Positions 1-53,287 of a stretch of DNA of 53,287 bases are shown one piece after another (positions within the stretch are counted from its first letter, which is position 1; each line of letters starts with the position of its first letter). The stretch covers positions 1-53,287 of the IMG/VR virus record IMGVR_UViG_3300005096_000121; one strand, given 5' to 3'. A model generated the notes under the pieces. It did no database searches, was not told the origin of the DNA, and saw only the letters and a list, made by a program, of their open reading frames with translations. The translations under genes were made by a program, and so were the position numbers. Source of the DNA: a virus.

Positions 1-71
1 TACAGAATAACTCTCTCTCTCTCTCGTATCCCATGTATGGTGAAATCTATTCACACCTTCTTATATCTTTA

Positions 72-129
72 GGGACTCCTACTTATAGTTTTCAATTAAG
101 GGACTCCTAGAAATACTTTGAGACTCCTA
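72..129 (+). repeat. Three direct repeats of GGGACTCCTA at the left end
   Basis: GGGACTCCTA occurs at 72-81 and 100-109, with a variant GAGACTCCTA at 120-129. The copies are interleaved with two copies of another motif (79-92 and 138-151). The stretch lies just upstream of the first gene, so a regulatory role is likely, but no clear -35/-10 pair with standard spacing was found. Confidence 0.55.
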
Positions 130-151
130 ACTCCTTTCTACTTATAGTTTT
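79..151 (+). promoter_or_regulatory. Two copies of the 14-bp motif CTACTTATAGTTTT
   Basis: Exact copies lie at 79-92 and 138-151. The same motif with one change (CTACCTATAGTTTT) forms both arms of a perfect inverted repeat over the promoter at 46878-46922. Each copy contains TATAGT, which resembles a -10 box. It is either an operator half-site or part of a phage-specific promoter. A CT dinucleotide run (about 11-25) precedes this block. Confidence 0.55.
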
Positions 152-196
152 ACATAAAGTAAGAAAACGAATCCAATAAATCTTTGGAGAATATAC

Positions 197-673
197 TTGC
201 ACAATTCCGCACTACAGATAGAATCACAAACATCAGATGAAATCAAGTCACCACAATCGAAAGGAAACCTAATGAACAAGCTCAATGCCATGTTACCTAA
301 ATCATGCGATCCATATACTCTCAACAAAAAGGAGTTAGCTCAAGCAATCTCAAACAGTAAGTATCATCTTCAACTGTGTAGTGTGTGCGGAGAATTAGCC
401 TTAGCTAAAGTGAAAATTTGTATATGTCACGATTGTTATGTCGGTACTCCACCAGCTAAAAAAACTAATGACGCAAAAGACACAGAAGAAAAGAAGGAGA
501 CACGGAAGAAAAAGGAGAGACTAATATACCTACTCAAACGTATAAACAATAAAGATGCGGTAGCCACTATCATCGCTACTGCTTACATAAACAAAATCCT
601 AGACATGAACGAGTGTCATAACTTATGCGTAGAATGCAAAATCGAGTTAATTCCAGATTACTGGAATGATTGA
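197..673 (+). CDS. Small protein with two cysteine-pair motifs
   Basis: This 158-residue protein is not recognised. A CxxC pair (CSVC) is followed by CICHDC and, near the C-terminus, CHNLCVEC, the kind of spacing seen in treble-clef or zinc-ribbon folds. A lysine/glutamate-rich linker separates the two cysteine clusters. The start is uncertain: a TTG at 197 has GGAG seven bases upstream, and an in-frame ATG at 272 also has a good AAGGA site. As the first gene after the repeated left-end motifs it is probably expressed early. A nucleic-acid or protein-binding role is inference only. Confidence 0.7.
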   Translation: MHNSALQIESQTSDEIKSPQSKGNLMNKLNAMLPKSCDPYTLNKKELAQAISNSKYHLQLCSVCGELALAKVKICICHDCYVGTPPAKKTNDAKDTEEKKETRKKKERLIYLLKRINNKDAVATIIATAYINKILDMNECHNLCVECKIELIPDYWND

Positions 674-723
674 AGACATTTCAACTCAAGCACAAACAAC
701 CCAACTCAAGGAGAAATTTGAAG

Positions 724-843
724 ATGGAAAATAAAATAACCGAAGGTGCGTGGAGGTGGTTAGATAATCAGCAAATTGCCGGCAATCGTTCTCGTCTAAC
801 TGGTCCCGGTAGGTTCAGATTGATTGGAGCAACTAAAACATGA
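724..843 (+). CDS. 39-residue hypothetical protein
   Basis: A short frame with an AGGAG ribosome site about ten bases upstream of its ATG. The peptide is basic and has two tryptophans near the N-terminus. Its stop overlaps a possible upstream ATG (840) of the next gene in an ATGA junction, which supports real translation. No family is recognised. Confidence 0.5.
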   Translation: MENKITEGAWRWLDNQQIAGNRSRLTGPGRFRLIGATKT

Positions 844-869
844 ACCCTCTTTTCCTGGAAAGGAATACT

Positions 870-1205
870 ATGACTGAACGAAGCATGAGAGAACGGGCAG
901 AAAAAGTGATTTCTATATTAGACGATCTCGAAGCTGAAAGAGGTGCGGCTACTTCCCATTTCAATCTCATCCTCGCACTACTAATAAGTAACGGATCATT
1001 ACAGATGGAGTCAGGTGCGAGAAAGTTTGTGCAAGAGAAACGTAAGGAATACAAGCTAACCTACGGTGACGGTAGTGGTGGAGTAGAGTTATGCTCATTC
1101 AATGATAAAGTTCAGAAAATCATTGGTAACTACATTGACCAACCACCAAAAGGTCAGAGTCTACTTGAAGTCTTAGAGAATGCAAGAAAGGAAAAAAGGA
1201 TATGA
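870..1205 (+). CDS. Hypothetical helical protein
   Basis: A 111-residue protein that begins with a charged helix (about residues 1-30), with no recognised domain. ATG 870 is preferred because AAAGGA lies at normal spacing. An in-frame ATG at 840 overlapping the previous stop would add ten residues. A copy of the dispersed CCAGGAAAA motif (reverse, 850-858) sits just before the start. The stop overlaps the next ATG as ATGA. Confidence 0.65.
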   Translation: MTERSMRERAEKVISILDDLEAERGAATSHFNLILALLISNGSLQMESGARKFVQEKRKEYKLTYGDGSGGVELCSFNDKVQKIIGNYIDQPPKGQSLLEVLENARKEKRI

Positions 1206-1468
1206 AAATTGAATACAGTAAGCAAGAGAATCCAGTAACACCCAAACCTTGGGATCAGTTTGAACTTGGGGAATTATTCTATTGTTTTGGGCTTAATGCG
1301 TGCATATACGTTCGGGTGCGGTACGGCGTCGTTCAAGTCGCGGCAGTTGATGCTATGGTCTGCCCGAGTATTTACGATGAACAGGCAATGGAGAGTTTCA
1401 CAAACTCCGATCAATGTCTCCCTGCACCCGGCAAAGTAACCTTAACTTTTGGAAAGGATGGAACATGA
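1202..1468 (+). CDS. Hypothetical protein, 88 aa
   Basis: It begins at an ATGA overlap with the upstream gene and ends in another ATGA overlap downstream, so it is embedded in a translationally coupled string. It contains hydrophobic beta-like stretches and three cysteines, with no recognised motif. Function unknown. Confidence 0.65.
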   Translation: MKIEYSKQENPVTPKPWDQFELGELFYCFGLNACIYVRVRYGVVQVAAVDAMVCPSIYDEQAMESFTNSDQCLPAPGKVTLTFGKDGT

Positions 1469-1542
1469 ATATATCAATGGAAGAGTTTAGGGAGTTAACG
1501 GAGTACCTAATCAATGCTATGTGGAGACACCAATTGCGATGA
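1465..1542 (+). CDS. Possible 25-residue coupled micropeptide
   Basis: The ATG overlaps the preceding stop (ATGA) and the frame reads 25 codons, ending inside the next gene. It may be a real micropeptide or a leader whose translation delivers ribosomes to the gene starting at 1514. The evidence is only the overlap and an upstream AAAGGA. Confidence 0.3.
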   Translation: MNISMEEFRELTEYLINAMWRHQLR

Positions 1543-1828
1543 AAGGCTCCGCCGCGACACCAGCTTTGGTGTGCAATTTGAGTACCGCATCAAACCCACA
1601 GCCGAGACGCGGCCTATGAATCACGAAGAGTGGGGGAAATACGCCAAACGAACTGTGCGAAGCAAACTAAACGGCTCGGAATCTTTAATCCTGAGTCGTT
1701 CTCGCCAAGAGATTTTAGTGGGAACCGTTTACCACACATTTTTCGAGATGGCTGAGAACTACACAAAACCCAACGGCGACCCGCTCACAGTGACTGTCGA
1801 CACTGACTCGGAGGATTGGCCACAATGA
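1514..1828 (+). CDS. Hypothetical protein, 104 aa
   Basis: A soluble, charged protein with no recognised domain. It starts inside the 25-codon frame above and its stop overlaps the next start in an ATGA junction. Synonymous positions are more GC-rich than in the following genes, which could mean a different origin. The start is not certain because no strong ribosome site precedes it. Confidence 0.55.
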   Translation: MLCGDTNCDERLRRDTSFGVQFEYRIKPTAETRPMNHEEWGKYAKRTVRSKLNGSESLILSRSRQEILVGTVYHTFFEMAENYTKPNGDPLTVTVDTDSEDWPQ

Positions 1829-2199
1829 ACACAGACACAATCGAAGCACGAATGGCGGGTAGGCATATGGCAAGCGTCCTCCACGATCTGATAACCGAGG
1901 ATTTCCATGATCTGATAGTCGAAGATGGGAATCCTTGGAAAAACGGAACGGGTGCTGATTACGCAGAGTCTTTGTTAAGGGAATTAGCTAAGTTGCTTCC
2001 GCACAGAAAACTAGACAATGAAGAACTACAACCACTCAGTCGACTCGGTGCTGTTACCATAAAATTTGGGCTGCACAAAGGAGAGCCATACTCTAACATA
2101 CCGATTGGCTATTTGGATTGGCTAATGAAAAGTAGTGAGGACTCTGTCAAGTCACTCAGAGCCTACCTAACTCATCCAGACCTTCCTACAGAAGACTAG
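1825..2199 (+). CDS. DUF3820-like domain protein
   Basis: The C-terminal half (about residues 75-115) reads VTIKFGLHKGEPYSNIPIG followed by YLDWL. This fits the small DUF3820-type module (core: a glycine-lysine 'fGkykGk' turn, then IP..YL.W), which is known as an appendage of exonucleases and as a free-standing phage protein. The N-terminal half is helical and unassigned. ATG 1825 is chosen over an upstream TTG because GGAGGA lies nine bases upstream and the ATG overlaps the preceding stop. A nucleic-acid-related role is inference. Confidence 0.6.
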   Translation: MNTDTIEARMAGRHMASVLHDLITEDFHDLIVEDGNPWKNGTGADYAESLLRELAKLLPHRKLDNEELQPLSRLGAVTIKFGLHKGEPYSNIPIGYLDWLMKSSEDSVKSLRAYLTHPDLPTED

Positions 2200-2214
2200 T
2201 CATATGACTAACCC

Positions 2215-2234
2215 CTGAAGTGTGAAATTTAATC
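2215..2234 (-). repeat. Dispersed 20-bp motif, copy 1
   Basis: The reverse complement of GATTAAATTTCAC plus a CTTCAG-like tail. It lies between the stop at 2199 and the ribosome site of the TTG-initiated gene at 2256. Confidence 0.75.
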
Positions 2235-2255
2235 AGTCAATAAAGGAGTATTACT

Positions 2256-2474
2256 TTGAGGAACCAACTAGGGATAGACACACACATGACTATGGGGACT
2301 AGAACCACTCTCGTGAGAAATGGATTGTCTGAAATGAAGAAAGCAGGGAGGATACCCTTCACAGGTTTGAAGACTCGTAACATCCTAGTAGTAAAAGCTA
2401 ACTACGGTGATGTGATCCCTAAATGGGGTAGAAGCTTCGTAGCGGAGAAAAGACGATTGAGGACTAGTGGTTAG
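2256..2474 (+). CDS. Basic hypothetical protein, TTG start
   Basis: A basic 72-residue protein. The TTG start is chosen because AAAGGAG lies seven bases upstream. The first ATG (2286) has no such site. The 20-bp motif lies about 20 bases upstream. No domain is recognised. The basic charge would suit nucleic-acid binding, but this is inference. Confidence 0.55.
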   Translation: MRNQLGIDTHMTMGTRTTLVRNGLSEMKKAGRIPFTGLKTRNILVVKANYGDVIPKWGRSFVAEKRRLRTSG

Positions 2475-2536
2475 TGCCTACCTTACTTTTCTCCAGGAAA
2501 AGACCATCACATTATTATTTGAATTGGAGAAGAACA

Positions 2537-2731
2537 ATGACTTACTTAGTCAGATTCGTTATCACTGACACTCGATCATTCGATGTAATCATTGATGGAG
2601 TTCATCCGGACGATGACAAACAAGCCTTACTCAGGAACTTCTCAGTCGCCAATGAACTAAGAAGAAACAAAGAAATTACTGAGGTTAAATTCTACCGTCA
2701 CATATCAGACTTCACTACTACAGTTCGTTGA
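2537..2731 (+). CDS. Small hypothetical protein, 64 aa
   Basis: ATG 2537 follows GGAGAAG. A GTG-initiated extension to 2474 lacks this support. The protein reads as a compact alpha-beta fold: a hydrophobic first strand, an acidic DDDK loop, then a charged helix. No family is recognised. The dispersed CCAGGAAAA motif (2493-2501) lies in its leader. Confidence 0.6.
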   Translation: MTYLVRFVITDTRSFDVIIDGVHPDDDKQALLRNFSVANELRRNKEITEVKFYRHISDFTTTVR

Positions 2732-2740
2732 GGTAACATC

Positions 2741-2947
2741 ATGGGAAGACATCGATTACAAATAGACTCCTCGATCGTATCCATGATGCGGAGAGGATTA
2801 ACTAATCACTGCATCTCTAAGAGATTAAAAGTCTCTGTCAGAACTGTAGAATCAAGAAGACAAGAATTGATGAGAAAGAACAAAGTGCATAGTGCATTCC
2901 AACTGGGTTATCTTTTAGGAAGAAAAAAGATAACTTATACTGACTAA
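2741..2947 (+). CDS. Free-standing LuxR/GerE-type helix-turn-helix protein
   Basis: Almost the whole 68 residues form one DNA-binding domain. Residues about 17-46 (GLTNHCISKRLKVSVRTVES, then RRQELMRK) match the LuxR/GerE helix-turn-helix, where 'I(A/S)..L.(V/I)S.RTVE.(H/R)' is the family signature. There is no receiver or autoinducer domain. As one of only two obvious helix-turn-helix regulators in the window it is a candidate reader of the dispersed DNA motifs. It lies at the end of the left gene string, just before the virion genes. Confidence 0.8.
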   Translation: MGRHRLQIDSSIVSMMRRGLTNHCISKRLKVSVRTVESRRQELMRKNKVHSAFQLGYLLGRKKITYTD

Positions 2948-2962
2948 CAAGAAAGAACAGAT

Positions 2963-3685
2963 ATGGCTGACATTACTAGCAATTTGGAATTGTATTTGAA
3001 GCTAGACGAAACTTCCGGTCTTGTGGCTACTGATGCAAGTGGCGGTGGTAACCACGGCAACCTAGATGGCGGGTTGGATTTTGCGAACAATAGCGTTGCG
3101 GGACAAATTGGGAACGCTCTCGATGTCACAGGGAATGGCCGAAGAATCAGTTTCGGGGATCAGTCTGATTTTGAATTCACAACAGGTGCATTCACTCTAG
3201 CCTGCTGGTTCAATACTGACTTGCCCGGTGCTACCAGCGTATCGCGGACGACACTGTTAAATAAACAACATACAGGACTATTGATAAATCCAGGCTATAG
3301 ATTGAATGTGTGGGCAGGTAAGTTACGCTTTCTGATTGGTGACGGTGCATTCTCCGATTTTGTACAGAACGAAACGCTAGTCAATGACGGGCAAAATCAT
3401 TTTGCCTGCTTAACTATGTCGTCGGCCAAGGAAATGACACTCTATCTGGACCAAGAAGCCCCAATAGCTAAAACCCACGCTCTTGGCTCTCTTGATACCT
3501 CCATTGCCCTGGGCGTTGGTGGATTGGCTTGGGTCACTACATTCGGATTCGACGGGTGGCTTGATGACTTCAGAATTTACTCTCGTGAACTGGCTGCTGA
3601 GGATGTAACTGCTCTCTATAACTTCACTGGAGAATCATTAGCTCTATCGAGTTCTACTAACGTAGGTCTTAGTGTGTCTGTCTAG
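2963..3685 (+). CDS. LamG/concanavalin A-like lectin-fold virion protein
   Basis: 240 residues. About residues 5-215 have the hallmarks of a Laminin-G_3 jelly roll: LELYLKLDETSG at the start, the NHGNL turn, FTLACWFNT, and the closing FDGWLDDFRIYSREL pattern before a final helix. LamG domains in phages usually sit on tail fibres or capsid surfaces and bind glycans. No signal peptide is seen. The position just upstream of an Ig-like virion gene and TerL supports a structural, probably receptor-binding or surface, role. Confidence 0.8.
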   Translation: MADITSNLELYLKLDETSGLVATDASGGGNHGNLDGGLDFANNSVAGQIGNALDVTGNGRRISFGDQSDFEFTTGAFTLACWFNTDLPGATSVSRTTLLNKQHTGLLINPGYRLNVWAGKLRFLIGDGAFSDFVQNETLVNDGQNHFACLTMSSAKEMTLYLDQEAPIAKTHALGSLDTSIALGVGGLAWVTTFGFDGWLDDFRIYSRELAAEDVTALYNFTGESLALSSSTNVGLSVSV

Positions 3686-3729
3686 GCACCACATCTATAG
3701 TTTCACCACCCAACCCACATAGGATTATT

Positions 3730-4119
3730 ATGAGTGACATCTCTGTACTTACCAATCGCATCATTCCCATTGATGTAGAGCTTTACACCAACACTTCTAT
3801 TCCTGCATCTATTGTTGGAGGTATTGATTCGGAAGTTAGACTTCAATTCACTTTGAAGAACAAGGATGCAACTAGTCCTTATGCCGTATCTACTACTGAT
3901 CTTTCTTCGGTCGATAGGGTTGACTATATATTCACCCAACCAAATGGTCTCATCTACACTAAACTCGCAGCTATAGATAGTCCTGCTTCATCTGGTGTAG
4001 TCTATCTGTACCTAGATAAGTCGGACCTAAACGTATCCGGCACTTGGCAAGTCGCTGCCATAGTCACTATAGGAGATATTGTAGTCTCCTATCCTAATGT
4101 TCCTTTCACAGTGGAGTAG
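3730..4119 (+). CDS. Ig-like/BppU N-terminal-like virion protein
   Basis: 129 residues made almost entirely of predicted beta strands. The order 'iPIDVELYTN', 'VRLQFTLKNKD', 'VDRVDYIFTQPNG', 'SGVVYLYLDKSDL' and 'GTWQVAAIVTIGD' resembles the N-terminal domain of phage baseplate upper proteins (BppU), which carries the 'kPdG...G.v.y.l...d....G.W' pattern. It is likely a virion attachment or fibre-joining protein and is probably co-transcribed with the LamG gene. The family match is moderate. Confidence 0.6.
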   Translation: MSDISVLTNRIIPIDVELYTNTSIPASIVGGIDSEVRLQFTLKNKDATSPYAVSTTDLSSVDRVDYIFTQPNGLIYTKLAAIDSPASSGVVYLYLDKSDLNVSGTWQVAAIVTIGDIVVSYPNVPFTVE

Positions 4120-4122
4120 ACT

Positions 4123-4200
4123 ATGTCTTGGCCTGATACAGTGGCTCTTATCGCTGTCCTCCTGTTTTTCGTCGCTTTAGGATATCTAGGAACTAAATAA
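4123..4200 (+). CDS. 25-residue single-TM micropeptide
   Basis: A short frame with GGAG seven bases before its ATG. After a short polar N-terminus the peptide is one hydrophobic helix (about residues 7-22) ending in lysine, so it is probably an inner-membrane peptide. It fills the gap between the Ig-like gene and TerL exactly. Function unknown; a lysis accessory or membrane regulator is possible. Confidence 0.5.
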   Translation: MSWPDTVALIAVLLFFVALGYLGTK

Positions 4201-4209
4201 TTACACACT

Positions 4210-5652
4210 ATGAATAACACCATCAGTCTGAAGTGGAACAAGTTCATACCTGAAGAACCCACTCCTAAGCAGATAGCTTTTCTCTCTCTTCCTCACCTTG
4301 AAGTTCTATTCGGGGGAAGTGCTGGATCGGGGAAATCGAGTGCTCTCTTAGCTTCAGCACTTCAATATTGTGATGTTCCTGGTTACTCTGCCATTCTCTT
4401 TCGGAAAACTATTACTGACCACAAGTTGCCCGACTCTATTCTCAGTCGAGCAAAGAAATGGTTAGAGCCATTCCTGGCAAGTAAAGAAGTGAAATGGGTT
4501 TCTAATGAGAACACCTTTCACTTTGCTTCAGGTGCTACTCTCACCTTCGGATACTTAGATTCAGAGATGCACAAGTATCGGTATCAATCTGCTAGATTCC
4601 ATTTTGTGGGAATGGATGAATGCACTCAGATAGCTGAAGATGATTACCTCTATCTCTTTTCTCGAATCAGAAAAAGTAAGCAAGAGTCTGCTATTCCTCT
4701 TCGATTTCGATCTGCAACTAATCCAGGTGGTAAGTCTCATCAATTCATTAAAGACAGATTCCAAATTAGAAGGAATCCTGTTACAGGTAAGTTCCACGGA
4801 CATAGAAAGAACAAGCCGTTTATTCCAGCATCCTTATTGGATAATCCCTATCTAGGTGCTGAGTACGCTGAGACTCTTGATGAGCTTGGAACTATTGAAA
4901 GAGATCGTCTCAAGTTTGGGGATTGGGATTCACAAGAGAGTGCTATCTTCGATAGAGATTGGTTCAACAATCGGTACACAATTAAGAATGGAGAGATTCT
5001 AGTTCTCCACGAACCTGACTCAGTAAGAACTTTCATTCTCAAGGACCTACTCAGATTCTGTTGTGTTGATAGTGCTTCTTCCGAAAGGACAGGAATTGAG
5101 GGAAAGTCATTCAGAACAAATACTGGTCCTTCCTACTCCGTGTGTGGAACCTTTGCAGTTCTCGACAAACCTCCTTTTGATCTCGTCTGGTTGCACAACT
5201 TTAGGAGTCAGTGCAAGATTCCAATCCTTCAAGATCGAGTGAAGAGAATCTATCGGAAATGGAAACCTTCATTCATTAGAATTCAGGATACGACTGCTGA
5301 TCGTGGAGTAGGTCAGAACCTAGACGCTGATGGGCTGCCTATGAAGTTCATTCCCTCTCCTACGACTGACAAAGTGGTGGGCTCCATAGACGCTCAGATC
5401 AGGGCTGAAAGGGGTAGAATATGGCTTCCTAAGCACACCTCATGGCTGAGTGACCTTGAGAACGAGCTGTTCGCCTGGACAGGGCATCCTAAGGAGGTCA
5501 ATGACCAGATTGACGTATTATCGTCTGGAGCGTCAGAGGCGGCCTCTAGGGGCCTAGGAGAACAGATTGATGAGACTCTCCAGACTCCTCAAACCAACAC
5601 TGCTCCTATGTCTACTGGAGGGATGGGTGGTACTTCTAGAATATATCACTAG
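4210..5652 (+). CDS. terL: Terminase large subunit (ATPase and nuclease)
   Basis: 480 residues, a usual length. The N-terminal ATPase has Walker A GGSAGSGKSS (35-44), Walker B FHFVGMDE (130-137) and a coupling motif SATNPGG near residue 175. The C-terminal RNase H-like nuclease is marked by CCVDSA (near 284), RIQDTTADRG (near 360) and NDQIDVL (near 438), which supply the metal-binding aspartates. It drives DNA packaging into proheads and cuts concatemers. A candidate small subunit lies far away (44170-45045), which is unusual. Two hairpin terminators follow the gene. Confidence 0.96.
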   Translation: MNNTISLKWNKFIPEEPTPKQIAFLSLPHLEVLFGGSAGSGKSSALLASALQYCDVPGYSAILFRKTITDHKLPDSILSRAKKWLEPFLASKEVKWVSNENTFHFASGATLTFGYLDSEMHKYRYQSARFHFVGMDECTQIAEDDYLYLFSRIRKSKQESAIPLRFRSATNPGGKSHQFIKDRFQIRRNPVTGKFHGHRKNKPFIPASLLDNPYLGAEYAETLDELGTIERDRLKFGDWDSQESAIFDRDWFNNRYTIKNGEILVLHEPDSVRTFILKDLLRFCCVDSASSERTGIEGKSFRTNTGPSYSVCGTFAVLDKPPFDLVWLHNFRSQCKIPILQDRVKRIYRKWKPSFIRIQDTTADRGVGQNLDADGLPMKFIPSPTTDKVVGSIDAQIRAERGRIWLPKHTSWLSDLENELFAWTGHPKEVNDQIDVLSSGASEAASRGLGEQIDETLQTPQTNTAPMSTGGMGGTSRIYH

Positions 5653-5792
5653 AATGTGTGGTAGTGAGACTTGGGTTTGCACACCTCCTCTCTTGCTGGA
5701 GACTACAAGCATCGAGTGATAGCTCGCTTGTGGTTTCAATTTGGGAATCTGGAGCGAACACCAATTGACACTTGGGAATGTTCCCTTTGCAG

Positions 5793-5834
5793 ACGGGGTT
5801 GAGGTTACGTAAGTAGCCTTGACCTCGTTTTATT
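5793..5834 (+). terminator. Intrinsic terminator downstream of terL
   Basis: ACGGGGTTGAGG can pair over 12 positions (three G-U) with CCTTGACCTCGT across a 12-base loop, followed by TTTTATT. Confidence 0.6.
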
Positions 5835-5916
5835 GCTAGAATATCTGATGTACCCAGACTCTTGCGTCTATCTATGACGCACTCCTAAAGTGATGACCAC
5901 CACTAATCTGGGTATA

Positions 5917-5956
5917 GGGCCAGCAATGCTTCTAACATTGGCTGGTCCATTTTTAT
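5917..5956 (+). terminator. Second terminator candidate downstream of terL
   Basis: GGGCCAGCAATG pairs with CATTGGCTGGTCC, with one bulged base, around a short loop. The stem is followed by ATTTTTATT. Confidence 0.6.
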
Positions 5957-6024
5957 TCCTTAGAGAGGAATATCTGAGAAGCTTTTTCCTGGAGAAGAGT
6001 AACTGAGACGATTCTCACACACTA

Positions 6025-6043
6025 GGGTCTGAACCGTGAAAAG
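6025..6043 (-). repeat. Dispersed motif, long-tail copy
   Basis: The reverse complement of CTTTTCACGGTTCAGACCC, identical over 19 bases to the copy at 26941-26959. Confidence 0.7.
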
Positions 6044-6097
6044 TATTCTGTTGACGGACTGATGGGATCTTCTGTGTTTCTCGAATGATTTTGATAT

Positions 6098-6328
6098 TTA
6101 TGTTTCTATGTTCCCAAAACGACCTATCGAAAGGCTTTTTTCTCGCAATAAGTCGGTAACATTTGTGGGTGATCCTATGTCAAAGTGTTCGGCCACAATC
6201 GTCCAACTCCACGCACCCGCTGTTCTACAATTCCACCCTGGTCGAAGTCTTTTGAACTCATAATCTTTCGGCACCTTTATCCCGTTAGACCGTAATTTCT
6301 CCACTAACTGCTCTACCTTTGTGGCCAC
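6098..6328 (-). CDS. Hypothetical protein, 76 aa
   Basis: The last gene of the minus-strand block. A GTG start is used, with GGGGGT about six bases upstream; the ATG two bases earlier is out of frame. The protein has an N-terminal charged helix, then a tryptophan-rich middle (RPGWNCRTAGAWSWTIVAEH) and a serine/leucine-rich end that could recognise a ligand or DNA. No family is recognised. The dispersed 20-bp motif lies in its leader. Confidence 0.55.
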   Translation of the reverse strand: MATKVEQLVEKLRSNGIKVPKDYEFKRLRPGWNCRTAGAWSWTIVAEHFDIGSPTNVTDLLREKSLSIGRFGNIET

Positions 6329-6350
6329 ATGTCACCCCCACATTCACAAG

Positions 6351-6370
6351 GATTAAATTTCACGGATTAC
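6351..6370 (+). repeat. Dispersed 20-bp motif, copy 2
   Basis: GATTAAATTTCACGGATTAC. It overlaps the stop codon of the small gene at 6360-6497 and lies upstream of the gene at 6098-6328. Confidence 0.75.
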
Positions 6371-6497
6371 TAGGTGTATCAATCACTCTAATCTTCATAG
6401 GTTTCGCTTTCTTGAAACGAACCTCAATAGTTCCCACCTTCTTGAATGGCACATGATTGACTTTGATGGGGAGATCATCTTTCTCAGACTCATCCAT
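6360..6497 (-). CDS. 45-residue charged protein
   Basis: A short frame supported by GGAAG before the ATG and by an 8-base overlap with the end of the preceding small membrane gene. The peptide starts acidic and becomes strongly basic, with beta-like alternation. No family is recognised. Its stop codon lies inside the 20-bp motif, so the motif and gene end are physically linked. Confidence 0.55.
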   Translation of the reverse strand: MDESEKDDLPIKVNHVPFKKVGTIEVRFKKAKPMKIRVIDTPSNP

Positions 6498-6597
6498 AGT
6501 ATCTTCCGATTAGGAGTAGCACTCTAAATAGAGTTCCCAGTACCACTCCTACGAGTATTCCTGTCACTAACAGAACTATGATCTCTTTTGCATTCAT
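6490..6597 (-). CDS. 35-residue single-TM peptide
   Basis: A single hydrophobic helix (about residues 6-24) flanked by charged residues, and a basic and aromatic C-terminus. The start overlaps the preceding stop (ATGA) and the end overlaps the next start, so it sits inside a translationally coupled chain of four very small genes. It is a probable inner-membrane peptide of unknown function. Confidence 0.55.
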   Translation of the reverse strand: MNAKEIIVLLVTGILVGVVLGTLFRVLLLIGRYYG

Positions 6598-6821
6598 TTT
6601 TTACTCTTGATGTAATCAAGCAACTTACTGAGATCATCCTTAACGGCTGTTGCACAATCAATGCACAGATAGACTGATTCACCTTGGACACATATATCAA
6701 TTCTACAATCCACATCAGCATAGCATCCTTGACAACCTTTAGGACCTACACGATGTCCAACACTTGCAACCTCAGCTAGTAGATCAGCTTTCTCTAGTTC
6801 TTCTCTTTCGTTTTCGGTCAT
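6594..6821 (-). CDS. Zinc-finger-like small protein
   Basis: 75 residues. An acidic N-terminal helix precedes a cysteine cluster: CQGC, a lone cysteine about five residues on, two more, and a final CIDC pair. This spacing fits one or two zinc-binding knuckles. The ATG at 6821 is preferred over an upstream TTG because GGAGA lies at proper spacing and it overlaps the previous stop. A regulatory or adaptor role is possible, but no family is recognised. Confidence 0.6.
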   Translation of the reverse strand: MTENEREELEKADLLAEVASVGHRVGPKGCQGCYADVDCRIDICVQGESVYLCIDCATAVKDDLSKLLDYIKSKK

Positions 6822-6940
6822 AGTAGTTTCTCCAAACGAATTAACAAGCAAAAAGTTGCTGCAAGGTTCGCCCCAACTGCGATGATTAACCCCAAAAAGA
6901 TTACATCTTCTCTACTATAATTTCTGAATGGATTGTTCAT
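6818..6940 (-). CDS. 40-residue single-TM peptide
   Basis: A polar, basic N-terminus (about 14 residues) is followed by one membrane helix (residues 15-34) and a short basic tail. The stop overlaps the next gene's start as ATGA. It is a second small membrane peptide in this cluster. A pinholin-like or antiholin-like role is possible but unproven. Confidence 0.55.
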   Translation of the reverse strand: MNNPFRNYSREDVIFLGLIIAVGANLAATFCLLIRLEKLL

Positions 6941-6949
6941 AATAATTTC

Positions 6950-7156
6950 CTAAAAAGTTGCAACCCAAGCTATGAGAAATCCGATAGACGCGAATCCGAT
7001 AGCTACAGTCCAACCCAGTATTGTTACCGTCCCTCTCATTATCTGAACTCCTGCAAGCAAACAATCCACATGATTTTCTAGCATGAGTATTTTGTCCTCT
7101 GAATTGTGTAACCTCGCATTAAGTTTTTCTAGTTTCTCAGTAGTCTGCTTTTTCAC
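6950..7156 (-). CDS. Coiled-coil plus single-TM protein, holin-like candidate
   Basis: 68 residues. Residues 1-35 form a charged heptad helix (KLEKLNARLHNSEDKILMLE) and residues about 42-66 form one long hydrophobic segment reaching the C-terminus. The GTG start overlaps the stop of the secreted SNase-like gene (GTGA), with a GGAG site. The layout resembles small phage membrane proteins such as spanin-like or antiholin-like factors, but no family is assigned. The neighbouring secreted proteins make a role in envelope passage plausible. Confidence 0.6.
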   Translation of the reverse strand: MKKQTTEKLEKLNARLHNSEDKILMLENHVDCLLAGVQIMRGTVTILGWTVAIGFASIGFLIAWVATF

Positions 7157-7632
7157 TGTCCTAATCTCCCTTTTTTGGTTGAAGATGCAAATCCTTCATC
7201 AATCAGCATCTGGTTAAGTGTCCGATACTTTCCTACGTAGATGTATCCAGGTATCCGATCAAATGAGAAAGCTTTTAATAGGTTTGTTCCACGAAGATTA
7301 AAATCCTTTCTGATTGGGATGAACAAACGAAGATCATCTGATTCTGACAATACCTTGCTCGCATAGATTGTTCCTAATCTAGCAATTCTCTTGTCATGCT
7401 CAGTACCTCGATTCAGTTCAGGACTCCAAGTCTTTATGAGTCGAATAGCCCAAACAGTGGAACCTCCAGGTAGTTTTACTTCGTGAGTATCTGCATCCCT
7501 TGAACGGTGAAATTTAATGGGAAGAGTGATACCAAATTCCGGACACACTTTAGGAGCAAATGCTTCCTGTGCTTGGAGTGTACTAGATATTGTGAGTAGC
7601 ACAAGAAGTATGGGTAGATAAAAGTATTTCAT
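7153..7632 (-). CDS. Secreted SNase-like (thermonuclease-fold) protein
   Basis: 159 residues. Residues 1-22 are a signal peptide (basic start, LPILLVLLTISS core, AQA-type cleavage context). The mature part follows the staphylococcal nuclease order: an RDADTHEV strand (metal-binding aspartate region), AIRLIKTWSPEL (equivalent to the catalytic 'RL.giD.PE' segment), then FNLRGTNLLKAF and a final LNQMLIDEGFA helix, which is a strong family ending. The match to catalytic residues is incomplete by eye, so activity is uncertain. It is probably exported and acts on nucleic acid outside the cytoplasm. A core copy of the dispersed motif (7507-7518) lies inside the gene. Confidence 0.7.
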   Translation of the reverse strand: MKYFYLPILLVLLTISSTLQAQEAFAPKVCPEFGITLPIKFHRSRDADTHEVKLPGGSTVWAIRLIKTWSPELNRGTEHDKRIARLGTIYASKVLSESDDLRLFIPIRKDFNLRGTNLLKAFSFDRIPGYIYVGKYRTLNQMLIDEGFASSTKKGRLGQ

Positions 7633-7646
7633 TAGCTATCTCCATT

Positions 7647-7691
7647 AAAAAAGCTGACTAGATCAAGTAGTTATACTCAACCTAGTCAGCT
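7647..7691 (-). terminator. Intrinsic terminator, minus strand
   Basis: Perfect 10-base arms AGCTGACTAG / CTAGTCAGCT followed, on the minus strand, by a run of T. It separates the gene at 7735-7995 from the SNase-like gene. Confidence 0.75.
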
Positions 7692-7734
7692 ACCACATAC
7701 CCGTCACGCCCTGACAAGACCTTTATACCATCTC

Positions 7735-7995
7735 CTAGTATCTTCCGCAACTGGGGTAAGCTTGAGGAGCAGGAGCTATTCTTTGAGCATAGCCTGTAGG
7801 AGTAAATACTCGACTCAATCCCCTACTCAGCCAGTACCCTGCTCGCCGTACTGGAGCAATAGCAACGAATCGAGGTCTAGCAGGCCCAACAGTCATGTAC
7901 TGCTCAGGTTGAGTGGCTGTGGGCTGCTGTGGGCAGGCATTAGCAACACTTGGACTACTCACACACAAAATCAGAATCACAAATAGAGTCTTCAA
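7735..7995 (-). CDS. Small secreted protein
   Basis: 86 residues with a clear signal peptide (LFVILILCVSSPSVANA, then CPQQ). The mature part is proline/alanine/arginine-rich with two cysteines. A cysteine two residues after the likely cleavage site leaves a lipoprotein possible, but the lipobox is poor. It ends just before a strong terminator. Function unknown; it is one of three probable exported proteins in this minus-strand block. Confidence 0.65.
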   Translation of the reverse strand: MKTLFVILILCVSSPSVANACPQQPTATQPEQYMTVGPARPRFVAIAPVRRAGYWLSRGLSRVFTPTGYAQRIAPAPQAYPSCGRY

Positions 7996-8032
7996 AGATC
8001 ACCTTCTTTCAGAGTTAGAACTTAGAGCATCA

Positions 8033-8104
8033 AGAACGTGACGGGAATCGAACCCGCTTAGGTGGGGTTGAAATCCCACTGCCTGACCAATCGGCATCAC
8101 GCTC
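8033..8104 (-). tRNA. tRNA, probable Glu (UUC), with an 8-base anticodon loop
   Basis: On the minus strand the acceptor arms GAGCGTG / CACGTTC pair over 7 positions (one G-U). The D arm is GCC..GGC, and the T arm is GCGGG-TTCGATT-CCCGT. The anticodon stem GTGGG / CCCAC leaves an 8-base loop, ATTTCAAC, rather than 7. Placing U33 normally gives UUC (Glu), while counting from the 3' side gives UCA. No CCA is encoded. Such phage tRNAs usually supplement host decoding. The extra loop base could be functional or a sign of decay. Confidence 0.8.
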
Positions 8105-8110
8105 CTTTGA

Positions 8111-8440
8111 TTAGGTATTCAACCAATCTTTCAAATCTTCAGCTTTAGGTTGTGGATACCGACTGAATCGCTCAATCATGTACAGCAACTTATGCTCATC
8201 CACGTAAGCACTTTCTTTGTTCTCAGTCCCACTATAACTTCTACCCCGAAGCATGGCGTAAGCTAACTGTGCTAATCGTGATTCTCTTCTCACTATCACA
8301 GACCGATGCCACCGCAATATTTCTCGGTCCTCATTTGTTTGTGCGTCTGTGCCAACTATTCGACTCTCTTCACGGCGAATAATTGTTGCTTCAGCAGCCA
8401 AGGATTTTATCTTAACTCGAAGCTTCTGTCTCCCGCACAA
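8111..8440 (-). CDS. Conserved phage-type small helical protein
   Basis: 109 residues, highly charged and helical. The order HRSVIVRRESR, LAYAMLRGRSY and then a conserved ES...D.HKLL helix resembles a widespread small phage protein family of unknown function ('HR..vR.EaR..~LAYg.LRG..Y..~E'). The TTG start at 8440 has a GGAG-like site about ten bases upstream, and no in-frame ATG exists. It is adjacent to the tRNA and the Acb2/Tad1-like gene, so an early or accessory role is likely. Confidence 0.65.
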   Translation of the reverse strand: MCGRQKLRVKIKSLAAEATIIRREESRIVGTDAQTNEDREILRWHRSVIVRRESRLAQLAYAMLRGRSYSGTENKESAYVDEHKLLYMIERFSRYPQPKAEDLKDWLNT

Positions 8441-8515
8441 CAGATCAAATCTCCATTTACTTTTGCATTCACAAATCGTGGATTCTCATCATACTACCTT
8501 TCTCGGATTTGGAAA

Positions 8516-8836
8516 TTAAACTGCGTGAGTACCTTCAACTTTTCTTGCTTCTCGATCCGCTGTCCGACTATTCAAAGAGCTTAGGGCTTGGTCCAAGTAC
8601 CTAATCGCTTCAGCGTTTGTTTCGCAATTAAACTTTCCTTGCTGATAAAATTGGATGCGATCAATTGCGGCAGAAATGATATCCTCAACAAACGCTCCGT
8701 TAGGTTCAATTCGATCTGCATCGCGATTCAGTGGACCGTTCTGCCAACCGATCGTAAAGCCTTGACCGAATGTCGTACCTCCCGCAGGATTTCCGTTTGC
8801 GTCCAGGAATTGGTTGCTTGTGAATTTACTTTGCAT
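8516..8836 (-). CDS. Acb2/Tad1-hairpin-like small phage protein (possible anti-defence)
   Basis: 106 residues. After an N-terminal IGWQNGPL strand comes NGAFVEDIISAAIDRIQFYQ, a conserved cysteine/asparagine turn (NCETNAEAI), a helix (YLDQALSSL) and the C-terminal signature RTADREARKVEGTH. This order (QNGP, NG..., then a helix ending R..R..RgVEGTH) is what I recall for small phage proteins placed in the Acb2/Tad1 hairpin superfamily, some members of which sequester cyclic nucleotide signals of CBASS or Thoeris. The assignment is from memory; the sponge function is inference and not every such family member is known to act this way. Confidence 0.55.
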   Translation of the reverse strand: MQSKFTSNQFLDANGNPAGGTTFGQGFTIGWQNGPLNRDADRIEPNGAFVEDIISAAIDRIQFYQQGKFNCETNAEAIRYLDQALSSLNSRTADREARKVEGTHAV

Positions 8837-8844
8837 AGTTTTTC

Positions 8845-9204
8845 CTAGTGAGGTTTACGAGGGACATCGATAGCATTGCCATCTTTGTCATAGAACAGAA
8901 CTTGATATTCTGAATCGACTGGACCAACATGATTGGAAGGAACATTGATGATGTTACTAGTCTGACTTCCAAAGTAGAAAGCACCACCAACTGCTGCCAC
9001 TGCTAGTAACTCTTTCCAACCAACTCCGTTGATTGTTGTGGTAGTTTTGGGAGAGATGTTCATGTCATCATCCCCGATATCTAATGCCTTGTGTGCTGAT
9101 CTAAGAAATAGCTTTCTCTTCTTGTCTTCACTCTCTTGATACTTACCATAGAGGTTTCCTTTGAGTCCTCCACTTCCGTAGATATCACTGTTTTCTTTTG
9201 ACAC
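8845..9204 (-). CDS. Single-TM protein, 119 aa
   Basis: A polar and charged N-terminal half (about residues 1-60) is followed by one hydrophobic segment (WKELLAVAAVGGAFYFGS, about 63-80) and a C-terminal soluble beta-like tail (YQVLFYDKDGNAID). It is likely N-in, C-out in the inner membrane. The GTG start lies inside the end of the upstream gene, in keeping with coupled translation. No family is recognised. Confidence 0.6.
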   Translation of the reverse strand: MSKENSDIYGSGGLKGNLYGKYQESEDKKRKLFLRSAHKALDIGDDDMNISPKTTTTINGVGWKELLAVAAVGGAFYFGSQTSNIINVPSNHVGPVDSEYQVLFYDKDGNAIDVPRKPH

Positions 9205-9361
9205 GTTTAGTTCCTCCTACTTCGTCGACACGAAAGACTCTGGGACTGAGGACGATCTTTGCTAGAGTCTCACTCAATGCTCTAGTCTCTTTGAGTGTTA
9301 TGTCGTCCGGAGAGTAGTCATTGATAAGACGACTAAGCCGTATTAGAAGTTCCTGATCCAT
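9185..9361 (-). CDS. 58-residue helical protein
   Basis: A short frame overlapping the genes on both sides (by 29 bases upstream and 20 downstream), which fits the compact layout here. It is charged and mostly helical (residues 1-40), with a basic C-terminus. No strong ribosome site is needed if translation is coupled. No family is recognised. Confidence 0.5.
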   Translation of the reverse strand: MDQELLIRLSRLINDYSPDDITLKETRALSETLAKIVLSPRVFRVDEVGGTKRVKRKQ

Positions 9362-9587
9362 AAAATTCTACTTTCTTGACGGAACCATCCTCATTGAATT
9401 CGATGGAACGCATAGTGTTTCCAAATTGCTTTGAACCATCGTTGTCAGCCATGAGACCAACCATCTCATCTTTGAATTGATCTCCCAACTCTAAAATATC
9501 GATTGCCTGGAGAGAGGTGATACGATCCCAATCCACCTCCTCCAGGCTTTCGATACTACGCTTCAATTCTTCTAGCAACTTCGCCAT
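9333..9587 (-). CDS. Hypothetical helical protein, 84 aa
   Basis: The N-terminal two thirds are acidic, amphipathic helix (LLEELKRSIESLEEVDW); the C-terminal part has two beta-like strands (MRSIEFNEDG, VKKVEFYG). No recognised family and no signal peptide. Located directly after the 63-residue gene, with only three bases between them, so probably translated together. Confidence 0.6.
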   Translation of the reverse strand: MAKLLEELKRSIESLEEVDWDRITSLQAIDILELGDQFKDEMVGLMADNDGSKQFGNTMRSIEFNEDGSVKKVEFYGSGTSNTA

Positions 9588-9590
9588 AGT

Positions 9591-9782
9591 TTAGCCATTC
9601 GTAGCGTTAGGCATACCAGTGGTGGCATAACGATTGGCTACCGACTGTTCGATATCCAACTCATCAAACTTACGATCTGCGATGATTGCTTGGCGAGATT
9701 GTTGCGAAACAAACGATTTGCCAAGAGCATCCACAGTAAGACCCTGCGAATTCTGCATCACCTCTTTGTTGTCAACTGCCAT
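9591..9782 (-). CDS. Hypothetical protein, 63 aa
   Basis: A small soluble protein with a glutamine/serine-rich middle helix (SFVSQQSRQAIIADRKFDEL). No motif or membrane segment is recognised. It lies 12 bases downstream of the protease gene and is probably in the same transcript. Confidence 0.55.
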   Translation of the reverse strand: MAVDNKEVMQNSQGLTVDALGKSFVSQQSRQAIIADRKFDELDIEQSVANRYATTGMPNATNG

Positions 9783-9794
9783 CTTACTAACTCC

Positions 9795-10937
9795 TTACTT
9801 GGGAACTAAATCATAATAGACAGGAGGACCAAGTTCCCTTGTTGGTATCTCTGTCACGTCTTTCGACTTCGGCAACTGCTCTAATACTATAGCAACTATT
9901 TGTTCTATTTGTCTACTTGATATTTCAGCAGTCTTTCCAGTTTCTCCTCGCTCTCCCTTTTCACCTTGGATTCCTTGGATACCCGACTCTCCCTGATCCC
10001 CCTTTGCTCCCCTCGGCTCCCCCTGGATCTCCTTAGGCTTACAACAAGAGTCTGAACAAGACTTTTCTAGTCTTTCTAGCCTCTTCTTGTTGAATGATGT
10101 CTCCCTCCTGAGTTCTTCAATCCTCCGCATAATGTCATCCATATTTGTGTCTGGAACCCTAGATACGGGCTGCATACCCCGATTGGGGGGTAATAGAGGC
10201 TGTATTGGCCCAATCACTGGTCCTGGGTTGGGTGTTTCTACTAGCATAGGCTGAGAGGCTCTAGGAGCCATTCTACGGTAGCCTGGAGGAATGCAGCTAT
10301 TACCACGACAATCGAAGCCAGCACTCTGTAGGAAGGCCTTGAAGGGTTCTCCATGGCTACCGTAAGAGAATCCACTACCGGACTTACCCCAGTGGACCGC
10401 CACTAGATTCCCTCGATCATCAAAAACTCCACCTCCTGAATCTCCTGATCTGGTCTGAGCAGTAGTCATCAGGCTGGTCAAAGATTGATTGGACACACTC
10501 CCAAGAATGTTACCTGGAGAGGCTTGAAAAGTATTAGAGCTTCCATATCCACAAACAGATATCTGACCTTGTGGATTGAGATTTATTCCGACTGGATCAG
10601 CTTTTGGATTGAGAATTACCAAAAGAGATAAGTCAGCTTCTTTGTTCATTTTGTAGAGACTAGCTCCGTGAGAATACCCACCATCCATGATGACAGTGAC
10701 TTTTCCCACACCATCATCAAAGATGTGAGCACAAGTGAGAATCAATCCTTTGCTTCTGTCAGACTTGATATCCACAAGAGTTCCAGAACCGCCGTCAATC
10801 ATCCCACTGTTGTAGTTCGTAATTCTACAAGAAGCTTGTCTTGGTTCTGCTGCTCGCAGTAACGTACTGAACAGAACAAGAACAACAAGAAGACTAGCAA
10901 AACCTCTATAAAACCAATGATTATCTACTGTTTTCAT
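9795..10937 (-). CDS. Secreted trypsin-like serine protease with collagen-like stalk
   Basis: 380 residues. A signal peptide or anchor (residues about 11-30) precedes a chymotrypsin-fold domain with the full triad: His71 in LTCAHIF, Asp102 in KEADLSLL and Ser167 in RSGDSGGGVF. A proline-rich linker, a coiled coil (MRRIEELRRETSFNKKRLER), a CCKP cysteine pair and nine Gly-X-Y triplets (about residues 325-352) follow, suggesting a trimeric stalk. ATG 10937 is chosen because AGGGAG lies just upstream; a start 15 bases earlier has none. It is probably exported. With no endolysin seen in the window, it may attack a protein envelope during lysis, though this is inference. Confidence 0.85.
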   Translation of the reverse strand: MKTVDNHWFYRGFASLLVVLVLFSTLLRAAEPRQASCRITNYNSGMIDGGSGTLVDIKSDRSKGLILTCAHIFDDGVGKVTVIMDGGYSHGASLYKMNKEADLSLLVILNPKADPVGINLNPQGQISVCGYGSSNTFQASPGNILGSVSNQSLTSLMTTAQTRSGDSGGGVFDDRGNLVAVHWGKSGSGFSYGSHGEPFKAFLQSAGFDCRGNSCIPPGYRRMAPRASQPMLVETPNPGPVIGPIQPLLPPNRGMQPVSRVPDTNMDDIMRRIEELRRETSFNKKRLERLEKSCSDSCCKPKEIQGEPRGAKGDQGESGIQGIQGEKGERGETGKTAEISSRQIEQIVAIVLEQLPKSKDVTEIPTRELGPPVYYDLVPK

Positions 10938-10966
10938 CGCACTCCCTTTCAATGAACTTAAAGAAT

Positions 10967-11419
10967 TCAGTCGGTTTTTCCTGGAGAAGGATGGGTGGGG
11001 GAAGCTAGTAGTAGTAGTGCGTACCCACCTAAATCTCTAATGGTGTCTTCCAAGGACTCTTCTACCTTCGGATTAGATTTCACGGTTAAGAGGTTATTCA
11101 TGCGGGCAATCTTATCTGACATTCGCACTAGGATTGCTTCGTTGTCTTTTAGGTGGGGTGCAAGGATCGGAGTATCCCAAACCGTACTTCCGTAGTCTAT
11201 GTTTTTCTTGAGCAGAGTTGTAATCCATTGAAGTCCTACAAGGGCAATTCTTTGCTGATCTTCTCCGAGTTCCCCGTGCAGTGCTTCATCTAAGAGGATG
11301 GTGTCTTCCCCGATTTGTGGGTACGTTTTGTCGAAGTTTTCTTCTTTCATCTTGGCCTTTATGTGATTGTCATAGGTCTTTATTTGTCTATTCGCATACT
11401 GAAACTCCCGAAATCCCAT
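10967..11419 (-). CDS. DUF1599 (Nmad1-type) protein
   Basis: 150 residues. The middle and C-terminus carry the DUF1599 pattern: LLKKNIDYGSTVWD (Asn-x-Asp-Tyr-Gly), VRMSDKIARMNNLL and ESLEDTIRDLGGYALLLL. This family has been named 'nucleotide modification associated domain 1' from its gene neighbourhoods in phages. ATG 11419 is chosen because GGAGAG precedes it; a TTG 15 bases upstream is weaker. It is the first gene of the minus-strand block. Its biochemical role is not established; a link to nucleotide pools or base modification is possible. Confidence 0.75.
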   Translation of the reverse strand: MGFREFQYANRQIKTYDNHIKAKMKEENFDKTYPQIGEDTILLDEALHGELGEDQQRIALVGLQWITTLLKKNIDYGSTVWDTPILAPHLKDNEAILVRMSDKIARMNNLLTVKSNPKVEESLEDTIRDLGGYALLLLASPTHPSPGKTD

Positions 11420-12121
11420 GAAACTGCTCTCCAATTGGGTAGTTGTGCGTGACTGCGAAAGTTCAAGATACCGGGATTTTCACGGTTTGCAACCAAAAAA
11501 ATGCGAATTCCTAAATTTGTGCATTGATCTATCCCCCCTGAATAGGCTATCCTGCTGCGAAGTGGCTGCAAAATCTTAGATGGGTTTTGTAGTCTGTAAG
11601 AAAGCTCAGTTAAGTAGATTTGTGATGTGACAAAGAAATGTGAGATCGGTCGTTACGATCCAATCGTACTTCCCTAAACAATTTCGGCACACCACGTAGC
11701 TACAACAAAACATTCCCAAGCCCGAATGTAAGGAGTCCGGAGACAGGCTTTACCGTGAGTCTGTTCAAAGCTGTGGCGTGAGTGACTAATAACTCCAAGC
11801 AATGTCCAATCCTGACAACTTGGCCGGTCCATAGGATCAGAGACATATACTCCTCTGATCCGTGAAATTTAATCTATTTGGATTAAACATATACTCGCGA
11901 TAAGCTTCTCAACTTGGACTGAGTGATTGCAACATAAAAGATATCCACTTGAAGGAAACCATGTTACTTTAATATGGACCGGATAATGGATACGGTTTGT
12001 CTACACTGTATTATTCCCTGTTGTTTCAGGTGAATTTTCTCTATAATCGAATGAAATCATTCTAATTTTCATTCCCAAGTAGCATTCATAATCTACTTAT
12101 ACATATCTGAGGAGCACAACA
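11420..12121. other. Divergent intergenic region, about 700 bp
   Basis: Separates the minus-strand block from the plus gene at 12122. It contains a perfect 9-base hairpin fused to the dispersed motif (11834-11874), a partial motif near 11475-11487 and a TATAAT at 12042-12047 with a weak upstream TTGTTT (spacing 15). No supportable gene was found. It is likely the control region for both flanking units. Confidence 0.55.
11834..11874. repeat. Hairpin joined to dispersed motif, copy 3
   Basis: GGATCAGAG / CTCTGATCC form a perfect 9-base foldback. Its right arm runs directly into the reverse-oriented motif CTGATCCGTGAAATTTAATC (11855-11874). TTTAATC also pairs with GATTAAA just downstream, adding a second dyad. 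Confidence 0.7.
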
Positions 12122-12535
12122 ATGTCCGATAAACCTAAAAGAAGAATAAAGAAGAAGGTGAAAGTGACGAGAGCAGCAAAGAAGGAGTTCTCAATATCCA
12201 AAATAGAACTGGTTGCGAGAAAGATATCTTCACGTACAGTGTCTCTGATTCCTAAAGAGCACATGACAGATGACAAGGGGGACAGAATGAAAGATAGAGT
12301 TCTGAATCGTAAGTTGGGGTTACTTACGGACTCTGTCTCTGAGGGCGTCTATGACATCCTCTACGCCTATAACAATGAGGTAGTAGAGTTTCTTGCATTT
12401 GCTTTGGTAAAGAGCAACACAATCTCTGTGAAGGTCACTAATGATAGTGGGCCGAAGACAGACATCAATCAGGACCGGCTAGCAGCCTTCCTAAAGACTC
12501 AACTAGACAAGTGGAGAAATTGCCCAGTTCACTGA
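12122..12535 (+). CDS. Hypothetical basic-N-terminus protein, 137 aa
   Basis: The N-terminal 25 residues are strongly basic (PKRRIKKKVKVTRAAKK), which suggests nucleic-acid contact. The rest is mixed alpha-beta with no recognised motif. A GAGGAG site precedes the ATG. The only plus-strand gene between two minus blocks, its stop overlaps the end of the convergent gene at 12529-13908. Confidence 0.65.
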   Translation: MSDKPKRRIKKKVKVTRAAKKEFSISKIELVARKISSRTVSLIPKEHMTDDKGDRMKDRVLNRKLGLLTDSVSEGVYDILYAYNNEVVEFLAFALVKSNTISVKVTNDSGPKTDINQDRLAAFLKTQLDKWRNCPVH

Positions 12536-13908
12536 GCAAGACTGTCTGGTATGGTTTCTGAACTAGAGTTGTCGGAAGGAAGCATATAATTAAATGCCTT
12601 TGCAAAGAAGGTTTGAAATATTCCTGTTGAAAGTTGAAGATTGATAGCCGCATCGGCTCTATCTCCCAACTCAAGTTGATCAGTAATTTGTCCTCGTGAT
12701 ACTGCGTAAGCGTTCCCGTTGTAGTAGTGGGCAGGAGCCAGTATGGCTTCGTCTATTAGTGTCCAATCTCCTGCGAAGGGAGTTACTGCAATTGATAGGG
12801 TGACGGTGCTGACTACAATATCGAAAGGTAAGGAGAAGAATCTATAAGTAGTTTGCCAATCGTCATCAACAGCAGCGTATTGAGGATTTACGATTGCGGC
12901 ACTACTTGTATATGTTGATCCGTCTAATTTTGTTCCAGTAACGCTAACATCTATTGCGTCGGATTGAGAACCTGATTTTGTGTTAGTGTGATCTTCAGGT
13001 AAGATTTGATCTCCCACCTCTATGGACACAAAATAACCTTTGCCGGAGGTTAGATTGGTTATGGGTCTTGTAACTGTAATTGCTTGGTCTTTGATAACCA
13101 ACGACTTGTTGCCTCGGAACCCTATGTTGTACTCTCCATAATCGGTACCAGCGTTACCCCCTGTCACAGTCCAGCCTGTCGGCACGCCATTTACAAACTC
13201 TTCAAATTCAGAATTTGAATCGATGATATTTTCCGATGAAGAGATTGGTATATTTTCCGAGTTTCCGGGTGATTCGACCTCACTTCGGTAGGCTAAAGTC
13301 TCTGGGAATAGTGCTATCCATTTCAGTAGCTCTGATCCGTCATTGGGGGCTGACACACATTCTAAGTAGGTGGGAGTTAATCCTTCCGTTATTGTGCCCT
13401 CACTCTCTAGCTCGTTGTAATGACGTGACGCTGGCCAGTTTCGGGCTGGGGAGGATATACCATCTAATCCTGATCCGAAATTGGCCACTAAAATTTCTAT
13501 TGTTGGTTTGCTTGAGAATCCTGTGGCACTAGCTGTAGCTATTACAGAGTTTGCTTTGATTGTTTGTGATTGAGATTTCATGTCACTCATAATTTCATTT
13601 ATTATGGCATCAAAATCACTATCAAATAGCACAAGATTTTCTAGCACAAAACTACTGTCTGACATCACGGTTCTAACTTCGCCTGTGAGACTATCAGCCC
13701 ACCTTTCAACATCCCTTTTGAATAGCTCCATGGTGGGATGCAAGTTTGTCACTAAATGATTCAGACTATTTGCCTCTAAGATGTTCTCACAATCATTGAT
13801 ACCAATTTGAATTTTGTTAAAGAAGTCGCCATTGCTATTGGCAAAGATGTTTAATGTCTTCACATACTTACCAATCACAGTGAAGAAGGTGGTGTAGTTA
13901 AGTGCCAT
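12529..13908 (-). CDS. Virion-like protein with carbohydrate-binding-like C-terminal domain, paralogue B
   Basis: 459 residues. It is clearly paralogous to the upstream gene (13963-15294): both start MALN.TTFFTV.GKY.K and both have the 'ND.E.ILE.N.L..L' segment. The middle third resembles a CBM4/9-type jelly roll: FEEFVNGVPTGWTVTGGN, then RGNKSLVIKD. The C-terminus of both ends in a 'YHNG...RG' and 'QSYF.K.F...LP' pattern. It is most likely a virion surface or fibre protein that binds glycans. It is transcribed against the neighbouring head genes. Confidence 0.65.
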   Translation of the reverse strand: MALNYTTFFTVIGKYVKTLNIFANSNGDFFNKIQIGINDCENILEANSLNHLVTNLHPTMELFKRDVERWADSLTGEVRTVMSDSSFVLENLVLFDSDFDAIINEIMSDMKSQSQTIKANSVIATASATGFSSKPTIEILVANFGSGLDGISSPARNWPASRHYNELESEGTITEGLTPTYLECVSAPNDGSELLKWIALFPETLAYRSEVESPGNSENIPISSSENIIDSNSEFEEFVNGVPTGWTVTGGNAGTDYGEYNIGFRGNKSLVIKDQAITVTRPITNLTSGKGYFVSIEVGDQILPEDHTNTKSGSQSDAIDVSVTGTKLDGSTYTSSAAIVNPQYAAVDDDWQTTYRFFSLPFDIVVSTVTLSIAVTPFAGDWTLIDEAILAPAHYYNGNAYAVSRGQITDQLELGDRADAAINLQLSTGIFQTFFAKAFNYMLPSDNSSSETIPDSLAQ

Positions 13909-13934
13909 GGTTGGCTCTCCTTAATAAATGAGTC

Positions 13935-13954
13935 GATTAAATTTCACGGTTCAG
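13935..13954 (+). repeat. Dispersed 20-bp motif, copy 4
   Basis: GATTAAATTTCACGGTTCAG, a full consensus copy in the 54-base gap between the two paralogous minus-strand genes. Confidence 0.8.
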
Positions 13955-13962
13955 GGTAGGTA

Positions 13963-15294
13963 CTAGGTGGCAAGAGAGTCGGCAATAGTTGGGCTACCAG
14001 AAGTTGGAAGTTGCACTCCAAAACCTTTTCGGAAGTAGGACTGAATAACTCCTGCTTCGTTGTTGGTGATGGTCACTGCAAAACGATCTCCAACAGAGAA
14101 TTCATCAACTCCTCTTAGGATGGAGAAATTCACTCCATTGTGATAGGAGGGAGCACTGACAACCACTTCGTCTAAGTAAGCTACGGTAGGTGTCAATGCA
14201 AAATTATTTATCAGCACTTTCACATAGACATCATTGGGATCGTATTGGTCGTCTAAGTACCAATGTAGATAAGCAGGAACAAACACATCACTAGAGGATG
14301 CTGGTAAATTGATAGTAGTTGTCTTTGTAAAGTAGACAGTGCTACCATCTGAGTTTTCTACACTCAAAACAATATCCAAAGCACTACTGGCTGGATCAGC
14401 ATCATTCCTACCGACCTGCAAACTTGTCATGTAAAGTTTGTTGGGGACTGTGCTAAAGACTTGCTGCTTCAATGCAGTTCCCGAAGTGTTGATCCGCAAC
14501 GAAGACGAACCTCTAAAGACATACTTGGCGGCATTGTTCTCTAGGTAGTCCGTAGTAACAGTTCCCGTCATGGTCCAACTATCAGGAACATTCGTCGTAG
14601 TGAAAGTTTCAAAGTCACTGTTCCCCACACCCAACGAGGACGGGTCACTATTGGCTGTCTGAATACTTGGTCCAGGTCCAGCAGCTTCATCTTGGATTTG
14701 ATACCCAGCCGTCTTAGCTGCTGTCGAGAACAAGTTCCATGTCTCTTGCCCATCCGAAGCCTTAGCAACGCATAAGGCGTAGATGGTGTCACTGGGTACT
14801 GCCATCTGGCTAGTAAGTCCTCGATACTCTTTCGTGGCAATACCACCAAACAGGGGAGAAGTCACTCCATCAAGCGTGGTGTCAATGACCAAGTCTCCGA
14901 TGGTTGTGGAGGTCACATTATCGCTCACACTCCCCACACTAATCACGGACGCTGTCACACTGTCAGACTCGTCATTGATGTACTCGATCAGAGCAAGAAG
15001 GATGGAGTTCAAGTCTTCTCCCTGCACGGGAATTTGCTCCCGAACAAAGTCTCGATCCGTGATTATTTCGGAAACTAGACCATTCATTCGCTCAATCCAA
15101 AGCACCACATTTGCTTTGAATCCGTTAAAGAGGTTTGGAATTGGTCCGAATAATCGGGTCAAATTGTTAGATTCCAAAATAGTTTCAATATCATCACTTC
15201 CAGTTTGAATGGTGGAAAGTAATCCATTGAACACATTCACGTTCTTGATGTATTTACCCAGTACGGTAAAGAAAGTCGTGGTGTTGAGAGCCAT
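13963..15294 (-). CDS. Virion-like protein with carbohydrate-binding-like C-terminal domain, paralogue A
   Basis: 443 residues. The N-terminal conserved block is shared with paralogue B; about residues 220-300 give SDFETFTTTNVPDSWTMTG and FRGSSSLRIN, the 'g.FE....P.gW......G..sl.i' pattern of CBM4/9 or related jelly rolls. Middle regions differ strongly from B, suggesting diversification of binding surfaces after duplication. ATG 15294 fits GGAG spacing and matches B; the adjacent ATG 15297 is possible. It is probably a surface or fibre protein. The region upstream is divergent with the protease/scaffold gene. Confidence 0.65.
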   Translation of the reverse strand: MALNTTTFFTVLGKYIKNVNVFNGLLSTIQTGSDDIETILESNNLTRLFGPIPNLFNGFKANVVLWIERMNGLVSEIITDRDFVREQIPVQGEDLNSILLALIEYINDESDSVTASVISVGSVSDNVTSTTIGDLVIDTTLDGVTSPLFGGIATKEYRGLTSQMAVPSDTIYALCVAKASDGQETWNLFSTAAKTAGYQIQDEAAGPGPSIQTANSDPSSLGVGNSDFETFTTTNVPDSWTMTGTVTTDYLENNAAKYVFRGSSSLRINTSGTALKQQVFSTVPNKLYMTSLQVGRNDADPASSALDIVLSVENSDGSTVYFTKTTTINLPASSSDVFVPAYLHWYLDDQYDPNDVYVKVLINNFALTPTVAYLDEVVVSAPSYHNGVNFSILRGVDEFSVGDRFAVTITNNEAGVIQSYFRKGFGVQLPTSGSPTIADSLAT

Positions 15295-15451
15295 CATAGT
15301 CTCCTTAGTTTTTCAGATAAAAAAGAGGCGAGTAAAGTAATACTTTCTTTCCCAGGAAAAAGCATTGACGTAACTTGTAGATTTGTAAAATTCATTACTG
15401 CTTAGAGATTATTATCTCAATAATTCAATCCTGAAACAAGTCAAGTCTTCT

Positions 15452-16615
15452 ATGTCGATTTTCAAAAAGAAAATTGTTACTCCTAAAGTCTACAGGGCAA
15501 ATACTCCGTTTAGTGGTGGCAAAGCAGTCACCGCTATGACGGTGGATAGGATTAAGAAGATTCACGATACTGCCAAGCAGATGATTGCTGACGGTATAAA
15601 AATCACTGCTCCATTTGCTCACAAAGATGAGAATGGAATCGTTCCTAAACCTCTTCTTGAAGGACAACTTGGAAGTTGGAATTCAGCCATCAATGGTGGT
15701 TACTGGAAGGACTTTGAGATCGATCCCGAAGACGGTGGTCTCATTGGTTTCTTGGATGCTCCAGGTGACTTAGACGATCTGAATACTCCCGCAGGTAAGG
15801 TTGGAAAAACCATACAAGAAACCTCAGTATTCCTTATGCCCGAATGGGAAGATGGTTTGGGAAAGACTAGAGAAGATGCTCTTTGGCACATTGCCTTGGT
15901 GGATGGTAAGGCAGTCGAATCAAATCAGAAGAATTTTGAGAAGGTAGAAGACCCAAAGCTTGCATTGGCTATGTCCTTCTCCATGTCGGATGCGATTGAT
16001 AACGATCCGACTCCAGAGCAGGGTGAGAACAAATCATCTTTAGTGATGAGTATCAAAGAGCAGTTAGAAGAGAAACTTGAGATTACGCTCTTGGAAGATA
16101 CTAATGAGACGAATTTTCTTGACAGGTTGTTGACTGTCCTTACTGCAATGAAATCAAAAAAGGAGGATGAAGACTTGACTCAAAAACCAGAAGGTGCTGA
16201 GCAAGTTTCTTCACCAATTGCCATGTCTGAACCTACTCCCGAAGTTATCGAGAAGAAAACCAATTCTCTCCTCTCCAGTCTTAATACTCACAAAAAGCTT
16301 GATTTGAAATCTCGACTAGGAGCACTCCAGTCGAAAGGTATTGTTGGCAAGAAACGAGCAGAAGACTGGGCAAATAAAATTGATGCTATCGCCATGTCAT
16401 TGAACGATTTTGATGACGATGGTAACTGTCCTCAGACAGCTATTGAGATGGCTATTGAAAACTTTGAGGAAGGTGGAATTTCTTTGCTTGATCCTCCTAA
16501 TGAGGATAAGCCCAAGAATGTTCACGGTGTAGAAGAACCTTCTGATATGGGTGTTGAAGAAGCTCTTCTGAGCAAAGAAGATGCGAATGAAGTTTATTCA
16601 ACCATGGGTCTGTAA
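15452..16615 (+). CDS. Prohead protease/scaffold fusion (Mu I-like)
   Basis: 387 residues. Residues about 40-150 resemble the phage I-type prohead protease (Mu gpI family): AHKDENG...PLLEGQLGSW, WKDFEI, and TSVFLMPEWEDG with WHIALVDGKAV near the end, the segment usually holding the catalytic serine/histidine region. The C-terminal 230 residues are acidic, low-complexity and helical, as expected for scaffolding. The protein likely templates capsid assembly and then cleaves itself. It opens the head operon directly upstream of the decoration and capsid genes. Confidence 0.7.
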   Translation: MSIFKKKIVTPKVYRANTPFSGGKAVTAMTVDRIKKIHDTAKQMIADGIKITAPFAHKDENGIVPKPLLEGQLGSWNSAINGGYWKDFEIDPEDGGLIGFLDAPGDLDDLNTPAGKVGKTIQETSVFLMPEWEDGLGKTREDALWHIALVDGKAVESNQKNFEKVEDPKLALAMSFSMSDAIDNDPTPEQGENKSSLVMSIKEQLEEKLEITLLEDTNETNFLDRLLTVLTAMKSKKEDEDLTQKPEGAEQVSSPIAMSEPTPEVIEKKTNSLLSSLNTHKKLDLKSRLGALQSKGIVGKKRAEDWANKIDAIAMSLNDFDDDGNCPQTAIEMAIENFEEGGISLLDPPNEDKPKNVHGVEEPSDMGVEEALLSKEDANEVYSTMGL

Positions 16616-16674
16616 CAAAGCCCGTAGATTTGTGACGAAGAAATAACCAACTCTTAATGTAAGAGGAAAGAACG

Positions 16675-17478
16675 ATGGCAAATGTATTTCAAGGCGAAAG
16701 CCTAGTACCCGGTATTCAAACTGAACGTCTCACTGTTGAGGCTCAACTTTACTTCGGTAGGATTGAGCAGCAACGGTTTCAAGGCGGAATCATTGACTCG
16801 ACTGCTTTGGACTCTGGTCATACGGATCAGACCAGTCAGTTACGTCCTGGATTGATTCTCGGCCTTATTCGATCAACCAACAAACTTGTGCAGTGGAGCC
16901 CTTACGCAATTGATGGTTCTCAGTACATTGCTGGATTCCTGAATCATCATCTTGATCTTGAACTTCACGGCACTGCTCAAGACCGATACAGCAACATGCT
17001 GTTCTATGGTGGCAATGCAAAGATGAGTGAAGTGCTTGTTCCTGGAGCGTCTGTTGCTGGAGTTTCTGGTAACGCTTATGAGTGGATCATTCGTGAACAG
17101 TTGAAGCATCGATTTGTCTTTGATGACGACATCTATGGTGAGTACACTTCAGACCACAAGATCAAAGAATTGGGTACTGATACCGCAGAAACTTTAGTCG
17201 CTGCGGATCACAATCTTACAGTAACTAATGTGGGTGGTACTGCCACTGCAACAGTGACGCTTCCTGCCCCACTACCTGGACTCAAGTTTAGGTTTGTTCA
17301 GAAGGCTGGAGAGATTCTTACTGTGGACAGTACAGCTACTGGTCAGTTTATGGACGGTACGGCTACTGCCGCTAATGATGCAACTATCGCAGCGACCAGT
17401 TTCAGTATGTTGGAAGTGGAAGGTGTTCGTTCTGCGACTGCTCCTACTTATCAATATCTAGTTAAGCGTTTGGTCTAA
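16675..17478 (+). CDS. Head decoration-like protein with extra C-terminal beta domain
   Basis: 267 residues, about twice the size of lambda gpD. The N-terminal part shows the decoration pattern: SQLRPGLILGLI, then WSPYAIDGSQYIAGFL. A middle segment is helical and the C-terminal 100 residues are alternating valine/threonine-rich strands (NLTVTNVGGTATATVTLPAP) ending in LVKRLV, a separate beta domain probably displayed on the capsid surface. Its position just before the capsid gene matches lambda gpD-gpE order. Confidence 0.7.
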   Translation: MANVFQGESLVPGIQTERLTVEAQLYFGRIEQQRFQGGIIDSTALDSGHTDQTSQLRPGLILGLIRSTNKLVQWSPYAIDGSQYIAGFLNHHLDLELHGTAQDRYSNMLFYGGNAKMSEVLVPGASVAGVSGNAYEWIIREQLKHRFVFDDDIYGEYTSDHKIKELGTDTAETLVAADHNLTVTNVGGTATATVTLPAPLPGLKFRFVQKAGEILTVDSTATGQFMDGTATAANDATIAATSFSMLEVEGVRSATAPTYQYLVKRLV

Positions 17479-17527
17479 GTTGATTGACAAATAAACAAGG
17501 CTACTTTACTAAAAAAGAGGAATAATC

Positions 17528-18691
17528 ATGGCCAATATTACGCTAGCCCAAATGCTGAAGTACGAGTTTGTTCTGGGAATTTTCTCCAGGCTTGCTTCTC
17601 CCGCAACTCAACTGAGTTCCTTCTACGGAATGCGACCAGAGTCTCCCGGCACAGAACGGGCACTCAATGGGCGTAATGTTGGTTGGGATATCTTCGATAA
17701 CACTCGAACGATGGCTAAGGCACGATCTCCTTATAGTGGTCCTGCTAGCACTCGTTTGAAGCCTACAGGTCATGTGTCTGCTACGCTCGTTCGACTCTAC
17801 GAGAAGATCGACATCATTCACGAGAAGGTTTACGGTACTCGTCCTCTGGGTGCTCAGTATGGAGACGTGGATCGTACTGGCCAGACTTATGTCGGTCGTC
17901 AGATCAAGTATGCGGCACAACGTACGCAAAACACTATGGAATTCATGGTGAGCCGCATGTTCCGTGGGGGTTTTGCTATCGAAGTGGATGGCGAAGATCA
18001 TTTTCTTCGAGAAAAGAATGCCGGAACTGTAAACGTAGATTACCAAATTCCTCCAAACAACATTGGTCGAGTACCTGAACTTGCCGGTGGTGATCCTGTC
18101 ATTGATGCAGATTGGGATGTTGCAACGACTGACATTGCAAGTCAGCTTCTCAATCTCAACAAGGTGTCGGAACGACTCTCGGGACTTCCTATCACTGAGT
18201 TCTGGATCAATTCCACAACTCTGGGATATCTCTACGAGAATAACCAACTTGCTTCTGTAGCAGGTTCTTCGGCTCGAATTTTTGATACTTTGACTGGACA
18301 AGAGATCAGCACTGTTGACGATGGAAGTCGCCCTTCCGGCATTACGGTAGTCTTCCGTGCGATGCCCCAGTACAAGTTCCATATCTATGATGCGGTGCTT
18401 AATGTTGATTCTCAAGTCGATAGTTCTGTCGAGTCTGACACCTCACTATTCATTCCTGATGGTCGATGCATTGCTACACCTCATCCAAGCATGACTGAGT
18501 GGCGAGGTACGGCAGTAGGTAGTGAACCTATCCGCGAGAATGACGAATCTGAAGTGGTCTATAAAGAAGGTTTCTCGTCCTGGAGCAAACGCATGAATGA
18601 TCCTCCGGGCGAAGAGCTACGAACACTGACTAACATTCTTCCCATCTTGTATATTCCTAGTGCGGTGTTCTACCTCACTGTCGATACGTAA
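17528..18691 (+). CDS. Major capsid protein, lambda gpE family
   Basis: 387 residues, close to lambda gpE-type lengths. An N-terminal helix (LAQMLKYEFVLGIFSRLASP), the FYGMRPESPGTE/NVGWDIFDNTRTMA block, the 'AQRTQNTMEFMVSRMFRGGF' spine helix and a C-terminal EEL-TLTN-PILYIPSAVFYL strand all fit the Phage_cap_E family (HK97 fold). It should form the icosahedral shell with the preceding decoration protein. A TTGACA lies at 17484-17489 but no convincing -10 follows. A strong terminator ends the unit. Confidence 0.9.
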   Translation: MANITLAQMLKYEFVLGIFSRLASPATQLSSFYGMRPESPGTERALNGRNVGWDIFDNTRTMAKARSPYSGPASTRLKPTGHVSATLVRLYEKIDIIHEKVYGTRPLGAQYGDVDRTGQTYVGRQIKYAAQRTQNTMEFMVSRMFRGGFAIEVDGEDHFLREKNAGTVNVDYQIPPNNIGRVPELAGGDPVIDADWDVATTDIASQLLNLNKVSERLSGLPITEFWINSTTLGYLYENNQLASVAGSSARIFDTLTGQEISTVDDGSRPSGITVVFRAMPQYKFHIYDAVLNVDSQVDSSVESDTSLFIPDGRCIATPHPSMTEWRGTAVGSEPIRENDESEVVYKEGFSSWSKRMNDPPGEELRTLTNILPILYIPSAVFYLTVDT

Positions 18692-18736
18692 GCCACGAAC
18701 ATAGAATGATTTGTGTGATGTGGAGGTTTTTCATTT

Positions 18737-18774
18737 CCCCTCTTAGCCTCTGCTCAGGTTAGGAGGGGTTTTTT
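18737..18774 (+). terminator. Strong intrinsic terminator after the capsid gene
   Basis: CCCCTCTTAGCC pairs over 12 positions with GGTTAGGAGGGG, followed by TTTTTT. It probably sets the capsid transcript level apart from the downstream genes. Confidence 0.9.
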
Positions 18775-18790
18775 ATAGAGAGAACAAGTC

Positions 18791-19093
18791 ATGGCTATTA
18801 CAACTGACGGCCTCCGTCCGAACCAGTTCAACAAAGCAATCAGTGGTGTATCTGAGGGTTTTGTGTGGGCTAGTAGTGACACCAACTATTTTTCTAGGAC
18901 TATCAACGCTGTAGAACGACAAGAGATATCTAAGGGTATCTCTGTCGCGGAGAGTGGTTTGTATGCCTTCACCATGGCCTCTGGTTCTGCTGTGACAGTA
19001 TTCCTAGCTGCTGGGGTAATTCACCCTATTCATGCAAAAAGATTCTTAGCTGCGGGCACAACTGGCACCGGAACATTGATCGTTTGGATGTAG
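18791..19093 (+). CDS. Small probable virion protein, 100 aa
   Basis: Beta-rich with a glycine/alanine-rich C-terminus (VFLAAGVIHPIHAKRFLAAG), as in small head-associated proteins. It lies between the capsid gene terminator and the connector gene, with a ribosome site after the terminator. No family is recognised. A head-fibre or decoration role is inference from position. Confidence 0.6.
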   Translation: MAITTDGLRPNQFNKAISGVSEGFVWASSDTNYFSRTINAVERQEISKGISVAESGLYAFTMASGSAVTVFLAAGVIHPIHAKRFLAAGTTGTGTLIVWM

Positions 19094-19094
19094 T

Positions 19095-19877
19095 ATGTCT
19101 ACTATCACTCTTACTGCATACACGAATGGTGCGTTGACTGATGTGACTTCAGTCGCGTTGGAAGATCGTACAGATACATTTGGAGTACGAAGAACAGATA
19201 CGGGAGATATTGTAGTAGGTACTGGCACTGCTATGACTAACTCCAGTCTTGGTACTTACACAAATACATTTGCTGATCCAAGTTCTGGTGTAGTTTACGA
19301 GTATGAATACAAAGCAGTCATCAACGGAGTCACTCATTATCGAAACAAACTAGCAGAGCAAGGAACCATTGAAGACACTATCATCATTGCTTCTTCTGCC
19401 TACTACTCTTCACAAGCGGAAGTTTATCGCATGTTGGGAGAGGTGGCGACTGACTTACTTTCGGATGATGTTTCTAGGGATGATCGAAGTTTCATCTGGC
19501 AAGAAATACTTGGATCAGCTACCTCCACAATCGACCTTTATCTCCACCAATTCCACAAGCCCACTGCTTTAACAAATTCAAACTTTGTACGTAGGAGAGC
19601 AACAACTCTTGCAGCACATTTAATTTCATCGCGAAGAGGTAACGCTCCTCTATTCTCAGATCAAGTAGATCGGATTTACAGCGAACTGGACGAGCTAAGA
19701 TCAGGAAGACTGACATTACCTGGAGTAGAAGAGATTGGTTTCTTTGGTCCTCTGGTACGAAACTATGAGTTAGAGACCTACCGAAGATATCATCCATTGA
19801 GAGTTGAATCCTCCACCTCCACTGGGGATAGATATGCTGGAGAAGATACTTCGTGGGAATATCCTTTCTGGTTTTAG
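19095..19877 (+). CDS. Head-tail connector (DUF1320/gp36-like) with N-terminal Ig-like domain
   Basis: 260 residues. The N-terminal 90 residues are beta-rich, Ig-like. The C-terminal 150 match the DUF1320 connector pattern (Mu gp36): a tyrosine-led first helix (EVYRMLGEVATDLLSDD), IDLYLHQFHKP, the VRRRATTLAAHLISSRRG helix and a YSELDELRSG..L ending. This family sits under the portal at the head-tail joint. The order portal adaptor, tail completion and tail tube in the next genes supports the call. The Ig-like fusion is unusual. Confidence 0.65.
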   Translation: MSTITLTAYTNGALTDVTSVALEDRTDTFGVRRTDTGDIVVGTGTAMTNSSLGTYTNTFADPSSGVVYEYEYKAVINGVTHYRNKLAEQGTIEDTIIIASSAYYSSQAEVYRMLGEVATDLLSDDVSRDDRSFIWQEILGSATSTIDLYLHQFHKPTALTNSNFVRRRATTLAAHLISSRRGNAPLFSDQVDRIYSELDELRSGRLTLPGVEEIGFFGPLVRNYELETYRRYHPLRVESSTSTGDRYAGEDTSWEYPFWF

Positions 19878-19883
19878 TGGCAG

Positions 19884-20633
19884 ATGACTAGAATAATAAC
19901 TACCAAGCTGAGCAAGTCTGAAGTCAAAAGAGTCATAAGAGAGATACCGGGAATCATTTCGGGAAGATTACGAGACCCACACCAACTACACAATAAGTTT
20001 TGGGGTGCTGTCGCACTCTCCATGTTTGAAAGCTTACACAAGGCATTCGAGCAAAAGAGTTTGGGCCTACAAGATGAGTTAGGTATATTTTGGAGTGACA
20101 TCAATGAAGAGACGAAAGCATACTCAAGACCCATAAACAGAAACGATCTCACAACACCACAAAGACGAGCATCCAAAAACAAGAACACTATAGGACTGCT
20201 CACACCAACCCAATACAAAGAGTGGAAAAAGATATTCAGTAAAATTTACTACTCCCTTAGAGAAAAGTTGGGGGAGTCAGAAGCCAAAGAATTCGCAGCA
20301 CAAGTAGCTTGGGACAAACTAAAGAAATCAGGAGCAAGCACCAAGATAGATGTACTAGGGAGAAGAGACCTTCTCATCATGCGAAACTCGGATAAGTTGT
20401 TCAAGTCTTTCTTCCCAGGAAAACTCACCAAAAATTCTTATAGAAAATACAACAAAGATCAAGTTTACATTGTCGAAAAAGGTTCCGTAACTGTGGGTAC
20501 TCAAGTAGACTATGCTGGTGATGCTTTTGAGAAACGTCCTATGTTTGCTGGTGATATGAGTCCTTGGATACGAAGAGCAACTAAATCAGGCTCTAAGAGA
20601 TTGCTAGAGTACCTACAAGAGACACTGACATGA
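19884..20633 (+). CDS. Phage virion morphogenesis/tail completion-like protein
   Basis: 249 residues. The N-terminal helices resemble a tail-completion fold, and the C-terminal GSVTVGTQVDYAGDAFEKRP followed by MFAGDMSPWIRR matches the 'vGt.v.YA..hE.G....RPfl' end of the virion morphogenesis (gpS-like) family. It probably joins tail to connector. It overlaps the next gene as ATGA at 20630. Confidence 0.65.
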   Translation: MTRIITTKLSKSEVKRVIREIPGIISGRLRDPHQLHNKFWGAVALSMFESLHKAFEQKSLGLQDELGIFWSDINEETKAYSRPINRNDLTTPQRRASKNKNTIGLLTPTQYKEWKKIFSKIYYSLREKLGESEAKEFAAQVAWDKLKKSGASTKIDVLGRRDLLIMRNSDKLFKSFFPGKLTKNSYRKYNKDQVYIVEKGSVTVGTQVDYAGDAFEKRPMFAGDMSPWIRRATKSGSKRLLEYLQETLT

Positions 20634-21220
20634 TAGAGGGAGAATATTTACTGAAAGCTGTTAGAAACAAGTTGAGATCAGATTTGAAGGATGTTGTTGG
20701 TAGGCGGGGGATGAGCAGTAAGAGCCACAACAAGTCTATTCAAATCATGCCGGACGAAAAGGTGCCGGCACTAGCTGGAGAGGAGTTCATTTCAGTTTAC
20801 GGTTCTCAATTTGTTAATTTGTATCCTGCTCAGACACAAGTAGCGAAGGAAAGCTATTCCCTATCAGTCGGAATAACCAGGAGAGTGTCGGGTCAGTTTT
20901 CGGCAAGAGTTGGTGACACCATTTACACGAAAGACACGCAGGTACTCAATCGACTCAAACCTTCCATGCTAAAGAGAGCAAGATTGATTATCAACATGAT
21001 TGATGGGATATACCCCATCATAAATGCTGCCAATTTGAACACAGACGCATCTTTAGGTGAGTGTGACTTCTACACTCCCCTAGGATTACTATCCGCAGAT
21101 GCTCAACCAAGATACGTAGACGAAGATCATTTTTTTACTGACCCTAGTAACAACAAATTCCACAAAGGTCTTTTCATGGAGATCAACTTTGGTGGTGCTG
21201 AATTGTTACGAGCAAAATAA
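20630..21220 (+). CDS. Probable tail terminator/minor tail protein
   Basis: 196 residues, no signature recognised. Its place, between a tail completion protein and a tail tube protein, is that of a tail terminator (gpU-like) in siphoviruses. It begins in an ATGA overlap. The middle has a basic ITRRVSGQFSARVGDTIY segment and the end is beta-rich. The call rests on synteny. Confidence 0.5.
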   Translation: MIEGEYLLKAVRNKLRSDLKDVVGRRGMSSKSHNKSIQIMPDEKVPALAGEEFISVYGSQFVNLYPAQTQVAKESYSLSVGITRRVSGQFSARVGDTIYTKDTQVLNRLKPSMLKRARLIINMIDGIYPIINAANLNTDASLGECDFYTPLGLLSADAQPRYVDEDHFFTDPSNNKFHKGLFMEINFGGAELLRAK

Positions 21221-21232
21221 AGTGAGGTAATC

Positions 21233-21790
21233 ATGTCTCTATTGAGCAGCCCAATTGCTGGCTACCATGCAATTAGCCATAAAGAGAGAAGTCAAACTAT
21301 AGCTGGTTCTCCCTATCTAGCTTTAGGATCGACTGGACCTGAGGGGATCAATCTTTCCGTCAGTAGAACCTTCCAAGATATTACTGGTGATGCTCTCGGA
21401 GATACCATCGTTGATCAGGTGTACACAGGAGGAAACTGTGTACTTGAATTTGTTCTACAAGAGATTGATAGTGATGCTGTAAGAGATTTCATTAGTTCAA
21501 CTCGCTGGACAGATAATCCCTCAACAACAGTTCCTTCGCACAATGAAGTGGGTATTCTTGGGCATCTAGCTTCTTCGTTTGCTGGAGTTCTCAAGCTCAC
21601 TCCAGTCGCTGGTACGTCTGCTGCGGATGCTCATGGTGGGAATTCTACAAGGAATTTTATTGGTCATGTTATTGACGACTTCAATGAGACTCTTGATGTA
21701 AAACTCAATGTAGTTCCCATACGATTTCGATGTTTACCATTTGTCAGTTCAGCTACTGGAAGTCCTCAAGTCTGGTGGGAATGGGAATAA
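21233..21790 (+). CDS. Tail tube protein candidate
   Basis: 185 residues, beta-rich. The order 'INLSVSRTFQDITGDALGDT', 'VYTGGNCVLEFVLQEIDSDAV', and a C-terminal 'VIDDFNETLDVKLNVVPIRF' is typical of tail tube subunits with a hexamer-forming beta barrel (long strand, loop, final strand). No sheath gene is nearby, so a flexible, non-contractile tail is likely. The dispersed motif follows the stop. Confidence 0.6.
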   Translation: MSLLSSPIAGYHAISHKERSQTIAGSPYLALGSTGPEGINLSVSRTFQDITGDALGDTIVDQVYTGGNCVLEFVLQEIDSDAVRDFISSTRWTDNPSTTVPSHNEVGILGHLASSFAGVLKLTPVAGTSAADAHGGNSTRNFIGHVIDDFNETLDVKLNVVPIRFRCLPFVSSATGSPQVWWEWE

Positions 21791-21798
21791 GATTCTCT

Positions 21799-21818
21799 GA
21801 TTAAATTTCACCATTCAG
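21799..21818 (+). repeat. Dispersed 20-bp motif, copy 5
   Basis: GATTAAATTTCACCATTCAG, in the gap between the tail tube and tape measure genes, immediately before the ribosome site of the latter. Confidence 0.8.
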
Positions 21819-21831
21819 AGGGTAATCTACC

Positions 21832-23013
21832 ATGGCTGACGAGACCATCAAAATCACGATTGATGACGATTCCTTATCGTCAACTCAATCAGATACTGTC
21901 AATACTGTTCCCGATAGTATTCAAGATGTGATGGATGAGTTGAATGGTCTCTCTTCTAAAGCGACAGACGCAAAAGATTCTCTTGATGATCTGAGTTCTT
22001 CCACAGACAAAACGAAAGAGAATCTATCCGATGACTTGTCGGGTGATGTAGACAGAACGATAGAAAGCTTTGGAGATTTGTTATCCGCCCAAGTCGATAC
22101 AATTACCGGGAGTCTTTCGGAGCTAGAAAAAACATCACAGTCTTTTGATGAGCAACTGAAAACGACAGTACAGTCAGAACAAGAACTGAATGAAGAGATT
22201 GTCAGTCTTGTAGACAAATTGAAACAAGTAGAGAGTGAGTTTTCCAATCTACAAGAAAAGGTAGCGGATCAGAACAAAGCAGGAAAGAAGTCTGAAAAGT
22301 CAGGAAGACTTCTCATACGTCAAACATCTAATTTGGCAAGATCAAGTGGAATTGTAAGCAGTAGCTTAAATCAAGTAGTGAATGCTAGTACAGCCTTAGC
22401 TACAAAGTTGGGTAAGCTCGGTTTTGTATTTGTCGCAATGACTGTTGCCGCAGTGCTCGCAGCTAAGGCGATGAAGGCTTTAGACTCTTTTGCAGATTCT
22501 TTAGCGAAACAAATTGGAGGATTTTCTGCTGAGAGTGTAGAGGCCAATGTCAACAAAAGCATTAAGGAACTTGAGGACAGAATAAGGTTGGGTCAAGAAC
22601 GTGGTCAAGATGCGGCAGAGTTGACAAATGCTACAACAGAGATGGGACAAGAGATACGACAATTCAAAAGATCAATGCTGGAATTGTTTCTTCCATTAAT
22701 GGCACTAATAGTCAAACTATTGGCAGGTGCAGTGAAGGTTTTGAATTTTATTTTGGAACCCGTCATAATGATAAACAATACTTTTTTGTCAGTGAAAGAT
22801 TTGTTCGTATCGCTCATTACTTTTATGTTTCCTATGCTGACTGAATTGGTGCGACAAATAGTGAGTAATACAGAAAAAGATGAAGTTCCGCCGGACCATT
22901 CCGAAGACTTTGCTGCGTTATTCGATCCAGACAATGTGGGATTTCGCAACAAAGACAGGGGAAAGTCATTTAAGAAGAAGTTCGACCAAATGTTTGGAGC
23001 ACCCAGAAACTAA
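21832..23013 (+). CDS. Short tape measure protein candidate
   Basis: 393 residues. Residues about 20-170 are acidic heptad coiled coil with long serine/aspartate runs; residues about 195-215, 290-315 and 325-345 are hydrophobic segments, the usual tape measure architecture (coiled coil then membrane-like patches). The length is small for a tape measure, implying a short tail, or else the role is shared with the next gene. It follows the tail tube gene. Its stop overlaps the next start (TAATG). Confidence 0.6.
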   Translation: MADETIKITIDDDSLSSTQSDTVNTVPDSIQDVMDELNGLSSKATDAKDSLDDLSSSTDKTKENLSDDLSGDVDRTIESFGDLLSAQVDTITGSLSELEKTSQSFDEQLKTTVQSEQELNEEIVSLVDKLKQVESEFSNLQEKVADQNKAGKKSEKSGRLLIRQTSNLARSSGIVSSSLNQVVNASTALATKLGKLGFVFVAMTVAAVLAAKAMKALDSFADSLAKQIGGFSAESVEANVNKSIKELEDRIRLGQERGQDAAELTNATTEMGQEIRQFKRSMLELFLPLMALIVKLLAGAVKVLNFILEPVIMINNTFLSVKDLFVSLITFMFPMLTELVRQIVSNTEKDEVPPDHSEDFAALFDPDNVGFRNKDRGKSFKKKFDQMFGAPRN

Positions 23014-24914
23014 TGGCTGTCGCAGGTTATCCGTCGAATCAAGCATCTAACCAACGTAATGTTGGTTATCGCAGTATAAACGTATCTAATGCTGGTGGCG
23101 AAGGTACGTTTTTAAGCCAAATCATCTATAACGGATTTGAATTTCCTGCAACTCTCAATTCTAGTGCTACCGTAGTTCAAGAATACGATGATGCCAAACG
23201 AACTGTTAAGTATCTCACAATAGCAATCACAGTAGATTGTGTTATCACACCAGAAAGTATCAATCTTGTCGGCTATCAAAACACTGACAATATGATGGAT
23301 GAGTTGCGGACTAGATTATCACAACCCGGACAATCCTTAATTATTAAATCCAAAGGTCTGGGTAACATCAGTGTCAATACAAGCAATTCTAATGACTATA
23401 GGGACGTTGATAATGGGCCTAAGCCGCAAGTTATAGAAATGAAACCGATTGCTGGTGAACGAGCAATCCAAGTAACTTGGCTAGTGACTACACGTATCCC
23501 TGCTTGTGGTCGTGGTAGATCGTCCGGAAACATCGCTCAATCAACTCACTCCATTTCTTGGTCAACTTCTGCATTAGGTTTGACGACTAGAACAATTAAA
23601 GGAGTAGTTGAGCAGGCACAAACAAGAAATGCTAACTTCTCTGGATCATCTCAAGCAAGTAGTCAGATACCATTCCCCACACCATTACTTAATGAATTCA
23701 TAAGAACTCTTAGAATATATCCTGCTATCGGAGGATTCAAAAGAGAAACTTCCTATGATCTTTCTAGGGATCGAAAGACTCTAAACTACCAAATATCTGA
23801 CACAGAATATGCGACTAACTTCCCACTGTTTCCGGGAGTTATAGAGTCGACCATAACTCAATCTCTAAGTTCTAATTATCTTAAAGACGGCTTTAGAACC
23901 TGGGACCTGAAAATATCAGGAACATTGACTCTGGGAAAACCGCTGTCATCTAGTACAGAAACCTTAAATGAGCAAAAAAGGATTGCTTGGATCTATCTAG
24001 GATTGATGGTGGGGGAGAGATTGAATCGGGTAAAGAATGAGCAGTTCAAAATAGACAAAGCAAAGGATTTTCAAGGATCAGAATCTGGAACTAAAACAGT
24101 GCACACAATTCCAAACAAAGTAGAAATAAGTGACCAGATACACGGCAACTCATTTAGTTTTTCTTTCTCGTGGTTCTTGTACTGTCCCACTAATCTACTC
24201 TTTGCTGCGACTGGACTATTTGATCCCCCAACGATATCTGGACTAACTTGGGAACAGCATGCCACAAGCCTTGTCAGAAATGGTGTCAATAATCGAGTGA
24301 GTTCGGTCATACCTATCAATGCAATAGCGGCAGATTATATTATAGATTTGTGCAATCCTCCCCAACAATTTTCATCTACAGAAGCCGCCGAACCTTCCCC
24401 ACGATCGACTCTCGAATCACTACTCACTCCTTCTTATCCGAATGAGAAGGACAGTATTATGGTTTACAAAAACGAAACAGAAGTAGAAGTAAAAGAAGAA
24501 GTCATTCAAAGTCAACCTATCACCGATCCAGCAGCAAGTCCGGAAAAGCTAAACACAGGAATAGGAACTGAACTTATACCTTCTCCAGGAGATGGCGGTT
24601 CATTTTCAACTCCACCTGTAATCATACGACCAATAGAGACAGTACACACTGTTATTATGCGAGGTTATGCGATACGAGTAGGGTATAGAATGAATGCTCC
24701 GAACCTGCTATCCTACGGCGGACAGGCAGCAATCCGATCTGAGACCAGTCGAGTAAAGGAGAGTATAATAGCGTTGTCCCCTTCCGTACCATCTGGGGGC
24801 ACTAGAAAATCTCCCACCATTTATCGACTCGATTGGGAAAAGGTTTATGTACTTGCTGGCAGACCAAAAACAAATGTAAAACAAACTGATGGTGATCCAA
24901 GAAACTTTGTATAA
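23013..24914 (+). CDS. Large tail protein (distal tail/hub candidate)
   Basis: 633 residues. A beta-rich N-terminal half includes FLSQIIYNGFEFPATL, and the middle carries a 'SYDLSRDRKTLNYQISDTEY' repeat-like segment then TWDLKISGTLTLG. The C-terminal 150 residues are proline/serine-rich and flexible. No family is recognised with certainty. The position after the tape measure candidate suggests a distal-tail or hub protein. Confidence 0.55.
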   Translation: MAVAGYPSNQASNQRNVGYRSINVSNAGGEGTFLSQIIYNGFEFPATLNSSATVVQEYDDAKRTVKYLTIAITVDCVITPESINLVGYQNTDNMMDELRTRLSQPGQSLIIKSKGLGNISVNTSNSNDYRDVDNGPKPQVIEMKPIAGERAIQVTWLVTTRIPACGRGRSSGNIAQSTHSISWSTSALGLTTRTIKGVVEQAQTRNANFSGSSQASSQIPFPTPLLNEFIRTLRIYPAIGGFKRETSYDLSRDRKTLNYQISDTEYATNFPLFPGVIESTITQSLSSNYLKDGFRTWDLKISGTLTLGKPLSSSTETLNEQKRIAWIYLGLMVGERLNRVKNEQFKIDKAKDFQGSESGTKTVHTIPNKVEISDQIHGNSFSFSFSWFLYCPTNLLFAATGLFDPPTISGLTWEQHATSLVRNGVNNRVSSVIPINAIAADYIIDLCNPPQQFSSTEAAEPSPRSTLESLLTPSYPNEKDSIMVYKNETEVEVKEEVIQSQPITDPAASPEKLNTGIGTELIPSPGDGGSFSTPPVIIRPIETVHTVIMRGYAIRVGYRMNAPNLLSYGGQAAIRSETSRVKESIIALSPSVPSGGTRKSPTIYRLDWEKVYVLAGRPKTNVKQTDGDPRNFV

Positions 24915-24925
24915 AGGAGTGAGCA

Positions 24926-25207
24926 ATGAGTGATTTTGTAATTGACACGGATGAAGTGCAGTTTGTAGATAAGAAAGGGAATCTTCTTGTCAAAGGATCG
25001 TTGATCGACCTCAGTTACGCAACTGCCATGATAATGGCTGACGACAAGTCTAAGAGCAGAGAAGAGCAGGGTAATATACTTGCGACTATGTTTGTGGATA
25101 AGTTTCAGCCCAAACAAGCTAGTGGTGTTATCGACATTTCTTGGGGTACTGCCTTAAAGATTTCAATAAAAGTCAATGAGGCATTGGAAAAAGAAAAAAA
25201 AAGTTAA
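24926..25207 (+). CDS. Tail assembly chaperone-like, upstream frame (gpG-like)
   Basis: 93 residues, acidic start, lysine-rich end. A strong AAAGGAG site precedes the ATG. The last codons form an A-rich run ending GAA AAA AAA AGT TAA. The next frame is open across the stop in the -1 register, as in the classical gpG/gpGT pair of siphovirus tail chaperones. No clear sequence signature, so the call rests on the frameshift layout. Confidence 0.6.
   Translation: MSDFVIDTDEVQFVDKKGNLLVKGSLIDLSYATAMIMADDKSKSREEQGNILATMFVDKFQPKQASGVIDISWGTALKISIKVNEALEKEKKS
25195..25201 (+). other. Probable -1 ribosomal frameshift site (A AAA AAA)
   Basis: In the upstream frame the heptamer reads A|AAA|AAA, a known efficient slip sequence. 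After slipping, the -1 frame continues with AAG TTA AGA CCA and has no stop before 25225 or until 25462-25464. The upstream frame ends at 25205-25207. Confidence 0.6.
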
Positions 25208-25224
25208 GACCAGTAGCTAGACTA

Positions 25225-25464
25225 ATGGCTACTTATGGTCCCGAAGTCATTATGCAAAACAATGACCTAACGCACCAAACTAAACTGTCACTACTCTATT
25301 TGCTATTACCTCTCGTAGACGTGTACAGAGATAATTTTGTGAGAAGATGTAATGAGAACAAATCAGCAAAAAGAGTCTATCTTGAAACTCTGCTACTTGG
25401 TGGAAACGAACAGGATGCGAGGGTGAAGGAAGCATGGCAAAAGATAAATCTAAGTCGGGAGTAG
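25225..25464 (+). CDS. Tail assembly chaperone-like, downstream frame (T-like extension)
   Basis: 79 residues from the first ATG, but the frame is open back to the slip site, so the main product is probably a fusion with the preceding gene (about 180 residues). Hydrophobic and basic helix KLSLLYLLLPLVDVYRDNF. The portal gene starts inside its end at 25434. Independent translation from the ATG remains possible. Confidence 0.55.
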   Translation: MATYGPEVIMQNNDLTHQTKLSLLYLLLPLVDVYRDNFVRRCNENKSAKRVYLETLLLGGNEQDARVKEAWQKINLSRE

Positions 25465-26720
25465 ACAACCTTCTACGGGATGATACCTTAGGCTACCGCC
25501 CTTCTAACACTTCTCCGATCAGAGCTTTCGTAAACATCAATCGACCTTTGTTCTACAGAGCAAAGTATATTCCCGAGATGTTACGGGACCCGAGAGTCTC
25601 TTTTGGTGTAAAACTAATCAAAGGACCGATTCTATCCAAAGCAAGATTTAAGATAGAAACCAAGGATGAAGAACTTAAACAATCTTTGATCCGACAGATT
25701 ACCAAGTTCTGGACCAAGGCAGCTTGTGTATCTCTCCACAGTATCATCTATGGATTTTCAGGAAGCCAAGTCATCTACAAATTCAACAAAGAATTTGGCT
25801 TGATGGAGTTCCACAATCTCAAACATCTAAAGACTCACGATGTAAGACCTCTCATTGGAAAAGACACAGACGAAATAGTTGCGGTAGCCGTCAAAGGAAT
25901 CAAGCACAAAGGTCTAGTCTATCTTCGTCCAACTAAATTCCTTTGGTGTGTTCACGAGAAGACTCATCACAGATGGTTTGGAAGAAGTCGACTAGAGGGA
26001 GCCTTCATCCCTTGGTATGAGCAGTGGATGCCTAGAGGCTACCGCAGTATCCGCCAGATGTGGTTCTACAAGAACGCCTACACCTCAGTCTCTATGAGAG
26101 TCCCTCACGGCTCCACTAAGGACAGCAATGGTGAATTGGTGCCCAATATGCGTTTGGCACAAGAGATCGCTGACAGGTACGTCACAGGCTCCTCAGCTCT
26201 CTTACCCAGATCACCAGACGGAGATAATGACTGGGAATTGGAACCTGGAAAGAGCACTCCTGTTCCTGATGGGCTTCTTGAGTACGGAGAAGTCCTAGGA
26301 AATGAGATATGGGAAGGGATGGGTATTCCTCCCGAAGTAGTCTCAGCGGGTGGAACAGGAGCTTTTGCGGGACGTAGAATTCCTCAACAAGCTTATTACT
26401 CTGTCTTGCAAGAAGTCATTAACGAACATATATTTGATTTCGATGACCAAGTGCTTCGTCCCATGGCTATCCTCAATCATGGGCATGATGACTACGAGAT
26501 CAATCCAATAAGTCTCCTAGACACGCTTCAACAAGAAGAGATGGGTTTGATTACTGGAGACGCTGGACCAGAAGAGACTGAAGAAGGCTCGGAACAAGAA
26601 CCAGGAGAACCAGGAAAAGTTCCACCTAAGAAACCGACCAATGGAAAGATTGAAGACAGAGCAAGTAATTCTCACAATCGTAATGAACGTATTGTTGCTG
26701 ACAATCAAAAAGGAGAATAG
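25434..26720 (+). CDS. Portal protein (DUF935/Mu gp29-like)
   Basis: 428 residues. An N-terminal domain with ALFRKIDPLL-like features (PRVSFGVKLIKGPILS), the SIIYGFSGSQVIYKF and 'RGYRSIRQMWFYKNAY' segments, and a C-terminal clip/stem, with GKSTPVPDGLLEYGEVLGNE then IWEGMGIPPEVVSAGG and FAGRRIPQQAYY, match the DUF935-type portal. A dodecameric portal is the packaging and ejection channel. The location downstream of the tail genes, far from TerL, is atypical for tailed phages. The C-terminal tail is acidic and proline-rich. Confidence 0.8.
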   Translation: MAKDKSKSGVDNLLRDDTLGYRPSNTSPIRAFVNINRPLFYRAKYIPEMLRDPRVSFGVKLIKGPILSKARFKIETKDEELKQSLIRQITKFWTKAACVSLHSIIYGFSGSQVIYKFNKEFGLMEFHNLKHLKTHDVRPLIGKDTDEIVAVAVKGIKHKGLVYLRPTKFLWCVHEKTHHRWFGRSRLEGAFIPWYEQWMPRGYRSIRQMWFYKNAYTSVSMRVPHGSTKDSNGELVPNMRLAQEIADRYVTGSSALLPRSPDGDNDWELEPGKSTPVPDGLLEYGEVLGNEIWEGMGIPPEVVSAGGTGAFAGRRIPQQAYYSVLQEVINEHIFDFDDQVLRPMAILNHGHDDYEINPISLLDTLQQEEMGLITGDAGPEETEEGSEQEPGEPGKVPPKKPTNGKIEDRASNSHNRNERIVADNQKGE

Positions 26721-26722
26721 TT

Positions 26723-26875
26723 ATGGCACTCCCACGAAAGAATGCTCGCATCCTAGGTGTGCAAGAGAAGAAGAAACGAATTAAAACACTAGGACAACGT
26801 AGAACCAAGTCGTCAGTAATCACAAGAGACTTGCGAAGGAAATCTACTACAAAGAGTAACAAACGATTAAGCTGA
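26723..26875 (+). CDS. 50-residue very basic protein
   Basis: A short frame with an AGGAG site just upstream, two bases after the portal stop. It has many Lys and Arg residues and ends KSNKRLS, so nucleic-acid binding is likely. No family recognised. It is followed directly by a strong terminator, so it is the last gene of the head-tail unit. Confidence 0.55.
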   Translation: MALPRKNARILGVQEKKKRIKTLGQRRTKSSVITRDLRRKSTTKSNKRLS

Positions 26876-26897
26876 TACGACCCTCCCCGGTTGTTAG

Positions 26898-26945
26898 CCC
26901 TCCTTCCAGTTGTTCCTTACGCCTGGAGGGGGGGTTATTTCTTTT
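26898..26945 (+). terminator. Intrinsic terminator after the head-tail operon
   Basis: CCTCCTTCCAG pairs over 11 positions (two G-U) with CTGGAGGGGGG across a 13-base loop, followed by TTATTTCTTTT. Confidence 0.85.
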
Positions 26946-26959
26946 CACGGTTCAGACCC
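26941..26959 (+). repeat. Dispersed motif, long-tail copy
   Basis: CTTTTCACGGTTCAGACCC, the same 19 bases as the reverse copy at 6025-6043. It ends six bases before the ATG of the next gene, which has no clear ribosome site. Confidence 0.75.
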
Positions 26960-26964
26960 TACAT

Positions 26965-29856
26965 ATGACTCTAATCTCGATCAATGGACGGAATCTTCAA
27001 GACCCCTCTCTTCTCTTAGAGGAGTTGGACCGCGTCAACATTGATACTTCCATGTGGCGAGGTAAAGCAAACGCCTTCCACTATCGGAGAGGAACAGAAC
27101 CCTCCGTAGGCTACTTCTTGATGGCATCTAACGATGTCCCCACCACTTCGTCGTTCAGTGTCGAGGTGGATACCACCTATTCTCCTCCAGGAAAAAGCTC
27201 CAATTTTTCTGCTGAGAATGTTCTCACTATGGAAGGAATGGCTGTTGCTTATAGGACAGCAATCATTCCAGCAAAGAATAGTTCTAAAGCTATTTACTTA
27301 GTCAAAGTCATTGATCCAGTAATCAATAAATGGTCTCACACTTATGTAAGTGGTGACTACAACATACCTATCGGAACTGTGGAGGACGATTCCAATCCTG
27401 GTGATCCCACCATCACTACCTCCTACGATCCTTCCACAATCAAAGAAGGTAGTGGAAGTCAGGGGGGTGCTTACACATGGAAAGAAGTCCTTGAAGATAT
27501 CACTGGAGAAACCTTTGACGATTCTGGTGCGGACTTTGCTAATGGATCGAATGAGGAGATTAAACCGGAAGGTTTACGATTCAAAACTCACGCCTCTGGA
27601 ACCCCAGTCACAGTTAAACAGGCACTAGACGAACTTTTATTCCTCACGGGTCACACAATCATAAGGGACCCTGACAAGACACTCAAACTCATCCCCATCG
27701 ATCCATCTAACGTCGACGATCAAACACTAGACTACGAGAAACTTTATCTAAAATATGATGCTCACGAGAATCGATATGGAGTAGAAACTAAACTCCCTTC
27801 CAAAGTAAAATTTAGATTCCCTAAAATTGCAATAGGGGATGATCAGAGCAAGAAGTACACAGAGATTACTAAGACAGTCTCAGCAGATATTGCAACTGTG
27901 TCTGGAGTAGAATGGTTAGTTCAGGCTCCTTACTACGATAACGGTGATAGTCAGACAGCCAGTAATCGGAGTGCAGTAGCCAATAAACTAATTGCTAAGT
28001 ACAACAATGCTTGGAAGGGTGCCAACAAAAACTTAGTGAAGAAAGACTTCCTCACTTACATCCCTGTAAAGCCAGACAAAGCAATCTCTGAAGTGATTTG
28101 GCACTACCTAGGTGGAGAGAACGGTCCTAAGACCCACATCTCTTCTTCTCCAGGAATAGCATTCCCTGAACAGTCTCCTGAAATTATTCATCCTGAAATA
28201 ATTGCGAGAGGTATAGTTCAAAACTTAATGGATGGAGAAGATGAGAGTGGTTTATTTGAAGTTGGTGGAATCAATGTATTCAGTGGAGAACTAGAGTCTA
28301 TCACTGGTCCTGGAGAAACAATAAAGAATGTAGCTAGTGCCACTTCCACTCAAACTATTGCCGATGGTGATAGTGTCATCTTCTACTACAACAAATCCAA
28401 AGGAAGATACGAAGCATTCAAAGTATTTCAACAGACTAGCCTCATCGAATTTGGATTGTTACAGAATATGCCGAGTCAGATTGGAGATGGTCCAAAACCT
28501 AACTATTCTATGGCAGGTCGTATCATTCCTAAAGTGGATGATGACGATAATCCCGAAACAGACAGTGATGGTAATCTAGTCTTTGTTTTGGATGCTGAAC
28601 CTGACAGATCATTCTTTGTTGTCGATGTATTAAGGGCACATGTAGGTTATCCACAAACCTCAGCATACAGTTCAGCTATTCAAGCTGGCAACGATGAAGA
28701 AAAGCCCAATGATAGAGAATACCGAGGATACGCAAGATTCTTGGGTGAAGATTTTAACGGAACAGGAAAACCTGCTTATACCATTGTTTACATGGAGCAT
28801 CCAGCACGTATGCTGGTTGTGAGAACATTACAGGACAGAACAGTCTCTGGTGGTGTTATTGATCCTCCAATGGATGAGGGCATTCAGTGCAAAGTCTATG
28901 ACAGACTTGAGCAAGATATTGATGGGCCCAATCCTCTTAACTTTTCACCACAAGGATTACCAGAGCAAGGAAGACTACCCCGATCAACAGACGGGAGGAC
29001 AACACAGGGCTCTGGAGGTACTGGAGGACAGTCAGGTACTCCTTACGACTTAGAGGTGTTTGATGAAAACCTAGAAGTAGGTACTCGATGGGGAACAAAT
29101 ATCAATGAGTTGTGGTATGTAGTTTTTAACGATCAAGAAAGACGATACGAATTCCATAGTCCAGTTGTGAGACCCTATATTCGAGTCAGAGGAGAAATCG
29201 ATGGTGTACCAGACGTGGGAGGTGGTGGTAGCAGCGGTAGTAGCAGCAGTTCATTCTCAGATGTAAAGAGCACTGATGAGAGATTCGACGTATCAAAGAT
29301 AGAAGTGCTGTCTGGCGGTAATCCTATGGAGAACCTAGACAGCACTTCAGAGTCTTTAAGTGTTTCCAATGTCCACAAGAAGAGTTACAAAAAGCTGGAC
29401 ATGATCGAGTTGGAGTATGACAGGACCATTGAAGAACCTGTAGAAGCCCAATGGATACCTATAGATAGCGGAGGTGGAGATTCCATTGTTTGTGTTCTTT
29501 ACGAAGAAGTTCCAGCAGCAGAATTATCAGCATTTGAAGTGAAACCCGGAATGGGAATGGCTATCGGAACTAAGTGGAATAAGGACTCAAAGATATTCGA
29601 CGAACAAACAGACGATGATGTAGAAGTGTTTAATCTGTCACAAACTACTTACAGAGGTTCTTCCGATAATCCAGTCGCGATAGTATGTAACCTAATAGAT
29701 GAAATCTATGTTATAGCCAGTGACAAGGACCTCACTTCATTACCTGGATTTGTGGTAGGTACTGCACCAACTGGTGATACGGACTCTGATTTGCAAATAC
29801 CGTTCCACAGCGGTGGCGATGAAGACTTCAAACTCGATTCGAGGGAGTGCTCATAA
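26965..29856 (+). CDS. Large tail hub/tip protein, 963 aa
   Basis: The largest protein of the window. Residues about 170-420 look like a hub: a KQALDELLFLTGHTIIRDP helix-strand unit followed by a long LDYEKLYLKYDAHENRY stretch. The C-terminal half holds at least three related units with the pattern 'VIFYYNKSKGRYEAF', 'WYVVFNDQERRYEFHSP' and 'GTKWNKDSKIFDEQ'. A glycine/serine linker lies around residue 755. It probably forms the tail tip and carries receptor-binding units. The dispersed motif replaces a normal leader at its start. Confidence 0.65.
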   Translation: MTLISINGRNLQDPSLLLEELDRVNIDTSMWRGKANAFHYRRGTEPSVGYFLMASNDVPTTSSFSVEVDTTYSPPGKSSNFSAENVLTMEGMAVAYRTAIIPAKNSSKAIYLVKVIDPVINKWSHTYVSGDYNIPIGTVEDDSNPGDPTITTSYDPSTIKEGSGSQGGAYTWKEVLEDITGETFDDSGADFANGSNEEIKPEGLRFKTHASGTPVTVKQALDELLFLTGHTIIRDPDKTLKLIPIDPSNVDDQTLDYEKLYLKYDAHENRYGVETKLPSKVKFRFPKIAIGDDQSKKYTEITKTVSADIATVSGVEWLVQAPYYDNGDSQTASNRSAVANKLIAKYNNAWKGANKNLVKKDFLTYIPVKPDKAISEVIWHYLGGENGPKTHISSSPGIAFPEQSPEIIHPEIIARGIVQNLMDGEDESGLFEVGGINVFSGELESITGPGETIKNVASATSTQTIADGDSVIFYYNKSKGRYEAFKVFQQTSLIEFGLLQNMPSQIGDGPKPNYSMAGRIIPKVDDDDNPETDSDGNLVFVLDAEPDRSFFVVDVLRAHVGYPQTSAYSSAIQAGNDEEKPNDREYRGYARFLGEDFNGTGKPAYTIVYMEHPARMLVVRTLQDRTVSGGVIDPPMDEGIQCKVYDRLEQDIDGPNPLNFSPQGLPEQGRLPRSTDGRTTQGSGGTGGQSGTPYDLEVFDENLEVGTRWGTNINELWYVVFNDQERRYEFHSPVVRPYIRVRGEIDGVPDVGGGGSSGSSSSSFSDVKSTDERFDVSKIEVLSGGNPMENLDSTSESLSVSNVHKKSYKKLDMIELEYDRTIEEPVEAQWIPIDSGGGDSIVCVLYEEVPAAELSAFEVKPGMGMAIGTKWNKDSKIFDEQTDDDVEVFNLSQTTYRGSSDNPVAIVCNLIDEIYVIASDKDLTSLPGFVVGTAPTGDTDSDLQIPFHSGGDEDFKLDSRECS

Positions 29857-30485
29857 TGGGACTTTTGCCGAGCAATAAACTGGTGCCTTTGCGGTCGGGG
29901 CTTGTGCCGAGTCGGGGGTGTGGGGGGTCCCCTTGCGAATGCGCAGGATTATTCCTTCTCCCCGAGACCTTGTGGATACGAGTAGTCACAGACGGGATAG
30001 CGTCAGGGACGACCCAAGATGATTCGGGCAATGATATAATACTAACAGCAACACCTAACATAATCGGAGGGGATTGGCTTGAGTTGCAGTACGTTCCCTT
30101 TTCGTCTTGTGTGTGGCGTTCACAGATACCCGTGACGATGAATAGTTACAGCTACACAATAAATGGAGCCAACGCATTTTCGCCAAACAGGACAGACACC
30201 CACGAGATATGGTTTTTCGTAGGGGGACAAAGCACTTCGACCCAGGTGCGTATCCGAAAAATCCCAAACGCCTTCGATCCAGGACAATTTACTGTCACTA
30301 GTGGAACGCCGGTGAACAGTAACCCCCTTGGCGAATCTGAGTGCAACGACGGGCTATTGGTCTTGGACGATACGGAGGGAATAATGCACTATCGATCGGA
30401 TACCTACCCACACCCAGGTCCTGGCGATACGTTTACGTTTTTTAGCTTATTGCGATTCGAGATATCGATCAATGAGCCTACGTGA
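29856..30485 (+). CDS. Probable tail-tip accessory protein, 209 aa
   Basis: Beta-rich, with six cysteines and the QVRIRKIPNAFDPGQ segment. It begins at a TAATG overlap with the preceding stop; GGGAG is eight bases upstream. No domain is recognised. From here to about 31017 the sequence is visibly richer in G+C and CG dinucleotides than its surroundings, which suggests a separate origin. The structural role is by position only. Confidence 0.55.
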   Translation: MGLLPSNKLVPLRSGLVPSRGCGGSPCECAGLFLLPETLWIRVVTDGIASGTTQDDSGNDIILTATPNIIGGDWLELQYVPFSSCVWRSQIPVTMNSYSYTINGANAFSPNRTDTHEIWFFVGGQSTSTQVRIRKIPNAFDPGQFTVTSGTPVNSNPLGESECNDGLLVLDDTEGIMHYRSDTYPHPGPGDTFTFFSLLRFEISINEPT

Positions 30486-31017
30486 CAAGGGACTCTGCGA
30501 ATGGGGGCAGACAGGTGCCGTCTTCACATGTGGCCGATGCGGCATAGTGAGGAATTTGAAAGTATCCCGCATGTGCGAAGGAGAGCAGTGCGACCTTATA
30601 TTTCTGCTCGAACCAGTCGTCGCATTCCCGCCCCCCGACGGCCTAGGCGACCACCTCACCGACGTTTTTGCTTCCATCGGAATCACTAAAGAAAAATACG
30701 CCGAACTGAAATCAACCTTCCTCACAAAGCGAGAAGCAAACGAAGACGGATGCAGCGGTTGCAACTGGCGGCACAAAGCGGCAAACTGGATCGGCAAGAA
30801 GATCGGACTCTCCGAAGGAAAAGGCCCCGAACTGCAAAAGCTGATCGAGCTAGAGGACCTACCACAGCAACCCGTGCATGGTTGCAGCCTCCACGGCAAG
30901 TGCCTCACGAGCTTGCAGCTACCCGACGATCAGCGAGCCATCGTAGTCGCAGCAGGCTACACACCATGCCATGGGTGCGGTGACTTTTCAGCCGAGGAAA
31001 TCAAAGCAAAGAACTAG
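30472..31017 (+). CDS. Cysteine-rich protein with several zinc-knuckle-like pairs
   Basis: 181 residues. Cysteine pairs CGRC (near 20), CSGC (near 94), CSLHGKC (near 138) and CHGCG (near 170) suggest multiple zinc-binding modules; a CNWRHKAANWIG helix follows the second. It overlaps the previous gene by 14 bases. CG-rich codon usage shared with that gene. A metal-binding scaffold or nucleic-acid role is possible; not recognised. Confidence 0.6.
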   Translation: MSLRDKGLCEWGQTGAVFTCGRCGIVRNLKVSRMCEGEQCDLIFLLEPVVAFPPPDGLGDHLTDVFASIGITKEKYAELKSTFLTKREANEDGCSGCNWRHKAANWIGKKIGLSEGKGPELQKLIELEDLPQQPVHGCSLHGKCLTSLQLPDDQRAIVVAAGYTPCHGCGDFSAEEIKAKN

Positions 31018-31024
31018 ACAAACA

Positions 31025-31429
31025 ATGAATCCTAGAATAGAAAGAAAAAGCACTGGCAAGATATCAGGTATGGGAATCACCCTGTACTTTGTCTCACTCT
31101 TTGAGGCGAATGAAATACTCCCACCCAAGCAAAGAGTCACAGATGAAGTGATAGCAAAGAGAGTGGCAAAAGAATTCTCTCATAGAAAATCAGCACAAGA
31201 CTTTCTCGGAAATAAAACAAAGAAGACAGTCAACTCCTATCGCTATCGATACAATACTGGTAAGTTCACTCGTAAGTTACCCCCAGTTGAACCATCATTC
31301 CGCTACAACAAACATGGACAAGTAGTAAACTTCAAGACAGGTAACATTCTTCTCACACAACAAGAAATACAGCACATCAAAGACAAACACAAAGCACTTC
31401 GCATATCAATCTTAGAGAGCATGATCTGA
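31025..31429 (+). CDS. Basic hypothetical protein, 134 aa
   Basis: ATG 31025 is used; an upstream in-frame extension overlaps the previous gene without support. The N-terminal half is helical (ITLYFVSLFEANEILP, VIAKRVAKEFSHRK); the middle is basic and tyrosine-rich (VNSYRYRYNTGKFTRKL). Probably DNA-associated given charge and position immediately before the resolvase (ATG overlap at 31429). Unrecognised. Confidence 0.6.
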   Translation: MNPRIERKSTGKISGMGITLYFVSLFEANEILPPKQRVTDEVIAKRVAKEFSHRKSAQDFLGNKTKKTVNSYRYRYNTGKFTRKLPPVEPSFRYNKHGQVVNFKTGNILLTQQEIQHIKDKHKALRISILESMI

Positions 31430-31917
31430 TGGCTGACACATACATTCTTGCGGGAGACATGGGACTAGCTGGAGGATTAGCTTATGGCTCCATGAGGCGA
31501 GGACTTATAGCCTCAAAAGCAATAGACGTAAAGAAAGCGAGAAGGCGTCATGGAGTTGCTGGAGCCCTTAAAGTTAGCAATTCAATAACCGAACGCTTTC
31601 TTCGGAAAGCATCCCTCATAAAGCCCCGAGACAATCTAGTGTTGGTGTACGAAGAGCCAACTATGAACAGCCGGAGAGGAAACTTACTTCAATATGGATT
31701 CATCGCTGGTCTACTGACAATAACTGAGTACAAACAAGTTCTATCTATCTACCCCACATCCCTAAAGAAGTTCGCAACAGGATCGGGACGAGCAGATAAA
31801 GATGATATGATCGACGCTGCAAATAGCTGGTCTGGCCTAGACTTAGAAGACCACAACGTAGCAGATGCCATCCTAATGCTGAAATGGGGAATTGAGCAAC
31901 TAAAGAACAAAAACTAA
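31429..31917 (+). CDS. RuvC-like Holliday junction resolvase
   Basis: 162 residues. RNase H-like fold with the four acidic positions: Asp10 (AGDMGLAGG), Glu75/76 (LVYEEPT), Asp125/126 (RADKDDMIDA) and Asp146 (NVADAILML). Small RuvC-type resolvases cut recombination or packaging branch junctions in many phages. It starts in an overlap with the upstream gene. A promoter for the next unit lies after it. Confidence 0.85.
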   Translation: MADTYILAGDMGLAGGLAYGSMRRGLIASKAIDVKKARRRHGVAGALKVSNSITERFLRKASLIKPRDNLVLVYEEPTMNSRRGNLLQYGFIAGLLTITEYKQVLSIYPTSLKKFATGSGRADKDDMIDAANSWSGLDLEDHNVADAILMLKWGIEQLKNKN

Positions 31918-31944
31918 AAATAGAAATTATAGGTATATTCTCTG

Positions 31945-31972
31945 TTGACACACTAAAATCCTATGGTACACT
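31945..31972 (+). promoter_or_regulatory. Sigma70-type promoter upstream of the UDG gene
   Basis: TTGACA (31945-31950), 16-base spacer, TACACT (31967-31972). The gene with an AGGAG site starts at 32009. Confidence 0.65.
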
Positions 31973-32008
31973 CCCTAAACCAGATGAAAACCACGTAGGA
32001 GAAAAAGA

Positions 32009-32665
32009 ATGTCGAGCAGGACAATTCTTGAACAACACAAAGACAAATACTTTTCATGCTCTAGGTGCCATCTTCACCGAACTGCATTCCGCCAAGTCAT
32101 CTTTCGCGGAACCCTACCATGTGATGTCCTATTCCTAGGTGAAGCACCTGGAAACACAGAAGACACTCTAGGCACTCCATTCATCGGATCATCAGGCAAG
32201 CTCCTCGAAAAGATGATCTCTCTTTCTTCTTCTCAGGAAAAGGCAGGTTCTTACTCTTATGGAATCTCTAATGTAATCTGTTGTGTTCCTAGAGATGATG
32301 CTAACAAGCTACGTCAACCTACTGCTGAGGAAGCAAGAGAGTGCAGACCTAGACTCTTTGATCTCATAGAGAGAGCACAGCCCAAACTCATCGTTCTACT
32401 AGGGAAGGTAGCAAAGAAGTACATTCCCACACAAAATATAAATACCCCTTGTATTTTTCTTCAGCATCCTTCATACCTATTACGTAAGGGTGGGATGGAA
32501 ACTGTAGAGTTCAAAAGGAATCTTATCGATCTTATCGAAGGAGTAACTCAATATGCCCAGACGAAACAAGAATGCAAGAAGGACAAGCGGGGGAAAAGGA
32601 TCAAGAAGAAACCGTGTAAGAGAAGCTCTGATAAAGGCAGGAAAAAGAAGAAAGCTGCACAGTAA
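32009..32665 (+). CDS. Uracil-DNA glycosylase-like protein (family 4/5 type)
   Basis: 218 residues. Motif 1 GEAPGNTED (44-52), NVICCVPRDDANKLRQPT (88-105) matching the 'N..kC.P..N..p' core, and motif 2 HPSYLLR (153-159). Cysteines 17, 20, 91/92 and 112 fit a 4Fe-4S cluster. It would remove uracil, or in phages process odd bases. A basic, low-complexity tail (residues 180-218) is coded in the same 113 bases as the start of the next gene. Adjacent genes make up a replication and repair unit. Confidence 0.85.
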   Translation: MSSRTILEQHKDKYFSCSRCHLHRTAFRQVIFRGTLPCDVLFLGEAPGNTEDTLGTPFIGSSGKLLEKMISLSSSQEKAGSYSYGISNVICCVPRDDANKLRQPTAEEARECRPRLFDLIERAQPKLIVLLGKVAKKYIPTQNINTPCIFLQHPSYLLRKGGMETVEFKRNLIDLIEGVTQYAQTKQECKKDKRGKRIKKKPCKRSSDKGRKKKKAAQ

Positions 32666-33662
32666 GAAGAAACCTCTTTGGAAGATTGAAGACGGCATAA
32701 CCTTCTCTGCTCTTTCCAAGTGGTTGGAATGTAGAGAACAATTCTCCCTCTCTTACATAGACGGTCTCACTCCTAAGCGGATATCTCTTCCACTTGAGTT
32801 TGGTTCACTCATTCATCTCTGTATGGAGCACAAGCATTTTCCAGACAACAAGGACTTAACTCCACTACAACTCATCAAGAAGGTTTCGTCTTCCTACAAA
32901 AAATATCGAATCAAATCTCTAAAGAGCACTGCGGATAAGGATACTCTCGACTACCTCATCATCCTTGCTGAGATCACCTATCCAGCTTATTGCAATCATT
33001 GGAAAGAAGACGATGCAAAGATAGAATGGGTGAGTCCAGAAGAGAAGTTCAGTATCAATTACAATCTTCATACTCCCACTGGTCCGACCAATATACGTCT
33101 TCGCGGAATGAGAGATGCTCTCATACGAATCAATGGGGATTCAGGTATCTTTGAGACCAAGACCAAATCAAGAATCAATGAAGAAGAAATCCGAGATGGT
33201 CTTAAATCTGACATGCAAACTATGATATATTTATTTGCGACTTACCTAGAAACTGGAGAATTACCAAAAAAGGTACTTTACAATGTTATAAGAAGGAGTA
33301 CCATGTACAGGAGAAAGGAGGAATCAATAATCTCCTATGCAAAAAGACTGGAGGAAGACATCGACAAGAGACCTGATTTCTATTTCATGCGTTGGGAAGT
33401 TGACATTACCAAAACGGATGTAATCAATTTCAAGAGCAAAACACTAGACCCACTCTTGATCCAATTCGTAGACTGGTACAACTCAGTAAAAAAAAACATC
33501 AACGATCGGTTCCAATCACCTTGTCATTTTCAAAACTCCAACGCTTTATTCGGAAAGTACGGAAGAAGCGACATGTGGGCAGCAATGCAAGGAAACACAA
33601 GGCCCTACTCAATACGCAAGGTTCCTTTCCCAGAGTTACAAGAGTCTTTCGAGGATTCATGA
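32553..33662 (+). CDS. PD-(D/E)XK nuclease, RecB/Cas4-like
   Basis: 369 residues. FSALSKWLECREQFSLSYID, then FGSLIHLCMEH (His), GMRDALI (Asp), FETKTKS (Glu-x-Lys) and DMQTMIYLFATYLETG (Gln) give the PDDEXK_1 order H-D-ExK-Q. It probably acts in recombination or DNA end processing. The first 40 residues, basic and unstructured, overlap the tail of the UDG gene by 113 bases; no better start exists downstream before the fold begins. Confidence 0.8.
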   Translation: MPRRNKNARRTSGGKGSRRNRVREALIKAGKRRKLHSKKKPLWKIEDGITFSALSKWLECREQFSLSYIDGLTPKRISLPLEFGSLIHLCMEHKHFPDNKDLTPLQLIKKVSSSYKKYRIKSLKSTADKDTLDYLIILAEITYPAYCNHWKEDDAKIEWVSPEEKFSINYNLHTPTGPTNIRLRGMRDALIRINGDSGIFETKTKSRINEEEIRDGLKSDMQTMIYLFATYLETGELPKKVLYNVIRRSTMYRRKEESIISYAKRLEEDIDKRPDFYFMRWEVDITKTDVINFKSKTLDPLLIQFVDWYNSVKKNINDRFQSPCHFQNSNALFGKYGRSDMWAAMQGNTRPYSIRKVPFPELQESFEDS

Positions 33663-33702
33663 CACGAAGAGATTTCTGGTCGGAACTGTAGAGGATTACA
33701 AC

Positions 33703-33867
33703 ATGAAGCTCAAACTTAACTCTGAACTGCGACAACAATTGATACAATCAGCAATTGGATTGTTATTTATTTCGCAAATTCTAGTTATAGCAGTTTTTGT
33801 TTTAGTGTCGTCATTAGGTTTGGCTTACTTTTTGTCCGAACTAATAAAACTCGCAAACACACCATAA
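33703..33867 (+). CDS. 54-residue single-TM protein
   Basis: A short frame with GAGGA upstream. The N-terminal 18 residues are charged, the middle is one long hydrophobic segment (LLFISQILVIAVFVLVSS) and the end is a short amphipathic stretch. It sits between the nuclease and the RecA-like genes. Function unknown. Confidence 0.5.
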   Translation: MKLKLNSELRQQLIQSAIGLLFISQILVIAVFVLVSSLGLAYFLSELIKLANTP

Positions 33868-33876
33868 GGAATTGAT

Positions 33877-34803
33877 ATGCCTACTGTAAAGAAGATACGA
33901 AAGAAAAAAGGCAAGCGAAGAACAGGAAGAGTGAGAGAACTGGACGATCACTTCACTGAATCTTTAAGTCTTCCCGACTCAGACAACATTCCTACTGATA
34001 GGCTTGAAGACTCAGTCATCATGGTCTATGGAAGGAAAGCCATCGGAAAGACTTCTCTAGTCAATAACTTTGACGGTGCTCTCACTTTTATGTTTGAGCG
34101 AGCACGAAGAAATCTTTCCATCCGACAAGTTCCTCACTACACCAAATCAGACAAGAAACGTAAGTCTCTCAAGTGGGAGCAGTTCAAGGAGTACATTGAT
34201 CTTTTCATCAAATCCGATGAATATCAGATGGGAATCATCGATACTCTTGATCGATGTTACGTCGAATGTTTCCAGTACGTCTGCCACAATGCTGGGGTCA
34301 ACCATCCAGATCAGTCTTCTCGACCCTTTGAGATATGGGACGTAATCAATCAAGAATTTGAGGACACCCTATCCAAGCTGCAAGAGAGCGGAAAAGGCCT
34401 CATCTTTCTGTCCCACGAGAAGGCTAAACCCCTTGTAGTACGCTCCAAACCTCTCCGAAGAGATGATGACGATGATGAAGAGAAGAAGATAGCCCGCATG
34501 GAGCCCTCCTGTAAGCCCGCAGGGGTCCGTGCTGTTGAGGAAATCTGTGATTACGTCATATACTACTGCTTCGTGGGCAATCGCCGTGTGCTGTGCGTGA
34601 GGAGCCCCAACGAGTATGCCTGGACCGCCTGTGGATTTGATGACCATTTCCTTGATCCAGACGGAACTCCTATCGAAAGATTTGAGGCAGGAGATTCTCC
34701 CCAAAAGGCCTACCAATCTCTGATTGATGCCTACAATAACAAGCTCAGAGATATTGACTACATACCCGTTAGGAGGACCAAAAAGAAACGAAGAAAAACC
34801 TAA
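33877..34803 (+). CDS. RecA-like ATPase, Sak4/AAA_24 type
   Basis: 308 residues. Walker A GRKAIGKTS (52-60), Walker B-like MGIIDTLDR (near 122), and a C-terminal lysine/arginine-rich tail (RRTKKKRRKT). This short RecA-core type is usual in phages as Sak4-like annealing or recombination ATPase, paired with an ssDNA-binding protein such as the next gene. An aspartate run (RRDDDDDEEKK) lies around residue 190. Confidence 0.75.
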   Translation: MPTVKKIRKKKGKRRTGRVRELDDHFTESLSLPDSDNIPTDRLEDSVIMVYGRKAIGKTSLVNNFDGALTFMFERARRNLSIRQVPHYTKSDKKRKSLKWEQFKEYIDLFIKSDEYQMGIIDTLDRCYVECFQYVCHNAGVNHPDQSSRPFEIWDVINQEFEDTLSKLQESGKGLIFLSHEKAKPLVVRSKPLRRDDDDDEEKKIARMEPSCKPAGVRAVEEICDYVIYYCFVGNRRVLCVRSPNEYAWTACGFDDHFLDPDGTPIERFEAGDSPQKAYQSLIDAYNNKLRDIDYIPVRRTKKKRRKT

Positions 34804-34852
34804 ACACCACACCACACTAAAAAGACTGAGTAGATCGTTCAATTTACAATCC

Positions 34853-34872
34853 GATTAAATTTCACGCATAAG
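34853..34872 (+). repeat. Dispersed 20-bp motif, copy 6
   Basis: GATTAAATTTCACGCATAAG, overlapping the ribosome site (AAGG) of the ssDNA-binding-like gene. Confidence 0.75.
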
Positions 34873-34881
34873 GTGATAGTC

Positions 34882-35715
34882 ATGGCAAAAGCAAGCAACG
34901 CATTTACAGCCGCAATGAAGAAAAAGACAAGAGTCTTTAATAAGTCTCGGAAAGCGAAACCAGGACAATTCACAATTCCCGAAATCAAAGACGGAAGTTA
35001 TGTAGCCCGTATCACTCTGACTTGTCGTGCTGTAGGTGACGAAAACAAACCTGTAGCTTCCTTTAAGTGGACAATTGCTAGGGGCAAAGAAAAGGGAGTC
35101 TCTCACAGCAAAGATATTTGGCTCACTGACAAAGACAAAGAACGAGAACAGAAGAATTTCGATGAGATGTCAAAATGTCTCCAAGTCTTAGGCTATGACA
35201 TGGATGATGTGGAGACTGACCAGTTCCTAGAGATTGCGGAAGAAGTCACAAAGGACAAACCTCTCGTGAAAATCGCTCTAGTCAATAAGACGGCAAAGAA
35301 TGGGAGTGGGAAAAAGTATTTGAACTGCCATCTGAATGAACTCCTAGACGAAGACGATGAAGAGGAGGAGAAAGCGAGTAGCGGCAAAGCCAAGAAGAAA
35401 TCTAAGGCAAAAGAAAAAGATGAAGAAGAGGATGACGAAGAAGAAGAGGAAGAGGATGATGATGACACCGACGAAGACGAGGAAGATGAAGATAGTGATG
35501 ATGATGATTCTGAAGAGGACGACTCTGACGAAGATGAAGATGAAGATGAAGATGAAGAAGTGGAACTCATTGAGAAGGGTGACTCTGTGAAGTACAAACG
35601 AAAGGTTTGTGACGTAACTTCCTCTAACAAGCGAAAAGAAATCTGTGCCCTTCGACATGAAAAGTCAGGCACAGTTTACAAGAATGTATCTTGGGATGAT
35701 GTGGTAGTACAATGA
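34882..35715 (+). CDS. ssDNA-binding-like protein with long acidic tract
   Basis: 277 residues. The N-terminal 150 residues are OB-like (PEIKDGSYVARITLTCRAVG, FKWTIARGKEKG, VTKDKPLVKIALVNK) and resemble phage DUF669-type ssDNA-binding proteins. A lysine-rich linker leads to about 70 nearly uninterrupted Asp/Glu residues, then a small C-terminal SH3-like or beta segment (GDSVKYKRKV...GTVYKNVSWDDVVV). Acidic tails in SSBs recruit partners and block self-binding; this one is unusually long and internal. ATG 34882 is used, with AAGG upstream; an upstream GTG is weaker. Confidence 0.7.
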   Translation: MAKASNAFTAAMKKKTRVFNKSRKAKPGQFTIPEIKDGSYVARITLTCRAVGDENKPVASFKWTIARGKEKGVSHSKDIWLTDKDKEREQKNFDEMSKCLQVLGYDMDDVETDQFLEIAEEVTKDKPLVKIALVNKTAKNGSGKKYLNCHLNELLDEDDEEEEKASSGKAKKKSKAKEKDEEEDDEEEEEEDDDDTDEDEEDEDSDDDDSEEDDSDEDEDEDEDEEVELIEKGDSVKYKRKVCDVTSSNKRKEICALRHEKSGTVYKNVSWDDVVVQ

Positions 35716-35772
35716 GGTCCAGTCAGTTCACGGAATGAATTGTCTCTGAAAGGAATCTCCACAAACCCAAGT

Positions 35773-35812
35773 CCCCACTCTATGATCCTATCATAGAGTG
35801 GGGTTTTCTTTT
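35773..35812 (+). terminator. Strong intrinsic terminator after the SSB-like gene
   Basis: Perfect 13-base arms CCCCACTCTATGA / TCATAGAGTGGGG with a five-base loop, followed by TTTTCTTTT. Confidence 0.95.
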
Positions 35813-35844
35813 GTAGTCCCATCTCGCACTCTTCCCTCACACAA

Positions 35845-37878
35845 ATGTCATTCATCGACAAACTTATACGCCCAGCTAGAGATATTTTCCTCCAGGAAGA
35901 GCTAGACGACTATCTATCTTTGGACACTGAGACTACAGGACTAGAACTTCATCACTCTTGCAAACCTTTTTTTGTATCGACTTGTGATCCATACGGAAAG
36001 ACCAAGTTTTGGGAGTGGAAAGTAAATCCAAAAACAAGACAACCTAAAGTTCCTAAAAGACACCTCATTCAAATCACTGAGCATGTACAAAACAAGATAC
36101 TCGTGTTCCATAATGCAAGCTTTGATATTCGTGCTTTGGAAACTATAGGAATTAAACTGAAATTCAAACAAGACAAGTTTCAATCTTACCCCAAACAAAC
36201 AAAGGCTGTAGCGACTTGTCAATCATTCCATGACACGATCCTCGCATCCCACGCAATTAGAACTTCCGATCCCCGCAAGCTAAAAGACTTAGCCTTGCTC
36301 CATTTGGATTTCTCAGACAAGGACGAAAGAGACTTAAAGAAGCATGTTGCAGATGCTTGTCGATATGCACAAAAACACCATCCAGATTGGAAACTAGGAG
36401 TTGATCTCAAAGGCACTCGTCAAACTGCTTCTGACTATTGGATTCCAAAGGCAGTCGACTCTTCAGACACAAGCTGTGAAACTTATGGTTGTGCTGACGT
36501 AGAACGCACCATTCTTCTATGGTTATTCTACCTTGAGAAGTTTGATCAAGAAAACAAAGACTTCGATCAGAGCCTCACTTGCTACTTACGAGAAAAGCTA
36601 CTCTTTCCATCAATCTTCAAACAAGAATCGAAAGGCATAACGATACGGAACAGATCATTAACCAGAATCAAAGCACATCTCAAAGGGGAGACGGACAACT
36701 ATAGAGCTAAGACAGTGCGGACGGGTAAACAACGCTTATCAAATGCGAAGTTTAATCCTGATTCTGCTAAAGACAACATAGAGTTACTCTTCAACAACAT
36801 AAAAGGATTCAATCTTCCAATTCTAAAGAAGACAGAGAAAGGAACACCATCGACTGACAAAGACACTCTACACGATCTTCTAAAACTGACACTATTTCCT
36901 AAAGCAAAGACCTACCTAAAGAATCTTCTCAAAACGAGAGCCCACCAATCCAGTCTAAGATACTTAGAATCTTACAGACGGCACATGCTCCTTTCCAAGT
37001 GGCCTTCCCACAGCATCCTTCATACTTCTATTCACCAAACGGGAACAGGCACAACAAGACAAGCTACTTCTTCTCCCAATCAACAGAACATATCCATCAA
37101 GGAACTAGTAGAGATTGATGGCCATGAAATACCACTCCCTTCTCTCCGTTCCATGTTTTCTCCCCCTCCAGGTAAGGTTTGGTATTCCATCGACTATTCC
37201 CAGCTGGAACTACGCATCTTTGCAGTGCTATCGGGAGACAAGAAACTCATAGCTGCATTTGACCGTGGGGAGGATATTCACAACTTTGTTGCTACCACTA
37301 TGTTCCCCGGAAAACTGATAACCAAGGAATTGAGAAGAGTTGCAAAAGCAGTGTCCTTTGGTATCATCTATGGCAAGGCCGCTAAGAACATAGACCTTGC
37401 AGCGGGTTTTGCAGGAGCTTACGAACTATTCATTAGCAAATTCACTCAGCTTCCAATAACCAAAAGAAAGCTAATTGCTTTTGCTCGCAGGCACGGATAC
37501 GTTGAAACTCTCTTTGGATATCAACTAGACATTCCCTCAGATCGAATGAATACCACCGTCATTGATTATGTGTGTCAGGGCACAGCGGGGGACATTATCA
37601 AAAACGCAACAATAGCTCTCGACAAAAAGAAAATCATCGATTGGAAGCATTCATCCATCCTACTGCAAATCCACGATGAACTCCTCATTGAAGTTGATGA
37701 CCACCCTAAGTACAACAATGCGAAGTTCCTCAAATCCGTTATTGATGAGATGGAAGGATCAGGAAAAGACTTAGGAGTACACACTCCCGTAGAAGTTGAT
37801 CTTATCACTAAGGACTGGAGTCGTGGAAAACCAGTACAAGTTATCGATAACGAAATACAACTAATCACAACAAGCTGA
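35845..37878 (+). CDS. DNA polymerase family A (PolA-like, exonuclease plus polymerase)
   Basis: 677 residues. The N-terminal 3'-5' exonuclease has LSLDTETTGL (Asp27, Glu29), VFHNASFDIRAL and GCADVERTILLW. The polymerase has motif A IDYSQLELRI, the O-helix RRVAKAVSFGIIYG (Phe at the position that affects dideoxynucleotide discrimination) and motif C LLQIHDELLIEV. Lacks a 5'-3' exonuclease domain, as in many phages. It replicates the phage genome together with the primase-helicase. The terminator upstream separates it from the SSB unit. Confidence 0.95.
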   Translation: MSFIDKLIRPARDIFLQEELDDYLSLDTETTGLELHHSCKPFFVSTCDPYGKTKFWEWKVNPKTRQPKVPKRHLIQITEHVQNKILVFHNASFDIRALETIGIKLKFKQDKFQSYPKQTKAVATCQSFHDTILASHAIRTSDPRKLKDLALLHLDFSDKDERDLKKHVADACRYAQKHHPDWKLGVDLKGTRQTASDYWIPKAVDSSDTSCETYGCADVERTILLWLFYLEKFDQENKDFDQSLTCYLREKLLFPSIFKQESKGITIRNRSLTRIKAHLKGETDNYRAKTVRTGKQRLSNAKFNPDSAKDNIELLFNNIKGFNLPILKKTEKGTPSTDKDTLHDLLKLTLFPKAKTYLKNLLKTRAHQSSLRYLESYRRHMLLSKWPSHSILHTSIHQTGTGTTRQATSSPNQQNISIKELVEIDGHEIPLPSLRSMFSPPPGKVWYSIDYSQLELRIFAVLSGDKKLIAAFDRGEDIHNFVATTMFPGKLITKELRRVAKAVSFGIIYGKAAKNIDLAAGFAGAYELFISKFTQLPITKRKLIAFARRHGYVETLFGYQLDIPSDRMNTTVIDYVCQGTAGDIIKNATIALDKKKIIDWKHSSILLQIHDELLIEVDDHPKYNNAKFLKSVIDEMEGSGKDLGVHTPVEVDLITKDWSRGKPVQVIDNEIQLITTS

Positions 37879-37898
37879 CTCAACATGTAGGAAAAATC

Positions 37899-38156
37899 AT
37901 GGACCACAACGTGGTAGCTAAATCACAAGAGCAAGTGACGACTGTACATACCGAAATAACATTTAATAGGTTTTGGTGCCGTACTAACGACAAATTTGGT
38001 GACATTCAAATACGCCTCGAAAAGGACGGTAGTATATTTATCGGCGCGAGAAATATAAGGGACAATGATCAAATTGAAATTCCTTTTGAAGAATTTAGCG
38101 AAAGATTCATCAAAGAATTTTTCCCTCACTTTAGCTTAAAAAAACCAATCCAGTAA
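37899..38156 (+). CDS. Hypothetical protein, 85 aa
   Basis: A small alpha-beta protein with charged strands (FGDIQIRLEKDGSIFIGARN) and a C-terminal amphipathic helix (FEEFSERFIKEFFPHF). It lies between polymerase and primase-helicase, so probably a replication accessory. Not recognised. Confidence 0.6.
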   Translation: MDHNVVAKSQEQVTTVHTEITFNRFWCRTNDKFGDIQIRLEKDGSIFIGARNIRDNDQIEIPFEEFSERFIKEFFPHFSLKKPIQ

Positions 38157-38173
38157 ATTTGAAAGGATTCACC

Positions 38174-40345
38174 GTGACAAAGAGAACCAAATCCGGAGAA
38201 GACACTCTAAGCACTTACACATTCCATGGGGTCGACATTCTTCCCGGACGAAATGGACAAGCAGTAGGTATCTGCCCATTCTGTGGCAATGACAAATTCT
38301 ACGTAGACAAAAAAGAAGGTCTCTTCGACTGCAAGAGTCTCAACTCATGTGGAAGATCGGGAAACAAATATACCTTCCTTCAGATGTTTTATGAGACTGC
38401 ACTAGAGATGACGACAGTTGCTAAGTACAAGTCTCTCTCCAAAGCGAGGGGAAAGGTTCCCTATCAAGCATTCCAAGATGCAGAACTTGCCTACGACTCT
38501 GCTCTCAAACGATGGATCATTCCCATCAAGAACGAAAAAGGAAGCATTGTCAATCTTCGTGTGTGGGACCCCAAAACTAAAATCCCAATGAATACTTCAG
38601 GTTGCCTCACCCATCTAGGCAACATGGACACAATCGAAGAGAACGAAACCATCTATATCTGTGAGGGAGAATGGGACGCCTTCTGTCTTCAGTGGCTTAT
38701 CGACAAGAACATTAAGACAGAGAAATCAACGGGAGTTGTATTCGTTCCGGGAGCAGATAACTTCAAGCAAGAGTGGGTGATTAAATTTCATGGTAAGCAT
38801 GTTATCCTAGTCTACGACAATGACATAGCAGGCACCAAAGGAATGTCTAAGTGCTCTATTCTTCTCCAGGAAATGGGTTCTTGTAAATCGATCAATTCTA
38901 TTACTTGGCCCGAATCGACTCCTGAAAAGTACGATATCAATGACTTTGTTTCTCGCCACTACAAGAAACCTAAAACTGCTCTATCTACTCTAAAGAAGTA
39001 CATCCACGAATTTGAACCAGAAAAGAAGAAGAAGGAAAAGAACTCAGTTAAGTGTACCTCTTTCAATTCTCTTGTTACTCGATTCAAGAAGCACATTCAC
39101 TTATCGAGTGACGCAAAGGATGGTCTTCTTCTTATGTGTGCCACAATCCTTTCCTCTAAGATCAGAGGGGAACCTGTTTGGTTATTTATAGTTGGCCCTT
39201 CCGGAAGCGGAAAGACATTATTGCTCCAAACATTTACTCAGTGTGAGCAGACTCACATGGAATCTTGTCTGGGTGCAAAGACCTTAATCTCAGGCTACAA
39301 AACCAATGACGGATCAGACCCCTCTCTACTTCCCAACATCATTGGAAAAACTCTCATACTGAAGGACTACACTGAAATACTTTGCATGGCTTCCGCAGAC
39401 CAAGAAATAGTGTACGGACAATTAAGAGGAGTCTACGATGGGAACGTGAGTAGAACCTATGCTACGGGAGTGACACGAGTCTATCCGGCTCCAGGCAGTG
39501 AACACAAAGACTGCCGTTTCTCAATTCTAGCTGGAGTCACTAACGCCATTCATGGCGATAACAGAACTGATATGGGAGAACGCTTTCTCAAATATCAGAT
39601 GGTAGGGGACGACTACAACGCAATCGACCAAGTGCGGAGAGCCATCGATAATACAGTTAGACAAAAGATACCAGAAGAACGTCTAGCCAATGTTTCTTCC
39701 GCATTCATTGATTATTTGTGCGATCAATGCGACTCCTCTAAAATAAAACTACCTTTGGTTCCCAAATGGTATATCAATCGGATCATAGGTCTCTCTCAAC
39801 TCTCAGCAGTTATCCGAGCAAGAGTCACACGTAATCGAGGAGAACTCACCTATCGCCCAACTCCCGAAGTTGCATCTCGAATTTCCAAACAACTAGTTAA
39901 GCTATCTCAGTGCATAGCCATCACCCTAGGAAAGAAAGTCTTAGACAAGTCCATCTACTCTCTAGTAGCTAAGGTGGCCATGGACTCCTGCTACGGGTGG
40001 CACAGAGACGTTCTCTTGACTCTTGTCGCTAATCCGGACAAAGAACTCAATCGACTGACCATTGCTGAACTGACAGGCACATCTCCTACCACAGCAAAGA
40101 GAGTCCTAGACGATCTGATTGAACTCAAAGCCATCACCTACCGAACCAATCAAGAAGACACCAAGAAGGGTCAACCTACTCGTCTGTGGGCTATCTCGGA
40201 TGAGATCAAAACCCTCATTGATATGGCTAGACTAGGAGAGACTGCCCACATAGGTAAACTAATCCAAGCATCCACTAGACAACGGAAGAAGCTCAGGACT
40301 ACTAAGAAGCCTAGAAAACCAAGGAATCTAAAAAAGTACAAGTAA
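38174..40345 (+). CDS. Primase-helicase (zinc finger, Toprim, AAA+)
   Basis: 723 residues. A CHC2-like zinc finger (Cys34, Cys37, Cys53, Cys59), Toprim motifs ICEGEWDAF and VILVYDNDIAG, then an ATPase with Walker A FIVGPSGSGKT (near 345) and ILKDYTEIL. The C-terminus has a winged helix (TIAELTGTSPTTAKRVLDDL) and a basic tail (RKKLRTTKKPRKPRNLKK). GTG 38174 is chosen because AAAGGA lies six bases upstream; TTG 38159 would add five residues. Primes and unwinds for the family A polymerase. Confidence 0.9.
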   Translation: MTKRTKSGEDTLSTYTFHGVDILPGRNGQAVGICPFCGNDKFYVDKKEGLFDCKSLNSCGRSGNKYTFLQMFYETALEMTTVAKYKSLSKARGKVPYQAFQDAELAYDSALKRWIIPIKNEKGSIVNLRVWDPKTKIPMNTSGCLTHLGNMDTIEENETIYICEGEWDAFCLQWLIDKNIKTEKSTGVVFVPGADNFKQEWVIKFHGKHVILVYDNDIAGTKGMSKCSILLQEMGSCKSINSITWPESTPEKYDINDFVSRHYKKPKTALSTLKKYIHEFEPEKKKKEKNSVKCTSFNSLVTRFKKHIHLSSDAKDGLLLMCATILSSKIRGEPVWLFIVGPSGSGKTLLLQTFTQCEQTHMESCLGAKTLISGYKTNDGSDPSLLPNIIGKTLILKDYTEILCMASADQEIVYGQLRGVYDGNVSRTYATGVTRVYPAPGSEHKDCRFSILAGVTNAIHGDNRTDMGERFLKYQMVGDDYNAIDQVRRAIDNTVRQKIPEERLANVSSAFIDYLCDQCDSSKIKLPLVPKWYINRIIGLSQLSAVIRARVTRNRGELTYRPTPEVASRISKQLVKLSQCIAITLGKKVLDKSIYSLVAKVAMDSCYGWHRDVLLTLVANPDKELNRLTIAELTGTSPTTAKRVLDDLIELKAITYRTNQEDTKKGQPTRLWAISDEIKTLIDMARLGETAHIGKLIQASTRQRKKLRTTKKPRKPRNLKKYK

Positions 40346-40358
40346 ACAGAGAAACTCC

Positions 40359-40387
40359 TTGACACACTCCAACCACAAAACTATAAC
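40359..40387 (+). promoter_or_regulatory. Sigma70-type promoter
   Basis: TTGACA (40359-40364), 17-base spacer, TATAAC (40382-40387), drives the small-gene unit starting at 40428. Confidence 0.8.
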
Positions 40388-40427
40388 AAGATGGATCACA
40401 AACTCGTACCTGAAAGGATAACGTATC

Positions 40428-40646
40428 ATGTTGTATGCTGTAGGTTTCATAAACTTCATTGCTGATAATCCCGAGCTAACTGTGGAAATCATTGTTGCAG
40501 AGGGGTGGAAAGAGGCCATTGAAAATCATACGCAAATTTTGTGGGACGACGATCTATTAGGCACCATTTCAGAAGTAAAAGATCAATTCGAGCAGGAGGA
40601 CTGTCAACTTGATGTAGTACGGATATATCACCGCACTCTTGCCTAA
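40428..40646 (+). CDS. Small acidic protein, 72 aa
   Basis: First gene after a strong promoter, with an AAAGGA site. Acidic and alpha-beta-like (GWKEAIENHTQILW, VKDQFEQEDCQLDVV). Size and charge suit a host-interaction or DNA-mimic type protein, but no family is recognised and the role is inference. Confidence 0.6.
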   Translation: MLYAVGFINFIADNPELTVEIIVAEGWKEAIENHTQILWDDDLLGTISEVKDQFEQEDCQLDVVRIYHRTLA

Positions 40647-40678
40647 CTCCCCACCTATCCCTCCCAGGAAAAGCTACT

Positions 40679-41119
40679 ATGTCAATGAATACTCACACTC
40701 TTTATGCTTCAGAAGTCAATAAAGAATCCATTGCATTCATCTGCGAATGCTTTGACAAAGGAAAGTTGACAGAAGAGAAACAAAAGATAGCTCACAGTCT
40801 GTGGCAACTTCAAGGATTCCTTCAGCATATAATTCTTGGGGAATACGTTGAAGACCTCTCTGCACCTAGAACCCGACCAAGACTCAACGAAAAAGACTTA
40901 GACATCCTTCTCAGTGTTTATAAATCCTTCTTCGATTTCATGGAGAAACTGGACTGTAGTTTTGTGGATGAGAATCCTATGCCCGGATTTGAAGTGACTT
41001 CCATAATGAGTCTAGTTGTAGTGATCTCTACCATGCTTGAAATACTACGAGACTACAAAGAAGACTACCTCACAGAACCACCAAAAGAGATTGAAGTTAC
41101 CAATCCACTTAGTAATTAA
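40679..41119 (+). CDS. Hypothetical helical protein, 146 aa
   Basis: Predominantly helical and acidic. The ribosome site AGGA is part of a CCAGGAAAA motif copy (40664-40672). No recognised domain. The stop lies inside the dispersed 20-bp motif copy at 41114. Confidence 0.6.
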   Translation: MSMNTHTLYASEVNKESIAFICECFDKGKLTEEKQKIAHSLWQLQGFLQHIILGEYVEDLSAPRTRPRLNEKDLDILLSVYKSFFDFMEKLDCSFVDENPMPGFEVTSIMSLVVVISTMLEILRDYKEDYLTEPPKEIEVTNPLSN

Positions 41120-41133
41120 ATTTCACCATCCCA
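41114..41133 (+). repeat. Dispersed 20-bp motif, copy 7
   Basis: AATTAAATTTCACCATCCCA, with the stop codon of the upstream gene inside the motif. Confidence 0.7.
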
Positions 41134-41169
41134 ACCATATACACACATATCCATTGAAGGAGCAGAGCA

Positions 41170-41703
41170 ATGACATTCACTGAACTAACTACAGCAGAAG
41201 AACTGACACTAATCAGAGAATCAATTCTAAAACTTGAGAGTACATCTGAAAGCACATTCGTAATCGTGATGACTACTTTAGCGTTCTTATTCGTCATGTT
41301 CTTGTTGTTCGGATTGAGATGGATGACAAAGAAATCAGGTGAGTCACTTAGCCCACTATCGAAGCTTACACCAGAATCTTCATTGTTCGCCAACAAACAC
41401 AATGTGGCTGAGCATACGCATCCTCAGACTTATCAAGAATCCAGTAAAGATATTGAGACTATTCAAGCTGCTGTATGGGAACGTATGCGCAACACAGTCG
41501 TGGATAAGGTCGAGAATGACGGTACCAACTCAATTGACATGGCTTACGACTTAGCAGATCACTTTGCTGATCTACAAGACGAATCAGGAGTGATGCTCTC
41601 CATGGCGATATGCAAACACATCGTTCAACGAGAAGAGAAAGAGCTACTGGATCATGTCACTCACCACAAAGACCTAGAGAAAGGAATGGATAATTCCAAA
41701 TGA
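41170..41703 (+). CDS. Single-TM protein, 177 aa
   Basis: An N-terminal acidic helix, one membrane segment (VIVMTTLAFLFVMFLLFGLRW, about residues 35-55) and a long cytoplasmic-type soluble domain (about 120 residues, helical). It overlaps the next gene as ATGA. Function unknown; topology suggests a membrane-anchored regulator. Confidence 0.6.
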   Translation: MTFTELTTAEELTLIRESILKLESTSESTFVIVMTTLAFLFVMFLLFGLRWMTKKSGESLSPLSKLTPESSLFANKHNVAEHTHPQTYQESSKDIETIQAAVWERMRNTVVDKVENDGTNSIDMAYDLADHFADLQDESGVMLSMAICKHIVQREEKELLDHVTHHKDLEKGMDNSK

Positions 41704-41984
41704 GCACTACATATGAAGAACTTGAGGTTCTCAAAAAGAAAGCCGATTATCTATTTGAGGAATTGAGGTGTGCCCAAACAACTCTTGCCGAACTAGACTT
41801 AGCTTTAGACGATGAGCATACAAGATGTGTAGTACAGCATAAGCAGATTGATGTCTACAAATGTGATGTGGCAAAGGCTCGTGACTTAGCCAGTGAAGTT
41901 CTATCTACTCATAAAGCTGAATCAGCACCAATTACTGAGTTGATGGCAATCCTCGTAGACGAGATAAAGCAATTGAGGGGCTAG
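41700..41984 (+). CDS. Coiled-coil protein, 94 aa
   Basis: Leucine/alanine/glutamate-rich heptads through most of its length (EELEVLKKKADYLFEELRCA, TLAELDLALDDEHTRCVV). It overlaps the membrane protein gene, so the two may form a complex. No recognised family. Confidence 0.6.
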   Translation: MSTTYEELEVLKKKADYLFEELRCAQTTLAELDLALDDEHTRCVVQHKQIDVYKCDVAKARDLASEVLSTHKAESAPITELMAILVDEIKQLRG

Positions 41985-42156
41985 TATCGATTCTAGTCCC
42001 ATAGAGGCTCTCAGAACTCATTCTACTGTCCACAATGACTACTCAACCCTCAAATAGCTTAGAGGTCCTTAGAACGACTCCTACAGCCTCTGAACACTAC
42101 TGCTCTAAACGCTCCAGATTGACACTCTCTTGACTGTTATCCATTTTCCAGGTATC

Positions 42157-42188
42157 CAAGCAATGGAGTATATGTACTCCATTGCTTG
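42157..42188. other. Perfect 14-bp inverted repeat (hairpin or operator)
   Basis: CAAGCAATGGAGTA / TACTCCATTGCTTG with TATG between. No T run follows on either strand, so it is not a standard intrinsic terminator. It lies in a 240-base gap (41985-42224) just upstream of the gene at 42225, near a weak TTGACT/TATCCA pair. Confidence 0.75.
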
Positions 42189-42224
42189 AGATATAAACAC
42201 TTCGCAAAAGAAGGAATTCAAGTA

Positions 42225-42491
42225 ATGAGCTATCCACTAGGTCTAGACGAATACGACTCTTCCAAATTGTTAGACGAATTGGTCAGGAGGGATAACGCAG
42301 TAGTTTCTGGGAGATGCGATTATTGTAATTTTTCGCCCCTCACTTCACCCTGCAAGTTTCCGCATAGACATCGTCGATGCGTTGCTGAGATCAACAACGA
42401 AGACAATGGGGACAAAATGCTAGGGGATCAATACTCAGTCGAAGAGAGTGATCTTAATGGTTGTCCTGTAGAAGATAGTTTCAGTATGTGA
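42225..42491 (+). CDS. Zinc-finger-like small protein, 88 aa
   Basis: A Cys/His cluster CDYC, then CKFPHRHRRC (residues about 31-54) suggests one zinc-binding module; the rest is acidic. ATG 42225 follows AAGGA. The stop abuts the start of the next gene. No family recognised. Confidence 0.6.
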   Translation: MSYPLGLDEYDSSKLLDELVRRDNAVVSGRCDYCNFSPLTSPCKFPHRHRRCVAEINNEDNGDKMLGDQYSVEESDLNGCPVEDSFSM

Positions 42492-42860
42492 GTGATAGAA
42501 CTTTACACATTCATTCTTATGACAAATCCACCTATCGATCCTAATGACCCACAAATACATCCTCTGTGGCTTCTCGTCATCCTAGGACCTTTAGGGTCAT
42601 TAGCAGGCTGTGCTGCTCTTCTACGTACCGGAAAAGACTTAGACAAGAGATCATTCTTCTCTTCTATTCTTAACTCAGGTCTGATGGCAGTAGTCATCTG
42701 TGCTTTCATCTTCTACTACTACGGCACTTCCAATGTCTGGCTCCCCATAGCTCTCTCCATACTCTCAGGTCTAGGAGGAATTGATCTCATCAACTTCACT
42801 CTAGCTTTAGCTATGAAAGTGATGAAGACTCTAGTCGACTCCAAGACAGACCAACCCTAA
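42492..42860 (+). CDS. Holin candidate, three TM segments
   Basis: 122 residues from GTG 42492; ATG 42519 is an alternative that gives 113. Three hydrophobic helices (WLLVILGPLGSLAGCAALL, SGLMAVVICAFIFYYYG, PIALSILSGLGGIDLINFTL) with the short basic loop RTGKDLDKRSFF and a charged C-terminus resemble LydA-type class I/III holins. If correct it would control timing of lysis. No endolysin is next to it; the neighbour is a membrane PAS protein. Confidence 0.6.
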   Translation: MIELYTFILMTNPPIDPNDPQIHPLWLLVILGPLGSLAGCAALLRTGKDLDKRSFFSSILNSGLMAVVICAFIFYYYGTSNVWLPIALSILSGLGGIDLINFTLALAMKVMKTLVDSKTDQP

Positions 42861-42876
42861 AGGAACGATAACTACT

Positions 42877-43593
42877 ATGTGGAACCACATTCAAAAGATG
42901 AGTATGCACGGTGGTCATCCTTCTTGTGTCATCCCCACAAAGGAGGAGATGAACATCGCACGAAAGATAGCACTACCCACAGTCAATATATTACTCGTCA
43001 TAGTCACGGTAGTTGTCCTCAATGCTTTCTATAATCACAACGAGAAACTACGAAGTATCAATGCACTCTTGTCATTTCTAAAGGAGAGTGAAGTAGCTAT
43101 TCTCGTTACCGACACTGATCTCAATGTCACTGACTGCAATGATGCTGCTGCCAAACTCTTAGAAACTACAACCACCATTCTAAACAGAAGCAATGCTCAC
43201 AGATTGATCCCAGATCACCTAAAGGACAATCACGAGATAGCATTCCAAAAAGCACTCCAAGGACCTTCAGGCATTCTCAATGAAGTCAACTGCGAACTCA
43301 TCACATTCAGGGGGTCCAAAGTCCAAGTCTCCCTCATCATCGAGAAGATGGCTGTAAACCACAGAACACTTCTAGGAGTGAGAATCATAAGAAGGGACCA
43401 AATGAGAAGTATCGTAGTGAAGCACAAACCCCCAATAAAAAGTGAACTACTCCCTACTCCTCCATCCAATTCAGCTCTCCGTTGGTGCAAACAGTCTCCT
43501 AGTTGGGAACTAAAGCACGCTACCAAATCAAAAACTACTCCTAACTCTACAGAGCCTATTTGTACTTCTAGCTGCTCTCAGCACTGCAAATAA
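42877..43593 (+). CDS. Membrane-anchored PAS-domain protein
   Basis: 238 residues. One TM helix (ALPTVNILLVIVTVVVLNAF, about 35-54), a short signal helix, then a PAS fold: FLKESEVAILVTDTDLNVTDCNDAAAKLL (the 'iivtD.d.~i...N.aa..l' start), an EVNCELITFRGSKVQVSLII core and a GVRIIRRDQ end. No kinase, GGDEF or other output domain follows; the C-terminal 60 residues are low-complexity with several cysteines. A stand-alone sensor in a phage is unusual. Partners are unknown. Confidence 0.7.
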   Translation: MWNHIQKMSMHGGHPSCVIPTKEEMNIARKIALPTVNILLVIVTVVVLNAFYNHNEKLRSINALLSFLKESEVAILVTDTDLNVTDCNDAAAKLLETTTTILNRSNAHRLIPDHLKDNHEIAFQKALQGPSGILNEVNCELITFRGSKVQVSLIIEKMAVNHRTLLGVRIIRRDQMRSIVVKHKPPIKSELLPTPPSNSALRWCKQSPSWELKHATKSKTTPNSTEPICTSSCSQHCK

Positions 43594-43622
43594 AAATATA
43601 GGATTATTTCTTGTCAATCTAC

Positions 43623-43650
43623 TTGACATTCAATATCCAACTCTTATAGT
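43623..43650 (+). promoter_or_regulatory. Sigma70-type promoter
   Basis: TTGACA (43623-43628), 16-base spacer, TATAGT (43645-43650). It precedes a stem-loop leader and the helix-turn-helix gene at 43775. Confidence 0.8.
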
Positions 43651-43676
43651 AGAACTTGCCTTGGACCGGCTGGGAT

Positions 43677-43723
43677 GAGGAGGGAGGGAACCTCTCGATT
43701 GGCGTCGTGCGAACTCCCTCCTC
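43677..43723 (+). promoter_or_regulatory. Leader stem-loop (possible attenuator)
   Basis: GAGGAGGGAG pairs perfectly with CTCCCTCCTC over ten bases around a 27-base loop, followed by TTTCTTATTT. It starts about 25 bases after the -10 box, so transcripts from the promoter would fold it at once. Confidence 0.6.
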
Positions 43724-43774
43724 TTTCTTATTTCGGTACCATTCTCACAACACTCACTCAAAGGAATATCTACT

Positions 43775-44098
43775 ATGACGAAGCTAGCAAAGAAGAAGAC
43801 TTACGCACTGGCAAAGCACAAGAGTACCAAGACCAACTATCTCACAGTTGGAGAAGCTGCTGACCATTTCAAAGTCACGAAGATCACTGTCTATGGCTGG
43901 TGCAAATCACAACTACTGAAGGGCATCTATCAAGACAAAACCAATCACTGGTTCATCCCCTCTGATTCCATTCGTCCAGCACTTCCCGAATGGCACTTCT
44001 CCAACAAGAACAATCCCAAACCTACAAAGAAAAAGAAAGCTACCAAGAAGAAATCCAAGGTAGTCAAAGTCACAAGAAAGAAGAAATCCAAAGCTTGA
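43775..44098 (+). CDS. Excisionase/MerR-like helix-turn-helix protein (HTH_17)
   Basis: 107 residues. About residues 20-62 carry the HTH_17 signature: YLTVGEAADHFKVTKITVYG, WCKSQLLKG, then the wing NHWFIPSDSI. A Lys-rich C-terminal tail (residues 75-107) probably aids DNA contact. It may be a regulator for the dispersed motif or an architectural protein. With no integrase in the window it need not be an excisionase. AAGGA precedes the ATG. Confidence 0.75.
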   Translation: MTKLAKKKTYALAKHKSTKTNYLTVGEAADHFKVTKITVYGWCKSQLLKGIYQDKTNHWFIPSDSIRPALPEWHFSNKNNPKPTKKKKATKKKSKVVKVTRKKKSKA

Positions 44099-44116
44099 TT
44101 AAATTTCACCGTTCAG
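44097..44116 (+). repeat. Dispersed 20-bp motif, copy 8
   Basis: GATTAAATTTCACCGTTCAG. The motif overlaps the stop (TGA) of the helix-turn-helix gene. Confidence 0.8.
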
Positions 44117-44169
44117 ACCTCAGTGTAATATAGCTTGCTTTCTGCAATACAATGGATTAGTATTCTTTC

Positions 44170-45045
44170 ATGGCTAAACGGAAAAACAACAAGAGAAAAG
44201 CATTCAGTCAGAGGTCTCATAAACCAAAGATCAATGATGCGAATACTTCCTCTGATTCCAATCCTCTTGATTCTCCCAACATGGAAGACTTCGAACAGGA
44301 ATCGGAGGGATTACCTGAACAGCCAGCATCTCTCACTACTGCTCCCATATGGAACAACACAGGACTACCCCAGTACACGCTCCTAGAAGTTCCAGAGCGA
44401 GTAGACTTTCCTCCTATCCCCAATATATCCAGGCCTTGTTTCCTGATCCAAATAGCAACGGACAATCCAGACGTGTACAAGAAGATGATCTCTCTCATAC
44501 GCCATGGCGTCTACGGACACGTCGCAGCAGAAGTCATAGGAATCAATCAAGGCACCTTCTACGGATGGGCTAAGAGAGCCCGACAGGAACTCTCACAAGA
44601 CCCTCCTCTCGATAGCTTCTACACCCGCTTCTATAACGACGTTCGCAGAGCAGTCTCAATTAAGCGATCTGAGCTAGAAATGGACGTAGCAATATCTGAT
44701 CCTAAGAAGTGGCTCAGCAACGGACCAGGACGCATCTTTGGCAATAGCTGGGCAGATGCACCAACTCAATCTCAACAGCAACAAGCACTCCAAGACCAGA
44801 GTCAAGGAGACCCCCTCCTAGCTCTCGATAACGAACCTCATCCCTCCCATTCTTCCTCAGGAAATGGCTCCGATAATGATGACTCTAATACTCCTAAGTT
44901 TGCTGCGATTGAGATTGATGAGGGCACGAGCAAAGACGCATTAGGAATACTCCATCAAGAAGGAATTATTGAGGTACCTCGATCTTACAAAGCTCAGGTC
45001 AATAAGCAGAACCGAACTGATGATGATGTGGAGGAGGAAGAATAA
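44170..45045 (+). CDS. Candidate terminase small subunit
   Basis: 291 residues. Residues about 113-140 form a helix-turn-helix GVYGHVAAEVIGINQGTFYG-WAKRA. Next, FYNDVRRAVSIKRSELEMDV and DPKKWLSNGPGRIFGNSWA give the 'A.a......dpkaWL..gp.r..~~.W' ending seen in TerS-like and packaging helix-turn-helix proteins. N-terminal 90 residues are disordered and basic; the C-terminus is glutamine- and acid-rich. It would recognise the packaging site for TerL. The location far from terL is a caution. Confidence 0.6.
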   Translation: MAKRKNNKRKAFSQRSHKPKINDANTSSDSNPLDSPNMEDFEQESEGLPEQPASLTTAPIWNNTGLPQYTLLEVPERVDFPPIPNISRPCFLIQIATDNPDVYKKMISLIRHGVYGHVAAEVIGINQGTFYGWAKRARQELSQDPPLDSFYTRFYNDVRRAVSIKRSELEMDVAISDPKKWLSNGPGRIFGNSWADAPTQSQQQQALQDQSQGDPLLALDNEPHPSHSSSGNGSDNDDSNTPKFAAIEIDEGTSKDALGILHQEGIIEVPRSYKAQVNKQNRTDDDVEEEE

Positions 45046-45131
45046 TGACAGTAACAAGTTGGGCTCTTACAGTCTCTATCATTGTTTTACTAATCGATTG
45101 TTTTAATTCTATAACTAACAAGGAAATCTAA
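45045..45131 (+). CDS. 28-residue single-TM micropeptide
   Basis: ATG overlaps the preceding stop (TAATG) and a GGAGGA-rich stretch lies upstream. After six polar residues it is one hydrophobic helix (LTVSIIVLLIDCF). Two bases separate it from the next gene. Unknown. Confidence 0.4.
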   Translation: MTVTSWALTVSIIVLLIDCFNSITNKEI

Positions 45132-45133
45132 TC

Positions 45134-45742
45134 ATGGCAAAGAAGAAACGACAAGCAAGTCAAGGTCACCCATCCAAAGCTGATCTAAAGAAGAAGGATA
45201 CTCAGATCACTGACTTAGAGTCTCGCCTCTCAGCAGCAAAAGAACTGATCTCCACATTGAAGACACAATCAGAGTCTTCGACAAATTCGCCAGACGAATC
45301 ACATGTACAAGCACTCCTAGGAAAGCAGAAAGAGAAGTTACAAGAAGCACAGGAGAAGATCACTCACCTTACACAACAGCTAGAGGATGACAAAGGAATA
45401 GCTGACAATCCTAATGAAGAGATCATCAGTCTCAAACGTCAGATTGTTCAATACAAAGCAACTAATCAACACTTAGCAAGTTTAGCAGCCAACCAAGGTT
45501 TGGCTTCTTCAAAAACCCCAGTTCCTTCAGTGTTCCAAGACCGCAGTATGCCGAAGACTCAATTAAGTGCCGAGCTTCTTACCGCCTGTATTGCTCATGC
45601 CTCTATTGGAACCAATCAAAAGAGGTTCAAGCAACAAGCAGTAGTCTTAGTGGACAATGCGATTACTTTAGCTGAAGAGATTGCAAGCAGAGTTTCTAAT
45701 CGCACCCACAGTTACATTAAAATCCCACCTAGCGACAAGTAA
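45134..45742 (+). CDS. Coiled-coil protein, 202 aa
   Basis: A lysine-rich start, then long heptads (residues about 18-115: DTQITDLESRLSAAKELIS and KQKEKLQEAQEKITHLTQQL), then a globular helical C-terminal domain (LLTACIAHASIGTNQKRFKQ). A scaffold or structural role is possible. It is downstream of the candidate TerS and followed by a terminator. Confidence 0.6.
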   Translation: MAKKKRQASQGHPSKADLKKKDTQITDLESRLSAAKELISTLKTQSESSTNSPDESHVQALLGKQKEKLQEAQEKITHLTQQLEDDKGIADNPNEEIISLKRQIVQYKATNQHLASLAANQGLASSKTPVPSVFQDRSMPKTQLSAELLTACIAHASIGTNQKRFKQQAVVLVDNAITLAEEIASRVSNRTHSYIKIPPSDK

Positions 45743-45763
45743 TCAGATCTGTAACGATGCAAC

Positions 45764-45822
45764 GAACACAGCAGTGAAGAATAGTCGAGTCGAAGCGATC
45801 GACAGCTGCTGTGCTCTTTTTT
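45764..45822 (+). terminator. Intrinsic terminator with branched stem
   Basis: GAACACAGCAG pairs with CTGCTGTGCTC (10 of 11) and TTTTTT follows. An inner GTCG/CGAC hairpin lies within the loop, so the RNA would be branched. Confidence 0.75.
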
Positions 45823-45838
45823 CTTCTAGGAGAAGGCA

Positions 45839-46018
45839 ATGAGTAATTGTGATCCCCCAACTGAACATGAGTTGAATGACGACCCTACAGAGAACTATGA
45901 CTGGGAGCCATTGTGGATTGCCCCAGGTGTTATTGCATTCATGTTTATCACACCACTAATTGTTCTCGGATTTTGTCGTTGGTTGCTGTTCCTAGAATCG
46001 TGGATGGGTTTTGCCTAG
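45839..46018 (+). CDS. 59-residue single-TM protein
   Basis: AGGAGA precedes the ATG. An acidic 28-residue N-terminus is followed by a hydrophobic helix (IAPGVIAFMFITPLIVLGF) and a second aromatic, hydrophobic stretch. Probably inner-membrane. Unknown. Confidence 0.5.
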   Translation: MSNCDPPTEHELNDDPTENYDWEPLWIAPGVIAFMFITPLIVLGFCRWLLFLESWMGFA

Positions 46019-46024
46019 CAGACA

Positions 46025-46396
46025 ATGAATGACCACCTCATACTCTACACGCTTCTCTACTCCGATAGATATGAAGTAAACTTAGATGAAGGAACAATCC
46101 TCTCTAAGAAGACTGGAGAGAATCTAAAGTTTGAGTATGCTCCAGTCTCTATTGATCCTCTAAGAAAACATCCAAGTGTTAGGATCAAGATCAATGGGAG
46201 TCGCAAGAAGGTAACTGTTTGTAGACTGATATGGATGGCGAGTCGCAGAGACATAGTTCCTGTAGACTTCGAGATACATCACATTGATTGTGATCCCTAC
46301 AACAATAATTACAAGAATCTAATAGCTCTCTACAAAGATGACCACGGAATGATTCATCTACTTCTACCTGCGGACAAGTCTAAGGCACCTTTCTAA
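46025..46396 (+). CDS. HNH endonuclease
   Basis: 123 residues. The His-Me finger is in the second half: FEIHHIDCDPYNNNYKNLIAL (HH, Asp, NN..NL) then DDHGMIH. The first half is beta-rich with RLIWMASRRD. Small phage HNH enzymes act as homing nucleases or help terminase; context does not decide, and no intron is seen. Confidence 0.8.
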   Translation: MNDHLILYTLLYSDRYEVNLDEGTILSKKTGENLKFEYAPVSIDPLRKHPSVRIKINGSRKKVTVCRLIWMASRRDIVPVDFEIHHIDCDPYNNNYKNLIALYKDDHGMIHLLLPADKSKAPF

Positions 46397-46400
46397 ACGC

Positions 46401-46420
46401 GATTAAATTTCACGCTTCAG
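46401..46420 (+). repeat. Dispersed 20-bp motif, copy 9
   Basis: GATTAAATTTCACGCTTCAG, four bases after the HNH stop, at the start of the gene-free stretch 46397-46964. Confidence 0.8.
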
Positions 46421-46447
46421 ACTCTATACTACCCCCCTAATAATCAG

Positions 46448-46607
46448 TCGGTTAAACAATCTCCACTCATATTCTGTGAGACCCAATTTAGAAATGGGTT
46501 AAATACTCCTTTAATCCAATTCGACAAAGTACATTTAGAAATCGGTTAAAAACAAATCGGTTAAATGTTTTTGAGTCGGATTTAGAAATGCCGGATTTAG
46601 AAATCGG
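46448..46607 (+). repeat. Iteron-like direct repeats
   Basis: Consensus ATTTAGAAATCGGTTAAA. Full copies at 46486-46504 and 46533-46550; half copies TCGGTTAAA at 46448-46456 and 46556-46564, and ATTTAGAAAT at 46580 and 46595. Same orientation throughout. A C5/G-run hairpin (CCCCC...GGGGG near 46621-46642) and a CATCGGGA/TCCCGATG pair follow. The layout resembles a replication origin or a repressor-binding array. Confidence 0.7.
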
Positions 46608-46877
46608 GGTGTTTTGGGTACCCCCTCTGTGGGGGGGGGGGGTGAAAATCACGATCCCACATCGGGACAAAATAAAATCTCACAATGATACAGTTTCCCG
46701 ATGCGGAACAAAATCCAGCCATCCCATAACGATTCTCTCTGCCCAATTCTTAGGCACTCTCTCCCCCTCTCTTGCTTTGCTTAATTGCCCCACCAAGTAA
46801 CGCAATTCCAACCTTCAAATTCTCGCACAGTATAGTAGTCAAAAAATTATCCCAATCTATTTATACTTTTTTTCGAT

Positions 46878-46922
46878 CTACCTATAGTTTTCTCTTGACA
46901 CCACAAAAACTATAGGTAGAAT
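46878..46922 (+). promoter_or_regulatory. Sigma70-type promoter inside a perfect 14-bp inverted repeat
   Basis: TTGACA (46895-46900), 16-base spacer, TAGAAT (46917-46922). CTACCTATAGTTTT (46878-46891) and its exact complement (46906-46919) flank the -35 box with a 14-base spacer, and the right arm reaches into the -10 box, so a bound repressor would block RNA polymerase. The same motif occurs twice at the left end (79-92 and 138-151). Confidence 0.8.
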
Positions 46923-46964
46923 GAGGGCAGACAATCACGACACCACACAACACAGGGCTAAAAA

Positions 46965-47201
46965 ATGAAGACCATTACACAAGAGCAATACCAAGTATTT
47001 GCGGAGCAGAGAAAACTCAGCAAGAAAATTAACAAACTCAATGGCAAGAAAAAACTATTGAAAGAGGAGCTACTGAAAATCTTCGGAAGATCAAAGCACC
47101 TTCAAACTTCTCACGGCACTATCCTTTCAATTGCGACAATCTCAATAGAGCCGACAGAAATTCCTAAAGCTTACACCTACGAAACCGTCAAGGAAATTTG
47201 A
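46965..47201 (+). CDS. Small basic protein under the 46.9-kb operator
   Basis: 78 residues. The N-terminal half is a lysine-rich helix (KLSKKINKLNGKKKLLKEEL) and the C-terminal half is beta-like (HGTILSIATISIEP). No classical helix-turn-helix. As the first gene after an operator-promoter it may be an early regulator or nucleic-acid-binding protein, but this is inference. Confidence 0.6.
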   Translation: MKTITQEQYQVFAEQRKLSKKINKLNGKKKLLKEELLKIFGRSKHLQTSHGTILSIATISIEPTEIPKAYTYETVKEI

Positions 47202-47260
47202 CTAGAGAAATCACCCTCTCAGTGTTTTAACCCCATCCTCTCTACACAAGGACTAAAACC

Positions 47261-48169
47261 ATGACCGCCACAATCAACCAAGATTCCATCCGCGAAACGC
47301 TCAACAAAGCCTACCCGTTCTCCGTCGATAAATTCCCGCTCTTTGGCCCAGAGTATGCCAAGACTTCCCATTATGGCCTATTCCGTGATGACACCGCTCA
47401 ATGTATAGGAAGTGCTGTAGGTAAGGGCTACCAACCTCACACATTGGACGATATTGCGACTCTAGCTGAGGCTGCTATGCAAGGCTTCTTAGCCGACAAT
47501 TATGGTGACGATGGTGCCAAACTCAATTGCCACTGGGCAAAGGGCCACCACGTAACTATCAGCCCAAGCGACAGCCATCGCCAATCGATCTTCGGCACAA
47601 AAGACAACATATTTCCCCGCTTCATTGTTCACGCCGGATATGGGGGCAAAGCCTTCTCAGCTTCCTTAGGCCTCTACCGCGATTGCTGCACTAATCTAGC
47701 AGAGCTAACCCCGGCAGGTGAGAGCGTATCAATCAAGATCCGCCATACTCACAGTCTTCGACCACGCCTTGAAGACCTAGTATCGTCGTTCCGGAATCTC
47801 GCATCAAAGTGGACAAGCATAGTCGTGACCGCCAGACAACTAGAGGCGACCGAAATTGATTTGCAAGATTTTATTCGGGAAGTCTATCCGCAAAGCTTGA
47901 CAAATACTCATCGGGCTAACACGATGCAGCATAATCGAGCCTATCGAATCGTTCAACGCATTATGAGTGAGCGGCTCAAAACAGGTAGGGACAATCCTAA
48001 CAACCTAAAAACAGCAACCGCGTGGGAAGCTTATAATGGTGTCCAAGGCTACGTACAGCATACGTCAACACGTAGGGGCAGACCAACCCACCACGATAGA
48101 GCTATCCTCGCCCTAGGTGACACAAACGTGAAACGAGCTATGCAGCACGCCCTAGCTTTATCCCAATGA
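47261..48169 (+). CDS. DUF932 family protein
   Basis: 302 residues. The pattern SHYGLFRDDTAQCIGSAVGKGYQP (N-terminal 'a.yRdD.~~~lg.v~~~Y.~v'), then PRFIVHAGYGGKAFSASLGLYRDCCTNL and IKIRHTHSLRPRLEDL matches DUF932, a widespread phage and plasmid early protein family of unknown function (sometimes linked to replication or restriction evasion). G+C-richer codon use than its neighbours. Confidence 0.8.
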   Translation: MTATINQDSIRETLNKAYPFSVDKFPLFGPEYAKTSHYGLFRDDTAQCIGSAVGKGYQPHTLDDIATLAEAAMQGFLADNYGDDGAKLNCHWAKGHHVTISPSDSHRQSIFGTKDNIFPRFIVHAGYGGKAFSASLGLYRDCCTNLAELTPAGESVSIKIRHTHSLRPRLEDLVSSFRNLASKWTSIVVTARQLEATEIDLQDFIREVYPQSLTNTHRANTMQHNRAYRIVQRIMSERLKTGRDNPNNLKTATAWEAYNGVQGYVQHTSTRRGRPTHHDRAILALGDTNVKRAMQHALALSQ

Positions 48170-48230
48170 TCTACAGCTAGTGTAAATCCGTTGCAAGGTA
48201 ATTACCCCCCAACCATCAAAGGATAATCCA

Positions 48231-48647
48231 ATGTCAAAACCGATCAGAGTAGGCGGAGATAGCACAACCCTCACTCGCCCCCAAATATTGTTCATAGCGA
48301 ACGCAGCCATATTTGCATCAACAACCCATAAAGCTATCGATATAGGCATCTGCCACCAATGTGAAGAATGCCGCAATGAATTTCGACAGGGTACAGATGA
48401 ACTATTCGAGAATGTGCTAAAAGGCGTAACAGTAGACGAAGGAACCTTCTCGCCTCACACCTGCCCGTCATGCAAGGACATAGGAGGAACACGCTACTTT
48501 GCTCACGCTGAATTTCGCCATGAAAACAAGAACACAACAGAGCCTAGAATCTGGTACGAATTTGAGCATTTAGAAATATGCTCAAATTGCATTCAATTCT
48601 TCTCTGATAATCGAGTCCCCGACACTGACGACATCAATGTAGAGTAA
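48231..48647 (+). CDS. Protein with zinc-finger-like cysteine pairs, 138 aa
   Basis: Cysteine pairs CHQCEEC (residues about 44-50), CPSC (near 82) and CSNC (near 122) suggest two zinc knuckles. An N-terminal helix (RPQILFIANAAIFA) precedes them. AAAGGA precedes the ATG. Not recognised. Confidence 0.65.
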   Translation: MSKPIRVGGDSTTLTRPQILFIANAAIFASTTHKAIDIGICHQCEECRNEFRQGTDELFENVLKGVTVDEGTFSPHTCPSCKDIGGTRYFAHAEFRHENKNTTEPRIWYEFEHLEICSNCIQFFSDNRVPDTDDINVE

Positions 48648-48679
48648 CCACCCCATCCCGCTATCCTGGAATAATAAAA

Positions 48680-48916
48680 ATGAACAAGACATTTATCAAA
48701 CAGATCGTAGACGACAATCGAACCATTGAGAAACTAATATGGCTGGACGACACTACATGCGTAGCGACAGTAGAAGACCCAATCATTGCCTACGAAGAAC
48801 CCGGTCAAGACCAGATGGTACCGTGGTTTGCAGTGTATCAGGGTGGCGAGATAACAATGAGAGTGCCAGCTTGGATGGTCTGCGTAATGTACGAAACTAA
48901 ACCTGCGACAAAGTAA
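48680..48916 (+). CDS. Small acidic protein, 78 aa
   Basis: A mixed alpha-beta protein with an EEPGQDQMVPWFAVYQGG segment. Ribosome site GGAATAA upstream. No family recognised. Sits between a zinc-finger-like protein and the ComM-like gene, probably one operon. Confidence 0.55.
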   Translation: MNKTFIKQIVDDNRTIEKLIWLDDTTCVATVEDPIIAYEEPGQDQMVPWFAVYQGGEITMRVPAWMVCVMYETKPATK

Positions 48917-48954
48917 CTACCCCCATTCTTTTCAGGAAAGCGGATCAAACTAAT

Positions 48955-50010
48955 ATGATAAATTACATAAAAAAACTATTGTTCCCGTCAAAGGATAGAA
49001 ATGCACCCTCTAAAAATGGCTACCTTGAATCCTACCAAGAGTTACCGTGCATAGGAAAGGTGAGAGGTCAGACACTAGCCAAGAGTGCTATGTTGATTGC
49101 TGCGGCAGGGAATCATAACCTGCTACTCGTGGGTCCACCTGGAGAGGGCAAAACGCATCTTGCGAGTACACTCCCCTCATTCCTTCCCCCACTATCATCT
49201 CACGAGGCAAACACCCTAGAGACTCTCTATTCCGAAGCGGGCTACAAATTCCATGACAAGTATCATCGACCATTCCGTTTAGTTCACCACTCAACATCTA
49301 TTGCAGGATTGATAGGCGGCTATTCATCTCTCACGAAAGGAATCGTACCTGGGGAGATTACCCTAGCTCATAATGGAGTCTTGTTTCTTGATGAGCTAAC
49401 AGAATTCAAACGCGAAACCTTAGATGCTTTACGACAACCTATGGAAGCTGGAGTGATCCAAGTAACACGCTCCGGACAACAACAGACGTTCCCCTCTCAA
49501 TTCCAACTAATCGCTGCAAGCAATCCTTGCAAGTGTGGCTATGCGGGAACGTCTCATTGCACTTGCTCCCCTTACGAAGTACGACGATACCTATCACGGA
49601 TCAGTGGACCTATTATTGACCGCATTGATATGGTTTCACGGATTCACCCCACAACCAAGGAAGACCTTTCTGCTATTCCCGTCGCGAATCAATCCAAGAC
49701 CTATCTGATAATGGTTTTGCAAGCTCGACTGATTCAAGCGAGACGCAATGGACCGGGAAGATACAACGCTCATTTATCTTACGACGAGCTACTGAAGCAA
49801 ACCCACTCTAAAGCAACCCTTCATCTCCTTAGCATGAAGGACAAGAACCCTAAATTTTCAACTAGAAAACTTATACGCACTTTGCGAGTCGCAAGAACCG
49901 TAGCAGACTTTCTTTCACCGCTAGAAACTACCAGGACGAATCACGTAGAGGTAGCTCTGAAGTTTGTAGACTTCGACCTAGCAGAACAATTCATGCCCAA
50001 GCAATCCTAG
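48955..50010 (+). CDS. ComM/YifB-like AAA+ ATPase lacking the N-terminal domain
   Basis: 351 residues versus about 500 in bacterial ComM. Matches the ATPase and C-terminal parts: KVRGQTLAKSAMLIAAAGNH, Walker A GPPGEGKT (60-67), TSIAGLIGGYSS, Walker B GVLFLDEL (141-148), LDALRQPMEAGVI, AASNPCKCGYAG with the CTCS cysteines, DRIDM, and a C-terminal 'FSTRKLIRTLRVARTVADF' segment. ComM is a hexameric branch-migration helicase in natural transformation. The N-terminal Lon-like/chelatase domain is missing. It probably acts on recombination intermediates of the phage or of the host. Confidence 0.85.
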   Translation: MINYIKKLLFPSKDRNAPSKNGYLESYQELPCIGKVRGQTLAKSAMLIAAAGNHNLLLVGPPGEGKTHLASTLPSFLPPLSSHEANTLETLYSEAGYKFHDKYHRPFRLVHHSTSIAGLIGGYSSLTKGIVPGEITLAHNGVLFLDELTEFKRETLDALRQPMEAGVIQVTRSGQQQTFPSQFQLIAASNPCKCGYAGTSHCTCSPYEVRRYLSRISGPIIDRIDMVSRIHPTTKEDLSAIPVANQSKTYLIMVLQARLIQARRNGPGRYNAHLSYDELLKQTHSKATLHLLSMKDKNPKFSTRKLIRTLRVARTVADFLSPLETTRTNHVEVALKFVDFDLAEQFMPKQS

Positions 50011-50025
50011 ATGGAGAGTTGAAAG

Positions 50026-50235
50026 ATGTCATTGATAACTAGGGAGCCAATCTATTCTATTCGCAAATCACATAACAATCCCAACCATCTATCTCGAATT
50101 GGGGAAGCAGGAAAGAGAGTAGCAGCAAGACGCTACCTAGCTAAGCATGGAATAATTATTGGAGACGTTCCAACACACGAACTAACCCATAACTGTAAAG
50201 CAATAAAAACACTTCTAAAGAGTAAAGGAAACTAA
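50026..50235 (+). CDS. Small basic protein, 69 aa
   Basis: Basic (AGKRVAARRYLAKHG), GGAGAG precedes the ATG. No membrane segment. Close to the ComM-like gene and probably in the same operon. Unknown. Confidence 0.55.
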   Translation: MSLITREPIYSIRKSHNNPNHLSRIGEAGKRVAARRYLAKHGIIIGDVPTHELTHNCKAIKTLLKSKGN

Positions 50236-50239
50236 ACCG

Positions 50240-50836
50240 ATGACTACTACTGGAAAACAAAACGTAAAAATGGTAGCCTACCGCAAAAGTGAATCGGTAG
50301 TACCTTTCATATATTGGCTAAAAGCTAGACTAACTGATTGGGCAGCTAGCTGCGAAAGGGCGGAAGAACTAAAGCTAGAGCCAGAGAACGGTCGTGGATT
50401 GCCAATTGTCTTTACAGACGATCATCATAAACGATTCGATCACTGGCTACGTCTCCAATATCTAATCGCCTCATTTACTAGCCAATACATAGCTACCATG
50501 CTTTGGTCTGAAAATGATGAGGACGACAACCCACTCGATGAGAACTATTCTATTGACGATCTAGCTCCATACACACTGCAACAGATCATTGCTGATTGTC
50601 GTAAATTCCAAGAGGCCAATGCGAAGTATATTACGGACAACAACGTACTCAGTAGTTATAGTAGCGATACCAATGCTCTAGCTGGTCACAATTTCTGGCT
50701 TACTCGTAACAGTCACGGAGCGGGATTCTGGGATGGTGATTGGAGAGAGGTCGCAGCGATAGCCCTCACTGATTCTGCTAAGTCTTTCGGAGAGTCTCAC
50801 GTATTCGTTCAAGATGGCAAATTGATAGTCGAATAG
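50240..50836 (+). CDS. Conserved phage protein of unknown function, 198 aa
   Basis: The order FTSQYIATMLWSENDEDDNPL, DDLAPYTLQQIIADCRKF, then AGHNFWLTRNSHGAGFWDGDW is the signature of a widespread phage family (the 'aGHDFWLTRnghGaGFwD' proteins). Function unknown. It is usually found among early genes. Its stop lies in a partial copy of the dispersed motif. Confidence 0.75.
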   Translation: MTTTGKQNVKMVAYRKSESVVPFIYWLKARLTDWAASCERAEELKLEPENGRGLPIVFTDDHHKRFDHWLRLQYLIASFTSQYIATMLWSENDEDDNPLDENYSIDDLAPYTLQQIIADCRKFQEANAKYITDNNVLSSYSSDTNALAGHNFWLTRNSHGAGFWDGDWREVAAIALTDSAKSFGESHVFVQDGKLIVE

Positions 50837-50850
50837 ATTTCACGCTTCAA
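50833..50850 (+). repeat. Dispersed motif, partial copy
   Basis: ATAGATTTCACGCTTCAA: the 3' part of the motif fits, the 5' part is degraded. Overlaps a stop codon. Confidence 0.45.
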
Positions 50851-50879
50851 CCCACACACTAGTGATAAGGAATGAAACG

Positions 50880-51458
50880 ATGACTACCTTAGAAACACTC
50901 GGAGAAATTGCAAACCTATTAGTTGATGATTGTCATGCTGAACAACTACCACGGCCTGCCATGGGTTGGGTACTGCAATCACCAGACTTCATGCTATTCG
51001 TGTACTTGAGTCGCGACAAATATAGCATCCGTTGGGGCAAATTACCTTCATCATGTGAGCAGTCGGATTATGGTTATCGTGAGTTGGTGCGTAAAACAAA
51101 AACTTCCATCAACATAAGCCGTGATAAGGAACCAAAGCAGATTGCGAGAGAGATCAGACGGAGATTGATTGTGCCATGCCTTAGATTACAAGACGAAAGC
51201 AAACGCTTGCGAGACGAAAAATACAACACCACTCAAACTCTTAACGAGCGGGCAGAGACCTTAGCGAAGATCACAGGGGGATCATTGCTACATCGAACTA
51301 AGTCATGCAAGTTGGTTAGGTTCGATCTAAGTAACGTAGAGAGTCAAGGACGTATCCAGCTTGTTCACAAGGGAGACTTGGTAAACATCGAACTGCTTTC
51401 AATTTCTTATGATTTCGCAGTCGAGGTAGCTGAGTTCGTATCCACAAAAACAAACTAA
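50880..51458 (+). CDS. Hypothetical protein, 192 aa
   Basis: ATG 50880 follows AAGGA; a GTG at 50862 is weaker. A segment near residues 78-96 (INISRDKEPKQIAREIRRRL) recurs in the gene at 52065-52352 as INISGNKKPKTIAKEIERRL, so the two share a paralogous module. The N-terminal region has hydrophobic beta strands (FMLFVYLSRDKYSIRWG). Not otherwise recognised. Confidence 0.65.
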   Translation: MTTLETLGEIANLLVDDCHAEQLPRPAMGWVLQSPDFMLFVYLSRDKYSIRWGKLPSSCEQSDYGYRELVRKTKTSINISRDKEPKQIAREIRRRLIVPCLRLQDESKRLRDEKYNTTQTLNERAETLAKITGGSLLHRTKSCKLVRFDLSNVESQGRIQLVHKGDLVNIELLSISYDFAVEVAEFVSTKTN

Positions 51459-51491
51459 CAATCATCACAATATCAATTGAGGACTGAGACA

Positions 51492-51923
51492 ATGAATAAA
51501 CTATCGGACAACCCTGCTACTCTTATCCGTGACGCAATCCATGATTTGGAGATTCAAGAAAAGAATCCGAAAGTAGTGATTGATATGGATAGGTGGCACA
51601 CCGCTACCGATCCAAGCTATAGATGCTTTATTTGTTTGGCAGGTGCTGTCATGGTGGAGAGATTAGAGACAAGTCTGAACGATACCCTCAGTCCTGACGA
51701 TTTTGATTGTGATACCCGCAATAAGCTAATTGCTCTCAACTATTTTCGCCAAGGAGAAGTGATTGAAGCGATAGCGACTGTGGGTATTTCCGACTTAAAT
51801 ATGATGGACAGATGTATTGCGCCACATTCCCACGATCCTTACCAGTTCAAAACAGACATGCTACGACTGGCAGATGATATCGAGGATGAATTGAACGCGA
51901 ACAAGAAAGAAGGTGAAGTATGA
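51492..51923 (+). CDS. Hypothetical protein, 143 aa
   Basis: Contains VIDMDRWHTATDPSYRC followed by FICLAGAVMVERLETSL. This 'I.M..W......C.vCLAG.~m...L' pattern is seen in a conserved but uncharacterised phage and bacterial family. The C-terminus is acidic and helical. It starts after GAGGA and overlaps the next gene (ATGA). Confidence 0.65.
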   Translation: MNKLSDNPATLIRDAIHDLEIQEKNPKVVIDMDRWHTATDPSYRCFICLAGAVMVERLETSLNDTLSPDDFDCDTRNKLIALNYFRQGEVIEAIATVGISDLNMMDRCIAPHSHDPYQFKTDMLRLADDIEDELNANKKEGEV

Positions 51924-52144
51924 ATGCCACAGAAATAACATCTAAAATCTATTGCTGTGGTTGCAAGGGTTTATGCAAAATGGATTGCAAACACTTTAGA
52001 GGCTATGCTGAAGTGAGGTTCAATTATGACAAGCTAATGTTATGTGTTGCAGAAGAGTTAGGCTGTGATTGGCGTTGTAGTTTTAGTGCTCGTTTGTCCG
52101 GTTGTTATCTGGTTAGTCACGAAACTATTTTCTACTGCGTATGA
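51920..52144 (+). CDS. Cysteine-rich protein, 74 aa
   Basis: CCGCKGLCKMDCKH (residues 12-25) looks like a zinc-binding cluster. Starts in an ATGA overlap. The last 27 codons overlap the next gene in another frame, so the true end or frame use is not certain. Not recognised. Confidence 0.5.
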   Translation: MNATEITSKIYCCGCKGLCKMDCKHFRGYAEVRFNYDKLMLCVAEELGCDWRCSFSARLSGCYLVSHETIFYCV

Positions 52145-52352
52145 TTGCGACCATTCTATTCGATGGAGACCGGACCACACAATGCTGCGAAGACTCAAAC
52201 TCGACCTCAATGATAGGATGTTATTACAAGCCACTAAAGTTATAAATATATCGGGCAATAAGAAACCTAAAACTATTGCGAAAGAAATAGAGCGAAGATT
52301 GTTGTGCGATGTGAGGTCAATAATGGCATTCTATAATGCAACTAGTTACTAA
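52065..52352 (+). CDS. TM protein with a module shared with the 50880 gene
   Basis: 95 residues from GTG 52065. An N-terminal hydrophobic helix (IGVVVLVLVCPVVIWLVTKL) would anchor it. The C-terminal INISGNKKPKTIAKEIERRL closely resembles a segment in the gene at 50880. This similarity supports that the frame is coded. Membrane tethering of a shared interaction module is the simplest reading. Confidence 0.6.
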   Translation: MIGVVVLVLVCPVVIWLVTKLFSTAYDCDHSIRWRPDHTMLRRLKLDLNDRMLLQATKVINISGNKKPKTIAKEIERRLLCDVRSIMAFYNATSY

Positions 52353-53287
52353 TAGGGTTTTTCAGATTGGGGATAAGTTGGCTGCATAAAAGGATGTACT
52401 CGTTTTTCGGTTATAGGGAGAAATGGGGGTATAATTATGGTGACGAGTAAAGCCCACTACCTTCTACCTCTACCTCTCCAATACACCCTTCTTATACTTA
52501 GGGTATTCACACTACTAGGGTATTCTACCTATACACATCTATTAGAGTGATTACCCCCAAGTGCATTTACCCCGTAGAGTCTTTACCCCTCTAGGTGAAT
52601 ACCCTAGTCCTCATTCTGTAGAAGATGTGCTTTCCTAAGATAGCTAGTGCATATACACCATTAGGGTAATCACACTACAACTCTCATCTACCATCCTAGG
52701 GTAGCTCTGCTATGATCCTCCTCTCTCACCACATGAACATATGAGCACCATGAGATAGGGAGATCGTCACGTGAGTGCCATACAGACCTAAACTCCCCAC
52801 CTTATCACTATACCCTCTGTGAAGCTCTCACAGCCCTCTCTAGCTCCTCTAAGCTAATTAGGCTCTATCCATAGCCTATCTCCATTAAGAGTCCTTAGAA
52901 GACCTCACAGAGCCTTAGAGCATCTATCCTCTGTCTGCTCCTCATATAAGCACCCTGATAGGACCATGCTCAAATACTAGGCATCACATGAAGGGGGTAG
53001 AGACACAGAGGATGTCCATATAGAGGGCTCTCACACGCTATCTAACAGCAATGGATGAGATGAGGCTGTATCCAATCACATTGTGAGAGAGGATAGCTTA
53101 GGAGATGAGTGAGAGGATGGTAGAGAGTAGCCCTAGAGTAGTGTACATAGATACGTGGGGTATACACCCCCTAAACTTAGAGTAGGTTCCCTATTGCAGC
53201 TATACGGGGTCATATGAATGAATCAGGTAGAAATGTGTATTTGGGGTGATACAAATAAATGAGAGTGTGATGAACGACCTCAATACA
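52353..53287. other. Gene-free right end, about 935 bp
   Basis: No supportable gene. Sequence is rich in CTAG, CTCT and AGAG words and poor in CG. The left part holds a five-copy repeat family (52499-52678); the rest has many short words such as GTCCTTAGAA that recur near 42065. It could contain an origin, packaging signal or regulatory RNAs. Confidence 0.55.
52499..52678. repeat. TAGGGTAWTCACACTAC repeat family
   Basis: TAGGGTATTCACACTAC at 52499-52515, TAGGGTATTCTAC at 52516-52528, TAGGGTAATCACACTAC at 52662-52678, and reverse-oriented copies at 52594-52607 (GGTGAATACCCTAG) and about 52546-52557. Both orientations occur, which fits a protein-binding array. Confidence 0.7.

What the first reader, a model, noticed from the sequence alone, without database searches (positions are those of the whole stretch)
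6098..11419. Minus-strand cassette of secreted and membrane proteins that may form an unusual lysis or host-envelope system
Three probable exported proteins (trypsin-like with collagen stalk, SNase-like and a small secreted protein) and several single-TM peptides occur in one tightly coupled block, while no endolysin could be found anywhere in the window. In hosts whose envelope contains structural protein rather than a thick murein layer, a secreted protease with a trimeric stalk could do the job of an endolysin, with the small TM peptides as timing or export factors. This is a hypothesis built from gene content and absence.
Basis: inference. Interest (0 to 1): 0.8.

Follow-up and report, generated by a model that had tools for sequence, protein, structure and literature searches.

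The report
Secreted-protease island in a planctomycete-type phage
A virus of (probably) planctomycete bacteria carries an inserted gene island with an exported trypsin-like protease on a collagen stalk and a known anti-defence 'sponge' (Tad1), and its relatives carry unrelated kinds of protease beside similar small secreted and membrane proteins while none shows a recognisable wall-cutting lysis enzyme, which hints that these viruses may use proteases to break out of their hosts.

Summary
The minus-strand block is real, but it is not one cassette. It is a ~5.3-kb accessory island between terL and a virion-type gene that lie close together in relatives. A strong terminator (7691-7652) divides it. 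Unit 1 (11419-7735) holds a DUF1599-like protein, the exported trypsin-collagen protease, small proteins, Tad1 (Thoeris/CBASS sponge, supported by sequence and fold), a tRNA and an 86-aa secreted protein. Unit 2 (7632-6098) holds an SNase-like exported protein and small membrane peptides. Its best clue survives: no endolysin was found, here or in six other contigs (family searches with controls). Among relatives picked by capsid protein, not protease, peptidases of unrelated classes (papain C1A, metzincin) sit beside small secreted and membrane proteins: 5 of the 6 contigs over 30 kb, window included, against 1 hit in 3.05 Mb of other viral contigs. The nearest protease homologues are all in Planctomycetota, often next to an NlpC/P60-like hydrolase. 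Most likely the protease attacks the host envelope, probably for exit; the rest is counter-defence and cargo. Protease-for-endolysin replacement is possible but unproven: planctomycetes have peptidoglycan, and a weak holin candidate lies outside the block.

The parts
10967..11419 (-). 150-aa protein, DUF1599 / phrog_1485-like, first gene of unit 1
   Evidence: phrog_1485 E 1.4e-13; Pfam DUF1599 E 0.0039, below cut-off
9795..10937 (-). exported trypsin-like protease: signal-type helix, Trypsin_2 domain, Pro-rich linker, coiled coil, 9 Gly-X-Y triplets
   Evidence: Pfam 1.3e-14; AF2 trypsin domain with pLDDT about 90, Foldseek top hits Rv3671c/DegP/DegS/HtrA1; triad invariant
9591..9782 (-). 63-aa protein of unknown function
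   Evidence: ORF with AAGGAG, 12 bp after the protease gene; no homologue in the fetched loci
9333..9587 (-). 84-aa protein of unknown function
   Evidence: ORF geometry; no homologue in the fetched loci
9185..9361 (-). 58-aa protein of unknown function
   Evidence: overlaps its neighbours by 29 and 20 bp
8845..9204 (-). 119-aa protein with one hydrophobic segment
   Evidence: sequence; AGGAGG before its GTG start
8516..8836 (-). Tad1, Thoeris anti-defence 1 nucleotide sponge, 106 aa
   Evidence: tblastn to SBSphiJ7 Tad1 1e-12; PDB CmTad1 8kbb 1.4e-8; phrog_2428 1e-20; 20 best Foldseek hits are Tad1 structures
8111..8440 (-). 109-aa basic protein of unknown function (TTG start)
   Evidence: ORF with GGAG; no family match
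8033..8104 (-). tRNA-like gene with an 8-nt anticodon loop
   Evidence: Rfam RF00005, 38.8 bits, gathering 29; not called by ARAGORN
7735..7995 (-). 86-aa small secreted protein (signal-type N-terminus, C-terminal SCGRY), last gene of unit 1
   Evidence: sequence; placed like the small secreted proteins after Tad1 in L130 and G001
7652..7691 (-). intrinsic terminator ending unit 1
   Evidence: 18-bp stem, TTTTT tail, dG -25.3, z -6.3
7153..7632 (-). 159-aa exported SNase-like protein, first gene of unit 2; the Asp of the 'D-T/S-P-E' motif is replaced
   Evidence: phrog_452 E 2.4e-5; alignment to phage SNases
6950..7156 (-). 68-aa coiled coil plus C-terminal TM segment
   Evidence: sequence; 4-bp overlap with the SNase gene
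6818..6940 (-). 40-aa single-TM peptide
   Evidence: sequence
6594..6821 (-). 75-aa Cys-rich, zinc-finger-like protein
   Evidence: weak DUF3795 match E 0.0038, below cut-off
6490..6597 (-). 35-aa single-TM peptide
   Evidence: sequence; 4-bp overlap
6360..6497 (-). 45-aa peptide
   Evidence: 8-bp overlap
6098..6328 (-). 76-aa protein, last ORF of the island
   Evidence: ORF; no family match apart from a chance-level Pfam hit
42492..42860 (+). holin-like multi-TM protein outside the block; possible lysis partner
   Evidence: phrog_6384 holin E 1.8e-4; no relative in viral contigs

Best explanation
The block is an accessory island inserted between terL and a virion-type gene of a tailed phage whose host is most likely a planctomycete. 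Shown: it has two parts divided by a terminator; it contains Tad1, a tRNA, a trypsin-fold protease with intact triad and collagen stalk, and small secreted and membrane ORFs. Inferred: the protease is exported by the Sec system, trimerises through its coiled coil and Gly-X-Y stalk, and cleaves host envelope proteins in the periplasm or at the surface. In most homologues from Pirellulales and related viral contigs a C-terminal membrane anchor stands where this protein has the collagen stalk, so the enzyme would normally be held at the membrane. It would act late, with the small secreted protein and a holin-type membrane protein, to open the envelope for exit. Relatives fill the same role with a papain-like or metzincin peptidase. 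Tad1 protects the infection earlier by binding defence nucleotides. The SNase/TM unit is separately expressed cargo of unknown role.
For: Island: in 17 loci with terL (fewer distinct phages, since several are the same contig) the next conserved gene starts -3 to +2559 bp after terL, while the window has about 6.9 kb there. Tad1. Protease. Same gene set in L130 (protease with collagen, 71 aa, TM protein, Tad1, small secreted) although the proteins are diverged. Peptidase swapping: G001 (papain-like by motif only), G006 and L163 (metzincin HExxHxxGxxH plus Met-turn; profile matches reprolysins at 3e-4), G008, G009 and L164 (papain C1A; profile matches chymopapain and cathepsins at 7e-14). Enrichment against 229 other viral contigs. 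No endolysin family in 7 contigs while control genomes ring. Pairing with an NlpC/P60-like hydrolase (profile matches PDB 3kw0 at 6e-7) in L130, L246, L247, L250, L253, L255, partly in L249, and in Pirellulales chromosomes. Membrane anchors in homologues. Host: the 15 best genome hits of the protease are Planctomycetota.
Against: No expression, localisation or lysis data. In the window the protease is co-transcribed with Tad1, which suggests expression before lysis. The window lacks the NlpC/P60-like partner. The papain and metzincin proteins of relatives have no obvious signal peptide, so they may not do the same job as a secreted trypsin. Planctomycetes have peptidoglycan, which a protein protease would not cut. 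An endolysin of an unknown family cannot be excluded. The motif search was tuned on the same peptidases. One large relative (G007) shows no peptidase.
Confidence: 0.42

Rival explanations
1. A counter-defence and host-takeover island. Tad1 blocks Thoeris/CBASS signalling; the exported protease, SNase-like protein and small membrane peptides alter the surface or periplasm, for example to remove receptors, exclude other phages or attack incoming DNA. Lysis is done by other genes.
For: Tad1 lies in the same unit as the protease. The island is absent at this place in relatives. It carries a tRNA and small orphan ORFs typical of accessory regions. Exported nuclease-like and single-TM proteins fit exclusion functions (inference).
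Against: Peptidases recur in relatives that lack the island, near TM and small secreted genes beside terminase or replication genes. Trypsin homologues sit beside an NlpC/P60-like hydrolase.
Confidence: 0.3
2. The phage has an ordinary holin-endolysin system whose endolysin belongs to an undescribed family (holin candidate at 42492-42860), and the protease is unrelated cargo.
For: Holin match E 1.8e-4. Most of the window's proteins match no family. Planctomycetes have peptidoglycan (PMC5394234).
Against: No endolysin family in seven contigs. No gene near 42.5 kb resembles a hydrolase. The recurrent peptidases would remain unexplained.
Confidence: 0.22
3. The protease is a virion or entry protein: its collagen stalk resembles phage tail fibres and it digests host surface protein at infection.
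For: The collagen repeat matches PHROG tail fibre families. The gene lies between terL and virion genes.
Against: A signal-type N-terminus and, in homologues, C-terminal TM anchors and a fused thioredoxin domain point to the periplasm. It is on the strand opposite the structural genes.
Confidence: 0.06

Closest known systems
Tad1 (Thoeris anti-defence 1; SBSphiJ7 Tad1, CbTad1, CmTad1)
   Same: beta-sheet plus two-helix fold and C-terminal Arg/VEGT motif; best sequence and structure match
   Different: shorter N-terminus (106 aa against 123-138 aa in PDB chains); ligand binding not tested
HtrA/DegP/DegS-type trypsin-like periplasmic proteases (Trypsin_2) and Rv3671c
   Same: protease fold, His-Asp-Ser triad, N-terminal export or anchor segment
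   Different: no PDZ domain; Pro-rich linker, coiled coil and collagen stalk instead; phage-encoded
Canonical holin-endolysin-spanin cassettes of dsDNA phages
   Same: in relatives, an enzyme flanked by small TM proteins and a secreted protein, beside terminase or replication genes
   Different: the enzyme is a peptidase of the trypsin, papain or metzincin type; no muralytic family; in the window the parts are dispersed
Pseudomurein endoisopeptidases PeiW/PeiP of Methanothermobacter phages
   Same: a peptidase that serves where the host wall is not ordinary murein (own knowledge; also PMC12596118). The window's TerL has PhiF3, psiM2 and psiM100 among its best phage matches
   Different: different peptidase family and target; no homologue of Pei was found or specifically searched for here
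Phage-like cluster of Pirellulales chromosomes (L285-L299)
   Same: closest homologues of the window protease (up to 48% identity), upstream of a terminase-like gene
   Different: C-terminal membrane anchor instead of collagen; NlpC/P60-like gene directly upstream; looks domesticated

Membership tests
Tad1 sponge | sequence similarity to experimentally defined Tad1 | tested here: met
   SBSphiJ7 Tad1 tblastn 1e-12; PDB Tad1 1.4e-8
Tad1 sponge | N-terminal antiparallel beta-sheet and two C-terminal helices | tested here: met
   AF2 model and top 20 Foldseek hits all Tad1, Foldseek E 7e-5; fold as described in PMC12043709
Tad1 sponge | binds gcADPR or cyclic nucleotides and inhibits Thoeris/CBASS | not testable with these tools
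   needs a binding and plaque assay
Trypsin-like (S1/Trypsin_2) peptidase | fold and His-Asp-Ser triad | tested here: met
HtrA/Deg protease | C-terminal PDZ domain | tested here: not met
   no PDZ match; the C-terminus is coiled coil plus collagen
Thermonuclease (SNase) | fold and family match | tested here: inconclusive
   phrog_452 E 2.4e-5, no Pfam hit, no PDB hit of note; not modelled
Thermonuclease (SNase) | intact active-site residues | tested here: not met
   the Asp of IDTPE is Trp in WSPE; other motif residues kept
Holin-endolysin lysis cassette | a muralytic endolysin | tested here: not met
   six endolysin families absent from seven contigs with controls positive; no lysin among PHROG/Pfam matches listed (one search shows only 25 of 49 families)
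Holin-endolysin lysis cassette | holin | tested here: inconclusive
   42492-42860, phrog_6384 E 1.8e-4, outside the block; TM peptides in the block have no family
Holin-endolysin lysis cassette | spanins | not tested
   no systematic search made
Holin-endolysin lysis cassette | late expression and requirement for lysis | not testable with these tools
   needs RNA-seq and knockouts

The most novel reading that the evidence does not exclude
A group of uncultured planctomycete-type tailed phages has no muralytic endolysin and uses exchangeable protein peptidases (trypsin-collagen, papain C1A, metzincin), each with a small secreted Cys/Arg-rich partner and small membrane proteins, to break the host envelope.
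Probability: 0.28. Interest if true: 0.85.

Novelty: new variant of a known kind. Interest (0 to 1): 0.6.

Why it matters
How phages lyse planctomycetes is, as far as I could find, undescribed: a search of the open library for planctomycete phages gave no relevant paper. If proteases stand in for endolysins, it would be a new lysis principle for bacteria and would say which envelope component holds these cells together. It would be testable in the cultivated species Planctopirus limnophila. Even if that fails, the work identifies a Tad1 homologue in a presumed planctomycete phage and shows that peptidases of unrelated classes recur in one phage group.

Tried and rejected
Searching viral contigs with the full protease mainly returned collagen-repeat matches; it was repeated with protease-domain alignments. 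TerL as a single query found nothing; an alignment was needed. The capsid protein and the protease had no match in 50,697 named phages, nor had the NlpC/P60-like and trypsin proteins of L246, so no annotated phage gives the answer. The M23 hit at 13486-13581 (12 bits, below cut-off, inside the virion-type gene) was rejected as chance. The holin candidate had no relatives that would show a neighbouring endolysin. Promoter scan: fewer sites than in shuffles (8 against 12.6), so no promoter is claimed. The papain-like assignment of the G001 protein (P0001, with L185) rests on motifs only: no Pfam or PDB match. Host evidence from the capsid protein in 392 Planctomycetota genomes was weak (5 distant matches). 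PADLOC matches of the protease to RT-protease/LmuA models reflect the shared trypsin fold.
Full report
What is there. The window is a 53,287-base linear virus record. The minus-strand run from 11419 to 6098 contains 16 ORFs with small gaps or overlaps, most with Shine-Dalgarno-like motifs. Unit 1 holds a DUF1599/phrog_1485-like protein, the trypsin-collagen protease, three small ORFs, a single-TM protein, a 106-aa protein, a 109-aa protein, a tRNA (Rfam RF00005, 38.8 bits) and the 86-aa secreted protein. Unit 2 holds an SNase-like exported protein and six small ORFs, three of them with one TM segment.

The 106-aa protein is Tad1: tblastn to SBSphiJ7 Tad1 1e-12, PDB CmTad1 1.4e-8, phrog_2428 1e-20. 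A model built from 12 homologues (mean pLDDT 77.7) has Tad1 structures as its 20 best PDB matches. Tad1 proteins sequester gcADPR and cyclic nucleotides of Thoeris and CBASS (PMC12043709). Part of the island is therefore counter-defence.

The protease. The Trypsin_2 domain is sound (E 1.3e-14). The AlphaFold model is good over residues 30-216 and resembles Rv3671c, DegP, DegS and HtrA1. H71, D102 and S167 are invariant among eight homologues. There is no PDZ domain. Behind a Pro-rich linker come a predicted coiled coil (266-297) and nine Gly-X-Y triplets. Homologues L246, L247, L250, L253 and L255 end in a hydrophobic segment with a short basic tail, and two (L250, L253) carry a thioredoxin-like region (Pfam match tested for L250), so the family looks periplasmic and often membrane-anchored; the collagen stalk of the window and of L130, L251, L252, L254 and L256 takes the anchor's place. 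Signal peptides and TM segments were judged from sequence hydrophobicity and the AF2 helix, not by a dedicated predictor.

Host. A scan of about 85,000 prokaryote species genomes with the protease alignment gave 36 loci; the best 15 are all Planctomycetota, mainly Pirellulales, including Adhaeretor, Lacipirellula and Bythopirellula. There the protease follows an NlpC/P60-like gene (profile matches PDB 3kw0 at 6e-7) and lies upstream of a terminase-like gene, in what looks like a conserved, domesticated phage cluster. The same pair occurs in viral contigs L130, L246, L247, L250, L253 and L255, partly in L249. The window has no homologue of the NlpC/P60-like gene. The capsid protein has only distant matches in 5 of 392 Planctomycetota genomes, so a planctomycete host is likely but not proven.

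The island is accessory. Using the capsid protein and TerL, 17 loci with terL were found, representing fewer distinct phages because several loci are the same or near-identical contigs. In all of them the next conserved gene begins -3 to +2559 bases after terL; the window has about 6.9 kb there. Tad1 is present in two of these relatives, but upstream of terL on the plus strand. None has a trypsin in the DNA held.

Lysis. Six endolysin families (Amidase_2, Phage_lysozyme, M23, M15_3, NLPC_P60, SLT) were searched in the window and six other contigs (G001, G006-G010); control genomes rang, but none of the seven had a hit above cut-off. PHROG and Pfam scans of the window proteins listed no lysin (the list was cut at 25 of 49 families, and the second half of the window was not scanned against Pfam as a whole). 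A weak holin match lies at 42492-42860. Reading the relatives' genes showed a pattern. L163 and G006: secreted ~200-aa protein, metzincin peptidase (HExxHxxGxxH, GIM turn, ERCGxPDY before the catalytic part), small secreted protein with CPGGVCP, TM protein. G008: TM protein, secreted protein, papain-like peptidase, small secreted protein. G009: TM protein, secreted protein, papain-like peptidase (Pfam 1.1e-5), small secreted protein ending RRGLFGRRR. L164 and L185: papain-like peptidase with TM proteins, upstream of terL. G001: papain-like by motif, Tad1, small secreted protein, terL. Profiles confirm C1A papain for G008/G009/L164 (7e-14) and support metzincin weakly (3e-4); the G001/L185 protein is unconfirmed.

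Is it more than chance? Among contigs chosen by capsid protein (15, counting the window), six carry such a peptidase, and five of the six longer than 30 kb (window, G001, G006, G008, G009; not G007), in 0.45 Mb. The same motif search gave one hit in 229 other viral contigs, 3.05 Mb. The motifs were tuned on these proteins and many contigs are fragments, so the ratio is indicative. L130/G010 and L246-L265 were found with the protease itself, and L164 and L185 through TerL and then the peptidase search; they are not counted.

Reading. It loses on details: the island is composite, Tad1 is in it, the unit is split, and planctomycetes are now known to have peptidoglycan (PMC5394234), so a protein protease alone would not dissolve the wall. 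My best explanation is an envelope-directed protease used for exit, sharing an accessory island with counter-defence and other cargo (0.42); the main rival is a pure counter-defence and surface-modification island (0.30).

Noticed in passing
L285-L299 (Pirellulales genomes); L246, L247: A phage-like cluster (NlpC/P60-like, secreted trypsin, 95 aa, 227 aa, TM/coiled-coil, ParB-like, P-loop ATPase, terminase-like, portal-like) recurs across Pirellulales, in several genomes next to the same 'VQRLLSL' gene; it looks like a domesticated prophage or a gene transfer agent.
   Followed up: partly
8033-8104 (-): tRNA-like gene (Rfam) with an 8-nt anticodon loop, missed by ARAGORN; a degenerate tRNA or one with an unusual anticodon.
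   Followed up: partly
12529-13908 and 13963-15297 (-): Tandem pair of related genes (34% identity) on the minus strand among virion genes; relatives have one copy or none found.
   Followed up: partly
L242:16149-18887: The terL of relative G001 is 912 aa and has an intein-like insertion starting at its Walker A motif (GGGKALALDTLVPTPNGWTTI...).
   Followed up: no
42877-43593 (+): TM plus PAS-domain protein (Pfam PAS_4, 6.3e-5) next to the holin candidate.
   Followed up: no
6950-7156 (-): 68-aa protein with coiled coil then C-terminal TM, a topology like XhlA-type lysis proteins, but without a significant family match.
   Followed up: partly
47261-48169, 48955-50010 (+): DUF932 protein and a protein that looks like a Mg-chelatase/ComM-type ATPase, judged by eye, in the early region.
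   Followed up: no
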